From Atopomonas hussainii (GTDB taxonomy: Bacteria; Pseudomonadota; Gammaproteobacteria; Pseudomonadales; Pseudomonadaceae): 64,000 bases of DNA. Numbering within the stretch: the stretch's first letter is position 1; each line of letters begins with the position of its first letter. The notes below the pieces were generated by a model. It worked only from the letters and a program-made list of their open reading frames with translations, did no database searches and was not told the DNA's origin. Shown here one piece after another: positions 1 through 64,000 of the stretch. The translations under genes and the position numbers were made by a program. The stretch spans positions 62,001-126,000 of the forward strand of contig NZ_FOAS01000002.1 in assembly GCF_900109735.1 (NCBI RefSeq), written 5' to 3'.

Positions 1-448
1 GCTCGATAAAACGTTTGGCGTAGATGCCCATGGCACCTTCTTCATGCGGTGCGCCGTTGTCGCGGTAGAGCTTGACGCGCTCAACGCCGCAGCTCGGTGA
101 CTTCTGCATAAAGATGTAGCCGCAGATATCGCCCAGCTGATCGGCTTGCTGGTCGGCGTAGTCTTTCAGCGCTTGGGTGACATTGCGCTCGCGATGCACG
201 GTGCCCACCGCTTGCGGGTCGTGCGGGTCGCCGACTAAGCGAATCGACTCACGCGGAATGCCCATGCCGATACCCACCTCTGGGCACACCGGGGTGAAGT
301 CGAAGTACTCACTGAGCACTTGGCTGCACAGGCGCGACTCTTTGTGGCCGCCGTTAAAGCGCACCTCTTGCCCGAGCAAGCAACCACTGATGGCCAGCTT
401 GATCTTGCCGTTAGCCAGAATGTCATGGGGTTGGAAGGTGCGCTGCAT
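1..448 (-). CDS. DUF523 domain protein (5' part of gene, runs off the window)
   Basis: The first 149 codons of a leftward gene are present; the rest lies beyond the left edge. The N-terminal third has the DUF523 pattern: a start SGCLLGQEVRFNGGHK, a VCPEVGIGMGIPRE stretch and a cysteine motif SPSCG near residue 125. In pseudomonads this domain is often fused to DUF1722 (YbgA-like), but that half cannot be seen here. The ATG at 448 is chosen because AAGGAG precedes it at a good distance. The upstream DNA carries TGTACA operator repeats, and from memory such genes lie beside photolyase and light-regulator genes in Pseudomonas. Biochemical function is unknown. Confidence 0.85.
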   Translation of the reverse strand, partial: MQRTFQPHDILANGKIKLAISGCLLGQEVRFNGGHKESRLCSQVLSEYFDFTPVCPEVGIGMGIPRESIRLVGDPHDPQAVGTVHRERNVTQALKDYADQQADQLGDICGYIFMQKSPSCGVERVKLYRDNGAPHEEGAMGIYAKRFIE

Positions 449-479
449 GATGTGCTCCTTGGTGTACGGATTTGGTTAT

Positions 480-539
480 TTGTACAACCTTGATGCATAA
501 CATAGCGGCAATAAGTGTACAGATGCAAATGTCTGTACA
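480..539. promoter_or_regulatory. LitR/PplR-type operator upstream of the DUF523 gene
   Basis: TGTACA at 516-521 and TGTACA at 534-539 are separated by exactly 12 bases, giving the T(G/A)TACA-N12-TGTA(C/T)A form reported for class II LitR regulators of P. putida (consensus from memory). A third, palindromic TTGTACAA half-site lies at 480-487, nearer the DUF523 start. On the minus strand a TTGCAT and a TATGTT hexamer about 18 bp apart could form the promoter, which would put the paired site over the -35 region. Regulator identity is inferred from the motif alone. Confidence 0.65.
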
Positions 540-567
540 GTTAATTTTGCGTTAAGCAGCGGTTTTT

Positions 568-1830
<1,263 letters not shown>

Positions 1831-1831
1831 T

Positions 1832-1875
1832 TGTACATGTGGTTTATCATGTACAAAATAGAGTGGCTTGTACAA
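1832..1875. promoter_or_regulatory. LitR/PplR-type operator in the divergent FAD-oxidoreductase/epimerase promoter
   Basis: TGTACA at 1832-1837 and at 1850-1855 are again 12 bases apart, with an extended palindromic context TTGTACAT...ATGTACAA. A further TTGTACAA lies at 1868-1875, on the side of the rightward gene. The region separates the leftward FAD-oxidoreductase/TIGR02450 pair from the rightward TIGR01777-hemH pair, so one regulator could control both. On the minus strand a TATAAA sequence lies at about 1807-1812, a plausible -10. Confidence 0.7.
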
Positions 1876-1907
1876 GTCGAATCGCAGGCTGACCCCAAGG
1901 AGGCCAT

Positions 1908-2816
1908 ATGCACATCCTCATCACCGGCGGCACAGGGCTGATTGGTCGTGCGCTGTGCCGGCATTTTGTTGCCCAAGGCCATGAGTTATTCGTCTGGTCG
2001 CGGCGCCCTACGCAAGTGGCTGAGCTGTGTGGCGCCGGTGTGCATGGCTTAGCGCGCTTGGCCGATTACCCACAAAGCTTGCCGCTGGATGCGGTGATTA
2101 ACCTAGCCGGCGCGCCGATTGCCGATCGGCCCTGGACGGCCGCGCGGCGCAAAGTGTTGTGGGATAGCCGGGTAGGGCTGACCGAGCAGTTGATCGACTG
2201 GCTGGCCGAGCGTGAACACAAGCCCGAGGTGTTGCTCAGTGGCTCGGCGGTTGGCTGGTACGGCAATGGCGGCGATGTGCCGCTGGATGAGCAGGCCGGG
2301 ATACAAAGCGAAGACTTCGCCCAAGAGCTATGCGCCGCTTGGGAGCTTGCCGCCAGCCGGGTACGCACGCTGGGCATACGGCTGGTGTTGTTGCGTACCG
2401 GCTTAGTGCTGGCGGCCGATGGCGGCTTTTTGCAGCGTTTGCTGCTGCCGTTTAAATGCGGGCTCGGCGGGCCGCTAGGCTCGGGCCAGCAATATATGCC
2501 GTGGATTCATCTGGCCGACCAAGTGGCGCTGATTGACACGCTGATCAATACACCGGAGGCTTGCGGCCCTTACAATGCCTGTGCGCCAGAACCTGTGACT
2601 AATCGCCAGTTCGCCACGGCGTTAGCGGCTGTGCTGCACCGTCCGGCCGTGTTGCCGGTGCCCGGTTTTGCGTTAAAAGCGCTGCTGGGCGAGCTGAGTG
2701 TTTTACTGCTCGGCGGCCAGCGGGCCGTGCCAGCAAAGGCACAAGCGCTGGGCTACCGTTTTCAATACACCGACTGTAAGGCGGCATTAACGCAGCTACT
2801 GCACCGTGCAGAGTGA
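1908..2816 (+). CDS. TIGR01777 family epimerase-like protein (SDR39U1 type)
   Basis: The 302-residue protein starts with the NAD(P)-binding motif GGTGLIG at residues 7-13 and has VINLAGAPI, SGSAVGWYG and LRTGLVL blocks typical of TIGR01777 atypical short-chain dehydrogenases, with the C-terminal DUF1731-like end. The substrate is unknown. AAGGAGG lies just before the ATG. It is followed after 43 bp by hemH, and the TGTACA operators lie directly upstream, so the pair is probably co-transcribed and possibly light-controlled. Confidence 0.88.
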   Translation: MHILITGGTGLIGRALCRHFVAQGHELFVWSRRPTQVAELCGAGVHGLARLADYPQSLPLDAVINLAGAPIADRPWTAARRKVLWDSRVGLTEQLIDWLAEREHKPEVLLSGSAVGWYGNGGDVPLDEQAGIQSEDFAQELCAAWELAASRVRTLGIRLVLLRTGLVLAADGGFLQRLLLPFKCGLGGPLGSGQQYMPWIHLADQVALIDTLINTPEACGPYNACAPEPVTNRQFATALAAVLHRPAVLPVPGFALKALLGELSVLLLGGQRAVPAKAQALGYRFQYTDCKAALTQLLHRAE

Positions 2817-2859
2817 AGGTTTCATCACCTAGCTGGCTTAAGCCGATAAGAGAGTACGC

Positions 2860-3882
2860 ATGACACGACGCGCCCTGTTGCTGGTCAACCTGGGTTCACC
2901 CGCCTCGCCGCAAGTGGCTGATGTGCGCCGTTACCTGAATGAATTCCTCATGGACCCGTATGTGATCGATCTGCCGTGGCCGGTCCGTCGCTTGCTGGTC
3001 TCGCTGATCTTAATCAAGCGCCCCGAGGCCAGTGCCCATGCCTATCAGAGCATCTGGTGGCCGCAGGGCTCACCGCTGATCGAGCTGACGCGCCGTTTGC
3101 AGCAAGCGGTGTTGCCGCAGTGGTCGCATGGCCCGGTGGAAATGGCCATGCGTTATGGCGAGCCGAGCATTGCCAGCGCGCTGCGCCGCCTTGCCGAGCA
3201 AAAAGTGCGCGAAGTGGTGTTTATGCCACTGTATCCGCAGTTTGCCGACAGCACAGTGACCACCTGTGTTGAAGAAGCCAAGCGGATCATCGTCGAGCAA
3301 GGGCTGCCGCTGAGCTTGCAGGTAGTGCCGCCGTTTTATGCCCAGCCCGCCTACGGCAAAGCCTTGGCAGCCACGGTGAAGCCTTACTTGCAGGATAACT
3401 TCGACCATTTGCTGTTTAGCTACCATGGCTTGCCCGAGCGCCATTTGCACAAAGCAGACCCCAGCAAAAATCATTGTTTGCGCGGTGCCGACTGCTGCCA
3501 GCAAGCCTCCGGGGCGGTGTTAGAAAACTGCTACCGCGCGCAGTGCTACGCCACCACGCAAACCGTGGTGAATCAGCTGGGGCTTAGCGATGACTTTTAC
3601 TCGGTGGCCTTTCAGTCGCGCTTGGGCCGCGCTAAGTGGATTGAGCCCTACACCGAAGAAAGCATCGATGCCCTGGCTGCCCGTGGTGTTAAACGCCTGC
3701 TGGTGATGTGCCCTGCATTTGTCGCCGACTGTTTAGAGACGCTGGAAGAAATCGGCGACCGCGCGCGCGAGCAATTCTTAGCCGCTGGTGGCGAGGCGTT
3801 CGAATTGATTCCCTGCCTGAATGACCATCCCACTTGGGTCGAGGCAGTGGTGAAAATCGCCGGTTATCGCGTAGAGCCCTAA
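2860..3882 (+). CDS. hemH: Ferrochelatase
   Basis: Ferrochelatase inserts Fe2+ into protoporphyrin IX, the last step of haem b synthesis, on the inner face of the cytoplasmic membrane. The 340-residue protein has the family start [11 protein letters not shown], the QGSPL motif, the catalytic-histidine block [10 protein letters not shown] around residue 189 and the late [14 protein letters not shown] block with a conserved glutamate. Length is normal for the family. It follows the epimerase-like gene in the same direction and ends at a clear terminator. Linkage to a LitR-type operator makes sense physiologically, because its substrate is a photosensitiser, but light control is an inference. 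Confidence 0.97.
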
Positions 3883-3905
3883 ACGCTCTTTAGCGCTTCT
3901 GCACA

Positions 3906-3937
3906 GCCTCGGTCAGTGCCGCTGATCGAGGCTTTCT
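3906..3937 (+). terminator. Rho-independent terminator of hemH
   Basis: GCCTCGGTCAG pairs with CTGATCGAGGC (11 bp, one wobble pair) around a 5-base loop, followed by TTTCT. It lies 24 bases after the hemH stop. Confidence 0.75.
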
Positions 3938-3943
3938 GCCTTG

Positions 3944-4008
3944 ACGCAAAACAACTTCGCTAAGCCTGCGCACACGTAGAGTGTGGTGCTGGGTTTTGCG
4001 TTTTTTTT
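3944..4008 (+). terminator. Second, long hairpin with U-tract downstream of hemH
   Basis: ACGCAAAAC at 3944-3952 pairs perfectly with GTTTTGCGT at 3993-4001, and the run continues as T8. The roughly 40-base interior holds its own hairpin (CACAC-GTAGA-GTGTG), so the whole is a long branched stem. It may be a back-up terminator or the 3' end of a small RNA; no promoter was identified. Confidence 0.55.
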
Positions 4009-4072
4009 AGACCGCCGGGCATCTTTTGGCGATTGTCCCGGTCACCATTTTGCGGTTAGCATTTTCCTCATA

Positions 4073-4092
4073 AAGCACTATATGTAGTGCTT
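4073..4092. promoter_or_regulatory. NrdR box upstream of nrdJa
   Basis: The palindrome AAGCACTA-TATG-TAGTGCTT fits the NrdR-box consensus acaCwAtATaTwGtgt and lies 57 bases before the nrdJa start. NrdR represses ribonucleotide reductase genes when dATP is high. Boxes usually come in pairs about three helical turns apart; only a poor match (CACCATTTTGCGGT, 4043-4056) is seen upstream, so the second site is doubtful. Confidence 0.75.
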
Positions 4093-4149
4093 AAGAATTA
4101 TTATTAATCTATCTGTGGTGCATGAGGCGCCGCAGTGTTAGGAGTTTTT

Positions 4150-6303
4150 ATGAATCAACCGGCCAAGGTTCAGCCGCTACGCGACGGGGTAGGCAGCATT
4201 CCCCTGCAGTCGGCTTCGCAAGATATTTGGGACAAGAAATACCGCCTAAAAAGCAAAGACGGCCAGCCGATTGACCACACTGTGGATGCCACCTACGAGC
4301 GTGTGGCGCGTGCCTTGGCCGAGGTCGAGCCAAAGAAACAGCGCGAACATTGGTACGAGCAATTTCTCTGGGCGCTGCGCCACGGCGCTATCCCTGCTGG
4401 GCGGATTACCTCCAACGCCGGTGCGTGGGAGCACAAGCCGGCCACTTCGACGATCAACTGCACTGTGTCAGCCACCATTGGCGATTCGATGGACGACATT
4501 CTCGCCAAGCTGCACGAGGCGGGGCTGACGCTAAAAGCCGGCTGTGGGATTGGCTACGAGTTCTCCACCCTGCGCCCTAAAGGCGCGTATGTGTCGGGTG
4601 CGGGGGCGTATACCTCCGGCCCGCTGTCGTTTATGGATATCTACGACAAGATGTGTTTCACCGTGTCGTCCGCCGGTGGCCGGCGCGGCGCGCAGATGGC
4701 CACCTTCGATGTCGGCCACCCGGATGTGCTGGACTTCATCCGCGCCAAGCGCGAAGGCGGGCGTCTGCGCCAGTTCAACTTATCGCTGCTGATTACCGAA
4801 GAGTTTATGCAGGCCGTAGAGGCCGATGCAGACTGGGCGCTGGCCTTCCCGCTGAGCTTGGAAGAAGCCGCGCAAGATGGCCTCGATGTAAACAACCCCG
4901 AGCAGGTGATCTGGCGCGAATGGGCCAGCCGCGATGGCTATATCAGTCGTGACGATGGTTTAGTGGCGTGCCGCATCTTCCGTGTGATGAAGGCGCGGCG
5001 CATCTGGGACGTGATCATGTCCTCCACCTACGACTTTGCCGAGCCGGGTTTTATCCTCATCGACCGCGTTAATGCGATGAACAACAACTGGTTCTGCGAA
5101 GAAATCCGCGCTACTAACCCCTGTGGCGAGCAGCCGCTGCCGCCGCACGGTGCTTGCCTGTTGGGCTCAGTGAACCTGACCTTGTTCGTGCGCGAGCCGT
5201 TCACCGAGAACGCCCATTTTGATTGGGACGAATACCGCAAAGTGGTGGCCATCTTCACCCGCATGCTGGACAACGTGGTGGAAATCAACGGCCTGCCGCT
5301 GGAAGAACAGCGTCAGGAAATCTTCCGTAAGCGCCGTCACGGCATGGGCTTCTTAGGCCTAGGCTCGGCGATGACTATGCTGCGGATGAAATATGGCGAG
5401 GCCGAATCGTTGGCCTTCACCGAGCAAGTCTCCCGTGAGATGGCTCTGCAAGGCTGGCGCACGGGCCTTGAGCTGGCGCACGAGAAAGGCGCTGCGCCGA
5501 TCATGCTGGAAGACTTCACCGTGAGCGAAAAGATGCTCGCCCAGCGCCCGGAAATGCGCGCCGACGGCATCAAAGCTGGCGACAAACTCCCCGGCCGTGT
5601 GCTGTGGGCACGTTACAGCCGCTACATGCAGCAAGTCGCCGAGGTTGAGCCGGAGTTGGCCGCGCAGCTGGCCGAGCATGGCGCGCGTTTTACCCACCAC
5701 ACCTCGATTGCGCCCACCGGCACCATCTCGCTGTCGTTGGCGAACAATGCCTCCAATGGTATTGAGCCGAGCTTCGCCCATCACTATTTCCGCAATGTGA
5801 TTCGTGAGGGCAAAAAGTCCAAAGAGAAGGTCGATGTGTTCAGCTTCGAGCTGCTCGCCTACCGCCAGCTGATCAATGCCGAGGCATTGCCGAGTATGGA
5901 CGCGGCCAAGCGCAACCTGCCGGATTACTTCATCGCCGCCGATGACGTCACCCCCATGCAGCATGTGGATGTGCAGGCAGCGGCGCAAAAGTGGGTGGAT
6001 TCGTCGATCTCGAAAACCGCCAACGTGCCGACCGACTACGCCTACGACAGCTTTAAAGATATCTATCAATACGCCTGGAAGCAGGGCCTCAAAGGCTGCA
6101 CCACCTTCCGCTTTAACCCGGAAGCCTTCCAAGGCGTGTTGGTTAAAGAAGAAGACTTGGCCAACACCACTTACCGCTTCAAGTTAGAAGACGGCAGCGT
6201 GATCGAAGCTAAGGGCGGCGACGAGATTGAGTACGACGGTGAAACCCATACCGCGGCCAATCTGTATGACGCATTGAAAGAAGGCTACTACGGCAAGTTC
6301 TAA
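4150..6303 (+). CDS. nrdJa: Adenosylcobalamin-dependent ribonucleotide reductase, large part (NrdJa)
   Basis: This class II enzyme reduces ribonucleotides to deoxyribonucleotides with adenosylcobalamin and works with or without oxygen. The 717-residue chain has the finger-loop active site TNPCGEQPL near residue 322 and the phosphate-binding block IAPTGTISLSLANNASNGIEP near residue 525. The start at 4150 follows TAGGAG; an upstream in-frame start at 4135 has no ribosome-binding site. The chain ends before the C-terminal cysteine region, which is encoded by the next gene, as in P. aeruginosa, where nrdJ is split. An NrdR box lies in the promoter. Confidence 0.95.
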   Translation: MNQPAKVQPLRDGVGSIPLQSASQDIWDKKYRLKSKDGQPIDHTVDATYERVARALAEVEPKKQREHWYEQFLWALRHGAIPAGRITSNAGAWEHKPATSTINCTVSATIGDSMDDILAKLHEAGLTLKAGCGIGYEFSTLRPKGAYVSGAGAYTSGPLSFMDIYDKMCFTVSSAGGRRGAQMATFDVGHPDVLDFIRAKREGGRLRQFNLSLLITEEFMQAVEADADWALAFPLSLEEAAQDGLDVNNPEQVIWREWASRDGYISRDDGLVACRIFRVMKARRIWDVIMSSTYDFAEPGFILIDRVNAMNNNWFCEEIRATNPCGEQPLPPHGACLLGSVNLTLFVREPFTENAHFDWDEYRKVVAIFTRMLDNVVEINGLPLEEQRQEIFRKRRHGMGFLGLGSAMTMLRMKYGEAESLAFTEQVSREMALQGWRTGLELAHEKGAAPIMLEDFTVSEKMLAQRPEMRADGIKAGDKLPGRVLWARYSRYMQQVAEVEPELAAQLAEHGARFTHHTSIAPTGTISLSLANNASNGIEPSFAHHYFRNVIREGKKSKEKVDVFSFELLAYRQLINAEALPSMDAAKRNLPDYFIAADDVTPMQHVDVQAAAQKWVDSSISKTANVPTDYAYDSFKDIYQYAWKQGLKGCTTFRFNPEAFQGVLVKEEDLANTTYRFKLEDGSVIEAKGGDEIEYDGETHTAANLYDALKEGYYGKF

Positions 6304-6331
6304 GCTGAGAATTTGGCATTTATTAAGGCTG

Positions 6332-6360
6332 GCGCGGGTGTTTTGCTTGTTACCCCGCGC
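6332..6360 (+). other. Hairpin between nrdJa and nrdJb
   Basis: GCGCGGG pairs with CCCGCGC around a 15-base loop in the 104-bp gap between the two genes. No U-tract follows, so it is more likely to affect mRNA stability or translation than to stop transcription fully. Confidence 0.45.
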
Positions 6361-6407
6361 TTAACCGCAAGGCGGCAGAGTAGGCCGCTACTGACTAAGG
6401 TTTATTG

Positions 6408-7118
6408 ATGATGGCTATCAAAATCGCCAGCAAGATCGTCGGCTACGAAGTGGCTAAGCCCGACGCCCCCGCGCCTGCCGAGGCGCCCACCACCCCAGCG
6501 GTGGAGGAAATGCACGAGAAGCTCAAGCGCCCCGATAACCTCGAAGGCGCTACCTACAAGATCAAGACACCGCATTCGGAACATGCGCTGTACGTGACCA
6601 TCAATGACGTGGTGCTGAATCCCGGCAGCGATCACGAAATGCGTCGCCCGTTCGAGATCTTTATTAACTCCAAGAACATGGAGCACTACCAGTGGATTTC
6701 GGCGCTAACGCTGATTATCTCGGCGGTGTTCCGCAAGGGCGGCGACTGCACCTTCTTGGTGGAAGAGCTACGCAGCGTGTTTGATCCCAAAGGCGGCTAC
6801 ATGAAGCGCGGTGGCCGCTGGATGCCCTCGCTGGTGGCTGAAATTGGCGATGTGCTGGACATGCACATGAAGAAAATCGGCCTGCTCAAAGACGAGCTGG
6901 ACGAACACCAGCAAGCCTACTTGGCGCAAAAGCGCGCCGAGTTTGAGCAAGGCGCTAAAAGCACTCAAGCACCGGCAGAAGCCGATGCACAGTGCGACGA
7001 CAGCACCGCGCAATACCCCGAAGGCGCGCAGCTGTGCGGCAAGTGCCACACTAAAGCGATGATCCAAATGGACGGCTGCCTGACCTGTCTTAACTGCGGC
7101 GACAGCAAGTGCGGCTAA
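6408..7118 (+). CDS. nrdJb: Class II ribonucleotide reductase, C-terminal part (NrdJb)
   Basis: The 236-residue protein is the detached C-terminal part of NrdJ. Its end carries two CxxC pairs and a final Cys, in CGKCHTKAMIQMDGCLTCLNCG and SKCG, expected to relay electrons from thioredoxin/glutaredoxin to the active-site cysteines of NrdJa or to bind zinc. Two ATG codons in a row occur at 6408 and 6411; AAGG seven bases upstream favours 6408. It follows nrdJa in the same direction and ends at a strong shared terminator. Confidence 0.93.
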   Translation: MMAIKIASKIVGYEVAKPDAPAPAEAPTTPAVEEMHEKLKRPDNLEGATYKIKTPHSEHALYVTINDVVLNPGSDHEMRRPFEIFINSKNMEHYQWISALTLIISAVFRKGGDCTFLVEELRSVFDPKGGYMKRGGRWMPSLVAEIGDVLDMHMKKIGLLKDELDEHQQAYLAQKRAEFEQGAKSTQAPAEADAQCDDSTAQYPEGAQLCGKCHTKAMIQMDGCLTCLNCGDSKCG

Positions 7119-7142
7119 GCCGTTAAGCCGAACGCTAGAACG

Positions 7143-7173
7143 CAAAACGCCCCGTCACTGACGGGGCGTTTTG
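7143..7173. terminator. Bidirectional terminator between nrdJb and bfrB
   Basis: CAAAACGCCCCGT pairs perfectly with ACGGGGCGTTTTG around CACTG; T-runs at both ends serve the converging nrdJb (+) and bfrB (-). Confidence 0.9.
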
Positions 7174-7192
7174 TTAGCGCAAGGTGGTGAGC

Positions 7193-7663
7193 TTACTCAT
7201 CCATCTGCGATTGCAGGTAGTTTTCCAGTCCCACTTTTTCGATCAGGCTGAGCTGGGTTTCCAGCCAGTCGACGTGCTCTTCTTCGGACTCAAGAATGTC
7301 TTCCAGCAGCTCGCGGCTCACGTAGTCGCCCACGCTTTCGCAGTAGGCAATCGCTTCACGCAGATCGGGAATGGCCTTGAGCTCAAGCTTCAGGTCGCTT
7401 TCGAGCATTTCTTTGGTGTGCTCGCCGATCATCAGCTTGCCGAGGTCTTGCAGATTCGGCAGGCCTTCGAGGAACAGGATGCGCTTGGTCAGGGCATCGG
7501 CGTGTTTCATCTCGTCGATCGACTCGTGGTACTCGTGCTCACCCAGACGCTTCAGACCCCAGTCTTCGTACATACGGGCATGCAGAAAGTATTGGTTAAT
7601 AGCCACCAGCTCATTGGCAAGAATCTTATTCAGATGCTGGATGACTTTCTTGTCGCCTTTCAT
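7193..7663 (-). CDS. bfrB: Bacterioferritin (BfrB type)
   Basis: Bacterioferritin forms a 24-subunit haem-containing shell that oxidises and stores iron. The 156-residue protein starts [15 protein letters not shown] and has the ferroxidase ligands E18, E51, H54 and the later EEEH block, plus the haem-ligand Met52 in DEMKHAD. It closely resembles the BfrB protein of P. aeruginosa as remembered. No bfd ferredoxin gene lies next to it here. It converges on nrdJb. A TTGACA hexamer on the minus strand at 7720-7725 could be its -35, but no good -10 is seen. Confidence 0.95.
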
Positions 7664-7842
7664 GGTGCTGTCCTGTCTCGGGGTGGGTAAAACACCAGTC
7701 TGGGCTGCTAAGGTGGGGCTGTCAAACGCTAAGCTATTGATTTTGTTATATAAAAATTAATGAATAGCGATTGCGGCTAAGAAGGTTTCTTATCTTTGCG
7801 CTAAGTGATTGAAAACCTTAGTAAGCACCGTGCGCCGCTTTA
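7664..7842. other. AT-rich leader region of bfrB, no gene seen
   Basis: This is the first part of a 561-bp stretch without genes. It must hold the bfrB promoter. It contains an AT-rich block around 7735-7765 and no ORF worth calling; no convincing Fur box was identified by eye. The rest of the gap is filled by two different repeat elements listed separately. Confidence 0.5.
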
Positions 7843-7982
7843 CAGGCTGTGTGAAAACTACTGCACTTGGCTATGCGGCGTTAAAAACAGGCTCAAAATG
7901 CTCATTTACCACACGTAAACTGCGCTTTTTCGCCTGTTTTTGCCTTGCTTAGCCTGCGCTCGCGACGTTTTCACACGGCCTG
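7843..7982. mobile_element. Miniature inverted-repeat element, family 1, copy 1
   Basis: A 140-bp element bounded by inverted ends: CAGGCTGTGTGAAAAC at the left and GTTTTCACACGGCCTG at the right. Its interior is also partly self-complementary (AAAACAGGC against GCCTGTTTT). It has no ORF. A second copy at 39723-39930 shares nearly the whole sequence, showing that this is a dispersed non-autonomous (MITE-like) element. The parent transposon is not in the window. Confidence 0.7.
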
Positions 7983-8032
7983 TTTAATCGGCTTTTAATT
8001 CTGTACTGGCTTACACTACGCGGCCTTTTTTT

Positions 8033-8190
8033 AAGGAAGCGCTGATTTAATCGTCGAACGGTTCGAGCACAAGGCGTACGGAGTGCAGCAGCCGAGGCAT
8101 ACCGCCTGGTAGACGGGCTTATTAGAAGAGTCTACGAGCACCGCACAACGCAGTGATTGGATCGTGCAGGCAATGAATCAGTGTTTCCTT
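8033..8190. mobile_element. Miniature inverted-repeat element, family 2, copy A
   Basis: The ends are AAGGAAGCGCTGATTTAATC and, in inverted form, AAGGAAACACTGATTCATTG. The same element occurs inverted at 55924-56069, and a short remnant lies at 39957-40006. Flanking TA dinucleotides could be a target duplication. Read on the plus strand it has one frame (from 8044) with a single TAG that matches a continuous frame in the other copy. It ends 34 bases before the DTW-protein gene, so that gene's promoter may lie within it. Confidence 0.65.
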
Positions 8191-8224
8191 AGTGCTGTGC
8201 TGTTTAACCGTGGAGATTGCCGCT

Positions 8225-8968
8225 GTGCATGCTGTCGAGCGACTGCGCCAACAACTGATCCGCCAAGCCACTAAGCCGTTTCTGGCTCGCGGCATGCGCT
8301 TAAAGCGTTGCCCCACTTGCTTGCTGGCCGAGCGGTTTTGTTTGTGCGGCTGGCGGCCGCAGGTGGCCAGTGATGCGGCGTTTTGCTTGCTGATGCACGC
8401 CGCCGAGCCACTCAAGCCGACCAATACCGGGCGTTTAATGGCCGAGCTGTGGCCGGAGCAAACGCAGGCGTTTGTTTGGTCGCGTACCGAGGTAGACCCA
8501 GCACTGCTGGCTTTGCTGGCCGACCCTAGCTGGCAGCCTTATGTGGTGTTTCCCGCCGAATTTGCCCCAGAGGCAGAAATCGTCGAGCACTTAGAGCAGT
8601 ACCAAGCTGCGCACAACCCAGCGCGCAAGCCGCTGTTTATTCTGCTCGATGCCACTTGGCCGCAGGCGCGCAAGATGTTCCGCAAGAGCCCGTATTTGCA
8701 GGGCTTGCCGATATTAAGCCTGAACCCCGATAAGCCTTCGGCCTACCGTTTGCGGCGCAGTAACCGTGAGGAGCATTTATGCACCGCCGAAGTGGCCGTG
8801 CTGTGCTTAGAGCAAGCCGGCGAGGCGGATGCGGCGCTGGCCTTGGGGGCGTATTTCGAGATTTTTTCCAGCCGCTATCTGGCGGCGCGCCTCACCCGTG
8901 AGGTGGATGAAAACGCACCGCCGTATCAGCTGCTTAAGCGCTTTCTGCCAACGCCTTCGGACGTTTAA
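8225..8968 (+). CDS. DTW-domain protein, probable tRNA-uridine aminocarboxypropyltransferase
   Basis: The 247-residue protein has an N-terminal zinc-binding cluster RCPTCLLAERFCLC and the DTW block LFILLDATWPQARKM near residue 145. DTW proteins (TapT/YfiP type) transfer an aminocarboxypropyl group from S-adenosylmethionine to uridine in tRNA (acp3U). The start is taken as GTG at 8225, with GGAG 9 bases upstream; the in-frame extension to 8192 runs into a repeat element. Its 3' end overlaps the end of the convergent EamA gene by 35 bp. Confidence 0.85.
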   Translation: MHAVERLRQQLIRQATKPFLARGMRLKRCPTCLLAERFCLCGWRPQVASDAAFCLLMHAAEPLKPTNTGRLMAELWPEQTQAFVWSRTEVDPALLALLADPSWQPYVVFPAEFAPEAEIVEHLEQYQAAHNPARKPLFILLDATWPQARKMFRKSPYLQGLPILSLNPDKPSAYRLRRSNREEHLCTAEVAVLCLEQAGEADAALALGAYFEIFSSRYLAARLTREVDENAPPYQLLKRFLPTPSDV

Positions 8969-9848
8969 ACAGCATCGGTAGCAACTGCGCTACCAGCATG
9001 CCGGCGAACATCAAGCCGCAGCCGATAAAGCCGCGTAGGGTGAGGGTTTCATCCATCATCACCCAGCCGGCCATGGCGGCGAACACCGCCTCTAGCGAGA
9101 GAATAATCGCCGCGTGCGCCGGCGGTGCATCACGCTGTGCGACCAATTGCAGGGTAAAGCCCACGGCCACCGCCAGTGCGCCGCCGTACACAATGGCCGG
9201 CAAGGCTTGGATGATTTTCTCCAGCACCCACGGCTCGAAAGCTAACGCCAGCAGGCTGCTGATCACCGCGCAGGTGATGAACTGCACATAGGCGATCAAG
9301 ATCGGGTCGTGACGGCTGGCCATGCGCCCGGCGAGCAACACGTGCACGCCCCAGATCACCGCGCCGGCCAGTTGCAGCCAGTCGCCGGAGGCCACGCTGA
9401 AGTTCTCACCGACACTCAGCAAATACATACCGACCACCGCTAGCGACGCGCCTAGCCAGGTGCCGGCGCCGGTGCGCTGGCCAATCAACAGGCCCAGCAG
9501 CGGCACCATGATCACGTACAGGCCGGTGATAAAGCCTGAGTTGGTCACGGTGGTGAACATCAAGCCGACTTGCTGCAGGTTAATGCCAATGGTCAGCACC
9601 ACGCCTAAGGCAATGCCGCCGAGAATCGCAGAGCGATTCACCGGGCTTACCGCGTTTTGCGCACGGCGGCGCAGGCTAAACCAGTACAACACCGGAATCA
9701 GCAACACGGCGCCCAAGGCGAAGCGTAAGCCGGTGTAGAGGAACGGGCCGATCGCATCCATGCCCATTTTTTGTGCGACGAAAGTCGTACCCCAGATCAG
9801 CGCGGTGAGCAGCATTAACAGGTCAGCGCGCAAGGAATGGCGGGCCAT
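8934..9848 (-). CDS. EamA/DMT family permease
   Basis: The 304-residue protein is an almost wholly hydrophobic inner-membrane protein with about ten helices in two EamA repeats: an N-terminal ALIWGTTFVAQK block and the second-repeat block ILSLEAVFAAMAGWVMMDE. Substrate cannot be told. The ATG at 9848 follows AAGGAGA. The stop lies inside the end of the convergent DTW-protein gene. Confidence 0.9.
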   Translation of the reverse strand: MARHSLRADLLMLLTALIWGTTFVAQKMGMDAIGPFLYTGLRFALGAVLLIPVLYWFSLRRRAQNAVSPVNRSAILGGIALGVVLTIGINLQQVGLMFTTVTNSGFITGLYVIMVPLLGLLIGQRTGAGTWLGASLAVVGMYLLSVGENFSVASGDWLQLAGAVIWGVHVLLAGRMASRHDPILIAYVQFITCAVISSLLALAFEPWVLEKIIQALPAIVYGGALAVAVGFTLQLVAQRDAPPAHAAIILSLEAVFAAMAGWVMMDETLTLRGFIGCGLMFAGMLVAQLLPMLFKRPKALAESA

Positions 9849-9965
9849 TGCGAGGAATCTCCTTGAAGTAAACCGGGAGCATGCCTCAAGGCCGCGTGCT
9901 TGACCAGTTCCGCCAATCTCAGCCACCCTTGCTCATGGGCCGATACAACAACACAGGACATAAGC

Positions 9966-10613
9966 ATGGCCGCCTTGCATATCTTGATCGCCGACGATCA
10001 CCCGCTGTTTAGAAGTGCCTTGCACCAAGCCCTGAGCCGTGGGCTGGAAGAGGAAGCCCAGTTGGCCGAGGCGGAAAGCATCGCCCAGCTGGAAGAGCGC
10101 TTGAATGAGCGCAGTGACTGGGACTTAGTGCTGCTCGATTTAAACATGCCCGGCGCACGGGGCTTTTCTGGCTTAGTGCTGCTGCGCGGGCAGTTCCCGC
10201 ATGTGCCGGTGGTGATGATCTCGGCACAAGAAGAAGCCGCCGTGGTGCAGCGCGCTCGTGAATTTGGTGCCAGTGGCTTTATTCCCAAATCCAGCTCGTT
10301 GGAGGCGATTCAGCAGGCCGTGCGCGCCGTGTTGGATGGCGAAGTGTACTGGCCTGAGGTGACCGACACCGCGCCGGCGTTAAGCGCCGAAGCACGCGCC
10401 GCCAGCGAAGGCTTGGCGAGCCTCACGCCGCAGCAGTTTCGGGTGTTGTCGATGGTCTGTGAGGGCTTGCTAAATAAGCAGATTGCCTACGAGCTGAATG
10501 TCTCGGAGGCCACCATCAAGGCGCATGTCACGGCCATCTTCCGCAAGCTCAATGTGCGCACCCGCACGCAAGCAGCGCTGTTGTTGCAGCAGTTGGAGCA
10601 AGTGGAAGGCTGA
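9966..10613 (+). CDS. NarL/FixJ-type response regulator
   Basis: The 215-residue protein has a receiver domain (acidic pair D10-D11, phospho-acceptor D58 in LLDLNMPG, conserved lysine in IPKSS) and a C-terminal LuxR-type helix-turn-helix with LTPQQFRVLSMVCEGLLNKQ and ATIKAHVTAIFRKL. It resembles the AgmR/ErdR branch seen in pseudomonads but cannot be assigned. The start at 9966 follows an AGGA site. No histidine-kinase gene is adjacent. The stop directly abuts that of the convergent metallopeptidase gene. Confidence 0.9.
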   Translation: MAALHILIADDHPLFRSALHQALSRGLEEEAQLAEAESIAQLEERLNERSDWDLVLLDLNMPGARGFSGLVLLRGQFPHVPVVMISAQEEAAVVQRAREFGASGFIPKSSSLEAIQQAVRAVLDGEVYWPEVTDTAPALSAEARAASEGLASLTPQQFRVLSMVCEGLLNKQIAYELNVSEATIKAHVTAIFRKLNVRTRTQAALLLQQLEQVEG

Positions 10614-11468
10614 TTAATCGCGTTTAACCGCCAAGCGCTGCTGCTCGCGCAATTGCTGCAACGCGGGCATCAGGCGGGCGTAGTGGTCGATCAGCTCCCA
10701 GCACAAGCTCAGCTCGCCGGTGTTGCGGTCGTACCACGCATCGGCGGCGCCGCAGTTTTGCACGCGAATCTGTAGCGCGCGGGGCAGATAAAACAAGCTG
10801 CTGGCGCGCTGGGCAACGTTTTCCAGCACTTTACTGGCGCGCACGCGGCTGAGCAGCTCAGGGCCGTGCTCGATGCTGTCCAGCGGCTCTTCGTAACTCA
10901 CGCGGATGGCCTGCCCCTGATGCTCGGGGCGTTCGCGCTGGATGCGGGTGAGTAACCACTGTACGGCTTGCTCGACTTGGGCGTATTCCTGATCGCAATA
11001 CAGCGCGCGCTCGATGGGCAGGCCGGTGACTTCCAGCACCCATTCCAAGTGATCGGGATCGCTGCCGTAAATCAGGCAACTTAGGTTGTAAAAGCGTTGT
11101 TGATCGAGGGCGTGGCTGTCCCACACCACACTGGCGCCGCCATTGGCTTGGCTGTGTTGCCATTGCAGACGCCAGTAATCGGCGACATCCAGCAGGCGGC
11201 CATAGAAGTTTTTATCCAATTGCTCGCGCTGCATGAGCAGCAGGCCGTAAAAGCCCAGCTGGTCGGCGGCGTCTTCTTCGCGGCCGAGTACCGGCAAATG
11301 CAATTCGTGGATCAGCAAGTGACCCATTTCATGCATTAGGGTGAATTCGGCATTGGCGGTGACAAAGCGCAGTTGATCGACCGCCAGTACCCCGCTGGGC
11401 GTGCCGTGCTCGGCCTGCACCGGCAGGCAGAACAGGGCCAAGAGCAGGGTCAGTAAGCGGGCTGGCAT
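10614..11468 (-). CDS. DUF4344 putative metallopeptidase, exported
   Basis: The 284-residue protein has a signal peptide (MPARLLTLLLALFCLPVQA) and a zincin motif HEMGH followed by ELHLPVLGREEDAAD, with a downstream acidic residue that could be the third zinc ligand, as in DUF4344 proteins. It is likely periplasmic. Its substrate is unknown. The start at 11468 is chosen for the signal peptide and a GAGG sequence upstream. It lies 73 bp downstream of yejK on the same strand and touches the response-regulator gene end to end. Confidence 0.85.
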   Translation of the reverse strand: MPARLLTLLLALFCLPVQAEHGTPSGVLAVDQLRFVTANAEFTLMHEMGHLLIHELHLPVLGREEDAADQLGFYGLLLMQREQLDKNFYGRLLDVADYWRLQWQHSQANGGASVVWDSHALDQQRFYNLSCLIYGSDPDHLEWVLEVTGLPIERALYCDQEYAQVEQAVQWLLTRIQRERPEHQGQAIRVSYEEPLDSIEHGPELLSRVRASKVLENVAQRASSLFYLPRALQIRVQNCGAADAWYDRNTGELSLCWELIDHYARLMPALQQLREQQRLAVKRD

Positions 11469-11541
11469 AAAGACGCCTCGTGGTGATGTGTCTTTAAGTG
11501 TAGTTGCGCAGAGCTTAAACCGGCGCTGCACTGGCCAACGC

Positions 11542-12546
11542 TTAGCCGCGGCGTTTGAGTTGGTCGCGCAATTGGCTGGGTACGCCGCGAATAATCAGGC
11601 GGTCGCTTTCTTCGTCGAACTCGATCATCTCGCCGAGCAAATGTGCCTCAAAGCTGATCGATAGCCCCTGCGCGCGGCCAGTAAAGCGGCGAAATTGCTG
11701 CAAGGTGCGTTTGTCGGCGGGGATTTCCGCCGACAGGCCGTAGTCTTTGTTGCGGATGTAGTCGTAGAAGGCGCGCGGCTGGCTTTCGTCGAGCAGGCCC
11801 GACAGCTCATCCAAGGTGACCGGCTGGCCTTGGCGGTTTTGGCTTTGTGCGTAGTCGACCAAGGTTTTGGTTTTCTCGCGGCTGCTGTCGGTGTCGAGCG
11901 CTTCTTCCTCTACATAGTCGCTAAAGGCTTTGAGCAGGGTGCGGGTTTCTTCCGGCGCATCCACGCCTTCTTGGCAGCCGATAAAGTCGCGGAAGTAATC
12001 CGATACCTTCTTGCCGTTGCGCCCGCGAATAAACGAGATGTACTGCTTGGACTTCTGATTCTGCCGCCACTCCGACAGGTTAATCCGCGCCGCCAAGTGC
12101 AGCTGGCCCAAATCGAGGTGGCGTGCGGGCGCGACCTCTAAGCTTTCGGTGACGGTCACGCCATCGCTGTGGTGCAGCAGGGCAATCACTAAGTAGTCGG
12201 TCATGCCTTGGCGGTAATGGGCAAACAGCACATGGCCGCCGACTGCCAAGTTGGACTCTTCCATCAAGGTTTTTAGCTGCTCGCAGGCCTTGCCGGTAAA
12301 GCGCGGGAAGTCGCTTTCTTCGTTCAGATAAGCCGTTAGCCAACCGCTAAATGGGTACGCGCCAGATTCTTCATGGAAGTAACCCCAGGCTTTGTTGGGC
12401 TTGGCGTTGTAGCTGTCATTAAGGTCGGCGAGCAGGTTTTCCAGCGCTTGTGAGCCGGGCAGTTCACCGTCGCGCAGGTGTAGCTGTGCCGGTTGGCCGT
12501 CGGGTTTCTTGTCAATGCGATGAACAGTGCAGTGCAGAATGGGCAT
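11542..12546 (-). CDS. yejK: Nucleoid-associated protein YejK/NdpA
   Basis: The 334-residue protein matches the 37-kDa nucleoid-associated family: [14 protein letters not shown] start, [21 protein letters not shown] end and the [22 protein letters not shown] core. It binds the nucleoid; its exact role is unknown. It is transcribed divergently from the GGDEF gene across a 135-bp promoter region and precedes the DUF4344 gene. Confidence 0.93.
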
Positions 12547-12681
12547 GGAATAACCGTGTACGTGAGCAATCTAAGGCCGCCAGTGTACTGGACTGCGCCG
12601 GCAGGCCGAAGTGCTGGCAAGCAGAATGGCCAACGCTGGCTAAACTCAAGCGAAAGACTCACAAGCAGCATAGGCAAGGCA

Positions 12682-14298
12682 ATGCAGAAAACACGGCAGG
12701 GTAGCTGGCAGTGGCACGCGGTGGCGTTGAGCATGCTGTTTTACAGCCAGCTTGCGCAGGCCTTAGAAGAGATTACCTTGCGCTTGCGTTGGGTGCCGCA
12801 GTACCAGTTTGCTGGCTACTACATGGCGCTGGAGAAAGGCTTTTATGCCGATGCCGGCTTTGACGTGCGCATTGTGACCCCAGAGCAGGGCATGCCCGGC
12901 ACCATCGAGCATGTGCTCAGCGGTGGCGCTGAATTTGGTGTGGCTAACTCCGGCATTGTGCGTGAGCGTGCGGCCGGCAAGCCGCTAGTGGCCTTGGCTG
13001 CCGTGGGCCAGCACGCGCCTAGCGTGTGGTTGGTGCGTGCCGATTCGGGGATTGCCAGTTTGGACGACTTGGTCGGCAAACGCTTGATGTCGATTGCCGC
13101 CAATCACTTTGAAAGTATCGAGCTGTTTGCGCCCTTTTTGCTGGAAGGCATTAGCTTGGATCAGCTCAAACTGATCCCCACCAGTTACCAAGCGCAAAGC
13201 CTGATTAACGGCGAGACCGACGCGCTGAACGCCTACATCACCAACGAGCCTTTCGAGATGATGCAGGCCAACGTCGATTACCGCATCATTCGCCCCAGCG
13301 CCTACGGGGTCGATTTTTACAGCGACATTTTGTTCACCACCGAGCAGCAGATTGCCGAGCATCCCGAGCGGGTGCAGGCATTTTTGCAGGCCAGCCTCAA
13401 AGGCTGGCGTTATGCCCTGGAGCATGTGGATGAAACTGTTAACGTGCTGCATCGCAAATACGCCACACACCGCTCACTTGAGCACCTGCGCTACGAGGCG
13501 CAGAGCTTTCGCGAGCTGATCAACCCCGATGTGATCAGCATTGGCCACATGAACCTTGGTCGCTGGCAGCATATCGCGCAAATGCACCGCGAGATGGGGC
13601 TGTTGCAGGGCGAAGTGGATTGGCAGCAGTTTATCTACCAAGGCCCTGCGCCTAATGGCGGGGTGGATCTGCGTGCGCTGCTCAGTGTCGCGGCCGTGGC
13701 TTTGTTTATGGGCTTGCTGGCGCTGTGGTATTGGCGCTGGAATGCCCGCTTGCGCTACGAGATTAGCGAGCGGCGCAAAGCCGAAGACCTGTTGCGTATG
13801 CTGGCCACCACGGACGAACTCACTGGCTTGGCCAATCGACGCAACTTTTTTGGCCATGCGGTGGATGAGTTTAACCGTGCCAATCGCTATACCCGACCGT
13901 TGTGTTTGCTGTTGCTGGATCTGGATTGGTTTAAGCAGGTCAACGACGACTATGGGCACCAAATGGGCGATCAGGCGCTACGCCAGATGGGCCAAGTGTT
14001 CAAAGTGGTGTTGCGGCATAGCGATATAGCCGGGCGCATCGGTGGTGAAGAGTTTGCGGTGCTGTTGCCAGAAACCGAGCTGGCGGTTGCCGAGCAGGTG
14101 GCGGAGCGTTTACGGGCCACGGTGGCTAACTCCACGGTGGAGTTACCGGGCAGTGCACCCTGTCAGATCACCGTGAGCATTGGGGTGACGGCATTTGCCA
14201 GCAGTGATGATGAGTTTGAGCAGATGTATAACCGCGCCGACACGGCACTCTACGCGGCCAAAAATAACGGGCGTGATCAGGTGCAAGTGCAAACCTGA
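12682..14298 (+). CDS. Periplasmic NMT1/THI5-like binding domain fused to a diguanylate cyclase
   Basis: The 538-residue protein has a signal sequence, then an ABC-type substrate-binding domain of the NMT1/THI5 class (RWVPQYQFAGYYMALEKGFY near residue 37 and SGGAEFGVANSGIV), a transmembrane helix near residues 331-350 and a GGDEF domain. The catalytic motif is GGEEF near residue 453, preceded five residues earlier by RHSD, a complete RxxD inhibitory site, so it is probably an active, feedback-controlled c-di-GMP synthase. The sensor half resembles pyrimidine-precursor binding proteins, so it may sense such a ligand in the periplasm. The ATG at 12682 follows AAGG and gives a proper signal peptide; upstream in-frame codons overlap the yejK promoter. 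Confidence 0.9.
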   Translation: MQKTRQGSWQWHAVALSMLFYSQLAQALEEITLRLRWVPQYQFAGYYMALEKGFYADAGFDVRIVTPEQGMPGTIEHVLSGGAEFGVANSGIVRERAAGKPLVALAAVGQHAPSVWLVRADSGIASLDDLVGKRLMSIAANHFESIELFAPFLLEGISLDQLKLIPTSYQAQSLINGETDALNAYITNEPFEMMQANVDYRIIRPSAYGVDFYSDILFTTEQQIAEHPERVQAFLQASLKGWRYALEHVDETVNVLHRKYATHRSLEHLRYEAQSFRELINPDVISIGHMNLGRWQHIAQMHREMGLLQGEVDWQQFIYQGPAPNGGVDLRALLSVAAVALFMGLLALWYWRWNARLRYEISERRKAEDLLRMLATTDELTGLANRRNFFGHAVDEFNRANRYTRPLCLLLLDLDWFKQVNDDYGHQMGDQALRQMGQVFKVVLRHSDIAGRIGGEEFAVLLPETELAVAEQVAERLRATVANSTVELPGSAPCQITVSIGVTAFASSDDEFEQMYNRADTALYAAKNNGRDQVQVQT

Positions 14299-14313
14299 AC
14301 ACGCCCTGAGGGT

Positions 14314-15687
14314 TTAGATCAGCCCTTTCATCAGCATGAACACCGCCGCACCAGCGATATAGCCAAGAAATGCCAGCCAGGCGATTTTCTTCAGATACCA
14401 AATGAAGTTGATCTTCTCCAGGCCCATCGCCGCGACGCCGGCGGCCGAGCCGATGATCAAGCAGCTACCGCCGGTACCGGCGCAGTACGCCAAGAACTCC
14501 CAGAACACGCCGTCGACGACAAACTTCGACAGCCACGGGTCGCTGGCCACACCGGCGGCGGCATGCGCACCAACCAGTGGGTACATCTTCATTGAACCGG
14601 CCACCAGCGGCACGTTATCCACCATGGAGGACAGCAAGCCGATGGCCAGGTTAATCGCGTAGACGTTGCCCAGGCTTTCCCGCAGGAAGGTAGCCATCTG
14701 GGTTAGGTGGCCAGCGGTGGAGAGGCTCGATACCGCGAGCAGAATGCCCAAGAAGAACAGCACGCTGGTGGTGTCGATTTTGCGCAATACGCCGACGACC
14801 GATAGCGGATGCTTATCTTCATCGTTTTTGCCGCGATGGATAACTTCTGTCACCACCCACAACACGCCCAGGCCCAGCAGAATGCCCATGTAGGGCGGCA
14901 GGTGGGTCACGGTTTTAAACACCGGCACAAACAGCAGCGCGCCGATACCGAGACAGAAGATCAGGTTGCGCTCGTAGGCGCTGGTGGGGTCGCGGCGCTC
15001 TTCATCGCTTTGCGCTAAAGCGGGGCGCTCCACTTCGCCTTTAAAGGTGAAGGTCAGTAGCACTAAGGGCACCAACAAGCACACTAAGCTGGGGATGATC
15101 AGGCTCACCACAATACCGCTGGCGGTGATTTGCCCGCCGATCCACAGCATGGTGGTGGTCACGTCACCAATCGGCGACCACGCGCCGCCGGCGTTAGCGG
15201 CAATCACCACAATGCCGGCGAAGAACCAGCGCTCGTGCTGGTCGGCCACCAGCTTGCGCAGCAGTGACACCATGACGATGGTGGTGGTCAGGTTATCCAG
15301 CGCGGCAGACAGGAAGAAGGTAATCAGCGCCACCAGCCACAGCAGCTTGACGCGATTGTTGGTGGTGATGCGGTCGGTGATCACCTTAAAGCCTTCGTGG
15401 GCGTCGATCAGCTCGACGATGGTCATCGCGCCCATCAAGAAGAACAGAATCTCCGAGACTTCGCCTAAGTGATGGCGTAGCTCGGTTACCACGCGAGCCG
15501 TGGCATCGTCGCTGGCGTGCGCCGCGCCTTCCACAATCGGTAGCAAGGTTTCTGCGCCGAGCACCAAAACAGTCCACGTCAGCACGGCGGTGAGCAATGC
15601 TGAGGCAGCTTTATCGATTTTTAACGGGTGCTCAAAGGCGATACACAGGTAGCCAAGAACGAACAACAGGGCCATCAACGCATACAT
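14314..15687 (-). CDS. nhaD: NhaD-type Na+/H+ antiporter
   Basis: The 457-residue protein has about 12 hydrophobic segments and the ion-transporter blocks LDNLTTTIVMVSLLRKL, NAGGAWSPIGDVTTTMLW, SSMVDNVPLVAGSMKMYP and AYCAGTGGSCLIIGSAAG characteristic of NhaD. It exports Na+ (or Li+) for protons and supports growth in salty or alkaline conditions. It converges on the GGDEF gene with only 15 bp between stops. A ribosome-binding site before the ATG is weak. Confidence 0.93.
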   Translation of the reverse strand: MYALMALLFVLGYLCIAFEHPLKIDKAASALLTAVLTWTVLVLGAETLLPIVEGAAHASDDATARVVTELRHHLGEVSEILFFLMGAMTIVELIDAHEGFKVITDRITTNNRVKLLWLVALITFFLSAALDNLTTTIVMVSLLRKLVADQHERWFFAGIVVIAANAGGAWSPIGDVTTTMLWIGGQITASGIVVSLIIPSLVCLLVPLVLLTFTFKGEVERPALAQSDEERRDPTSAYERNLIFCLGIGALLFVPVFKTVTHLPPYMGILLGLGVLWVVTEVIHRGKNDEDKHPLSVVGVLRKIDTTSVLFFLGILLAVSSLSTAGHLTQMATFLRESLGNVYAINLAIGLLSSMVDNVPLVAGSMKMYPLVGAHAAAGVASDPWLSKFVVDGVFWEFLAYCAGTGGSCLIIGSAAGVAAMGLEKINFIWYLKKIAWLAFLGYIAGAAVFMLMKGLI

Positions 15688-15806
15688 AGCAGCAGTTTCC
15701 GGTCAGCAAGTGAGTGAAAGGGCGAGGCGTAAGGCAATCTTTGCGCCAGAGCAGTGTGCCCCAGCGCAAATAATTTGAAATAGATGCAAGTCAAGTTAAC
15801 GCCGCG

Positions 15807-16271
15807 TTACGCCGCTTGCTGCTGCTGACAACGCGCTTTAAGCACCTTGTGGCGATGCTTAAACAGCAAGCTGACCAGCAAGCGGGTGCGCAGGCTGGCA
15901 AACGGGTAGGGCACGACAGTGACTTCGTCATCCAGCAGGGTGCCGCCGTTGTTGGCGTGAATGCGCCGCTCGTGGCGCCAGTAGCGCACCCCGGTCATGG
16001 GCGACTCTTCGACAAAACCGACGCCGGGAGTCAGTTCTTTGAGGGTGACCTTGCTGCGGCCAATCGGCAGTACGCCAAACAGCCACATCCAGCTGGTGAA
16101 GATGGGTTGGTCGGGGACGATATCGAGGTTCGCCAGCGACTCGATGCCATCGGGCGCCGACAAGTGCAGCCACGGCTGAAATTCTTCACGCAGCGTGTCG
16201 GCGTGGCTGATCCATTCCCAGACGGTTTCTGGGCTGGCGTCCAATTGCGAGGTGAAATGTAGCGTCAACAT
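15807..16271 (-). CDS. SRPBCC-fold protein
   Basis: The 154-residue protein begins LTLHFTSQLDASPETVWEWISHADTL, the typical start of START/SRPBCC ligand-binding proteins, and has the matching mid-section ELTPGVGFVEESPMTGVRYWRHERRI. Ligand and role are unknown. A good GGAGGG precedes the ATG. It lies downstream of valS, separated from it by a terminator, so it probably has its own promoter. Confidence 0.75.
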   Translation of the reverse strand: MLTLHFTSQLDASPETVWEWISHADTLREEFQPWLHLSAPDGIESLANLDIVPDQPIFTSWMWLFGVLPIGRSKVTLKELTPGVGFVEESPMTGVRYWRHERRIHANNGGTLLDDEVTVVPYPFASLRTRLLVSLLFKHRHKVLKARCQQQQAA

Positions 16272-16300
16272 GCGGACTCCCTCCTGCGCTGTGCGCGTCT

Positions 16301-16333
16301 AAAAACACAAGGGCCCGCAAATGCGAGCCCTTG
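16301..16333 (-). terminator. Terminator of valS
   Basis: On the minus strand CAAGGGCTCGCA pairs with TGCGGGCCCTTG (one mismatch) and is followed by TGTTTTTAG. Confidence 0.8.
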
Positions 16334-16338
16334 ATGGT

Positions 16339-19170
16339 TTACAGCGTGGCGATGCGTGCGCGTTGTTCGCGCAGCTGGCCAAGTGCCTGCTCGGCTTCGG
16401 CCAGCTTGGCGCGCTCTTTATCGAGCACTTCGGCTGGCGCCTTGGCAACGAAGCCTTCGTTGGCCAACTTGCCGCCAACCCGCTTCACCTCGCCTTCGAG
16501 CTTGGTCAGCTCTTTGTCGAGGCGTGCCAGCTCGGCGTCTTTATCGATCAGCCCGGCCATGGGCACCAGCACCTGCATCTCGCCGACCAAGGCGGTGGCA
16601 GACATCGGCGCTTCTTCGCCGGCGGCCAGCAGGCTGACGGACTCCAGCTTGGCCAGTTTGGCCAGCAGGGGCTTTAAGTCGCTTAAGCGGCGCTGGTCTT
16701 CGGCGCTGCTGTTGGCCAGTACCACGTCGATGCGCTTGGCTAGCGAAATCTTCATCTCGCCGCGAATCTGCCGCACACCGAGCATAAAGTCTTTCAGCCA
16801 GGCGATATCGGCTTCGGCGGTGGCGTCGATGCGTTCTTCGGCGGCGACTGGCCACGGCTGTAGCATCAGGGTGTCGCCTTGCTTGCCGGCTTGAGTCTTG
16901 ATGCGCTGCCAGATTTCTTCGGTGATAAACGGCATAAACGGGTGCGCTAAGCGCAGCGCGGTTTCCAGCACGCGCACTAAGGTGCGGCGGGTGCCACGCA
17001 GACGCTCCACGGAGCTGTTTTCGTCCCAGAATACCGGCTTAACCAGTTCCAGATACCAGGCGCAGTATTCGTCCCAGATGAACTCGTAGAGCGCTTGGCT
17101 GGCGAGGTCGAAGCGGAAGGCGTCCAGCTGACGGGTCACTTCCTGCTCGCAGCGCTGCAGCGACGAGATAATCCAGCGGTCGACTGCCGACAGCTCAACC
17201 GCTTCGCCGTTGGCGCCGCAGTCTTGACCGTCGGTGTTTTCCAGTACGAAGTTGGCAGCGTTCCACAGCTTGTTACAGAAGTTGCGGTAACCCTCGACGC
17301 GGCCCATGTCGAACTTAATGTCGCGGCCGGTGGAGGCCAGCGAGCAGAAGGTAAAGCGCAGCGCGTCGGTGCCGTAGCTGGCGATGCCTTCGGGGAATTC
17401 AGCCTTGGTCTGCTTGGCGATCTTCTCGGCCAGCTTTGGCTGCATCATGCCGGTGGTGCGTTTTTCCAGCAGGGCGTCCAGCTCGATGCCGTCGATGATG
17501 TCCAGCGGGTCGAGCACGTTGCCCTTGGATTTGGACATCTTCTGGCCCTGCCCATCACGCACTAAGCCATGCACATAGACAGTCTTGAACGGAATCTGTC
17601 CGGTCAGGTGCAGGCTCATCATGATCATCCGCGCCACCCAGAAGAAGATGATGTCGAAGCCGGTGACCAACACGTCGGTGGGGTGGAAGGTCTTTAAGAA
17701 GTCGGTTTGTTCTGGCCAGCCGAGGGTGGAGAAGGTCCACAGGCCTGAGCTGAACCAAGTATCCAGCACGTCGTCGTCTTGGCGCAGGGCGATGTCGCCT
17801 AAGTTGTGATTGGCACGCACTTCGGCTTCGTTGCGGCCGACATAGACGTTACCGGCGTCGTCGTACCAGGCCGGAATACGGTGGCCCCACCACAGCTGAC
17901 GGCTGATGCACCAGTCTTGGATGTCGCGCATCCAGCTGAAGTACATGTTTTCGTACTGCTTGGGCACAAACTGAATAACGCCACCTTCCACTGCCGCGAT
18001 GGCTTTCTCGGCCAGCGGCTTGGTGGAGACGTACCACTGGTCGGTCAGCCACGGCTCGATCACAGTGCCGGAGCGGTCGCCCTTAGGCACTTTCAGTGCG
18101 TGGTCTTCGATTTTCTCCAGCAGGCCAGCGGCCTCGAAGGCGGCGACGATTTGCTTGCGTGCCTCAAAGCGGTCCAGCCCGGCGTATTGCTCGGGCAGGC
18201 GGGTATCGAGGTCGTTATTCACGCTGCCGTCTAAGTTAAACACCTGCGCTTGGCGTAGAACGGCGGCGTTTTGGTCGAAGATGTTGATCAGCGGCAGGTT
18301 GTGACGCTTGCCCACTTCGTAGTCGTTGAAGTCGTGCGCCGGGGTGATCTTCACGCAGCCGGTGCCGAACTCAGGGTCGCAGTAATCATCGGCGACAATC
18401 GGAATGCGTCGGCCAACCAAGGGCAGTTCAACGAACTTGCCGATCAGCGCCTTATAGCGCTCGTCTTCCGGGTGCACGGCCACGGCGCTGTCGCCGAGCA
18501 TGGTTTCCGGACGAGTGGTGGCAACGATCAGGTAGCTTTGCCCTTCGGCGGTCATGGCGCCGTCGGCCAGCGGGTAGCGCAGGTTCCACAGCGAGCCTTT
18601 CTCGTCATGGTTCTCCACTTCAAGGTCAGAAATCGCCGTGTGCAGCTTGGTATCCCAGTTGACCAAACGCTTGCCGCGATAGATCAGGCCGTCTTCGTGC
18701 AGGCGGACAAAGGCTTCTTGCACGGCGGCAGACAGGCCTTCATCCATGGTGAAACGTTCGCGTGACCAGTCTACCGAGCTGCCTAAGCGGCGAATCTGCC
18801 GGGTGATGGTGCCGCCGGATTGCTCTTTCCATTCCCAGACTTTGTCGAGGAACTTGTCGCGGCCTAAGTCGTGGCGCGAAATGCCTTGGGCGCTCAGTTG
18901 GCGCTCGACCACCATCTGCGTGGCGATGCCCGCGTGGTCGGTGCCCGGCTGCCACAGGGTGTTGCGGCCTTGCATGCGGCGGAAGCGAATCAGCGCATCC
19001 ATGATGGCGTTGTTGAAACCATGACCCATGTGCAGGCTGCCGGTGACATTCGGCGGCGGAATCATGATGGTGTACGACTCGCCGGCGCCTTGCGGTGCGA
19101 AGTAATTGTTGTTCTCCCAGGTTTGATACCAGGAGGTTTCGATGGCGTGCGGCTGGTAGGTCTTGTCCAT
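16339..19170 (-). CDS. valS: Valyl-tRNA synthetase
   Basis: ValRS charges tRNA-Val. The 943-residue class I enzyme has the HIGH-type motif in [18 protein letters not shown], the KMSKSKGN loop, the editing-domain block [10 protein letters not shown], and the C-terminal coiled coil ([20 protein letters not shown]) typical of ValRS. Full length. In the same direction upstream lie a hypothetical gene order shared with Pseudomonas (pepA, holC, unknown, valS), suggesting one transcription unit. Confidence 0.98.
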
Positions 19171-19273
19171 GGGCAGGCTGATCGGTCCGGAAAGTGTGAA
19201 AGCCGGACAGTATAACGGCTGTTAGGCCGTTCTCAGAAGCCGCAAGGATGATTGGTGGCTAGCAGGGTGCCGA

Positions 19274-19876
19274 TTAGCGTTTGTTCGCCGGCAGCAAGCG
19301 GTGCAGACGGGCTTCGAGACGGGTTTTCAGCTCGGCCTCGATTTTCGGCACAAAGTCGTCGATGACTTCTTGCAGAATCAGCTGGGCAGCGGCGCGTAGC
19401 TCGTTCTCTAGCTTGAGTTGGCTGGCCGATAAGCTGGCCGGCGGTTCGTCGTTAAACGTCGCTGGTGGTTGGATATGCCCTTGGCGCAGCGATTCGGCCA
19501 AGGCTTCTTTAATACTGTTGGGGCGTTGCGTAAGTGGGTGGCTGGCCGAACTGCGTGTAGCGGTAATGCCCGGCTCGTTACTCAGCGCCGCAGCGGGTTT
19601 GCTGGGCGTGATAGGCGCCGCAGGTGTTGTGCTGGCTGGCGTGGTGCTGAGCGAGGGCGTGCTGGGTTTGACCGGGGCGGCAGGTGCGCTGACGGAGGGG
19701 CGCGCCGGTGGCACCACTTCATCCAGCAGGGGGATTTCCAGCTGCTCGTCGTCGAGGTCGTCATCCAGCGAATCGGTCAGTAACGGCGGCTCCATAGCCT
19801 GCTCATCCAGCAAGTCGCGGATCGACTCCAGATCATCCAACAACTGATGGGGGGTGTTCGGCGGGCGACGTTGCAT
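19274..19876 (-). CDS. Hypothetical Pro/Ser/Thr-rich protein between holC and valS
   Basis: The 200-residue protein has an acidic N-terminus (LDDLESIRDLLDEQ, DDDLDDEQLEIPLLDE), a long low-complexity Pro/Ala/Ser/Thr middle (residues about 55-110) and a helical C-terminus (LKLENELRAAAQLILQEVIDDFVPKIEAELKTRLEARL). No domain is recognised and there is no signal peptide. It sits 8 bp after holC and before valS, a position conserved in pseudomonads, which supports it being a real gene. Function unknown. Confidence 0.75.
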   Translation of the reverse strand: MQRRPPNTPHQLLDDLESIRDLLDEQAMEPPLLTDSLDDDLDDEQLEIPLLDEVVPPARPSVSAPAAPVKPSTPSLSTTPASTTPAAPITPSKPAAALSNEPGITATRSSASHPLTQRPNSIKEALAESLRQGHIQPPATFNDEPPASLSASQLKLENELRAAAQLILQEVIDDFVPKIEAELKTRLEARLHRLLPANKR

Positions 19877-19884
19877 AGGGCGGC

Positions 19885-21827
<1,943 letters not shown>

Positions 21828-21948
21828 TTACCGGATAATGCCGGCCATTTGGCTGCCTACAGGCAGTGGCCCGGGCGCTGCCGGCGCGTAAACACAATGC
21901 CGGTATTTGAGCGCAGCAACCATGGACTGACAACCCCGGGGGTTGAGA

Positions 21949-23055
21949 GTGATTATTTTTCGTTACCTAACACGCGAAGTTTTGCTGACCTTAAGCGCAG
22001 TGACTGCCGTGCTGTTGGTCATCATTATGAGCGGCCGGTTTATTAAGTATTTGGCTCAAGCCGCACAGGGTGCGTTAGACCCTAGCGTGCTGTTGCTGAT
22101 TATGGGCTACCGCATCCCCGGTTTCTTGCAGCTGATCCTGCCGCTGGGGCTGTTCTTGGGCATCTTGCTGGCCTACGGGCGCTTGTATCTGGAGTCCGAG
22201 ATGTCGGTGCTGACGGCCACCGGCATGAGCCAACAAAAGTTGATGGGCTACACCTTGTGGCCGGCGGCGTTTATCGCCGTGCTGGTGGCTGTGCTGAGCC
22301 TCTACGTGACCCCGCGAGGGGTGCAGCAGGTAGAAGGTCTGCTAGAGGCGCAAAAAAGCCTGACCGAGTTCGATACCTTGCAGGCCGGGCGTTTTCAGTC
22401 GATGAAAAACGGCGAGCGGGTGACGTATACCTCCTCACTGAGCGAAGAGCGTATCGAATTGGGCGGCGTGTTTATTTCTGAGCGTCGCGCCAGTGCTGGC
22501 AGCGAGCGTGGCCCATCGGTATTGGTGGCTGAGCGTGGCCGGCAAGAAATACAGGCCGATGGCAGCCGCTACCTGATTCTGGAAAACGGCTACCGCTATG
22601 ACGGTCATCCCGGTCGCGCCGATTACCGCGTCATTCAATACGATCAATACGGCGTGCTGCTGCCCAAGCCGGGCGTGGCGCAAGAGCTGTCCGAGCGCGA
22701 GGCGTTGCCAAGCCTAGCCCTGCGCGAAAGCACTAATCCGCGTGAGCAAGCCGAGCTGCAATGGCGCATTGCCATGCCTGTGCTAGTCATGGTGGTGGCC
22801 TTATTGGCAGTGCCGCTGGCGAAGGTAAACCCGCGCCAAGGGCGTTACCTGAAACTGCTGCCGGCGATCTTGCTATACATGACGTATCTGGGGCTGTTGA
22901 TTGCGATGCGCGGCTGGATGGAAAAAGGCAAAGTGCCGATGGAAGTAGGCCTCTGGGCTATCCATGCGCTGTTCGCCGGCATTGGCTTGCTGCTGTTGTA
23001 TTGGGAGCCGCTGCGCTTGAAGTGGATGCGTTTGCCGGAGGTGCGCCATGCATAA
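21949..23055 (+). CDS. lptF: LPS export ABC permease LptF
   Basis: LptF with LptG forms the inner-membrane channel of the LptB2FG complex that extracts lipopolysaccharide. The 368-residue protein starts IIFRYLTREVLLTLSAVTAVLL, has three helices, a periplasmic domain of about 160 residues and three more helices (MPVLVMVVALLAVPLAKVNPRQG). Initiation is taken at the GTG at 21949, matching the usual LptF N-terminus. It overlaps lptG by 8 bp. Divergent from pepA over about 150 bp. Confidence 0.95.
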   Translation: MIIFRYLTREVLLTLSAVTAVLLVIIMSGRFIKYLAQAAQGALDPSVLLLIMGYRIPGFLQLILPLGLFLGILLAYGRLYLESEMSVLTATGMSQQKLMGYTLWPAAFIAVLVAVLSLYVTPRGVQQVEGLLEAQKSLTEFDTLQAGRFQSMKNGERVTYTSSLSEERIELGGVFISERRASAGSERGPSVLVAERGRQEIQADGSRYLILENGYRYDGHPGRADYRVIQYDQYGVLLPKPGVAQELSEREALPSLALRESTNPREQAELQWRIAMPVLVMVVALLAVPLAKVNPRQGRYLKLLPAILLYMTYLGLLIAMRGWMEKGKVPMEVGLWAIHALFAGIGLLLLYWEPLRLKWMRLPEVRHA

Positions 23056-24109
23056 GTTAGATCGCTACATTGGCACCACGGTGTTTTTTGCCATTCTGGC
23101 GGTGCTGGGGATTATCACGGCGCTGTCGTTGCTGTTCGCCTTCATCGATGAGCTGGGCGACCTTGAAGGCGCCTACGGCACCGTTGAAGCGCTGCGCTAC
23201 GTAGCGCTGACCGCGCCACGGCGTATGTATGAAATGCTGCCGATGGCGGCGATGATCGGCTGCTTGATCGGTTTAGGCACACTGGCCAGTCATAGCGAGC
23301 TGACCGTGATGCGTGCTTCGGGCGTTTCCATTGGGCGCATCGTCTGGGCAGTGATGAAGCCTATGCTGGTGTTGATGCTGGCGGGTTTGTTGGTCGGCGA
23401 ATACGTTGCCCCGCACACCGAAAGCTTGGCGCAAGGCACGCGCTCGCTGGCGCAAGGTTTGGGCGAAGCGCAAACCGCCAAGCGCGGCGTGTGGCACCGT
23501 GAAGGAGATGAATACATCCACATCAACGCGGTGCAACCCGGCGGCAAGCTGTTTGGCGTCACGCGGTATCGTTTTGATGCCGAGCGCAAGTTGCAGGCAT
23601 CCAGCTTTGCCAAGCGTGCGATTCACCAAGATGGCTACTGGCTGTTGGAAGACGTGAAGGAAACCCGCTTCTTGGGCGAAAGCGCCGAAGTGGTCACTCG
23701 TGAGCAGGAGCGCTGGGCGGTGGAGTTGTCGCCCGATTTGCTGGCGACCGTGAGTGCTCAGCCGGACGCGCTATCGATCACAGGCCTGTGGTCGTATATC
23801 GGCTATCTGGGCGAGCAGGGCTTGAACAATGGCAGCTACCGCTTGGCCTTCTGGACCAAAGTGCTGCAGCCCTTAGTCACTGCCGCGTTGGTGATGCTGG
23901 CCATCTCGTTCGTCTTCGGCCCGCTGCGTTCGGTCACGCTGGGGCAGCGAGTGTTTACCGGCGTAGTCGTGGGCTTCGTGTTCCGCATCGCGCAAGACTT
24001 GCTCGGCCCGTCGAGCTTGGTCTTCGGCTTTCCGCCGCTCTTGGCGGTGCTGGGGCCGGCGGCGCTCTGTGCGCTGGTCGGGGCTATCCTGCTCAGGCGA
24101 GCGGGCTAA
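23048..24109 (+). CDS. lptG: LPS export ABC permease LptG
   Basis: The 353-residue partner of LptF has the usual start LDRYIGTTVFFAIL, six predicted helices with a central periplasmic beta-jellyroll-like part, and the coupling segment ELTVMRASGVSIGRI facing LptB. Its start overlaps the lptF end, so the two are co-translated. A strong bidirectional terminator follows. Confidence 0.95.
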   Translation: MHKLDRYIGTTVFFAILAVLGIITALSLLFAFIDELGDLEGAYGTVEALRYVALTAPRRMYEMLPMAAMIGCLIGLGTLASHSELTVMRASGVSIGRIVWAVMKPMLVLMLAGLLVGEYVAPHTESLAQGTRSLAQGLGEAQTAKRGVWHREGDEYIHINAVQPGGKLFGVTRYRFDAERKLQASSFAKRAIHQDGYWLLEDVKETRFLGESAEVVTREQERWAVELSPDLLATVSAQPDALSITGLWSYIGYLGEQGLNNGSYRLAFWTKVLQPLVTAALVMLAISFVFGPLRSVTLGQRVFTGVVVGFVFRIAQDLLGPSSLVFGFPPLLAVLGPAALCALVGAILLRRAG

Positions 24110-24116
24110 GCGAGAC

Positions 24117-24158
24117 AAAAAACAACAAGGGCTGCGATTGCAGCCCTTGTTGTTTTTT
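24117..24158. terminator. Bidirectional terminator between lptG and the RDD gene
   Basis: AACAACAAGGGCTGC pairs perfectly with GCAGCCCTTGTTGTT around GATT, with A- and T-runs extending both arms. It serves lptG (+) and the RDD gene (-). Confidence 0.92.
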
Positions 24159-24655
24159 CAGTTACCGTTTTTCTTCGGTAGGCGCACGACCACGCTTTCT
24201 GAGTAGCTGTCGTGCCAAGTTAGCTGGTCTTTGCTCCATAGCATCCAGAAAAAGCCTAGGCCGCCAGCGAGCCATGAAGGAATCGCCACTAAGAAGCGCA
24301 GCAGTGCCTGCATCAGGCTAATGGCGCTGCCATCGCGGTTCTGCACGCGCAGGTTCCACGCCTGCATGCCGAGGGTTTGCCCGTTACGCGTCCAAAACAG
24401 CGCAAAGAAGCCAAATAACCCCATAAACACCAAGCTGGCCAGCAAAGGGTCGCGGTCGAGCATGCCGGCTTGCGACATCTGCATGAGCTGCTCACTACCG
24501 TAAATGGCGCGCAAAAAGCCTTGCTGGTAGATCAGGGTGATCACCATGGCGATGGCGGTACAGAGTAAAAAGTCATACAGCGCAGCGGCTAAACGGCGAA
24601 TCAAGCCGGCGCGGGGGAAATCGCCTTGCAGTTTGAAGTAACGACGCTGCGACAT
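24158..24655 (-). CDS. RDD family membrane protein
   Basis: The 165-residue protein has RDD features: GLIRRLAAALYDFLL (Arg and Asp in the first helix), FWTRNGQTLGMQAWNLRVQ and LLRFLVAIPSWLAGG. Three or four membrane helices. RDD proteins are poorly characterised; some affect ion or LPS homeostasis. The ATG at 24655 is used; the frame runs open upstream through a tRNA gene and that part is not coding. It lies 62 bp after tRNA-Leu on the same strand and may be read from the same promoter. Confidence 0.85.
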   Translation of the reverse strand: MSQRRYFKLQGDFPRAGLIRRLAAALYDFLLCTAIAMVITLIYQQGFLRAIYGSEQLMQMSQAGMLDRDPLLASLVFMGLFGFFALFWTRNGQTLGMQAWNLRVQNRDGSAISLMQALLRFLVAIPSWLAGGLGFFWMLWSKDQLTWHDSYSESVVVRLPKKNGN

Positions 24656-24717
24656 GCTGGCTCCCAAAGTGGCCTTTGGGCTAGCGGGGGTGCCCAATGG
24701 GCTAGAGAAAAAGAGGA

Positions 24718-24804
24718 TGGTGCCCGGGGTCGGACTCGAACCGACACGTTGTCGCCAACGGGGGATTTTGAATCCCCTGCGTCTACCAATTTCGCCACCC
24801 GGGC
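24718..24804 (-). tRNA. tRNA-Leu (anticodon CAA)
   Basis: On the minus strand a cloverleaf of 87 bases is seen: acceptor GCCCGGG/CCCGGGC, D-arm with ATTGGTAGAC, anticodon stem GGGGA/TCCCC around the loop TTCAAAA (anticodon CAA, reading UUG), a long variable arm, the T-loop GGTTCGAGTCC and an encoded CCA end. The long variable arm marks it as a class II tRNA, fitting leucine. Confidence 0.95.
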
Positions 24805-24963
24805 TTTGCAAGTGCCTGATTGCGTTAGCGAATCAGTTTGCGAGGAGGCAATGGCGGCGAAGTATAGGGAGGCCATGACGGTCGGTCAATCACCTTGCAT
24901 GACGAAAAACACGCTTTCCGGTAAGCTTGCCGCCTTTTTTAACGCTGCAAGCCTTTAATCATC

Positions 24964-27161
<2,198 letters not shown>

Positions 27162-27191
27162 TTTGATGACTAAACCCTTAGGAGTTACCCA

Positions 27192-27530
27192 ATGAGCTTT
27201 ATCCCCGCAGCCTATGCTGAAACCGCCGCTGCAGCGCCTGCCGCTGGTCCTGCCGGTACTGGCATGGAGTGGATTTTCCTGATCGGTTTCGTGGTCATCT
27301 TCTATCTGATGATCTGGCGTCCGCAGGCTAAGCGTGCCAAAGAGCACAAAACCCTGATTTCTAGCCTGAACAAGGGCGACGAAGTAGTGACCAGCGGCGG
27401 CATCGTGGGCAAAGTCACCAAAGTCACCGACGACTACATCGCGGTAGAAATTTCCGACAATGTCGAAATCAAGTTCCAAAAAGGCGCTGTCGTAGCAGCC
27501 CTGCCGAAAGGCACCTTGAAAGGCATCTAA
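27192..27530 (+). CDS. yajC: Sec translocase accessory subunit YajC
   Basis: The 112-residue protein has one membrane helix (MEWIFLIGFVVIFYLMIWRPQAKRAKEH) after an Ala-rich periplasmic start, and the cytosolic small domain KGDEVVTSGGIVGKVTKVTDDYIAVEI. YajC associates with SecDF. TTAGGAG precedes the ATG. Confidence 0.95.
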   Translation: MSFIPAAYAETAAAAPAAGPAGTGMEWIFLIGFVVIFYLMIWRPQAKRAKEHKTLISSLNKGDEVVTSGGIVGKVTKVTDDYIAVEISDNVEIKFQKGAVVAALPKGTLKGI

Positions 27531-27551
27531 GTCGGCCGCATATCGGTACAC

Positions 27552-27575
27552 CACGGGGCGCAACAGCGCCCCGTG
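27552..27575 (+). other. Strong hairpin in the yajC-secD spacer
   Basis: CACGGGGCGC pairs perfectly with GCGCCCCGTG around AACA, 21 bases after yajC, with no U-tract. The spacer is 177 bp long, unusually wide for this operon, and may hold an attenuator, processing site or a secondary promoter for secD. Confidence 0.6.
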
Positions 27576-27707
27576 TCATAAGCACGCCAAAAACCGCGCG
27601 TGCACGCAATGCGTCGTAAAGCGCCCGCTTTGCACGGAGGCGCCGCCGGACAGGGACCGGCCGCACAGGCTAGGGCAACCTAGTAGAGATAAGAAAAAAG
27701 GTCAGTC

Positions 27708-29570
27708 ATGCTCAACAAATACCCGTTGTGGAAGTACCTGATGATCCTGATGGTGATGGCCATCGGGGTGATTTATTCGCTGCCCAACCTGTACCCGGAT
27801 GACCCGGCGGTACAGATTACCGGCGCGAAAACCACCACCAGCGTGTCGCAAACGCAGGTGGATCAGGCCATTAAAGCGCTGGAAAAAGCCGGCATTGCGG
27901 TTAAGCACACCGAGCTTGGCAGCAAAAACGTCCTGCTGCGCTTAAACGACATGGCTGACCAGCTGCCAGCCAAAGAAGCCATTCGCCGTGTACTGGGCGA
28001 TGACTTCGTGGTGGCGCTGAACTTGGCACCGACCACCCCCGAGTGGCTGCTGGATTTAGGCGCCACGCCGATGAAGCTCGGTCTGGACTTGTCCGGTGGT
28101 GTGCACTTTCTGCTGGAAGTGGACATGGACAAAGCCGTGGCCTCGCGCTTGAAAATCGCCGAAGGCGAAATCAAGAGCCTGCTGCGTAAAGAAAAGCTGC
28201 GCTACCGCACCCTGCCGCCGGTGGATAACGCTTTCCAGCTGGGCTTCCGCAGCAGCGACGAGCTCGAGCAAGCGCGCCAGTTGATCAGCAAACAGTTTGG
28301 TTTGGATTACGAGCTTACCGACAGCAACCGCGACAAGCTCGAAGTGCTGCGTGTGGCCATGAGCCAAGCCAAGTACCAAGAGATTCGCGAATACGCCATT
28401 AAGCAGAACCTTACCACCGTGCGTAACCGGGTGAACGAGCTGGGCGTGTCCGAGCCGCTGGTGCAGCGCCAAGGCGCCAACCGCATCGTGGTTGAGCTGC
28501 CGGGCGTGCAAGACACCGCCGAGGCCAAGCGTATTCTGGGCAAGACCGCTAACTTGGAGTTCCGTCTGCAAGCCGAGCGCGATGCCAGCAAAGCCAGCAC
28601 CGAAGACTTCGAACGTCGCGATGGCGGCATGCCAGCCACCCTTGAGCGCGCGGTAATCCTCACCGGCGACCAAGTGACTGATGCGCAAGCCAGCTTCGAC
28701 GAAAACGGCCGTCCGCAGGTGAACATTCGCCTCGATGGCCGTGGCGGCGACATGATGAACCGCGCCACCCGTCACAATGTGGGTCGTAGCATGGCGGTGC
28801 TATTTATTGAGCAGCAGCCGGTTACCCGTTACGTGAAAGAAACCGTCGATGGCGTCGAGAAAGAAGTCGCTGTCACCAGCTTTAAAGAAGAGAAAAAGAT
28901 CATCTCGCTGGCGACCATTCAGTCGCCGCTGGGTTCGAGCTTCCGCATCACCGGCCTCGACGGCCCGGGCGAGTCTTCTGAGCTGGCGCTGCTGCTGCGC
29001 GCCGGTGGTTTGGCCGCACCGATGCACTTCGCTGAAGAACGCACCATCGGCCCAAGCTTAGGTGCCGAGAACATCGCCTTGGGTGTTGAAGCGTCGAAGT
29101 GGGGCTTGCTGTTTGTCGCCCTCTTTATGCTCGCGCTGTATCGCTTCTTCGGCGTGCTGGCGAGCGTGGCGCTGGCCTTCAATATGCTGATGCTGGTGGC
29201 CTTTATGTCCATCTTCAATGCCACCCTGACGCTGCCGGGTATCGCCGGTATCGTGCTGACCATGGGTATGGCGGTGGACGCCAACGTGCTGATCTTCTCG
29301 CGTATTCGCGAAGAAATCGCCAATGGCATGAGTATTCAACGTGCCATTCATGAAGGCTTCGACCGCGCCACCTCGGCGATTATCGACGGTAACCTGACCA
29401 CCTTGCTGGTTGGCGTGATCCTGTTCGCTATGGGTAGCGGCCCGATCAAGGGCTTCGCTGTTACGCTGTCGATCGGCATTCTCACCTCGATGTTCACCGC
29501 CATTGTGGTAACACGCGGCATGGTCAACCTGATTTTCGGTGGCCGTGACCTTAAGAAGCTGTGGATTTGA
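27708..29570 (+). CDS. secD: Protein translocase subunit SecD
   Basis: SecD and SecF use the proton gradient to help pull exported proteins through SecYEG. The 620-residue protein has an N-terminal helix, the D1 block LGLDLSGGVHFLLEVD near residue 124, a large periplasmic head and five C-terminal helices with the conserved GMAVDANVLIFSRIREE block. AAGAAAAAAGG lies upstream of the ATG. secF follows 10 bp later. Confidence 0.97.
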   Translation: MLNKYPLWKYLMILMVMAIGVIYSLPNLYPDDPAVQITGAKTTTSVSQTQVDQAIKALEKAGIAVKHTELGSKNVLLRLNDMADQLPAKEAIRRVLGDDFVVALNLAPTTPEWLLDLGATPMKLGLDLSGGVHFLLEVDMDKAVASRLKIAEGEIKSLLRKEKLRYRTLPPVDNAFQLGFRSSDELEQARQLISKQFGLDYELTDSNRDKLEVLRVAMSQAKYQEIREYAIKQNLTTVRNRVNELGVSEPLVQRQGANRIVVELPGVQDTAEAKRILGKTANLEFRLQAERDASKASTEDFERRDGGMPATLERAVILTGDQVTDAQASFDENGRPQVNIRLDGRGGDMMNRATRHNVGRSMAVLFIEQQPVTRYVKETVDGVEKEVAVTSFKEEKKIISLATIQSPLGSSFRITGLDGPGESSELALLLRAGGLAAPMHFAEERTIGPSLGAENIALGVEASKWGLLFVALFMLALYRFFGVLASVALAFNMLMLVAFMSIFNATLTLPGIAGIVLTMGMAVDANVLIFSRIREEIANGMSIQRAIHEGFDRATSAIIDGNLTTLLVGVILFAMGSGPIKGFAVTLSIGILTSMFTAIVVTRGMVNLIFGGRDLKKLWI

Positions 29571-29580
29571 GGGCCTGAGC

Positions 29581-30492
29581 ATGCAAAAGCGCATTATTAA
29601 TTTTATGGGCCTGCGCAATATTGCGATTGGCCTGACCTTGTTGTTCACCTTGGTGGGTTTGGGCAGTTTGGCGGTGAAGGGCCTGAATTTTGGCCTCGAC
29701 TTCACCGGCGGTGCCTTGGTTGAGCTGCAATACGATCAACCTGCCGAGCTGGATGCCATTCGTGGTCAACTGCGTGAAGCCGGTTACCCCGATGCCGTGG
29801 TGCAGAACTTTGGTGCCACCACCGACGTGGTGGTGCGTATTCAAAGTGAAGACGCCTCGCTGGGTTACGAAGTGGCCGAGGCCTTGCGCAAAGCTGACAC
29901 TAGCAAAGCGCTGGAAGTGAAAAAGGTCGAGTTTATCGGCCCGCAAGTGGGTGAAGAGCTACGCGACCAGGGCGGCATCGGCATGCTGCTGGCCATGTTT
30001 GGCGTGATGCTCTACGTGGTATTCCGCTTCCAGTGGAAGTTCGCCATCGGCTCGCTGGTCACCCTGCTGCACGACGTGATCATCGTGCTGGGTGTGTTCG
30101 CCTTCTTTGGCTGGACGTTCGACCTCACCGTGCTGGCGGCGATTCTGGCCATCATCGGTTACTCGCTGAACGACACCATCGTGGTTTACGACCGTGTGCG
30201 CGAGAACATGCGCATTTTGCGTAAGGCGGATTTGATCGAGAACATCAACATCTCCACCACGCAAACTTTGCTGCGTACCACCGCAACCTCGGTCTCGACC
30301 TTGCTGGCCGTACTGGCGCTGCTGTTCTTCGGCGGCGAAAACCTGTGGGGCTTCGCCATGGCGCTGACCATCGGTGTGATCGTCGGTACTTACTCGTCGG
30401 TGTACGTGTCGAGCGTGTTCCTTATCTGGACTAACTTGACCCGCGAAGACCTGATTCCGCCACAAGTGGAAGAGGTCGACGAGACGCCGTAG
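29581..30492 (+). CDS. secF: Protein translocase subunit SecF
   Basis: The 303-residue partner of SecD has LNFGLDFTGGALVELQYD after the first helix and the SecF signature IIGYSLNDTIVVYDRVREN in the membrane part. The ATG at 29581 is chosen because it matches the usual SecF N-terminus; the longer frame starts within secD. The operon ends at the terminator after it. Confidence 0.97.
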   Translation: MQKRIINFMGLRNIAIGLTLLFTLVGLGSLAVKGLNFGLDFTGGALVELQYDQPAELDAIRGQLREAGYPDAVVQNFGATTDVVVRIQSEDASLGYEVAEALRKADTSKALEVKKVEFIGPQVGEELRDQGGIGMLLAMFGVMLYVVFRFQWKFAIGSLVTLLHDVIIVLGVFAFFGWTFDLTVLAAILAIIGYSLNDTIVVYDRVRENMRILRKADLIENINISTTQTLLRTTATSVSTLLAVLALLFFGGENLWGFAMALTIGVIVGTYSSVYVSSVFLIWTNLTREDLIPPQVEEVDETP

Positions 30493-30522
30493 ATACGTGT
30501 GGTCATCGGTTTGTTCTACTGA

Positions 30523-30554
30523 GCCCTGCGAGGAATTACTCCCGCAGGGCTTTT
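30523..30554 (+). terminator. Terminator of the sec operon
   Basis: GCCCTGCG at 30523-30530 pairs with CGCAGGGC at 30543-30550, followed by TTTT. Confidence 0.85.
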
Positions 30555-30733
30555 GCGTTAAATGCTGGTTGCTATTACATGCTTATGGCTTTCCTTATTG
30601 CTAAAAGGCATAGTCAAGGCGTGTGAGTGCGCACATTGCCGGTGCCTTGGCGCTGGCAAAGTTACCGCTAGCTGCCATGCTTACAGGCAGCGCCCATCAT
30701 CGTTTGGCGGTCTGGTCTCACAAGGAGAGTTGC

Positions 30734-31297
30734 ATGAAACCCTGGCGTTTGTTGGTTCTTGGCGTGGCCCTGGTGTTGCAGGGGTGTTTGGTCAGCTTTA
30801 AAGAGCCGCTGCCGCAGGCCGAGCGTGCGCCAGTGCATTTGCTGGGTGTTTGGACGCGGGTTGATGAGTGGGGCGATAAGCTGTTTTTAGACCTGCGCCG
30901 GGTGGGCAACAACCAGTACCGCGCCTTGGCGTATGTGAACTCACCGAAAAATACGCAAACCCGCGAGCAATACAGCTTCATCGTTAATCATCGTGGCAGC
31001 CGCTGGTATTTGTCCGCAGGCTTGCCGAAAAGCTTGGGCGGCAATTATGTCTTGGCGGGTTTCGAGCTGAATAAACACGATGAGTTGGTGATTTATAACC
31101 TCGATGTCGATCGCCTGCTGCAAGAGCTGGAGATGGGCACGCTCAGCGGTGAGCTGGTCGAAACACCGCATGGTGATGGCGCCCTGATTAGCGAAGATTG
31201 GGACAAAGTGTTCAGTTATCTGGATGATCCCGCCAATGCCGATATTTTTATCGAAGTAGCCCGTTACGAGCGGGTTACTCAGGCCGATCAGGAGTGA
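30734..31297 (+). CDS. Putative lipoprotein of unknown function
   Basis: The 187-residue protein begins with a lipoprotein signal MKPWRLLVLGVALVLQGC; the cysteine after LVLQG is the probable lipidation site. The mature part has no domain I recognise; it contains LLGVWTRVDEWGDKLFLDLRRVG, resembling small periplasmic beta-rich domains. AAGGAG precedes the ATG. The stop lies two bases before the start of the QEGLA-motif gene, and its last codons carry that gene's ribosome-binding site, so the two are likely co-transcribed. The 180 bp upstream hold its promoter and no other gene. Confidence 0.75.
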   Translation: MKPWRLLVLGVALVLQGCLVSFKEPLPQAERAPVHLLGVWTRVDEWGDKLFLDLRRVGNNQYRALAYVNSPKNTQTREQYSFIVNHRGSRWYLSAGLPKSLGGNYVLAGFELNKHDELVIYNLDVDRLLQELEMGTLSGELVETPHGDGALISEDWDKVFSYLDDPANADIFIEVARYERVTQADQE

Positions 31298-31299
31298 CC

Positions 31300-32592
31300 G
31301 TGGCCAAAAAGAAATTGAATGAGTACCAGCAAACGGTGCGTGACCTGTCTGATCGCATCGTTGAGGCGCAGTCGCCAATCCGTGTGCTAGACGCGATTAA
31401 GTGGGATGACAGCGTAAAGGCTGAGTTTTTTAAGCATAAAGCCAAAGAGCTGCCCAAAATCGACAAAAGCTACTACGCCAACTCGGCGCTATCGTTCGAT
31501 AGCGAAGCGAAGAAGCTGCAATTCCAAGAGATTGAACGCGACATCACCCGCCAGCTCGGGCAGTTCAATCCGGTAGGGCAAATCATGCGCCGTATGTGCC
31601 GTGAGTACCGCATGGTGGTGCGCATGCTGGAGGCACGCGGTACGCCGGATATGGGGCTGATCTCGCAAGAGCTGTATGGCTCGGCTTCCGATGCGTTCCA
31701 TGCCGGTGACCCCACCCTATCGGACCTAGGCATGATGCTTTCGGAGGCACTGCAAAATATCTCCGACCGCAGCGACTTGGTTGACGAGCCCAAAGACTTA
31801 AACGCCAAACAAGCGGTCAAGATGCTCCAAGAGCGTCTGAACAAGAGTTTTGGCGAGGCCGAAGGCACGATTCGCGTGTTTGAGTCCGACGGCATTCTGG
31901 CGGATGCCGCAGCCGGTGCCGACTACATCAAGATTCGCAGCGATGCCATGTTCAACGAGCGCGATATTCGCGTACTCGAAGTGCATGAAGGTCTAGTGCA
32001 CGTGGGCACCACGCTGAATGGCCAAGCGCAGCCGATCTGCACTTTCTTGGCTAAAGGCCCGCCGTCATCGACCATCACCCAAGAAGGCTTGGCGATCCTG
32101 ATGGAGGTGTTTTCGTTTGCCTCGTACCCGTCCCGGTTGCGCAAACTCACCAACCGCACTCGGGCCATTCACATGGCGGAAGAGGGCGGTGATTTCCTCG
32201 ATATCTACCGCTTTTACTTGGATGAGGGCTATAACGAGGACGACTCGTTCACCAATGCCAGTCGGGTATTCCGTGGCTCCACGCCGAATGGGCAGCCATT
32301 TACCAAAGACCTGTCGTACACCAAGGGTTTTATCATGGTGTACAACTTCATCCAGTTTGCCGTGCGTAAGGGCAAGCTTGACCGCATCCCGTTGCTGTTC
32401 TGCGGTAAAACCACCTTGGAAGACATGCGCACGCTGAGCCAATTGGTCGAAGAGGGCTTAGTGGTACCGCCTCAGGTGCTGCCGCCGCAAATGCGCGATT
32501 TGAATGCTTTGTCGGCGTGGATGTGTTTCTCCAATTTCTTGAACCATTTGAGCTTGGATCGCATCGAAGCGGATTACGCCAATATTCTTTAA
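31300..32592 (+). CDS. DUF1704/QEGLA-motif putative zinc peptidase
   Basis: The 430-residue protein has the family hallmark QEGLA (TITQEGLAILMEV, Glu262) and an upstream HEGLVH at residues 229-234. These form an HExxxH zinc motif with a third Glu ligand, the arrangement seen in the DUF1704 relatives that include the eukaryotic tubulin tyrosine carboxypeptidase MATCAP. Bacterial members are often labelled 'flavohemoglobin expression-modulating', on thin grounds. GTG at 31300 is preferred to GTG at 31294 because AGGAG then has a five-base spacing. Substrate unknown; no signal peptide. Confidence 0.85.
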   Translation: MAKKKLNEYQQTVRDLSDRIVEAQSPIRVLDAIKWDDSVKAEFFKHKAKELPKIDKSYYANSALSFDSEAKKLQFQEIERDITRQLGQFNPVGQIMRRMCREYRMVVRMLEARGTPDMGLISQELYGSASDAFHAGDPTLSDLGMMLSEALQNISDRSDLVDEPKDLNAKQAVKMLQERLNKSFGEAEGTIRVFESDGILADAAAGADYIKIRSDAMFNERDIRVLEVHEGLVHVGTTLNGQAQPICTFLAKGPPSSTITQEGLAILMEVFSFASYPSRLRKLTNRTRAIHMAEEGGDFLDIYRFYLDEGYNEDDSFTNASRVFRGSTPNGQPFTKDLSYTKGFIMVYNFIQFAVRKGKLDRIPLLFCGKTTLEDMRTLSQLVEEGLVVPPQVLPPQMRDLNALSAWMCFSNFLNHLSLDRIEADYANIL

Positions 32593-32602
32593 GGGTGCCG
32601 CC

Positions 32603-32637
32603 AAGCCTGCTCTGACGTGCGTTGGAGCAGGCTTTTT
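32603..32637 (+). terminator. Terminator after the QEGLA-motif gene
   Basis: AAGCCTGCTC pairs perfectly with GAGCAGGCTT around a 12-base loop and runs into T5. Confidence 0.9.
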
Positions 32638-32667
32638 GTTGCCCGCGACTGTTTAAAAGGAGACTGC

Positions 32668-33420
32668 ATGCCCGCTCATCAAATTGACTACCGCATCCAT
32701 GGCGCATCCCTGCAAGCGCTGGAGGTCAGTCTGGATCCCGGCGAAGCGGTGATTGCCGAAGCCGGCTCGATGATTTTTATGCAGGAAGATATTCGCTTCG
32801 ACACGCGCTTAGGCGATGGCAGTGAATCCGGCATGCTGGGCAAGTTATGGGGTGTGGGTAAGCGCTTGCTCACCGGCGAGTCGTTGTTTATGACTCACTT
32901 CAGTAACGACGGCAAAGTACCCCGCAGCGTCGGCTTTGCCGCGCCGTATCCCGGCTCGATTGAGCCAGTCCACTTGCCCGAAGTCGGCGGCGCACTGATT
33001 TGCCAGAAAGACAGCTTTCTAGCCGCCGCGCACGGCACTTCGGTGGGCATCACCTTTAGCAAGCGCATTGGTGCCGGCTTATTCGGTGGTGAAGGGTTTA
33101 TCTTGCAGAAGCTCGAAGGCGACGGCATGGCGTTTATTCACGCCGGCGGTACGCTAATTCGTCGCGAGCTGAACAACGAAACCTTACGCTTAGACACCGG
33201 CTGCTTAGTGGCCTTTAGCGCCGGGTTGGATTACAGCATTGCCTTAAGCGGCGGCTTGAAAAGCTTGCTGTTTGGTGGCGAAGGCTTACTCTTGGCCACC
33301 TTAAAAGGCACGGGCACGGTGTGGATTCAAAGCTTGCCCTTCGCGCGCTTAGCCGACCGCATGGCGGTGGCCATGGCAGGGCGTGGGCCGCAGGGCGAAA
33401 CCCGTGCCGGTGGTGATTGA
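32668..33420 (+). CDS. AIM24/TIGR00266 family protein
   Basis: The 250-residue protein has the repeated beta pattern of the AIM24 (TIGR00266) family: [23 protein letters not shown] near the start, [24 protein letters not shown] and [28 protein letters not shown] segments. Role in bacteria unknown. AAAGGAGA precedes the ATG. A small membrane-protein gene follows 14 bp after it. Confidence 0.85.
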
Positions 33421-33434
33421 TTAAGGAGTTTTAC

Positions 33435-33758
33435 ATGGCTGTGAATAACCCGCTGCCGTACATCTTTACCGCGATTGGCAGCGTTGCGGCGACGGTCGTC
33501 GCACTGAATTACTACGGCTATATGCATGTGGCCAAACCGCAAGACGCCTTGCTGTTGGCTGAGTTCACCATGCTCAAAACCTATGAGGGCGAAGACTACC
33601 GTCTCAGCCTGAAACCAGCCGAGCAAGTGGCCCAGTGCGTCGATGGCGTACTGGTGCTGTTTGACACTAAACAGCAAGGCCTCACCGGCGTGCTGGTGGA
33701 CGACAAAAAGCGCGCCGTGCGTTGTACACAGGGAAGGCCAGAGCGGCAAGTGCGCTAG
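33435..33758 (+). CDS. Small hypothetical protein with one membrane segment
   Basis: The 107-residue protein has an N-terminal hydrophobic segment (PYIFTAIGSVAATVVALNYYGYM), probably an anchor, and a soluble tail of about 75 residues with two cysteines (QCVDGVLVLFD and VRCTQG). No domain recognised. AAGGAG precedes the ATG at 33435; it is probably co-transcribed with the AIM24 gene. Confidence 0.65.
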   Translation: MAVNNPLPYIFTAIGSVAATVVALNYYGYMHVAKPQDALLLAEFTMLKTYEGEDYRLSLKPAEQVAQCVDGVLVLFDTKQQGLTGVLVDDKKRAVRCTQGRPERQVR

Positions 33759-33923
33759 CTAGCTGAGTTCAGCTACAGGTTTCCTGTCGTTTAGCACGAG
33801 TGGCCCTGTGCTTTCCTGGATCACACCAAACGATGCGTGTGTCCTTTAAAACACCTGCCTTCGTGCTACCCTTGCGGCCATTTTCTGCCTGTCCGCAGGC
33901 GCCGGTTTGTTAGTTGCACACGC

Positions 33924-36506
<2,583 letters not shown>

Positions 36507-36522
36507 TGCTCCTTGGTTAGCG

Positions 36523-38574
36523 TTATGGCTGAGCCTCTGAGAGCAAATTCAGCGCTTGCAAGATAAAGGTGTACTCCTGCGCGACTTCGCGCAGCGCTTG
36601 GTAGCGGCCGCTTTGCCCGCCGTGGCCAGCGCCGAAGTCGGTTTTTAGGTAGATAGGCGCAGTACCTTGGTTGTGCTCAAGTAGCTTGGCTGCCCATTTG
36701 GCGGCCTCCCAATACTGCACGCGGCAGTCGTGCAGGCCGGCGGTAATCCACAGGGCAGGGTAGTGCTGCGCGCGCACATTTTCATACGGTGCGTAGTTTT
36801 TCAGACGCTCGGCCACGGCCGGCTCGGCAGGGTTGCCCCATTCGTCGTACTCGGTCACGGTTAGTGGCAACTCGGGGCGGCGCATGGTGTTGAACACATC
36901 GACAAACGGCACATCGGCAATCGCTGCAGCGAACAGCTCGGGGCGCTGGTTAAGCACATTGCCAATCAGCAAACCGCCGGCACTGCCGCCGCTAATCACC
37001 AGCTGCTCTGGGCTGGTTAAGTGCGTGTTAATTAAGTGCTCGGCACAGGCAATAAAGTCGCTAAAGCTATTGGCTTTGTGTTCCAGCTTGCCGGCGCGAT
37101 ACCACGCCTCGCCGCACTCGCCGCCGCCGCGCACATGAGCGATGGCAAACACAAAGCCGCGCGCCAATAGCGATAAGCGCGCGTGAGAAAACCACGGGTC
37201 GAGGCATTCGCCATAGGCGCCGTAGCCGTACAAATACAGCGGCGCGCTGTGTGCGGGGTGTTCCCCCATGCAGATCAAACTGATGGGAATGCGCGTGCCG
37301 TCGGCGGCCTCTGCCCATTCGCGCCAAACACTGTAGTCGGCCGGATCGAAGTCGCCTTCCACCGGCGTTTCTTTAAGGATGTGCTGCTCACCATCGACCA
37401 AGCGCAGCGCGCGGATTTGCGCCGGGCGATTCAGCGATTGGTAATGCAGGCGCATCAGCGGGCTGTGGTACTCCAGCACATCTTGCACATGCCAGCTGCC
37501 CAGCGCGTCGGGCTGCGCTACGGCGTAACCCGCAGCGTGCGCCGGTTGCACCCAGATATGCGGCAGGGCGTTGTCGCGCAGGCTCAGTAGCGCGGCGTGT
37601 TGGTTGAGGCTCACGCCTTCGAGCATCACCTGTTCGTTGTGCTCGCGCAGGCACTGCCAGTTTGACCGTGCGGGGTTCGCGCTAGCGGCAAAGTACAGCG
37701 CGAAGTTAATCCCCGCTTGGTTGCTGCGAATCACCCAGCCTGCTTGGCCTTGCCAGTGGCCGTGATCGGCGTGGTATTCGTGCTCGGCCTCGCGCGGGGC
37801 CAAGCATTGCCAGGCGCCCAGCGGCTGGTCGATGGGCAGGTAATGGGTTTCGCTGGTGGTTTTGCTGGCGCAACTGAGCAGGGCAAAACGTTCGTCGCTA
37901 CTGCGGCCAATGGCGAGAAAAAAGCGCTCGTCAGCCTCATGGAATATTTCCACCGGCGCGCCGCCGTGTAGGTCTAAGCGCTGCAGGGTGGCGGGGCGGT
38001 GGCTGTCGTCTAATTGCAGGGCAAACAAATGGCGGTTGTCATCGGCCCAGAGCAGCGAGCCATCGGCGTTATCCAGCGTTAGTTCGCGGGTTTCGTTGCG
38101 CTGAATATCCAGCACAAACAGGCGGTACACCTCATCACCGCTGGTATCCAAGCTGTATGCCAGCAGGCGCTGGTCGGGGCTGATCTGATAATCGCCCAGG
38201 CTGATAAAGCTGTCTTCGCCAAGACTGTCGGCTTGCTGGTTGAGGTCTAGCAGCAGCACTTCGCTGGCGCTGTCGAGCTCTAGGCTGCCACCGTGCCGGG
38301 CGCAGCGGTACAGGCGTGGGTGCTCGTCGCCGGCGCGGGTGCGTTGGTAATACAGGTAGTCGCCACGCGGAATCGGCAGCGATAAATCGGTCTCGCGAAT
38401 GCGCCCGCGAATTTCCTCAAACAGCTGCTCGGTTAACGCGCTATCGGCAGCTAAGGCGGTCTGCCAGTGTTCGTTGTGCGCGGTTAAATAGGCGAGCACC
38501 TCGGGGTTTTCGCGCTGCTCCAGCCACGCATACGGATCAGGTGTGTTGGCTTTACGGGCAACAGGGGCGGGCAT
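36523..38574 (-). CDS. opdB: Oligopeptidase B (S9A serine peptidase)
   Basis: Cytosolic or periplasmic oligopeptidase that cuts short peptides after Arg/Lys. The 683-residue protein has an N-terminal propeller part and a C-terminal alpha/beta hydrolase domain with the catalytic serine in SGGSAGGLLIGNVLNQ, the Asp in TAGLHDCRV and the His in GAGHGGQSGRY. No signal peptide is seen. The ATG at 38574 has GGAG six bases upstream; a TTG start at 38592 is less likely. Confidence 0.93.
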   Translation of the reverse strand: MPAPVARKANTPDPYAWLEQRENPEVLAYLTAHNEHWQTALAADSALTEQLFEEIRGRIRETDLSLPIPRGDYLYYQRTRAGDEHPRLYRCARHGGSLELDSASEVLLLDLNQQADSLGEDSFISLGDYQISPDQRLLAYSLDTSGDEVYRLFVLDIQRNETRELTLDNADGSLLWADDNRHLFALQLDDSHRPATLQRLDLHGGAPVEIFHEADERFFLAIGRSSDERFALLSCASKTTSETHYLPIDQPLGAWQCLAPREAEHEYHADHGHWQGQAGWVIRSNQAGINFALYFAASANPARSNWQCLREHNEQVMLEGVSLNQHAALLSLRDNALPHIWVQPAHAAGYAVAQPDALGSWHVQDVLEYHSPLMRLHYQSLNRPAQIRALRLVDGEQHILKETPVEGDFDPADYSVWREWAEAADGTRIPISLICMGEHPAHSAPLYLYGYGAYGECLDPWFSHARLSLLARGFVFAIAHVRGGGECGEAWYRAGKLEHKANSFSDFIACAEHLINTHLTSPEQLVISGGSAGGLLIGNVLNQRPELFAAAIADVPFVDVFNTMRRPELPLTVTEYDEWGNPAEPAVAERLKNYAPYENVRAQHYPALWITAGLHDCRVQYWEAAKWAAKLLEHNQGTAPIYLKTDFGAGHGGQSGRYQALREVAQEYTFILQALNLLSEAQP

Positions 38575-38635
38575 CGACGACTCCAGCGGCAAAAGCGGCT
38601 ATCATAGGCGCCCCTATTTTCGCTGACCACGCCCG

Positions 38636-39193
38636 ATGATGGATCCGCAACAAGATTACTTGCTCGCTTGGAGCGCTTACGGCATCGCCGCCTTTGTGGG
38701 GCTGATGGTGTGGTTCAAAATGACCTCATGGATCAGCTGGCGCTGGCTGCGCGAACCGCTGCGTTTACTGGTCGCTATCCTGCTGTTTGTACCTTCGCCG
38801 GTGTTGATGGACGAGCCGATTTACGCCCCGTCGATTGCCATGCTGGCGCTGGATATTCTGTTTAAAAGCTCGGCCAATCTGTGGCGTGCCGTGGCGGATT
38901 TATCCATGTACGGCGCCATCGCCTTCATCATTTATTTCGCCTTAGCCTTTGTGCGCTTCTTGTGGGAGCTATGGCGCGGCAAGCCTGAGCCTAAGCCCAG
39001 CAAAGCCGCCAAAAAAGCCCAGCAGCAGGCTGCGCAAAAGGCCCACAACCAAGCGGAACACGAAGCCGCTAAGCAGGGCAAAGTTGGCGCCCCGCGCTCA
39101 CGCTACGAAAACGACCCTGAGCTGGACGAAGCCATCCGTATCGACAGCAACGGCGACCGCCGTCTGCGCATCGAGCCAAAGCTGTTTAAGTGA
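38636..39193 (+). CDS. Hypothetical inner-membrane protein with charged tail
   Basis: The 185-residue protein has three or four hydrophobic segments (SAYGIAAFVGLMVWF, LLVAILLFVPSPVLM, MYGAIAFIIYFALAFVRFLWEL) followed by a Lys/Ala/Gln-rich cytosolic tail of about 70 residues (PKPSKAAKKAQQQAAQKAHNQAE). No known domain recognised. Two consecutive ATG codons leave the start uncertain by one residue. It is transcribed away from opdB and ends at a terminator. Confidence 0.7.
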   Translation: MMDPQQDYLLAWSAYGIAAFVGLMVWFKMTSWISWRWLREPLRLLVAILLFVPSPVLMDEPIYAPSIAMLALDILFKSSANLWRAVADLSMYGAIAFIIYFALAFVRFLWELWRGKPEPKPSKAAKKAQQQAAQKAHNQAEHEAAKQGKVGAPRSRYENDPELDEAIRIDSNGDRRLRIEPKLFK

Positions 39194-39198
39194 TTAAA

Positions 39199-39232
39199 AG
39201 GCCTGAGCTTGTCTCAGGCCTAGCCTGTTTTT
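39199..39232 (+). terminator. Terminator after the membrane-protein gene
   Basis: AGGCCTGAG pairs perfectly with CTCAGGCCT around CTTGT; TTTTTT follows six bases later. It argues that the GNAT gene starts after it, not at the upstream in-frame GTG. Confidence 0.75.
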
Positions 39233-39249
39233 TGCTCGCAAGGACGCCG

Positions 39250-39702
39250 GTGCACATTGCCCTCGAATCGCCCGATCAGCCTGAGGTTGTCGCCCTGATC
39301 GCCGCGCTGGACGTATATCAAGACAGCCTTTATCCGCCCGAGGCGCGTTATGCCTTGGATTTAACCGCGCTGATGCAGCCGCAGGTGTTATTTGCCGTGG
39401 CGCGTGATGCGGCGGGTGTGGCGCAAGGCTGCGCGGCGCTCGTGCTGAGCGCAGCGTTTGGCGAGGTAAAACGCATGTATGTGCAGCCTGCCGCGCGTGG
39501 GCTAGGTGCCGCACATAAGCTGTTAGGCCTGTTAGAGAACAGCGCACAGGCGCGCGGTTGCACGCAGCTGTATTTAGAAACGGGGCCGTATCAGCCCGAG
39601 GCTTTGGCGTTTTATGCCAAGCAGGGTTATCAGCGCTGCGCTGCCTTTGGCGATTACCGTGAGCACCCGCTCAGTGTGTTTATGGCGAAAACGCTGGGGT
39701 AA
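39250..39702 (+). CDS. GNAT family N-acetyltransferase
   Basis: The 150-residue protein has the GNAT core: VKRMYVQPAARGLGAAHKLLGLLE (acetyl-CoA pyrophosphate loop, RGLGAA) and LYLETGPYQPEALAFYAKQGY near the C-terminus. Substrate unknown. The GTG at 39250 is chosen because AAGGA precedes it and because the frame upstream runs through the preceding gene's terminator. Confidence 0.85.
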   Translation: MHIALESPDQPEVVALIAALDVYQDSLYPPEARYALDLTALMQPQVLFAVARDAAGVAQGCAALVLSAAFGEVKRMYVQPAARGLGAAHKLLGLLENSAQARGCTQLYLETGPYQPEALAFYAKQGYQRCAAFGDYREHPLSVFMAKTLG

Positions 39703-39705
39703 AAA

Positions 39706-39947
39706 ACAAGAAGGCCGCATAACAGACTGTGTGAAAATTACTGCGCTTGGCTATGTGGCGTTAAAAGCAGGCTCAAAATGCTCACAAACCCGCAGGAGCG
39801 GGTTTGAACAGCTTTAGCTGACCCGCAGGGCGAGCACAGGATGTGCGGAGTATTTACCACACGTAAACTGCGCTTTTTCGCCTGCTTTTGCCTTGCCTAG
39901 CCTGCGCTCGTGGCGTTTTCACACAGTCTGGTAAGCGGCCTTCTTGT
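39706..39947. terminator. Terminator with 13-bp arms split by an inserted element
   Basis: ACAAGAAGGCCGC at 39706-39718 is perfectly complementary to GCGGCCTTCTTGT at 39935-39947. Read on the minus strand, the right-hand arm first, it ends in TTGTTTTTTACC, a good U-tract, so it fits a terminator for rapA (and possibly the convergent GNAT gene). The arms are now 216 bases apart because a family 1 element lies between them. Confidence 0.6.
39723..39930. mobile_element. Miniature inverted-repeat element, family 1, copy 2 (with extra insert)
   Basis: The ends are CAGACTGTGTGAAAAT and TTTTCACACAGTCTG. Outer parts match the copy at 7843-7982 closely, but about 68 bases (roughly 39784-39851) are inserted between GGCTCAAAATGCTCA and TTTACCACACGTAAACTGCG. 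The insert itself holds small hairpins (AACCCGC/GCGGGTT, CAGCT/AGCTG, GCAC/GTGC). No ORF. Confidence 0.7.
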
Positions 39948-39956
39948 ATATGGGCT

Positions 39957-40006
39957 GCGCAGATTTAACCAGCGAAGCCCAAGCACAACGCAGTGATTAA
40001 ATCAGC
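39957..40006. mobile_element. Remnant of the family 2 inverted-repeat element (copy C)
   Basis: A 50-base remnant begins GCGCAGATTTAACC and ends GATTAAATCAGC, both like family 2 ends, and shares CACAACGCAGTGATT with the other copies. The rapA stop codon (TGA, 40002-40004) lies inside its right end. Confidence 0.5.
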
Positions 40007-42842
40007 TGCCCGCCACCATCACCCGCACAGACTCCAGTCGCAATCCCGCTTGGCTTAAATGCTCTAAGCCTTGCTCCAACTGCTGGCTTAGGTGCTGCAG
40101 TTCGCTGTCGCGCACGCTGGGGTTAACTTGGCGCAGGGCGGTGAGGCGCGCCAGTTCTTCTTCCAGCTCGGCTTTGAGTTTTTTCACCGCGCTGCCAACG
40201 CGCGCGTCGTGGGCGGCTTGTACTTTGCTTTGCGCGTTGGCGATCAGGGGCGTGAGTTGCTCACGCTGCGCCTGAATAAACTTATTGGCGCTGCTGCGCG
40301 GTACGCTTTCCAGCTGTGTGTCGAGGGTGTCGAAGCTCACCTTAGCGGCTAAGTCGTTGCCCTTCGGGTCGAGCAGGCAACGCAGCGCTTGCGGCGGCAA
40401 GAAACGGCCCAGCTGCAAGTGGCGCGGGGCGATGGCTTCGCTAACAAACAGCAGTTCGACCAGCACAGTGCCGGGCTTCAGCGCTTTGTTTTTCAGCAGC
40501 GCCACGGCGGTGTTACCCATGGAGCTGGACATTACCATGTCCATCGCGCCGAGGGTCATGGGGTGTTCCCAAGTAATCAGCTGCATGTCTTCGCGGGCTA
40601 GCGCCAAGTCGCGGTCGTAGGTGATGGTCACGCCTTCGTCGCTGCCCAGCGGGAAGCCCGAATCGAGCATCTTCTCGCCGGGGCGCAAAATAAAGGCGTT
40701 CTCAGAGTGGTCTTCGCTGTCGATGCCGAACACGTTGAAGATTTCTTCCATGTACATCGGCAGGGCGAAGTCTTGGTCTTGCGCCTTGATCGCTTTGGCT
40801 AAGCGTTCGCCTTGGCCAGCGCCGCGCGAGTTCAGCTCCAGCAGGCGGTCGCGGCCGCTGTGCAGTTCTTCTTCTAGCGCGTGACGGCGCTGCACAGCTT
40901 CGTCGAGCAGGGCTTGCCACTCGCTGTCGTGGCCGCCTTCCAGCAGCGGCAGCAGGCGGCTGCCGAACTCATGCTGCAGGGCGTTGCCGGTGGGGCAGGT
41001 GGCCAAGAAGGCGTTTAGGCCGTGGTGATACCACTGGAACAGGCGCTCTTGCTCGGTGTCTTGCAGGTGCGGCACGTGCAGCTGAATGGTTTGCTTCTGG
41101 CCGATACGGTCTAGGCGGCCGATACGCTGTTCGAGCAAATCGGGGTGGCTGGGCAGGTCGAACATCACCAAGTGATGGGCGAACTGGAAGTTACGGCCTT
41201 CACTGCCGATTTCCGAGCAGATCAGCACCTGCGCGCCAAATTCTTCGTCGGCAAAGTAAGCCGCCGCACGGTCGCGCTCAAGAATGCTCATACCTTCGTG
41301 GAAGGTGGTGGCGGCAATGCCGTTTTTGCTGCGCAGGGCGTCTTCTAAATCCAGCGCAGTTTCGGCGTGGGCGCAAATCACCAGCACCTTGCTGCGCTTG
41401 AGCATTTTCAGCGTGTCGATCAGCCACTCTACGCGCGGATCGAACTGCCACCAGCGCTCGCCTAAATCGTCTTGCGCTTGGAAGGCGACTTCCGGGTACA
41501 GCTCCGGATGCTCGCCGCGCTGTAGCTCTAAATATTGCATCGGCGCGGACAGCGGATAGCTGTGCAGCTCGCGGCCGGGGAAACCGGCAATCGCCGCGCG
41601 GGTGTTACGGAACAACAAGCGGCCCGTGCCGTGGCGGTCGACCAGCTCGCGCACTAAGCGCGCGCGGGCGGCTTCGTCGCCGCTGTCGAGTTGGGCCAGC
41701 AGCTCGTCGGCTTCACTCTGCAAGAATCCGGCAATCGCCGTGCGCGCCTTGGCCGATAGCTGACCTTGGTCGAGCAGCTCTTGCACCGCTTCGGCCACCG
41801 GCTGGTACTGCGCGCTTTCGTCGCGGAAGGCTTGCAGATCGTGGAAGCGATCGGGGTCGAGCAGGCGCAGACGGGCGAAGTGGCTTTCTTGGCCGAGCTG
41901 CTCGGGGGTGGCGGTGAGCAACAGCACGCCAGCCACTTGGCGGGCGAGCTTTTCTACCAGCGCGTATTCGCTGGATACATGCTCGGGGTGCCAGACCAAG
42001 TGGTGCGCTTCGTCGACTACCAGCAAATCCCAATCGGCTTTGAGCACGGCTTCTTGCCAGCGCGCGCTGTCTTTTAAGAAGTCGATGGCGGTGAGCACCA
42101 GCTGTTCTTCTTCAAACGGGTTGTCGCTGTCTTCGTGGGCGGCGCAGCGCTCGGCATCAAACAGCGCCACTTGCAGATTAAAGCGGCGGCGCATTTCCAC
42201 CAGCCACTGATGCTGTAGGTTCTCCGGCACCATAATCAGCACGCGGCGCGCGCGGCCCGAGAGCAGCTGGCGCTGAATCACCAGGCCCGCTTCGATGGTT
42301 TTACCCAAACCCACTTCGTCGGCCAGCAATACGCGCGGCGCCATACGGTCGGCCACTTCGCGGGCGATATGCAACTGATGCGGGATAGGCTCGGCGCGCG
42401 CGCCACACAGCCCAAACAGCTCGGACTGTTGCAGCAAGCCTTGGCGCTCCAGCGTGCGGTAACGCAGGCTAAACCAATGCAGCGGGTCGATCTGGCCGGC
42501 GAATAAACGGTCGCTGGCCAAACGGAACTGAATAAAGTTGGATAAGTCTGGCTCGGCAATCACGCGCTCTTGGTTGTCGTTGTCGAGGCCGACATAAACC
42601 AAGATGCCTTGTTCTTCGATCACATCGCGCACGGTCATGCGCCAGTTTTCGTAGTGGGTGATTTCATCCCCAGCGGCAAAGCGCACGCGGGTCAGTGGGG
42701 CGTTACGCAGCGAGTAACGGCGGGTCTCACCGCTGGCCGGATAGAGCACAGTGAGCATACGGTCATCGAGGGTAAGAATGGTGCCTAAACCCAGTTCAGA
42801 CTCGCTGTCACTGATCCAGCGTTGACCCGGTGTGTACTGCAT
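40002..42842 (-). CDS. rapA: RNA polymerase-associated Swi2/Snf2 ATPase RapA (HepA)
   Basis: RapA is an ATP-dependent translocase that recycles RNA polymerase after transcription. The 946-residue protein has the N-terminal Tudor-like part ([18 protein letters not shown]), Walker [13 protein letters not shown] box VVDEAHH, and the helicase C-terminal motifs [13 protein letters not shown] and [17 protein letters not shown] precedes the ATG at 42842. Its last codon joins a repeat-element remnant that supplies the TGA stop. It is divergent from the small-protein/alkB operon. Confidence 0.95.
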
Positions 42843-43035
42843 GCCGCTTCGCCTCCCGAAAAAAGGCGGGTATGGTAAAGGATGAGCCCGTGCAGGGCCA
42901 TGCTTAGGTGCTTGCCAGTGGTGCAAATCCGCTTGCCTAGCCAGCAGTTTAGGCAGGCCATCAAGCTGTCGCCGGCTTGGCCGACAAACTGACTAAGGCT
43001 TAAGCCGTTATCGACGCAACAGCGCGGAGGTGCGC

Positions 43036-43311
43036 ATGCTGCCACCGATCCCCCAAAGCATACTGCCGCACGGCGTGCAGCTAGACCCGGCCAAACATAA
43101 GCCGGACGTGCCGCCGGTGACCCCCGCGCAAGAAAGCGCCAAGGGCGAAGGCGTGAAGCTTAAAGATCGGCCCGACCCCGATGACGGCAGCCAATACCGC
43201 CCGCGCAAACGCAAAGCCCGCGAAGAAGACGATGAGCTGGCCGACGAACAACCAGCACTCAGCGATGAGCCCCTACCGCGCAAAGGCCTGTGGGTCGATA
43301 TAGAGGTGTAA
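43036..43311 (+). CDS. Small charged hypothetical protein
   Basis: The 91-residue protein is rich in Pro, Lys, Asp and Glu (RPDPDDGSQYRPRKRKAREEDDELADEQ) and probably disordered. No domain recognised. GGAGG lies five bases before the ATG. The stop overlaps the next start as TAATG, and the gene is divergent from rapA, an order also remembered from P. aeruginosa, which supports its being real. Confidence 0.7.
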   Translation: MLPPIPQSILPHGVQLDPAKHKPDVPPVTPAQESAKGEGVKLKDRPDPDDGSQYRPRKRKAREEDDELADEQPALSDEPLPRKGLWVDIEV

Positions 43312-43907
43312 TGCGTAGCGACGATTTACAGCCCGGCACCCTGTATTGGCATGACGACTTTGCCAGCGCCGCGCAAGCCGATCAGTGGTTTAGCGCCTTA
43401 CAAACCGAATGCGCATGGCAGCAACCGCAGGTCAAGGTATTTGGCCGCTGGCACCCCACGCCGCGCTTAGTGGCATGGTATGGCGATAGCGACGCCGCCT
43501 ATCGCTATAGCGGGCAAACCCACCGGCCACTGGCGTGGACGCCCACCCTAAGCCGCATTCGTGACTTGGTAGAACAACAAACCGGCCGCCGCTTTAACGG
43601 CGTGCTGGTCAATTACTACCGCAATGGCCACGACAGCATGGGCTGGCACAGCGATGACGAGCGCGAACTTGGCCCCGCGCCGTGGCTGGCCTCACTCAGC
43701 CTTGGCGTTGAGCGGCGTTTTGACCTGCGGCGCAAAGGCAGCACACGTATTGCTGTATCGTTCGCCTTAAAGCACGGCCAACTGCTGCTGATGGACGGCC
43801 AATGCCAAGCCGCTTGGCAACATCAAGTGCCGCGCAGCTTGAAAGTTAGCGGCGCACGTATCAATCTGACCTTTCGCCATATTCTGCACCCAGCGTCGTA
43901 TGACTGA
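43311..43907 (+). CDS. AlkB-like 2-oxoglutarate/Fe(II) dioxygenase
   Basis: The 198-residue protein has the AlkB fold signatures: NGVLVNYYRNGHDSMGWHSDDE (the HxD iron ligands), SLSLGVERRFDLRRKG and the C-terminal RINLTFRHI with the arginines that hold 2-oxoglutarate. Such enzymes remove alkyl groups from DNA or RNA bases by oxidation. It is of the ALKBH2/3-like class by eye. Start ATG overlaps the previous stop by one base; its end overlaps the next small ORF by 8 bp. Confidence 0.92.
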   Translation: MRSDDLQPGTLYWHDDFASAAQADQWFSALQTECAWQQPQVKVFGRWHPTPRLVAWYGDSDAAYRYSGQTHRPLAWTPTLSRIRDLVEQQTGRRFNGVLVNYYRNGHDSMGWHSDDERELGPAPWLASLSLGVERRFDLRRKGSTRIAVSFALKHGQLLLMDGQCQAAWQHQVPRSLKVSGARINLTFRHILHPASYD

Positions 43908-44070
43908 TTCCAACCCTGCCGAACCGATTGATTTTGCTGCCGAAAAAGCCAAGCGCGTGCACGACTTAAACGACAAGCGCTTAGCCCAAGTGCGCGCCGC
44001 CTTTAGCGCCGCCTTGCCGCTGCCCAAAGCCAACAAACCCCGCAAAAAGAAAACCAAGAAGAAACGCTAA
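43900..44070 (+). CDS. Tiny basic protein downstream of the alkB-like gene
   Basis: A 56-codon ORF encodes MTDSNPAEPIDFAAEKAKRV and ends in a very basic tail (PKANKPRKKKTKKKR). Its ATG overlaps the end of the dioxygenase gene by 8 bp and its stop lies 3 bases before the next gene, which is the packing of a real operon gene. The tail suggests nucleic-acid or ribosome binding, an inference only. No family recognised with confidence. Confidence 0.65.
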   Translation: MTDSNPAEPIDFAAEKAKRVHDLNDKRLAQVRAAFSAALPLPKANKPRKKKTKKKR

Positions 44071-44073
44071 GCA

Positions 44074-44658
44074 ATGAACCCGATTCTGCACGGCGCGCGC
44101 GCCGCCCTGTTATGTACCGCTGCGCTGTTGTGCGCAGTTAGCCCGCAAGCACTGGCCAAAGTAGACGTAGAGGCGGGGCAGTCAAAAAAACTTGGCAGCG
44201 TGCTGATTGCCAAAATCTCCGAAGACATCGCCCCCGGCAATTACGAAGCGCTGCTCAAAGGCCTGCGCGCTAACCCCGGCAAGTACAACCGCAAAATCGT
44301 CATGCTCGACAGCATCGGCGGCAGCGTGAATGAGGCCATCCGTATGGGCCGCCTGCTGCGCGAAACCGGCTTTCATGCCTTAGTGGCTAGCGATGATGTG
44401 TGCCAAGGTAGCTGCGTGTATTTACTCGCCGCCGGGCACAGTAAAACCGTGCGCGGCGCGGTAGGCCTGCACCGCCCGTACTTCCCGCAGGGCGACTCAG
44501 TGCATTCGGCGCACAGCGCGGCCAGCCGTATCAGCCCGGCTATGTATTTGCGTGATATGGGCGTGTCGCCGCTGCTGTTGGCCGATATGCAAAGCATTGC
44601 CCCGGCCTACATGCGCGTGTTGAGCGTGAGTGATTTGCGCCGTTACCGGCTGAATTGA
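44074..44658 (+). CDS. ClpP-like periplasmic protein (COG3904 type)
   Basis: The 194-residue protein has a signal peptide (ARAALLCTAALLCAVSPQALA) and a crotonase/ClpP-like core: KIVMLDSIGGSVNEAIRMGRLLRE, then VCQGSCVYLLAAG with a serine placed like the catalytic serine of ClpP-type proteins, and GLHRPYF with a histidine. It is likely a secreted or periplasmic serine hydrolase; its substrate is unknown. Last gene of the operon that starts at 43036. Confidence 0.75.
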   Translation: MNPILHGARAALLCTAALLCAVSPQALAKVDVEAGQSKKLGSVLIAKISEDIAPGNYEALLKGLRANPGKYNRKIVMLDSIGGSVNEAIRMGRLLRETGFHALVASDDVCQGSCVYLLAAGHSKTVRGAVGLHRPYFPQGDSVHSAHSAASRISPAMYLRDMGVSPLLLADMQSIAPAYMRVLSVSDLRRYRLN

Positions 44659-44907
44659 CCCGCCGCTGAGCGCGCCTAGTTGGGCGAACTTTGTGGCGCC
44701 GGCGATGTACGTTGGTCGGCTGCTATGATGGCACGCTGCAAGCATCGGCTTACACTTCTACACTCAATAGGCATCAGCGCGGCTAACGGATCAGCACCGG
44801 CAGCAACACGCAACGCACTGATCAACTGAGCTGTACAGCCATTTAAGCAAGCCTCGTGTTAACGGTTGTGGGGTGCTGCACTGGCGTAACACTGCAAAGG
44901 CTTTTCT

Positions 44908-45285
44908 ATGCCCCGTGAACAAAGGCACATACAACGGCAACAGTTGCCCTACTACCTGAAGGTGTATAACCGCATCACCGACAGGCCCATGGGCTATTTG
45001 GGCAATGTCTCGAGCGACGGCTTAATGCTGATCAGCCAATTGCCGCTGTTAACCGGTGTGGATTACCAACTGCGCTTAAAACTGCCCAGCTGTAACGGCA
45101 GCCTGTGCATGGTGGAGTTTGTCGCCCATTGCCACTGGTCGCGCGAAGAAGCCACGCCGGGCTATTACGATTCGGGCTTCTCGGTGGCCGAGGCACCGGC
45201 AGAGTTTGTCCAGCTAGAAGGCTTACTGCGTAACTACTTCACCTTCCGCTTGGCGCCGGAATCGGCGGAAGGCAACGCCTACTAA
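44908..45285 (+). CDS. PilZ domain protein
   Basis: The 125-residue protein starts with an Arg-rich segment (PREQRHIQRQQLPYYLKV) followed by NVSSDG, the second c-di-GMP-binding motif (D/NxSxxG), and the beta strands LRLKLPS and VEFVAHCHWSR usual for PilZ. It may bind c-di-GMP. About 250 bp without genes lie upstream and probably hold its promoter; nothing else was recognised there. Confidence 0.85.
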   Translation: MPREQRHIQRQQLPYYLKVYNRITDRPMGYLGNVSSDGLMLISQLPLLTGVDYQLRLKLPSCNGSLCMVEFVAHCHWSREEATPGYYDSGFSVAEAPAEFVQLEGLLRNYFTFRLAPESAEGNAY

Positions 45286-45309
45286 GCACCCCAACTGATG
45301 AGTAAGGGT

Positions 45310-45336
45310 AACAGCACGGCTTTGCAGCGTGCTGTT
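45310..45336. terminator. Hairpin between the PilZ gene and the convergent unknown gene
   Basis: AACAGCACG pairs perfectly with CGTGCTGTT around 9 bases. There is no clear U-tract on either side, so it is only a possible terminator. Confidence 0.4.
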
Positions 45337-45382
45337 GCAGGCTTGGGCGCGGGCACTCTCAGTCGGGAAATTTCAAGTCGGG

Positions 45383-45784
45383 CTACTCGAGGTCGTAGTA
45401 GCCGCAGTCGAGCTGACCGTCGATCAGTTCGCACACGTATACCTCTTCATCCCCTTGGGCGCGGCCTTCAAGCACTTGCAGGCCCATGGCCGAGGTTAGG
45501 GCAATCATCTCGTCGAGAAACAACTCCCCTTGGCCATACCCTTGCCAGTGCAAGGTGAAGTGCTGTGGTGTTGGCACAACCGCCTCTAACGTTCTAAAGA
45601 GCGGGGCGTAAGAGTCGAGCAGTGCACTAAACGCCGCCTCGGCCACTGGCCAGTGGCGTTCAAAGGTTTCTTCCAGCTCAAACAGCGGGCGGCGGGCGAG
45701 CACTTGTTGAAAAAACGCCAGCGCCGACGCCGCCTCGTTGCTGCCGCAGGCTAGTTGCAGCGAAATAGCGTATTCGGTCGACAT
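45383..45784 (-). CDS. Hypothetical acidic protein (last gene of the unknown trio)
   Basis: The 133-residue protein (MSTEYAISLQLACGSNEA to GQLDCGYYDLE) is acidic, with no signal peptide or membrane segment. It has no domain I recognise. It starts one base after the stop of the first tandem paralogue, on the same strand, so it belongs to the same operon. Small acidic proteins next to duplicated unknown genes can be immunity proteins, but no toxin gene is seen here, so no function is assigned. Confidence 0.65.
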   Translation of the reverse strand: MSTEYAISLQLACGSNEAASALAFFQQVLARRPLFELEETFERHWPVAEAAFSALLDSYAPLFRTLEAVVPTPQHFTLHWQGYGQGELFLDEMIALTSAMGLQVLEGRAQGDEEVYVCELIDGQLDCGYYDLE

Positions 45785-45785
45785 G

Positions 45786-46601
45786 TTATTTCTTCTTTTT
45801 CTCTTTAGTCAGCTGCCATACCTGCTGGAATAACAGCGGGGCTTGGCCGGTTTCTAAGTCTGCACGCAGACGCTCAACAAACTGTATTCGCGGGGTGAGA
45901 TCACACTTTAGACCCTTAGGGGGACGGTATTTTTTAAGTAAAATCTTACTTAGACTGGTCAAAAAAAACTGCATATCTTTTTCTCGGCCTCTGCCCCATG
46001 GAGAGTCCCTTTCTAATGCAACGAAGCGCCCTTCACGCATAACTAGCGGCGCGGCATTCAGCAACCCATAGGCAAAAGCCACACGATGGGTAGCAACACA
46101 GTCGTACATACCCGGCAGTTCAACCTCGCCTACAGCCTCCCCCTTTAGCCACAGCTCAACCTGAGCCAACCACGTTTCAAAATATATGCGGTCATGCCGC
46201 AGGTTTCGACACTCAAGACCTAAATAGTCTTGCAACGCTAATTGCTGCTCGATGGACATGCCTGAATATTGATGATCGCACTGCAGTAAAAAGTCGACTG
46301 ACTTTTTAATAAAATCCTCCGCCCGAGACTCAACGACGCAGCGCTTTCCCTCATAATCAATATAAGCCTTGCGCCCCTCAATCACTGCCTGCCAATGCTC
46401 TGTACCTTGCTTGGGCGACCAAAACAATTCCACATCAGTAATAAATTCTTTGGGGTACTCAGCGACTTCACCATCAAAAAACAAGGCGCGCAGCTGTTTA
46501 TACTCATGCTTGCGGCACCAACTAAAACGATTCATCTCTTCCAGGCGCGCCCACAGGCTTTCGCGGCTGGGATTGATAGGGTCGATGGCGATAGCGCTCA
46601 T
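45786..46601 (-). CDS. Unknown protein, tandem paralogue 1
   Basis: The 271-residue soluble protein begins MSAIAIDPINPSRESLWARL and ends in a Lys run. It is paralogous along its whole length to the gene at 46621-47433; identical blocks include VELFWSPKQ, GMSIEQQLALQ, LPGMYDCVATHRVAFAY and ERLRADLETGQAPLL. No known domain recognised. Its DNA looks richer in A and T than its neighbours by eye, which could mean recent transfer. It lies 19 bp after its paralogue and just upstream of the small acidic gene. Confidence 0.7.
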   Translation of the reverse strand: MSAIAIDPINPSRESLWARLEEMNRFSWCRKHEYKQLRALFFDGEVAEYPKEFITDVELFWSPKQGTEHWQAVIEGRKAYIDYEGKRCVVESRAEDFIKKSVDFLLQCDHQYSGMSIEQQLALQDYLGLECRNLRHDRIYFETWLAQVELWLKGEAVGEVELPGMYDCVATHRVAFAYGLLNAAPLVMREGRFVALERDSPWGRGREKDMQFFLTSLSKILLKKYRPPKGLKCDLTPRIQFVERLRADLETGQAPLLFQQVWQLTKEKKKK

Positions 46602-46620
46602 GGGGCAGTCCTTTGGCTTA

Positions 46621-47433
46621 TTAGTTGTTTTTATCTTTAGTGAGCTGCCATACCTGCTGTAATAACAGCGGGGCTTGACCGGTTTCTAAGTCTGCGCGCA
46701 GACGCTCAACACACTGTATGCGCGGGGAAGGGTCACACTGCAAGCCCGCAGGCGGCTGATACGGTTTCAGCAAAAACTCACAAAAACTGCTGATTGACTC
46801 TTGCAAGTACGCCTCTTTGCCCCCGCCCCAGACAGAGCCGTCTTGCAAGGAGACAAAGTGCCCTTCTTGCAATGCTAACGGCGCGGCATTTAACAGCTCA
46901 TAGGCAAAGGCCACACGGTGGGTGGCAACACAGTCGTACATACCCGGCAACTCAAACTCCCCTATAGCATCACCCTCGAGCCACCACTCAACCTGAGCCA
47001 ACCACGTTTCAAAATATAAACGGTCATGCCGTAGCTTTCGCCCCTCAAGGCCCAGAAAGCTTTGCAGCGCCAATTGCTGCTCAATAGACATGCCCGCAAA
47101 CTGAAAATCACATAACAGTAACGAATCAACTGCTTCTTCAACGTACTCTTTCGCACAACGCTGACTGATATAACGCTCACCCTTATCATTAGTAGCGCCC
47201 GAGCGCGCCTCAATCACTGCCCGCCAATGCTCAGAGTCTTGTTTGGGCGACCAAAATAATTCCACATCGATAACACAATTCTCAGGGCGCTCGATCACCT
47301 CACCCTCAAAAAACAAGGTACGCAACTGCTTATATTCCCGCTTACGACACCAGTGGAAAAAATTATTCTCTTCCAAGCGCGCCCATAGGCTTTCTCGGCA
47401 GGGGTTGATGGGGTCGATGGCGATATGGCTCAT
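46621..47433 (-). CDS. Unknown protein, tandem paralogue 2
   Basis: The 270-residue protein begins MSHIAIDPINPCRESLWARL. It matches its neighbour at well over half of all positions, best at the two ends and in the middle FETWLAQVE to VAFAY part, and worst around residues 75-105 and 195-225. Cysteine and aromatic positions (WCRK, YFETW, MYDC) are shared. No domain recognised. It follows the DUF58 gene by 22 bp on the same strand and could be read from the MoxR operon or have its own promoter. Confidence 0.7.
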   Translation of the reverse strand: MSHIAIDPINPCRESLWARLEENNFFHWCRKREYKQLRTLFFEGEVIERPENCVIDVELFWSPKQDSEHWRAVIEARSGATNDKGERYISQRCAKEYVEEAVDSLLLCDFQFAGMSIEQQLALQSFLGLEGRKLRHDRLYFETWLAQVEWWLEGDAIGEFELPGMYDCVATHRVAFAYELLNAAPLALQEGHFVSLQDGSVWGGGKEAYLQESISSFCEFLLKPYQPPAGLQCDPSPRIQCVERLRADLETGQAPLLLQQVWQLTKDKNN

Positions 47434-47455
47434 GGCAAGTCCCTTTATGGCTTAT

Positions 47456-48787
47456 TTACAACGCCCCAGCGCGTTTCATGGCCAAGTATTGGCTAATTAA
47501 TTGCGGCCCTAAATGTTGGGGGCGCACGTCGAGTAAGTTGACTTCTTGCAGTTGCAGCTGGCGGTGCAGCAGTTCGCGCGATTGGCGGTAACTCACCGCG
47601 CCGCAGTAATCCAAGCTTTGCTCGTAGGTGCCGAGGGGGCTGTGCAGGCTGTCGTCGAGGGCGGCTTCGCGCAGGCTGGCGACCAGCACGCGGTGGCGGC
47701 GGCTTAAGCGGCGCAGGGTGGGCAGCAGTTCGTCGTTGCTTTCATCGCGCAGGTTGCTGAGCACAATCACTAAGGCGCGGCGTTTTTGCCGCACTAGCAG
47801 TTGTTCGCTGGCGGCGAGGTAGTCGGCCGGTTGCAGGCTGGGTTCGAGGTCGTACACCGCGTTCATCAATTGCATGATTTGCCCTTGGCCTTTGGCCGGG
47901 GCAATAAAGCGCGGGGTGTCGCTGGCGAAGGTGTGCAGGCCCACGGCGTCGCCTTGGCGCAGGGCTACGTGGCTGAGCAGTAGCAGGGCATTGAGGGTGT
48001 GGTCGAAGTGGCTGAACTCGCCGTCTTGGCTGCGCATTTTGCGCCCGCAGTCGAGCATAAAGATGATCTGCTGGTCGCGCTCGTCTTGGTATTCGCGGGC
48101 TATTAGGCTGCGCTTGCGTGCGGTGGCTTTCCAGTCGATTTGCCGCAGGGTGTCGCTTTCGCGGTATTCGCGCAGCTGGTGAAAATCGAGACCTAGGCCA
48201 CGGCGCGGGCGTTGGCGCACGCCGAGTTGGCCGAGCCACAGCTCTTGCGAGGTGAGCTCGCTGTTATACAGGCGGGCAAAGTCGGGGTAGATCTTGCTGT
48301 GCCCGGCCAGCGGCAACAAACGGCGGATTTGCCACAGGCCTAGCGGGCTGGGCAGGCGTAGCTCGCAAGTGCTAAAGCTGCACGCGCCACGGCGCAGCGC
48401 TTGGGCGCTATAGCTGACGCGGGTAAAGCGACCGGGCTCTAAGCTGGCGGCCAGCGGAAAGTCGCCGCACGTCAGCGGTTCGGGCAGGTGGTCGTGCAGG
48501 CTGATGGGCGTGCTGCGTGAATAGCTGTGATGCAGGGTGAGGGTGATTTTGCTGTCGCGGCCCAGCGGCAGTTGCCCGGGTAGCTCGCGGCTAATCTGCG
48601 GGCTGGGCTGTTGCCAGCCAAGCCACGCATCGCCGGCGGCAACCAGCAGGCAGGCCACCACTAAGGCAATCAGCAAGCTGTGCAGCAAGTTAGGCAGGGC
48701 GATGCCCAGCAGTGGCAGGCTGCTGAACAGAATGCTGGCGCCCAGCAACAGGGCGCATAGCCAGGTTAAGCGCGCGGTGGGGCTCAT
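47456..48787 (-). CDS. DUF58 domain protein of the MoxR cluster
   Basis: The 443-residue protein has two N-terminal membrane helices (residues about 5-30 and 35-55), then a beta-rich part, and the DUF58 core GLDFHQLREYRESDTLRQIDWKATARKRSLIAREYQDERDQQIIFMLDCGRKM, which leads into a von Willebrand A-like fold. Such proteins are clients or partners of MoxR AAA+ ATPases. It overlaps the MoxR gene by 4 bp (ATGA). Confidence 0.9.
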   Translation of the reverse strand: MSPTARLTWLCALLLGASILFSSLPLLGIALPNLLHSLLIALVVACLLVAAGDAWLGWQQPSPQISRELPGQLPLGRDSKITLTLHHSYSRSTPISLHDHLPEPLTCGDFPLAASLEPGRFTRVSYSAQALRRGACSFSTCELRLPSPLGLWQIRRLLPLAGHSKIYPDFARLYNSELTSQELWLGQLGVRQRPRRGLGLDFHQLREYRESDTLRQIDWKATARKRSLIAREYQDERDQQIIFMLDCGRKMRSQDGEFSHFDHTLNALLLLSHVALRQGDAVGLHTFASDTPRFIAPAKGQGQIMQLMNAVYDLEPSLQPADYLAASEQLLVRQKRRALVIVLSNLRDESNDELLPTLRRLSRRHRVLVASLREAALDDSLHSPLGTYEQSLDYCGAVSYRQSRELLHRQLQLQEVNLLDVRPQHLGPQLISQYLAMKRAGAL

Positions 48788-49818
48788 AGGCGCGGGGCAT
48801 CCACCTGTTCGATCAGTTGGGCGAGCACGTGCTCAAGGCCTTGGCCGGCGATTTCCAGCTCGGCAGACAAGCGCACGCGGTGACGCAGCACGGCGGCGGC
48901 GCAGGCTTTGATGTCATCGGGGATAACAAACTCGCCACCGCGTAGCAGCGCACGAGCACGGGCGCAGCGCACTAAGGCAATCGAGGCACGCGGGCCAGCG
49001 CCTAAAATCAGCCCCGGCCAGTGGCGGGTGGTGCGCACTAGGCGCACGGCGTAGTCGAGTACTTGCTCGTCCAGCGCGATCTCGCTGGTGATCTTCTGCA
49101 GAATTTGCACATCTTTAGGCTGCAGCAAGGTGCGCAGCTGCGAGACTTCCAGCGCATCGGCCTGTGCCGAGCGGGTGACTTGGCGCACCAGGGCGATTTC
49201 GTCGTCGCTGCTGGGGTAGTCGATGGCGAGCTTGAGCATAAAGCGGTCGAGCTCGGCCTCAGGCAGCGGGTAGGTGCCTTCTTGCTCGATGGGGTTCTGG
49301 GTGGCCAGTACCATAAAGGGCTGCGGCACGGGCAGGGCTTCACCTTCGAGGGTGACTTGGCGCTCTTGCATCACCTCGAGCAGCGCGGCTTGGGTTTTGG
49401 CCGGTGCGCGGTTGATCTCGTCGGCGAGCAACAAGTTGGTGAACACCGGGCCTTTGCGCAGGTGGAAGGCTTCGCTTTTTAAGTCGAACACGGCATGGCC
49501 GGTAACATCGCTGGGCATCAGGTCGGGGGTGAACTGGATGCGCGCAAACTCGCCGCCAAACACCTTAGATAGCGCCCGCACTAGCAAAGTCTTGCCCAGC
49601 CCCGGCACGCCCTCAATCAGCACATGGCCGCCGGCCAGCAGGGCGCAGAGCACGTCATCCACCACGGCTTGTTGGCCGATCAGCGCTTTGTTGATTTCGC
49701 CACGCACGGCGTGCAACAGCTGGTGGGCCTTCTGCCGTGAGTTGTTGGCCGGTTTGCCTGCGCTGCTGCTGGCGGGCTTGTCGGCTGGGGTGCTGGTGGG
49801 CTTGTCGGTATCGCTCAT
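48784..49818 (-). CDS. MoxR family AAA+ ATPase
   Basis: The 344-residue ATPase has Walker A GVPGLGKT, Walker B LLADEINRAPAKTQAALLEVMQE, sensor 1 LATQNPIEQEGTYPLPEAELDRF and a Ser/Pro/Ala-rich N-terminal tail. MoxR proteins act as chaperone-like ATPases that assemble or activate partner proteins, often with VWA domains. The start at 49818 overlaps the stop of the DUF4350 gene (ATGA); longer forms would overlap that gene. Confidence 0.93.
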   Translation of the reverse strand: MSDTDKPTSTPADKPASSSAGKPANNSRQKAHQLLHAVRGEINKALIGQQAVVDDVLCALLAGGHVLIEGVPGLGKTLLVRALSKVFGGEFARIQFTPDLMPSDVTGHAVFDLKSEAFHLRKGPVFTNLLLADEINRAPAKTQAALLEVMQERQVTLEGEALPVPQPFMVLATQNPIEQEGTYPLPEAELDRFMLKLAIDYPSSDDEIALVRQVTRSAQADALEVSQLRTLLQPKDVQILQKITSEIALDEQVLDYAVRLVRTTRHWPGLILGAGPRASIALVRCARARALLRGGEFVIPDDIKACAAAVLRHRVRLSAELEIAGQGLEHVLAQLIEQVDAPRL

Positions 49819-51095
49819 AGTCGGTTCCTCAGGCGTTGCAGGCGCTGGGTATGCTGAATGAAGGTGCGAATGGGCAGACGTTTGCCGCTGGGCGGTTCGA
49901 GTGCCGCGCGAATATCGCTGACAGAAAGCTGGGTTAAGCGCGCCAGTTGGCGGCATTGCTCGGCATGCGGCAGTTGGTCGAGGCCGGGGTAATGCAGGTT
50001 GGCGCGTTGTAATACGTCGTTTTTGAGCAGGCGCAGCAGGCCGCGTAGGCCGCTTTGCCGACGCAGGAAGTCGGCGCTGGCGGCGAGGTGTTCGCGCAGC
50101 TCGCGGCGTTGCTCCAGATTCAGCACGCGCTTAGGCCCGGCGCGCAGCAGGTGCTGCCAAATCAGTAGGGCGCAGAGCAGGGCGCTGAGGAGCAAGGCCA
50201 GCGGGTAGTGTTTGTAGAGCAGGCTGAGCAGGCTCGGCCACTCGGCATCTTGAGTGAGCAGCACTTCGGAATCTTGCGCGAGGTACCAGAGCAGCCAAGC
50301 GTTGTCGTAATAGCCGATGTCGTCGTTTTGCCACAGGTTGGCATCCGACAGCACAGTGAGCAGGCCATCGCCCAGCGGCAGTTGCAGCAAGTGAATGCCT
50401 TGCTCGCTGCTGGCCCACGCGGGGGCGAGGTTTTGGCTGTCGGTGAGCACGCGCCAGTCTTGGAAGTCGAGATAGGCGGGGTGCTGCTCGTTTTCTAGAT
50501 ACAGTTGGGTGAGATCGGCAAAGGGGTCTTTGCGCTCGGCTTTGCCGAGGATTTGCGCGACTTTTTCTTTAATTTCGTGCTCTTGCAGGGCCTCGTTGGC
50601 GCTTTCTTCGACGTCTTGTTCTGCGCTGTTTTCTTCTTCGCTATCGTTTGTCTCGTCAGCGTCTTCGTCGTCTTTATCGCGAGCGAAGTTCAGTTGAATG
50701 CCCAGCGAGTCGAGCAGCAAGTCGCCGCTACGTTGGCGCTCTTTATTCCAGAACTGCTCGGCGACTACCACCAAATGACCGCCGTGCTCGGTCCAGGCTT
50801 TTAAGTCGGCGGCTTGGCGCGGGCTCATGCTGCTGCGCGGGGCCAGATACAGCCAGGTTTTGCCGAGGTTATCGCGCTGCTTAAAGAGTTTTTCTGGGCT
50901 TTCTGGGGTGAACACGGCGATGCCTTGGTCACGCAGAAACAGCTCTGCGGCTAAATAACGATTGCTCAGCGCTTCGCCGCTGGGGCCGTCGTCTTTGCTG
51001 ACTTCGACAATGCGCACTTGCAAACTGGCCCACCACAGCAGCACGCAGGCGCCGAGAATCACGCTGAGCAGAACAATGCGTTGCTGACGGTTCAT
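49815..51095 (-). CDS. DUF4350 domain membrane protein
   Basis: The 426-residue protein has an N-terminal helix (IVLLSVILGACVLLWWASLQV), a periplasmic DUF4350 part (NRYLAAELFLRDQGIAVFTPESPEKLF; WTEHGGHLVVVAEQFW), an acidic stretch rich in Asp/Glu near residues 140-175, a second helix (YPLALLLSALLCALLIW) and a cytosolic tail. It is a usual companion of MoxR/DUF58 genes. Function unknown. Overlaps both neighbours by 4 bp. Confidence 0.85.
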   Translation of the reverse strand: MNRQQRIVLLSVILGACVLLWWASLQVRIVEVSKDDGPSGEALSNRYLAAELFLRDQGIAVFTPESPEKLFKQRDNLGKTWLYLAPRSSMSPRQAADLKAWTEHGGHLVVVAEQFWNKERQRSGDLLLDSLGIQLNFARDKDDEDADETNDSEEENSAEQDVEESANEALQEHEIKEKVAQILGKAERKDPFADLTQLYLENEQHPAYLDFQDWRVLTDSQNLAPAWASSEQGIHLLQLPLGDGLLTVLSDANLWQNDDIGYYDNAWLLWYLAQDSEVLLTQDAEWPSLLSLLYKHYPLALLLSALLCALLIWQHLLRAGPKRVLNLEQRRELREHLAASADFLRRQSGLRGLLRLLKNDVLQRANLHYPGLDQLPHAEQCRQLARLTQLSVSDIRAALEPPSGKRLPIRTFIQHTQRLQRLRNRL

Positions 51096-52687
51096 GCGCT
51101 GGCCGCCTGTGTTGCAGGGGCGGTTAATGGTGCGGCGGCTTTGAGCACGATGCGCCACGCCTGACACAGCGCTGGGCCAACGCTGGCGGCGGGCAGTTGA
51201 TGGCCGTAGGCGAGGTTGATCCAGTGGCGAGTGAGGTTGCTGGCGTAGCGCGCCAGTTGTGGCAGCTGCTGGGCGTTGATCAGGCCCAGCACTTCGTATT
51301 CGGTGTGCGAGTTTTTAATCGCCACTTGGTGCTCGTCGAGCAAGTGCACCAACAGGCCGCGATACAGCAGGCTTAGCGCTTGGCGTGGGTCGTTGGGCCA
51401 CAGCGCTTCGGCGGCTGCGGCGAGGTCATCTGGCAGGCTGTCGCTGTCCAGCTCTAAGCCAAACAGGGTTGTGGGGCGCTGGCGCACGGCGGGTTTGAGG
51501 TTTTGCAGGCGGCCAACAAAATCGGCCAGCCAATGGCGGTAATGCCACAGCAACCAAGCCAGTGCCGAGAGCACCACCAGCCACAGCAGAACCTCAAAGG
51601 CGCGAGCGATGCCGCCGGAGTTCTTCCAGCTATTAATTAGCCACTTGAGCCACCACGGGGTTTTGCCGTCGCGTTCGGCGGTTTTTTCTTTTTCCGGCTC
51701 GTCTTCACCCCATTTCAGCTCGTATTCGGTGGTGGGGTTACTGAAGGGCGGCTCGTCGAGCAGGGCGTGAATGGCTTTCTCGGAGGCTTGGCTGGTGAGG
51801 GCTTGGTTAAGCAGGCGCTCTTCGGGCGGCAGCTGCTCGCTGCTGGGCGGCAGGCACAGGCCTTCGGCTGCCAAGCTGCTCGGGCTGTAGAGCGCCGGTA
51901 ACAGGCACACGGCGCACAGCAGCAGGGCGGCGGAGCCTTTTTGCAGGCGCTCGGCGATGCGCCGGAAGGTGAGCTCGGTGTCCCACGCTTCTAGCTCGGT
52001 GCGGCGGTTTAAATACAGGGTAAAACCACCGGCCACGTAAAAGGGCTCCCACACGGCAAGCACCAGCAGGTACAGCCAGTTGGTAAGGTGGGCGAACCAC
52101 AGTGGCTCGTCATCTAGCCAATCGGAAGGATTGAAATCCCAGCCGTCATAGACCTCGGGCGGCAGCAGCATGCCGACTAAGGCAAACAGGGCGAAATACA
52201 GCACGATTTCTAGATGCACGCCGACAATGGTTAGCGCCGCAGCCGGTTGGCTGTTGCGCATGCTCAATACATTTAAGCGGGCGGTGCGGGGCTTACCGTT
52301 TAAGCCTTCCAGCTGCGTGACCGGCAGATGAAACGAGCGCCACGGGCTAAAGCGTCGCCAGGTGAGGTTGGCAAACCACTGCGCTTTCATTTGGCTGGGC
52401 CAAGCGCGTAGAGCTTGCTTGAGGGTTGGCCGTTCGCCAAACAGGGCGCGCGAGAGAATAAACAGCGGCAGGCGGTCGTACAGCGGCTTGAGCCACCAGA
52501 AGATCAGCGCGACCACAGTGGGGTAATCCATCAGCACTAAGCTGAGCACGCCCAGCACAGCGGCCATGGCGAGGAACTGCGCGCTGATCAACAGCCCGGC
52601 ATGTTGCCGCGCAAGATGGGTGCCGAGGTCGACCGCTTCCCACGGGCTGCGCGGGCGAATCACCACTTGGGCGTTATTCAGCTGCAT
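51092..52687 (-). CDS. DUF4129-like membrane protein of the MoxR cluster
   Basis: The 531-residue protein has several helices in the N-terminal half, a large loop, another helix (FEVLLWLVVLSALAWLLWHY) and a C-terminal cytosolic part PRQALSLLYRGLLVHLLDEHQVAIKNSHTEYEVLGL of the DUF4129 kind. Its role is unknown. It overlaps the SpoIIM-like gene by 14 bp and DUF4350 by 4 bp. Confidence 0.75.
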   Translation of the reverse strand: MQLNNAQVVIRPRSPWEAVDLGTHLARQHAGLLISAQFLAMAAVLGVLSLVLMDYPTVVALIFWWLKPLYDRLPLFILSRALFGERPTLKQALRAWPSQMKAQWFANLTWRRFSPWRSFHLPVTQLEGLNGKPRTARLNVLSMRNSQPAAALTIVGVHLEIVLYFALFALVGMLLPPEVYDGWDFNPSDWLDDEPLWFAHLTNWLYLLVLAVWEPFYVAGGFTLYLNRRTELEAWDTELTFRRIAERLQKGSAALLLCAVCLLPALYSPSSLAAEGLCLPPSSEQLPPEERLLNQALTSQASEKAIHALLDEPPFSNPTTEYELKWGEDEPEKEKTAERDGKTPWWLKWLINSWKNSGGIARAFEVLLWLVVLSALAWLLWHYRHWLADFVGRLQNLKPAVRQRPTTLFGLELDSDSLPDDLAAAAEALWPNDPRQALSLLYRGLLVHLLDEHQVAIKNSHTEYEVLGLINAQQLPQLARYASNLTRHWINLAYGHQLPAASVGPALCQAWRIVLKAAAPLTAPATQAASA

Positions 52688-53648
52688 GCGTGCGCCCCAT
52701 CCAGCCAAAGTAGGCGGCAACCCACAGCCACATCACACCGCCGACTATCAGTTTGGTACTGAAAGCCAAGTTCATCGATGACCAGAATGCCTCCACAAAG
52801 GCGGCAATCAGCAGCAATAAAATCACCCCGTAGACCAGCGTCATGCTGTCGCGGGCGGCTTGTTGCAAGGCTTGCAGGCGCGACAAGTTGCCGGGGGCAA
52901 TCAGCGACCAGCCGAGTTTTAACCCCGCAGCACCGGCAAAGGTGATGGCGGTCAGTTCAAACGCGCCGTGGGCAATCACAAAACCGAAGAAGGTTTCCAC
53001 AAAGCCCAGCTGGCTTAGGTAGCCCGCCACGCCGCCAATCACTAAGCCGTTAAACACCACTAAAAACAGACTGCCAAGACCAAAGATGATGCCGGTGGCG
53101 TAGGTGCGAAAACCAATGCCAATGTTGTTGCTGATGTAGTGGCCAAACATCACCCAGTTGCTGTCGCTGCTGCGCAGTGCGCCTTCGCCAAAGCGGCGCG
53201 CGCTGGGGTCGTACATTTGCTCCATGTCGCGCACTTGCGCTGGGTCCATCAGGCTGTAGATCAGCTCGGGGAACAAGTACACCAATACGCCCAGTAGCAG
53301 CGCGGGGCCATAAAAGCAGGCACTGGCGATACCCACGGCGCGCCATTCGCGGCGCACGGCGCGAGGGAAGTCAGCGAGCAAAAACTGCACGATGCGGCTT
53401 AGGCTGCGGCTGCGATGGCGGTACAACTGCTGGTGCCCACGGCTGACCAGCTGCTGCAAACGCTCGACCAAGGTGTTGCTGTAGGCGCGGCTTTGCGCCA
53501 AGGCTTTGTCTTGGCACAGGGCGCGATAACGCTGAGGAAAGTCTTCGGCGGGGCGTTTGTGTTTGTCGCCTTTTTCCAGCTGCTCCAATTGCTGCTCGAA
53601 GTGCAGCCAGCTGTCGCTGCGCAGTTGTTCAAATTGCTGCTGTTTCAT
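52674..53648 (-). CDS. SpoIIM-like (DUF95) membrane protein
   Basis: The 324-residue protein has a helical, charged N-terminal 90 residues (coiled-coil-like QFEQLRSDSWLHFEQQLEQLEKG) and then five or so helices with the stage II sporulation protein M motifs YISNNIGIGFRTYATGIIFGLGS and FGFVIAHGAFELTAITFAGAAG. In non-sporing bacteria such genes sit with MoxR clusters; function unknown. Overlaps the RDD gene by 4 bp. Confidence 0.9.
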   Translation of the reverse strand: MKQQQFEQLRSDSWLHFEQQLEQLEKGDKHKRPAEDFPQRYRALCQDKALAQSRAYSNTLVERLQQLVSRGHQQLYRHRSRSLSRIVQFLLADFPRAVRREWRAVGIASACFYGPALLLGVLVYLFPELIYSLMDPAQVRDMEQMYDPSARRFGEGALRSSDSNWVMFGHYISNNIGIGFRTYATGIIFGLGSLFLVVFNGLVIGGVAGYLSQLGFVETFFGFVIAHGAFELTAITFAGAAGLKLGWSLIAPGNLSRLQALQQAARDSMTLVYGVILLLLIAAFVEAFWSSMNLAFSTKLIVGGVMWLWVAAYFGWMGRTHAAE

Positions 53649-54346
53649 GCGTGCCCCCGCAGAAAGCGCGCCATACCCAGCAAGCTGGCTTGAGCATGTT
53701 CAGGGCGCAGTTTGAGGCTGGGGCAGAGGATGTCGGCCAGCTCTTGGCGGCGCTCCGGCGAAAGCTGCGCAAAGCGCTCGGCGTAATCGAGAATCGCCAG
53801 TTGTTCATCGAGCTGGAGGCTGTGCGGTGGGATCACCTCGGGCGCTTCGGGCAGCGGCGCGCTGTTAAGCGGCGCTTCGCGGTAGACCACTAAGGTGTTG
53901 GCAGCTAAATCGCCAATACGCTGCAGGCGTTGGCTGAACAGCAAGCTAATGATGCCGGCGCTGTAGAACAGCGGCAGCATGTCGACCGTGCGTAGCAAGT
54001 TGCGGATTAACGAGGCCGACCAGCCAATCGGCGTGCCATCGGCATGCACTACACGTAAACCCATATAGTGTTTGCCCGGCGTGCGGCCCTGCCAGAGCAC
54101 CTCAAACAGCACCGGATACCACCAGCTGATCAAGAAGAAACAAATACTCCACAAGCCCCAGCCAAACCGCCCCAGCGACACTAAGGCAATCGAGAACAGC
54201 AGCACGATGCCACCGCGAATAATCAGGTCGACCAAAAAAGCCAACAGACGCGGCAAAAGGCCGGCGGGCTGCAGCAGCAGGTCCACCCCTTCGGGGGTTT
54301 CTAGCGGGTAACGGGTGTCGAGTAGAGCGGGTGAAGATATGGGCAA
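53645..54346 (-). CDS. RDD family membrane protein, first gene of the MoxR cluster
   Basis: The 233-residue protein has RDD motifs GLLPRLLAFLVDLIIRGG, WQGRTPGKHYMGLRVVHADG and NLLRTVDMLPLFY, with three or four helices and a soluble C-terminal tail of about 80 residues. It leads the operon RDD-SpoIIM-DUF4129-DUF4350-MoxR-DUF58. No ATG fits its N-terminus; initiation is taken at TTG (54346) with a weak ribosome-binding site, so the start is uncertain. It is divergent from sbcB. Confidence 0.85.
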   Translation of the reverse strand: MPISSPALLDTRYPLETPEGVDLLLQPAGLLPRLLAFLVDLIIRGGIVLLFSIALVSLGRFGWGLWSICFFLISWWYPVLFEVLWQGRTPGKHYMGLRVVHADGTPIGWSASLIRNLLRTVDMLPLFYSAGIISLLFSQRLQRIGDLAANTLVVYREAPLNSAPLPEAPEVIPPHSLQLDEQLAILDYAERFAQLSPERRQELADILCPSLKLRPEHAQASLLGMARFLRGHA

Positions 54347-54506
54347 GGGAAACAGCGCCTTCTTGTTTTAGGGCAAACACCGATGAGATCGACGCTTCCC
54401 TAGCTATCCGTGCACAGGCTGCCGATGCTAGAGAGACTTGTCGCCAGAGGCAACCACCAAGCCTGTACACTGGCGCACTTGTTGGCGTTTTAGCGGAGAT
54501 AACGGC

Positions 54507-55925
54507 ATGGCAGCCAGTCTGTTTTGGTATGACTTTGAATCCACCGGGATTAGCCCTAGCGGCGACCGCCCCCTGCAAGTGGCAGGTGTGCGTACCGATG
54601 AAGACCTCAACGAAATCGGCACGCCGCTGAATATCTACTGCCAGCTCAGTGACGATGTGTTGCCGCACGCCAAAGCCTGTTTAGTCACCGGCATTAGCCC
54701 GCAAACGGTACAAGAGCAGGGCTTAAGCGAAGCCGAGTTTATTAAGCGCCTGCACGCAGAAGTCAGCCTGCCGGAAACCTGCACGGTGGGTTTTAACAAC
54801 CTGCGCTTCGACGATGAAATGCTGCGCTACACCTACTGGCGGAATTTCTACGACCCTTACGCCCGCGAGTGGCAAGGCAATAACAGCCGCTGGGATGTGC
54901 TGGACATGCTGCGCTGCGCCTATGCCTTGCGCCCCGAGGGCATTCAGTGGCCCGAGGTGGACGGCCAAGTCAGCCTGCGTTTGGAGTTACTCACTAAGGC
55001 CAATGGCATTGACCACGGCCATGCCCACGAAGCCTTGGCCGATGTGCGCGCCACCATTGCCATGGCGCGCTTGCTTAAACAGCAGCAACCTAAGTTGTAT
55101 GACTATTTATTTAATTTGCGCCGCAAGCAGGCGGTAGAGGCGCAGATCACCTTAGGTAAGCCTTTGGTGCATATTTCCGGTCGCTTTTCGGCGCAGCGGC
55201 ATTTTTTAAGTGTGGTGTTGCCGATTGCCAAACACCCGGTTAATCGCAACGCCTGGGTGGTGGTGGATTTACATCACGATATTTCGCCGCTGCTTAACTT
55301 ATCGGCCGAGCAGATCAAACAGCGCCTCTACACCCGTCGTGATGAGCTGGCGGAAGGTGAGTTGCCGATCCCGCTAAAGCTTGTGCATATCAATCGCTGC
55401 CCTGTGGTTGCGCCGTTGTCTGTGTTGCGCGCGGAGGATCAGCAGCGGCTAGGGCTTAATCTCGCCGAACAATTAGCGCGTGGCGAGGCATTAATGGCGC
55501 AGCACCGTGTGGTGCATGAAAAACTGCAAGCGGTATATCGCGAGGGCAGCGACTTTGCTGATAGCGATGTTGATGCCAGCTTGTACCAAGGTTTTTTGGG
55601 TAACCGTGACCGTAACTTGGCGCAGCAAGTGCGTGATGCCGATGTGGATACCTTAATGCACGCCCACTGGCCGTTTGACGATGCGCGCCTAGCCGATTTA
55701 TTGCTGCGCTATAAAGCACGTAATTTCCCCACCAGTTTAACCGCCGAAGAGCAAGCTTATTGGCGCGCTCATGTGGCGAAACGGCTATGGGGTGAGGATG
55801 ATGTGCCGGGAGCATTAGCCGCATTTAAGCAACAGTGGCAAGAAGAACGTCTAACGGCCGAGCAGCAACACTTGCAGGCGGCGTGGTTGGCGTATGCGGA
55901 GCAGCGGGCTAATCAATACCGTTAA
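54507..55925 (+). CDS. sbcB: Exonuclease I (single-strand DNA 3'-5' exonuclease)
   Basis: ExoI degrades single-stranded DNA from the 3' end and acts in repair and recombination. The 472-residue protein has the DnaQ-like acidic motif FWYDFESTG near residue 7, NLRFDDEMLRYTYWRNFYDPY and the ExoIII-type HEALADVRATIAMARL block, then the SH3-like and helical parts. Length matches the family. The stop TAA lies at the very edge of an inserted repeat element (element begins at 55924). Confidence 0.95.
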   Translation: MAASLFWYDFESTGISPSGDRPLQVAGVRTDEDLNEIGTPLNIYCQLSDDVLPHAKACLVTGISPQTVQEQGLSEAEFIKRLHAEVSLPETCTVGFNNLRFDDEMLRYTYWRNFYDPYAREWQGNNSRWDVLDMLRCAYALRPEGIQWPEVDGQVSLRLELLTKANGIDHGHAHEALADVRATIAMARLLKQQQPKLYDYLFNLRRKQAVEAQITLGKPLVHISGRFSAQRHFLSVVLPIAKHPVNRNAWVVVDLHHDISPLLNLSAEQIKQRLYTRRDELAEGELPIPLKLVHINRCPVVAPLSVLRAEDQQRLGLNLAEQLARGEALMAQHRVVHEKLQAVYREGSDFADSDVDASLYQGFLGNRDRNLAQQVRDADVDTLMHAHWPFDDARLADLLLRYKARNFPTSLTAEEQAYWRAHVAKRLWGEDDVPGALAAFKQQWQEERLTAEQQHLQAAWLAYAEQRANQYR

Positions 55926-56069
55926 GGAAACGTTGATTTAATGCCTGCACGATCCAATCACTGCGTTGTGGGGTGCTCGCAAGCTCGCCTAGCAACTTGG
56001 TATGTCTCGCTTGCTGCGCGCCGTACGTCTTGCGCTTGAAGCGTTCGGCGATTAAATCAGCGTTCCCTT
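55924..56069. mobile_element. Miniature inverted-repeat element, family 2, copy B
   Basis: The ends are AAGGAAACGTTGATTTAATG and, inverted, AAGGGAACGCTGATTTAATC. It is the reverse complement of the element at 8033-8190, with a net 12-base length difference. On the minus strand it has a continuous reading frame with RFKRKTYGAQQARHTK and QRSDWIVQALNQRF. The same frame is kept in the other copy apart from one stop codon. It directly abuts sbcB. Confidence 0.65.
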
Positions 56070-56092
56070 GAATAAGCGATTCTTTGGACAAT

Positions 56093-56119
56093 AAAAAAGC
56101 CGGCAATGCCGGCTTTTTT
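56093..56119. terminator. Bidirectional terminator between sbcB and mvaT
   Basis: AAAAAAGCCGGC pairs perfectly with GCCGGCTTTTTT around AAT. Confidence 0.92.
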
Positions 56120-56137
56120 GTTCGCTGCTGTTAGGGC

Positions 56138-56503
56138 TTAGCCCAGAACAGTGCTCCAGCCTTCAACCACGTCGTTGCCGTACTGGGCTTTCCACGCCTT
56201 CAGTACTTTGTGGTTGCCACCTTTGGTTTCGATGGTTTCGCCGGTGTTGGGGTTCTTGTACTGCTTGGCCTTACGGGTACGCTTGCCAGCGCCCGCTTTA
56301 GCGCCACGGCTGCTGGTGCCTTTCGGGTCCAGCAGGTCGGTGATATCACCCAGCGACTTGTTGTATTCAGCCATCAGGGCGCGCAGCTTGTTTTCGAATT
56401 CGATTTCTTTTTGCAGTTTGCCGTCGTTTTCCAGCGCTTGCAGTTCTTCTTGCAGCTTCTGGATGGCCAGCTTTTGTTCACGGTATTGCTTGAGCAGAGA
56501 CAT
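56138..56503 (-). CDS. mvaT: H-NS family xenogeneic silencer MvaT
   Basis: MvaT is the Pseudomonas H-NS functional equivalent that coats AT-rich DNA and silences acquired genes. The 121-residue protein has an N-terminal coiled-coil oligomerisation part (YREQKLAIQKLQEELQALEND), a basic linker (SRGAKAGAGKRTRKAKQYKNPNTG) and the C-terminal DNA-binding part ETKGGNHKVLKAWKAQYG. AAAGGTTTATCC lies before the ATG. Convergent with sbcB, as in P. aeruginosa. Confidence 0.95.
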   Translation of the reverse strand: MSLLKQYREQKLAIQKLQEELQALENDGKLQKEIEFENKLRALMAEYNKSLGDITDLLDPKGTSSRGAKAGAGKRTRKAKQYKNPNTGETIETKGGNHKVLKAWKAQYGNDVVEGWSTVLG

Positions 56504-56652
56504 GGATAAACCTTTGTTGATCGGGAGACAGGTTTTGTGATTTTAGGCAGGCTTGCGCAAAAGTAAACACTGCGTACGCAATAAATGAATAAATAGCGGG
56601 TTAAATAAGCCTATTGGCAAGAATAACTAAGCGGCGGCTGAGCAAAATGCTG

Positions 56653-56687
56653 ACGCGCGGCGTACTGAGCAAGAAGTTGCCGCGCGT
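56653..56687 (-). terminator. Possible terminator of the SIMPL-protein gene
   Basis: On the minus strand ACGCGCGGC pairs perfectly with GCCGCGCGT around 17 bases, followed by CAGCATTTTG. The U-tract is short and offset. Confidence 0.5.
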
Positions 56688-56699
56688 AGCGGGTAGTTT

Positions 56700-57404
56700 T
56701 TATTGCACTTGGATGGTGCCGTCGGCGCTGACCGATACGGTTTGTTTGCCGGCTTCAATATCCGGGGCTACTTCGGCACTGTCCATGGCCATCATCGCCA
56801 TTTTGCCGCGATGCATGGGCATCGGTGGTGGGTAGCCGGTGCCGCCTAAGTTAAGTTGCACCAGTTTGTAGTCACTACCGCCTAAGCTTTTTGTGACTTT
56901 ACTGGCGCGCTGTTTAAACGCGGCGATGGCCTCGTCTAACAATTCTTCTTCATTTTTCTTACGGCTGGCTTCGCTAATCGCAAAGCTCATCGAACCCATT
57001 TGCAGGTCTTTAAGCAGTTTGCCGGTCAGTTCCGACAATGAAGCAAAGTCTTGGCTTTCTAGGCGGATTTCTGCACGTTCGCGCCACGCTTGAATGCTGC
57101 GCGTGTTGTTTTTGTGGTCATACACGGGGTAGCTGCTGCGGCTGCCTAGTGCGATCTCGACACCGTTAACGCTGCGCGCGATTTTAACCGCTTTATTCAG
57201 CGTTTCAGTAATGGTGGCGGCTAATTTGGCCGGGTCTTTATCTTGCTGCTCGCTAAACAGGGTGACTTGCATTAAGTCGGCGGGAATCTCGCGGCTGGCT
57301 TCGGCGCGTAAGTTCACTTGGTTGTAATGCAGGGTGTCGGCCAGCGCTGTGCCGGCGGCGAGGGTGAGTGCCAGTGCGCTGGCAAGCGGGGTGAGGTGAC
57401 GCAT
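56700..57404 (-). CDS. SIMPL domain (DUF541) periplasmic protein
   Basis: The 234-residue protein has a signal peptide (HLTPLASALALTLAAGTALA) and the SIMPL pattern: NLRAEASREIPADLMQVTLFSEQQDKDPAKLAATITETLNKAV, SWxxRAEIRLES and the C-terminal EEELLDEAIAAFKQRASKVTKSLG. Related proteins in E. coli (YggE) and Brucella (BP26) form rings and are linked to oxidative stress. Placed between mvaT and the dpp operon, with its own promoter region. Confidence 0.88.
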   Translation of the reverse strand: MRHLTPLASALALTLAAGTALADTLHYNQVNLRAEASREIPADLMQVTLFSEQQDKDPAKLAATITETLNKAVKIARSVNGVEIALGSRSSYPVYDHKNNTRSIQAWRERAEIRLESQDFASLSELTGKLLKDLQMGSMSFAISEASRKKNEEELLDEAIAAFKQRASKVTKSLGGSDYKLVQLNLGGTGYPPPMPMHRGKMAMMAMDSAEVAPDIEAGKQTVSVSADGTIQVQ

Positions 57405-57451
57405 GGTGAGTCCTTATCCACAGGTTAAGTGGCTTGGACTAGCGTGCGGGA

Positions 57452-57483
57452 GGAAAATTCCCGGCTTCAGGGTTGAAGCCGGG
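57452..57483 (-). terminator. Terminator of the dpp operon
   Basis: On the minus strand CCCGGCTTCA pairs perfectly with TGAAGCCGGG around 4 bases, followed by AATTTTCC, just after the dppF stop. Confidence 0.82.
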
Positions 57484-57491
57484 GCCAAGGT

Positions 57492-58463
57492 TTAAGCAAT
57501 TGTTTCCGCGTGGTGGCAGGCCACCTGACGGTCGTCGAGGCTGCGCAGTGCCGGCTGCTCGCTGCGACAGCGCTCGCTGGCGTGTGGGCAGCGCAAATGA
57601 AAGGCGCAGCCTGAGGGCGGGCTCAGCGGGTTGGGTAGCTCGCCTTCAAGGCGAATCTTGACCCGTGTTGGGTCAGGATGAATGTGCGGCGTAGCCGAGA
57701 GCAGCGCACGGGTGTAGGGGTGCAGCGGGCGCTGGTAGAGGCTTTCGCTGGGGCCGACTTCGACGGCGCGGCCTAGGTACATGACCATCACCTGATTGGC
57801 CACATGACGCACCACCGAGAGGTTGTGCGAGATAAACACGTAGGCAGTGCCGAGCTGTTGTTGCAAATCCATAAACAGATTCAGCACTTGCGCCTGAATC
57901 GACACATCCAGCGCCGAGGTGGGCTCGTCGGCGATCAACACTTTGGGCTGTAGCATCATGGCGCGGGCAATGGCGATGCGCTGGCGTTGGCCGCCGGAAA
58001 ACATGTGCGGATAGCGTTGGTCGTGCTCTTGGCGCAGGCCCACTTGCGCCATCATGGCGTGCACTTTGTCGCGCCGCTCGGCGGCATTCAGCGCGGTGTT
58101 AATCAGCAACGGCTCGGCCAGTTGGCTGGCGATTTTTTGCCGTGGGTTAAGCGAGGCGTAGGGGTTTTGGAAAACCATCTGCACCTGCTGGCGCAGCTGC
58201 TTTTGCTCGCGCTTGTTTGCCCGTGCGACGTCGATACCGTCGATCATTAAATCGCCGCTGCTGGGTGTTTCGATCAGCGTTAGGGCGCGGGCGAGGGTGG
58301 ATTTGCCGCAGCCAGATTCACCCACCACGGCCAAGGTTTCGCCGGCATTCACGCTAAAGCTCACGCCATTGAGTGCGCGCACGCTGGCGGCGGGTTTGAA
58401 TAAGCCTTGCGAAACGCTGTAGTGCTTGGTCAGTTCATCGGCGATCAGTACGGGCACACTCAT
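57492..58463 (-). CDS. dppF: Dipeptide ABC transporter ATP-binding protein DppF
   Basis: The 323-residue ATPase has Walker [10 protein letters not shown], signature [14 protein letters not shown], Walker [12 protein letters not shown] and the Opp/Dpp C-terminal extension with the cysteine cluster [18 protein letters not shown] 58463 overlaps the dppD stop by 4 bp. The frame runs open upstream for a further 150 codons, but that is a shadow of dppD. Substrate is inferred from the cluster as di- and oligopeptides. Confidence 0.93.
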
Positions 58464-59428
58464 GCGGGCGCCTCCGTTAACGGAAAGTGGCAGCGCACGG
58501 CGCCGGTGGTATGTGCTTGCAATAGCGGGCGGCTGTCTTGGCAGCGCTCTTGGCGATACGGGCAGCGCGGGGTGAGTAAGCAGCCGCGCGGGCGGTCGTA
58601 ACGCCCCGGCACAATGCCGGGCAGGGTGCTTAAGCGCTCGGCGCCTAAGCTGTGCTCGGGAATCGCTTTGAGCAGCGCTTCGGTGTAGGGGTGCACAGGA
58701 TGTTGAAAGATCTCCGGCACGCTGCCCACCTCGACCGCTTGGCCGGCATACATCACGCACACGCGCTGGGCCATTTCGGCCACCACGGCGAGGTCGTGGG
58801 TGATCATGATCAGCGCCATGTTGCGCTCTTGTTGCAGGCGCAACAGCAGCTGCATGATTTGCGCTTGGATGGTCACATCCAGCGCGGTGGTCGGCTCGTC
58901 GGCAATCAGCAGGCGCGGCTCGCAAGCAATCGCCATGGCAATCACCACGCGCTGACTCATGCCGCCGGATAGCTGATGTGGGTAGGCGTCTAAACGCTGC
59001 GCGGCACCGGGAATTTCGACCAGCTCCAGCAGCTCGATGGCGCGTTGCCGAGCAGCCGCGCCTTTTAAGCCTTGGTGCTGCTTGAGTACTTCGATCAGCT
59101 GATAACCCACGGTGTAGCTGGGGTTGAGGCTGGTCATCGGGTCTTGGAAGATCATCGCGATGTCTTTGCCGATGATCTGCCGCCGTGCGCGGGCCGGCAG
59201 GTTGAGCATGTCGTGCTCGGCAAATTGCATGGCATCGGCGGTGACAATGCCGGGGCTGTCGATCAGGCCCATCAGCGCCATCATAGTGACGGACTTGCCC
59301 GAGCCCGACTCGCCAACAATGCCGAGAATTTCCCCGGCATCGAGGGTTAAGTCCATGCCTTCCACCACAGGGGTGGCGCTAGGGCTGCCGAAACGCACGC
59401 TGAGATTACGCAGGGTAAGTAATGACAT
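58460..59428 (-). CDS. dppD: Dipeptide ABC transporter ATP-binding protein DppD
   Basis: The 322-residue ATPase has Walker A GESGSGKS, signature [14 protein letters not shown], Walker [13 protein letters not shown] and the cysteine-bearing C-terminus ([15 protein letters not shown]). It pairs with DppF to power the DppBC permease. Confidence 0.93.
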
Positions 59429-59438
59429 GGTGGGGCCC

Positions 59439-60341
59439 TCAGTCGGCGTTTTTCAGTTTTGGGTCGAGCGCATCACGCAGCCCGTCGCCGACTAAGTTAA
59501 TCGCCAGCACGCTGAACAAAATGGTTAAGCCGGGCATAGTCACCACCCACCACGCGCGCTGAATATAGTCACGCGCCGAGGCCAGCATGGTGCCCCATTC
59601 CGGCGTGGGTGGTTGCACGCCGAGGCCTAAGAAGCCCAGCGCGGCGGCATCCAAGATGGCTGCGGAAAAACTCAGTGTGGCTTGCACAATCAGCGGTGCC
59701 ATACAGTTGGGCAGCACGCAGATAAACATCAACCGCAGCAGACCCGCACCGGCCAGTTGGGAGGCGGTGACATAGTCTTTTTGCCGCTCGCCCATGGCGG
59801 CCGCGCGGGTTAAGCGCACGTAAGCCGGCAGGCTGACGATGGCAATTGCGATCACGGTGTTAAGCAAGCCGGGGCCGAGCACGGCAACAATCGCCACGGC
59901 CAGCAGCAGCGAGGGCAGGGCCATCATCACATCCATCATGCGCATGATCACTGGCCCCAAACGCTGGGGGAAAAACGCCGCCAACAAGCCGAGCAAGATG
60001 CCCGGCAGCAGCGAGCAGATCACCGAAGACAAGCCGATCAGCAGTGACAAGCGTGCACCGTGAATAAGCCGTGAGAGCAAATCGCGGCCCAGCTCGTCGG
60101 TACCGAGCAAGAAGCGCGCTTGGCCGCCGTCTTGCCACATAGGCGGGGTGAGGAGGAAGTCGCGGTACTGCTCAATCGGGCTGTGTGGTGCCAGCCACGG
60201 GGCAAACAGCGCACAGATCACCAACAGCGCCATAAACAGCAAACCGGCCACTGCGCCTTTGTTGTGCGCGAAGGCTTGCCAGAACTCGCGCAGGCGGCTG
60301 GGTGGCGCCTGCATCACATCATCAAATGTTTGAGTGCTCAT
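59439..60341 (-). CDS. dppC: Dipeptide ABC transporter permease DppC
   Basis: The 300-residue inner-membrane protein has an N-terminal OppC-type cytosolic part and helix ([29 protein letters not shown]), the [22 protein letters not shown] block and the EAA-type loop [23 protein letters not shown] that contacts the ATPases. Follows dppB by 9 bp. Confidence 0.93.
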
Positions 60342-60350
60342 GGGTTGTCC

Positions 60351-61361
60351 TTAACCGGCGTGGCGAATGCGCGGGTTGGCAATGCCGTAGAGCACGTCCA
60401 CCACGAAGTTAACCAAAATCACTAAGGTAGCGATCAGCAGAATGCCGTTTTGCACCACGGGGTAATCGCGGCGGCTGATGGCGTCGATCAGCCATTTGCC
60501 AATGCCGGGCCAGGAGAAAATCGTCTCGGTGAGCACTGCGCCGGCCATCAGCGTGCCGACTTGCAGGCCGATCACCGTGAGCACTGGAATCAGCGCATTA
60601 CGCAGCGCATGCACAAACACCACGCGTGCCGGCGATAAGCCTTTGGCGCGGGCGGTGCGTACGTAATCTTCGCGCAGCACTTCAAGCATGGATGAGCGGG
60701 TCATGCGTGCAATCACCGCCAGCGGAATGGTCGCCAGCACCACGGCGGGCAGAATCAGGTGGTGCAGGGCGTCGAGCCATACGCCTTCGTCATCCACATA
60801 CAAGGTGTCGATGAGCATAAAGCCGGTCACCGGCGGCACATCGAAAAACAAATTGATGCGCCCGGATACCGGCGTCCAGCCCAGTTGCACGGAGAAAAAC
60901 ATGATGAGGATGAGCCCCCACCAGAAAATCGGCATGCTGTAGCCGGTGAGCGCCAAGCCCATGATGCCGTGATCGAGCACGCTGCCACGCTTAAGGGCGG
61001 CGATCACTCCGGCGATAAGGCCGAGCACGCTGGCAATCAGGATGGCGGCGATGGACAGCTCCAGCGTGGCGGGGAATAGCGCGGTGAACTCGCTCCACAC
61101 GCTCTCGCGGCTGACCAGTGATTGGCCCAAGTCGCCTTGCAGCAACTGGCCGATGTAATCGAAATACTGCTTATACAGTGGCTGATCGAGCCCTAAGCGC
61201 TGCATGGCTTGCGCGTGCAGTTCGGGGTCGACTTTGCGCTCGCCCATCATGACTTCTACCGGGTCGCCGGGAATCATGCGGATCAGGCTAAAGGTCAGCA
61301 GGGTGACACCAAAAAACGTCGGGATCAGTAAGCCCAGGCGCTTAAGAATGAACGTCAGCAC
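60351..61361 (-). CDS. dppB: Dipeptide ABC transporter permease DppB
   Basis: The 336-residue inner-membrane protein starts with the family helix FILKRLGLLIPTFFGVTLLTFSLIRMIPGDPVEVMMG and has the EAA loop TARAKGLSPARVVFVHALRNALIP. Its start lies 62 bp after dppA; the gap holds a hairpin. Confidence 0.93.
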   Translation of the reverse strand: MLTFILKRLGLLIPTFFGVTLLTFSLIRMIPGDPVEVMMGERKVDPELHAQAMQRLGLDQPLYKQYFDYIGQLLQGDLGQSLVSRESVWSEFTALFPATLELSIAAILIASVLGLIAGVIAALKRGSVLDHGIMGLALTGYSMPIFWWGLILIMFFSVQLGWTPVSGRINLFFDVPPVTGFMLIDTLYVDDEGVWLDALHHLILPAVVLATIPLAVIARMTRSSMLEVLREDYVRTARAKGLSPARVVFVHALRNALIPVLTVIGLQVGTLMAGAVLTETIFSWPGIGKWLIDAISRRDYPVVQNGILLIATLVILVNFVVDVLYGIANPRIRHAG

Positions 61362-61386
61362 GGGGAATCCTTCTTCTTATTAGTAA

Positions 61387-61416
61387 AGCCCGCCATGGCG
61401 TGAACCATGGCGGGCT
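61387..61416 (-). other. Hairpin between dppA and dppB
   Basis: A perfect 12-bp stem AGCCCGCCATGG/CCATGGCGGGCT with a 6-base loop lies just after dppA. On the minus strand TTTACTAATAAG follows, a poor U-tract, so it is likely a partial terminator or an mRNA-stabilising end that lets dppA be made in excess over dppBCDF. Confidence 0.65.
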
Positions 61417-61423
61417 ACAGGGC

Positions 61424-63019
61424 TTACTTATTGTCTACGCCGTAGAACGAGTTCAGGCCAAAGGGGCTGACCTTGAAGTCTTCAACGCTTAACCGTAGCG
61501 GCTGATTGACCGTGGAGTGGGCAATCGGGGTGATCGGTACATGGGCTTTGAGCACGTGCTGGGCCTTCATGTACAAGGCGGTGCGTTGCTCTTTGTCGGT
61601 GAGGCGTTTGCCGTCTTTGATCAGTTGGTCGAACTCGGCGTTACACCACTTAGAGAAGTTGTTGCCGTCCACTGCATCGCAGCCGTACAGCACACCCAGC
61701 CAGTTGTCTGGGTCGCCGTTGTCGCCCGTCCAGCCGATTAGCATGGCGTCGTGCTCGCCGGCTTTGGTGCGCTTGATGTACTCGCCCCACTCGTAGGTGA
61801 CGATCTTGGCTTTAATGCCCACCTTGGCCCAGTCGGCCTGCAGCATCTCGGCCATCAGCTTGGCGTTGGGGTTATACGGGCGCTGCACGGGCATGGCCCA
61901 CAGGGTGATCTCGGTGCCTTCGGCAATGCCGGCGGCTTTGAGCAGCTCTTTGGCTTTGCCGGGGTTGTAACCGGCGTCTTGCACAGACTCGTCATACGAC
62001 CACTGCGTTGGCGGCAGGCTGTTCACCGCTTTTTGTCCGGCGCCTTGGTACACGGCTTCGATGATGGCGTTTTTATTCACCGCCATATCCAGCGCTTGGC
62101 GCACTTCCAGCTTATCCAGCGGCGCGTGGGTGACGTTGTAGGCGATGTAGCCCAAGTTAAAGCCCGCTTGTTCGATGACTTTTAAGTTCGGGTCGGCCTT
62201 CATCGCCGCCAAATCGGCTGGGCGCGGGTTAAGAGTGGCCTGACACTCGCCAGTCTTGAGCTTCTGATAGCGCACCGAGGCATCGGTGTTAATGGCGAAG
62301 ATCAGGTTATCCAGCTTCACCTCACCGGCTTGCCAGTAATCTTGGTTGCCCTTAAAGCGGATCTGCGCATCTTTTTGATAGCGGCCAAACACAAACGGGC
62401 CGGTGCCGATCGGCTTGCTATTGATATCGCTGGCCTTACCGGCTTTGAGCAGCTGGTCTGCGTATTCGGCGCTGTGGATCGAGGCAAAGCTCATCGCGAG
62501 GTTTTGGATAAAGGCCGCATCGACGGTGTTGAGGGTAAAGCGCACGGTCATGTCGTCGAGCTTTTCCAGCTTGGCGATGTTGGCGTCCATACCCATGTCG
62601 GTGAAGTAGGGGAACTCGCTGGGATACGCCTTACGGAACGGATGCTCGGCGTTGAGCATGCGCTCGAAGGTGAACAACACGTCATCGGCATTAAAGGTGC
62701 GGCTGGGTTTGAAGTACTCGGTGCTATGAAACTTCACCCCGGGGCGCAGGTGGAAGGTGTACACCAAACCGTCGTCGCTGATCTCCCATTTTTCCGCCAA
62801 GCCCGGCTCTACGGCGGTGCCGCCACGCTCAAACTGGGTGAGGCGGTTAAACACGGTTTCCGCCGCGGCATCAAAGTCGGTGCCGGTGGTGTACTGGCCG
62901 GGGTCGAAACCGGCGGGGCTGCCTTCCGAGCAGAAAATCATGTTGCCGGCCGTAGCAGCGCTGCTGGCGCCGGCTAAAGCAACCGCAAGAACCAGCGGGG
63001 AAAGTGCATTCCTACGCAT
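61424..63019 (-). CDS. dppA: Peptide ABC transporter substrate-binding protein (DppA type)
   Basis: The 531-residue protein has a signal peptide (LSPLVLAVALAGASSAATA) and the DppA pattern FCSEGSPAGFDPGQYTTGTDFDAAAETVFNRL, with AHVPITPIAHSTV near the C-terminus. It binds peptides in the periplasm and hands them to DppBC. Family SBP_bac_5. First gene of the operon; the 270 bp upstream hold its promoter and that of the divergent roxS. Confidence 0.95.
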   Translation of the reverse strand: MRRNALSPLVLAVALAGASSAATAGNMIFCSEGSPAGFDPGQYTTGTDFDAAAETVFNRLTQFERGGTAVEPGLAEKWEISDDGLVYTFHLRPGVKFHSTEYFKPSRTFNADDVLFTFERMLNAEHPFRKAYPSEFPYFTDMGMDANIAKLEKLDDMTVRFTLNTVDAAFIQNLAMSFASIHSAEYADQLLKAGKASDINSKPIGTGPFVFGRYQKDAQIRFKGNQDYWQAGEVKLDNLIFAINTDASVRYQKLKTGECQATLNPRPADLAAMKADPNLKVIEQAGFNLGYIAYNVTHAPLDKLEVRQALDMAVNKNAIIEAVYQGAGQKAVNSLPPTQWSYDESVQDAGYNPGKAKELLKAAGIAEGTEITLWAMPVQRPYNPNAKLMAEMLQADWAKVGIKAKIVTYEWGEYIKRTKAGEHDAMLIGWTGDNGDPDNWLGVLYGCDAVDGNNFSKWCNAEFDQLIKDGKRLTDKEQRTALYMKAQHVLKAHVPITPIAHSTVNQPLRLSVEDFKVSPFGLNSFYGVDNK

Positions 63020-63293
63020 GGGTATTCCTCTTGTTTTATTGGTTTGGGAATGTCTGGCGCATCAAAACCCTGCGATGCGCGTGGGCATAACTCACAGCAA
63101 TGCCCATACCGCTGGCAAGTGCTAAGCACAAAAACTAGCAGGGCTGTCGCATGTTGATTGGTGGATGTCGCATGGCGATAACGGCTAGCTAAAAAGCTGG
63201 CCAGTGGCTGCTATTGGCGCTGTGCCAAATGAGTGCGCAGTGTGCGACCGATTGTCGCGGCGCTGGCTTAGCGTGCGTGGTTATACTGCGCGC

Positions 63294-64000
63294 ATGTCTA
63301 ATGCAGCGTTTCGCCCACCCATTTTGTTGCTCTCGGCCAGCCGGCAGAATTTGCTGCGCTTGGTGTGGCTGCGCCTGTCGGTGTGGTTGGCGCAGGTGTG
63401 TTCGGTGGCGGTGATCTGGTGGCAGGGCGATTTCGTTTTGCCCTATGCCGGCATCGCCGTGTGTTTAAGTGCCGCTGGCGCTTTGATCATGTTTACCGTA
63501 CTGCGTTTACGCGTGCGCTGGCCGGTGACTGATCTGGAATACGGCGTGCACCTCGCGCTGGATATTCTGCTGTTTACTGCGCTGCTGTATTTCTCCGGCG
63601 GCGCCACTAACCCGTTTGTGTCGTATTACCTGGTGCCGTTGGCCATTGCTGCCACCACAGTGCCGTGGCGGCAGAGCGTGATGCTCTCGGCGTTGGCGCT
63701 CAGCGGTTACTCGCTGCTGCTGCTGTTTTATCGGCCCATTCATGCGCAAACCATCGCCGCGCGCGAGCTGCTGGTGAGCACGCATTTATTCGGCATGTGG
63801 CTGAGCTTGGCGATGGCGGCCGGCTTGCTGACCTTATTCGTGGCGCCGATGGCCGCCTCTTTGCGCCGCCAGTTGCGCCAGCAGGCCGAGCGCCGCGAAT
63901 TATCGCTGCGCGATGAACAGCTGCTGGCCGTGGCCACCCAAGCCGCCGGTGCGGCGCATGAGCTAGGCACGCCGCTGTCGACTATGAGCGTGCTGCTGAA
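63294..64000 (+). CDS. roxS: RegB/PrrB-type redox sensor histidine kinase RoxS (5' part)
   Basis: The first 235 codons are in the window; the catalytic domain lies beyond the right edge. The N-terminal part has six membrane helices and the quinone-binding motif GGATNPF at residues 102-108, and the phospho-acceptor block AAHELGTPLSTMSV with His222. RegB-type kinases sense the quinone pool and control respiratory genes; RoxSR does so in pseudomonads. Divergent from dppA, an order also remembered for P. aeruginosa. Confidence 0.93.
   Translation, partial: MSNAAFRPPILLLSASRQNLLRLVWLRLSVWLAQVCSVAVIWWQGDFVLPYAGIAVCLSAAGALIMFTVLRLRVRWPVTDLEYGVHLALDILLFTALLYFSGGATNPFVSYYLVPLAIAATTVPWRQSVMLSALALSGYSLLLLFYRPIHAQTIAARELLVSTHLFGMWLSLAMAAGLLTLFVAPMAASLRRQLRQQAERRELSLRDEQLLAVATQAAGAAHELGTPLSTMSVLL

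Follow-up and report, generated by a model that had tools for sequence, protein, structure and literature searches.

The closest described relatives of the bacterial protein analysed here are human MATCAP1 and MATCAP2 (also named TMCP1 and TMCP2, or KIAA0895L and KIAA0895; structures 7z5g and 7z6s). They belong to the same Pfam family and have the same fold and HExxxH motif, and they share with the bacterial protein a downstream EG motif and an RG...KD..Y block, at 19–20% identity in the structural alignment. According to two reports, the glutamate E281 is required in the human enzyme (PMC10499314, PMC13269789). PMC10499314 also describes that TMCP/MATCAP enzymes take off glutamate and shorten polyglutamate, and that the Tetrahymena TMCP probably removes alanine too. 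Human MATCAP, a microtubule-binding enzyme, takes tyrosine off alpha-tubulin, whereas the bacterium that carries the gene described below has no known tubulin substrate.

That gene lies in a stretch of 64,000 nucleotides from Atopomonas hussainii, hereafter called the window. The following features of the window are discussed.

30734–31297, plus strand: lipoprotein of unknown family, 187 residues, with an LQGC lipobox-like motif recognised by eye
31300–32592, plus strand: putative QEGLA/MATCAP-family zinc metallocarboxypeptidase, 430 residues (PF08014, TIGR02421, AlphaFold2 pLDDT 90.4)
31984–32001, plus strand: codons of H229-E230-G-L-V-H234, the predicted zinc ligands and general base (conserved in 59/59 sequences, aligned to HEIGTH)
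32080–32094, plus strand: codons of QEGLA, with E262 as predicted third zinc ligand (Q261 and E262 in 59/59 sequences, aligned to TEEGLA)
32603–32634, plus strand: intrinsic-terminator-like hairpin with a 14-pair stem, just 3′ of the QEGLA gene
32668–33420, plus strand: gene of the AIM24/TIGR00266 family that may have a transcript of its own (PF01987, 236.1 bits)
33435–33758, plus strand: PA3694-family small protein (NF053721, 127.9 bits)

Translation of the QEGLA gene from the GTG codon at 31300 gives a protein of 430 residues. A second in-frame GTG at 31294 would lengthen it by two residues, but the start at 31300 is favoured because the sequence AGGAG sits at 31290–31294, five bases ahead of it. 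The protein scored 446.7 bits against PF08014 (MATCAP; Pfam cut-off 27) and 413.3 bits against TIGR02421 (QEGLA), thus passing the curated cut-off (338.65) of the NCBIfam model named 'flavohemoglobin expression-modulating QEGLA motif protein'. Public databases therefore already record the family membership, and the link to MATCAP, given in Pfam, is not new. An earlier note, made from the sequence alone, had described a zinc motif of the form HExxxH...E and had placed the protein in the DUF1704/MATCAP group. Both statements were borne out, the first by HEGLVH at residues 229–234 and by QEGLA at residues 261–265, which makes E262 the E of the family-name motif, and the second by the PF08014 score and by a fold match to human MATCAP. 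From the composition of the protein, 0.006 HExxxH matches would be expected, and HExxxH followed 20–45 residues later by [QE]EG was present in some frame of all 80 named loci. No signal peptide was visible by eye at the N-terminus, and the protein is probably cytosolic.

We aligned 59 sequences with a complete motif, consisting of the window's own copy (L111) and 58 relatives with about 17–78% identity to it. Twenty positions were identical in 59/59 sequences, namely H229, E230, H234, N240, Q261, E262, G263, A265, E269, R279, R286, F299, R322, R325, G326, K336, D337, Y340, G343 and G369, and the same positions were invariant in a subset of 40 (39 relatives and the window protein). One of 60 loci (L071, genome G249) was excluded because its copy has a stop and its open reading frame lacks the HExxxH half; this degraded copy is found in a genome that gave no RimK match. 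The earlier note had named conservation of H229, H234 and E262 as a point on which its proposal could fail, and these three residues are among the invariant ones. In the literature searched, no activity or function was found for any bacterial MATCAP member, which would suit an inactive scaffold that had retained the fold alone. We consider such a scaffold very unlikely, and unexpected because the 58 relatives, in spite of this range of identities, agree with the window protein at every predicted catalytic and zinc residue.

The AlphaFold2 model of the window protein, built with 38 relatives, had a pLDDT of 90.4 and a pTM of 0.90. HExxxH lies in a helix of residues 220–242 and QEGLA in a helix of residues 257–271. 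The earlier note had proposed structure prediction as a check on whether the three putative ligands would fall far apart; no sign of this was seen, and by the helix assignment and the fold match they lie on two helices within a MATCAP-like fold. The best PDB match of the model in Foldseek was human MATCAP (E = 3.6e-6), and structural alignment to 7z6s, in chain C of which (7z6s_C) Q replaces the catalytic Glu, gave a Z score of 23.4 and an rmsd of 3.0 over 295 aligned residues. Next came 3iuk (titled DUF885; Z 18.7) and two putative lipoproteins (Z 16.0 and 16.5). Carboxypeptidases of family M32 followed at Z about 9.5–11.4, and oligoendopeptidase F, ACE and similar enzymes at Z about 7–9; according to the tool's caution, Z scores under about 13 can reflect a common arrangement of helical folds. 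At the level of sequence, a profile of 40 family sequences reached human MATCAP1 at E = 2e-17, with HEIGTH aligned to the HExxxH columns and TEEGLA to the QEGLA columns. A single-sequence search of PDB sequences with the window protein missed MATCAP and returned one chance match (E = 3.2).

These comparisons also bear on the type of peptidase. The zinc motif of M32 carboxypeptidases is HExxH, and the window protein, which resembles them in overall fold (Z about 9.5–11.4), differs from them in having HExxxH. A zinc dipeptidase, endopeptidase or aminopeptidase in place of a carboxypeptidase would be in keeping with the likeness of the model's overall fold to oligoendopeptidase F and ACE (Z 7–9), since M2 and M3 enzymes of similar fold include endopeptidases and dipeptidases, and with the presence of HExxxH in the aminopeptidase DPP III (PMC10499314). 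However, the closest fold is that of MATCAP (Z 23.4), and carboxypeptidases are the next among named enzymes, so that we regard a peptidase of another type as unlikely. The motif that the window protein has in common with M49 (DPP III) is by itself no proof of membership; DPP III was absent among the matches listed by the Foldseek and Z-score searches, an absence that excludes nothing.

In our view the window protein is likely to be a zinc metallopeptidase from the bacterial part of the MATCAP family, cytosolic and stand-alone, and most likely a carboxypeptidase. Sequence and predicted fold lend good support to this zinc carboxypeptidase reading, but not to a tubulin-type substrate. Zinc would be held by H229, H234 and E262, and water would be activated by E230. 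The C-terminal carboxylate of the substrate would probably be held by the invariant residues R322, R325, K336 and Y340, and a flexible tail would be shortened from its end by single residues.

PF08014 was present in 53 of 397 Pseudomonadota genomes and in 15 of 247 genomes from a phylum taken as Bacteroidota on the basis of a Flammeovirgaceae record. A midpoint-rooted tree of 125 sequences placed every one of the 32 sequences with the motif HE[ILV]G[VIT]H in a single clade (support 1.0), hereafter clade C, to which 13 of the 15 Bacteroidota genomes contributed. The window protein belongs to branch A, whose members have the motif HEG[LMW]VH and, like it, stand alone. Branch B, mostly with HEA[FLY][VI]H and few exceptions (e.g. 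L184), was found in Xanthomonadales, many Pseudomonas and scattered others, and it supplies the second MATCAP copy in genomes G011 and G422. At several branch-B loci (L072, L073, L078, L081 and others), a gene for an RsgA-like ribosome-assembly GTPase lies just upstream of the MATCAP gene. When profiles of 13 sequences each were searched against human MATCAP1, Bacteroidota clade C scored 62.9 bits and branch B 24.8 bits, and branch A, that of the window, gave no match at E ≤ 1; a 19-sequence profile of Pseudomonadota clade C scored 66.7 bits. By this measure, the human enzyme is nearest to clade C, and branch A is the farthest from it. The earlier note had likened the window protein to tubulin-tyrosine carboxypeptidases. 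This likeness stands for the motif and the family, but carrying over the tubulin-tyrosine role overstated it, because the branch A profile misses human MATCAP and TMCP/MATCAP enzymes also trim glutamate.

No relative of the window protein turned up in one scan of the viral collection. The phage collection yielded a single record, 'Pseudomonas phage Y1' (OQ572403.1:63425-64708), in which there is a QEGLA protein with 78% identity to that of the window, perhaps encoded by bacterial DNA in the record. Another unusual copy is a frame of 1427 residues with a C-terminal MATCAP domain (L152:2956-7239), the first thousand residues of which have no Pfam match; it is either a true fusion or an over-extended frame.

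The genes around the window's QEGLA gene were compared with those at same-family (Pseudomonadaceae) loci. The stop codon of the lipoprotein gene lies 2 nt ahead of GTG 31300, and a homologue of the lipoprotein adjoins the QEGLA gene in 13/20 of these loci, the window included; the coupling of the two genes asserted in the earlier note agrees with both the narrow gap and this retention. A PA3694-family gene is near QEGLA in 15/20 loci, an AIM24 gene in 7/20, and 16/20 loci have one or more of the three. The outer neighbours vary, being secDF and mutS in the window and prfB- and lysS-like genes elsewhere (names by sequence reading). The lipoprotein had no Pfam or NCBIfam match, and its predicted structure alone was poor and beta-rich (pLDDT 55.3). 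The hairpin at 32603–32634 suggests that the lipoprotein and QEGLA genes end one transcript there; the case for a terminator is the length of its stem, because the scan of 3.5 kb gave 6 sites where 4.1 were expected. Promoter-like sites were absent from 30400–33900 (2.0 expected in shuffles), and the two-gene unit is therefore argued from gene spacing and the hairpin alone. The lipoprotein would be extracytoplasmic and the QEGLA protein cytosolic, which makes a shared pathway likelier than contact between them.

The database name would have the window protein modulate the expression of flavohaemoglobin, and the TIGR02421 name itself speaks for this. ('QEGLA' and the flavohaemoglobin phrase occur in PMC10308900.) The genome counts also seem to favour it at first sight: flavohaemoprotein NF009805 was over its cut-off in 29/53 MATCAP genomes and in 59/344 others (p = 2e-8; 88/397 Pseudomonadota genomes overall). 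However, 24 of the 53 MATCAP genomes had no flavohaemoprotein over the cut-off, and the excess was due to the window's own family (20/21, with the window's genome as the exception), outside which the count was 9/32 (p = 0.15). In the 29 genomes with both genes, 11 gene pairs were on one contig at a distance of at least 162 kb, and the other 18 were on different contigs. Moreover, globin (PF00042) was absent from the 99.95% complete host genome in a search that was positive for 3 of 14 controls, E. coli and B. subtilis among them. The name cannot be right for the window gene because its host genome is without a globin, and the reading is hardly credible. The label explains nothing here, as the earlier note had argued, and should be dropped for this gene.

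Stand-alone MATCAPs and RimK tend to share genomes by our counts, although these were uncorrected for phylogeny: RimK was present in 41/43 Gammaproteobacteria genomes with a stand-alone MATCAP and in 59/121 others (p = 1e-8), and in 20/22 after removal of the window's family (p = 1.6e-4). The two genomes without RimK were G249, which has the broken copy, and G361, which also has a clade-C copy. In the host genome, RimK adjoins a RimB-type gene. At L106:3043-3948, a RimK over the cut-off (448.7 bits) is divergent from a branch-A MATCAP gene at 317 bp; RimK lies 4.9 kb from MATCAP at L089, and a match just below the cut-off (327.6 vs 331) lies 2.8 kb off at L084. The genome of L106 (G285) has a second RimK elsewhere. 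Known deglutamylases include human TMCP2 and the Tetrahymena TMCP (PMC10499314), and because these enzymes remove glutamates, tails made by RimK are a reasonable, though unproven, candidate substrate of stand-alone MATCAPs. The narrower proposal that the window protein acts as a deglutamylase on RimK-made polyglutamate, whether on the tail of ribosomal protein S6 or free, is nevertheless improbable in our view. In the window, QEGLA has no RimK nearby, such a ligase was found near only 3/123 non-clade-C loci, and RimB has already been reported to take off RimK-added glutamates (PMC12239564).

A close association with a ligase was found in clade C. Based on all open reading frames, an ATP-grasp gene lay no more than 2.1 kb from MATCAP, with the strand in common, at 14/19 Pseudomonadota and 13/13 Bacteroidota clade-C loci (27/32 in total, among L053–L070 and L220–L232), compared with 0/123 non-clade-C loci. 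An FGase-like amidohydrolase domain (PF05013), fused or nearby, was present at 13/19 and 13/13 of the clade-C loci, respectively. The ligase gene was at most 75 bp from MATCAP or overlapped it in 22 of the 27 paired loci; in four it was 0.8–2.0 kb off, with the FGase gene adjoining MATCAP, and at L231 it was inside an over-long frame. Five clade-C loci had no ligase, four of which encode short stand-alone proteins. The fifth (L060:11061-12110) has a clade-C MATCAP gene with neither FGase nor ligase, the start of which is overlapped by a gene for an AstE/AspA-type zinc hydrolase.

The family of the clade-C ligases is NF009110 (PRK12458, named 'glutathione synthetase'), the cut-off of which (408 bits) was exceeded at 14/14 Pseudomonadota and 12/13 Bacteroidota paired loci, with L228 just under it at 396.9. 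The residues K135, K176, D294, E302 and N304 (L058 numbering), which we take to be the ATP-grasp core, were identical in 29 ATP-grasp open reading frames of clade-C loci. Of the 397 Pseudomonadota genomes, 11 had NF009110 matches over the cut-off, 13 in number; each of these was <1 kb from a MATCAP domain, and all 11 genomes were among the 53 with MATCAP (hypergeometric p = 9e-11, uncorrected for phylogeny). At least 6 of these 11 genomes had a second, lower-scoring GshB-like match.

Since the NF009110 ligase was never seen over the cut-off without the MATCAP family in these genomes, a writer/eraser pair is suggested. TTL, an ATP-grasp enzyme, adds tyrosine in the tubulin tyrosination cycle, and MATCAP takes it off. 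As a tentative proposal, which we hold to be possible rather than probable, the clade-C MATCAP and the PRK12458 ATP-grasp enzyme would write and erase at C-termini in a manner like the tubulin cycle, of which they may be a forerunner, and stand-alone members would be erasers of other tails. If so, the PRK12458 name 'glutathione synthetase' would be wrong or incomplete, and stand-alone erasers such as the window protein would trim gene-encoded tails or those made by ligases such as RimK. On the other hand, 8/19 clade-C ligases tested also exceeded the cut-off (272 bits) of the glutathione synthase equivalog NF003573. The ligases may do no more than produce glutathione or a similar peptide, on which the clade-C MATCAP may act. 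At L224 and L225, the FGase–MATCAP pair is flanked by two PRK12458-type ligase genes, one of which passes the glutathione synthase cut-off in each case and the other does not. Downstream of the MATCAP–ligase cluster at L064 and co-directional with it (L064:5265-8277) are RloA- and RloB-like genes, which score below the NCBI cut-offs, and a TIGR02291 ATP-grasp gene over its cut-off, taken as RloC-like; at L070:2688-4735, at least RloA- and RloB-like genes follow the cluster directly. No description of an operon of amidohydrolase, ATP-grasp enzyme and peptidase was found in the literature searched, although an earlier description is possible; a gene-neighbourhood survey of ATP-grasp enzymes was reportedly made in 2009.

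The ligase pairing in clade C is the most informative feature, though it lies in another branch than the window protein. Judged from this pairing, the bacterial family may serve to edit peptide ends that a ligase has made or extended. MATCAP together with one ATP-grasp subfamily forms a concrete two-gene system, for which the 'glutathione synthetase' label is worth checking. If bacterial MATCAPs edit C-termini, they would represent an overlooked layer of bacterial modification, and the origin of the animal tubulin-editing enzyme would become testable.

The window protein compares with these systems as follows. Its HEGLVH motif stands against HEIGTH in human MATCAP. It has the same invariant residues as the clade-C MATCAPs but, unlike them, neither an FGase domain nor a ligase neighbour: no ATP-grasp gene was found by the window gene and no NF009110 match over the cut-off in the host genome, whose best match to a clade-C ligase had 31% identity. 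Most clade-C loci have an ATP-grasp ligase as partner, which branch A lacks. RimK/RimB and RloC/RloA of Pseudomonas, as described in PMC12239564, are also pairs of an ATP-grasp protein and a protease, but their proteases are retropepsin-like aspartic enzymes and not MATCAPs.
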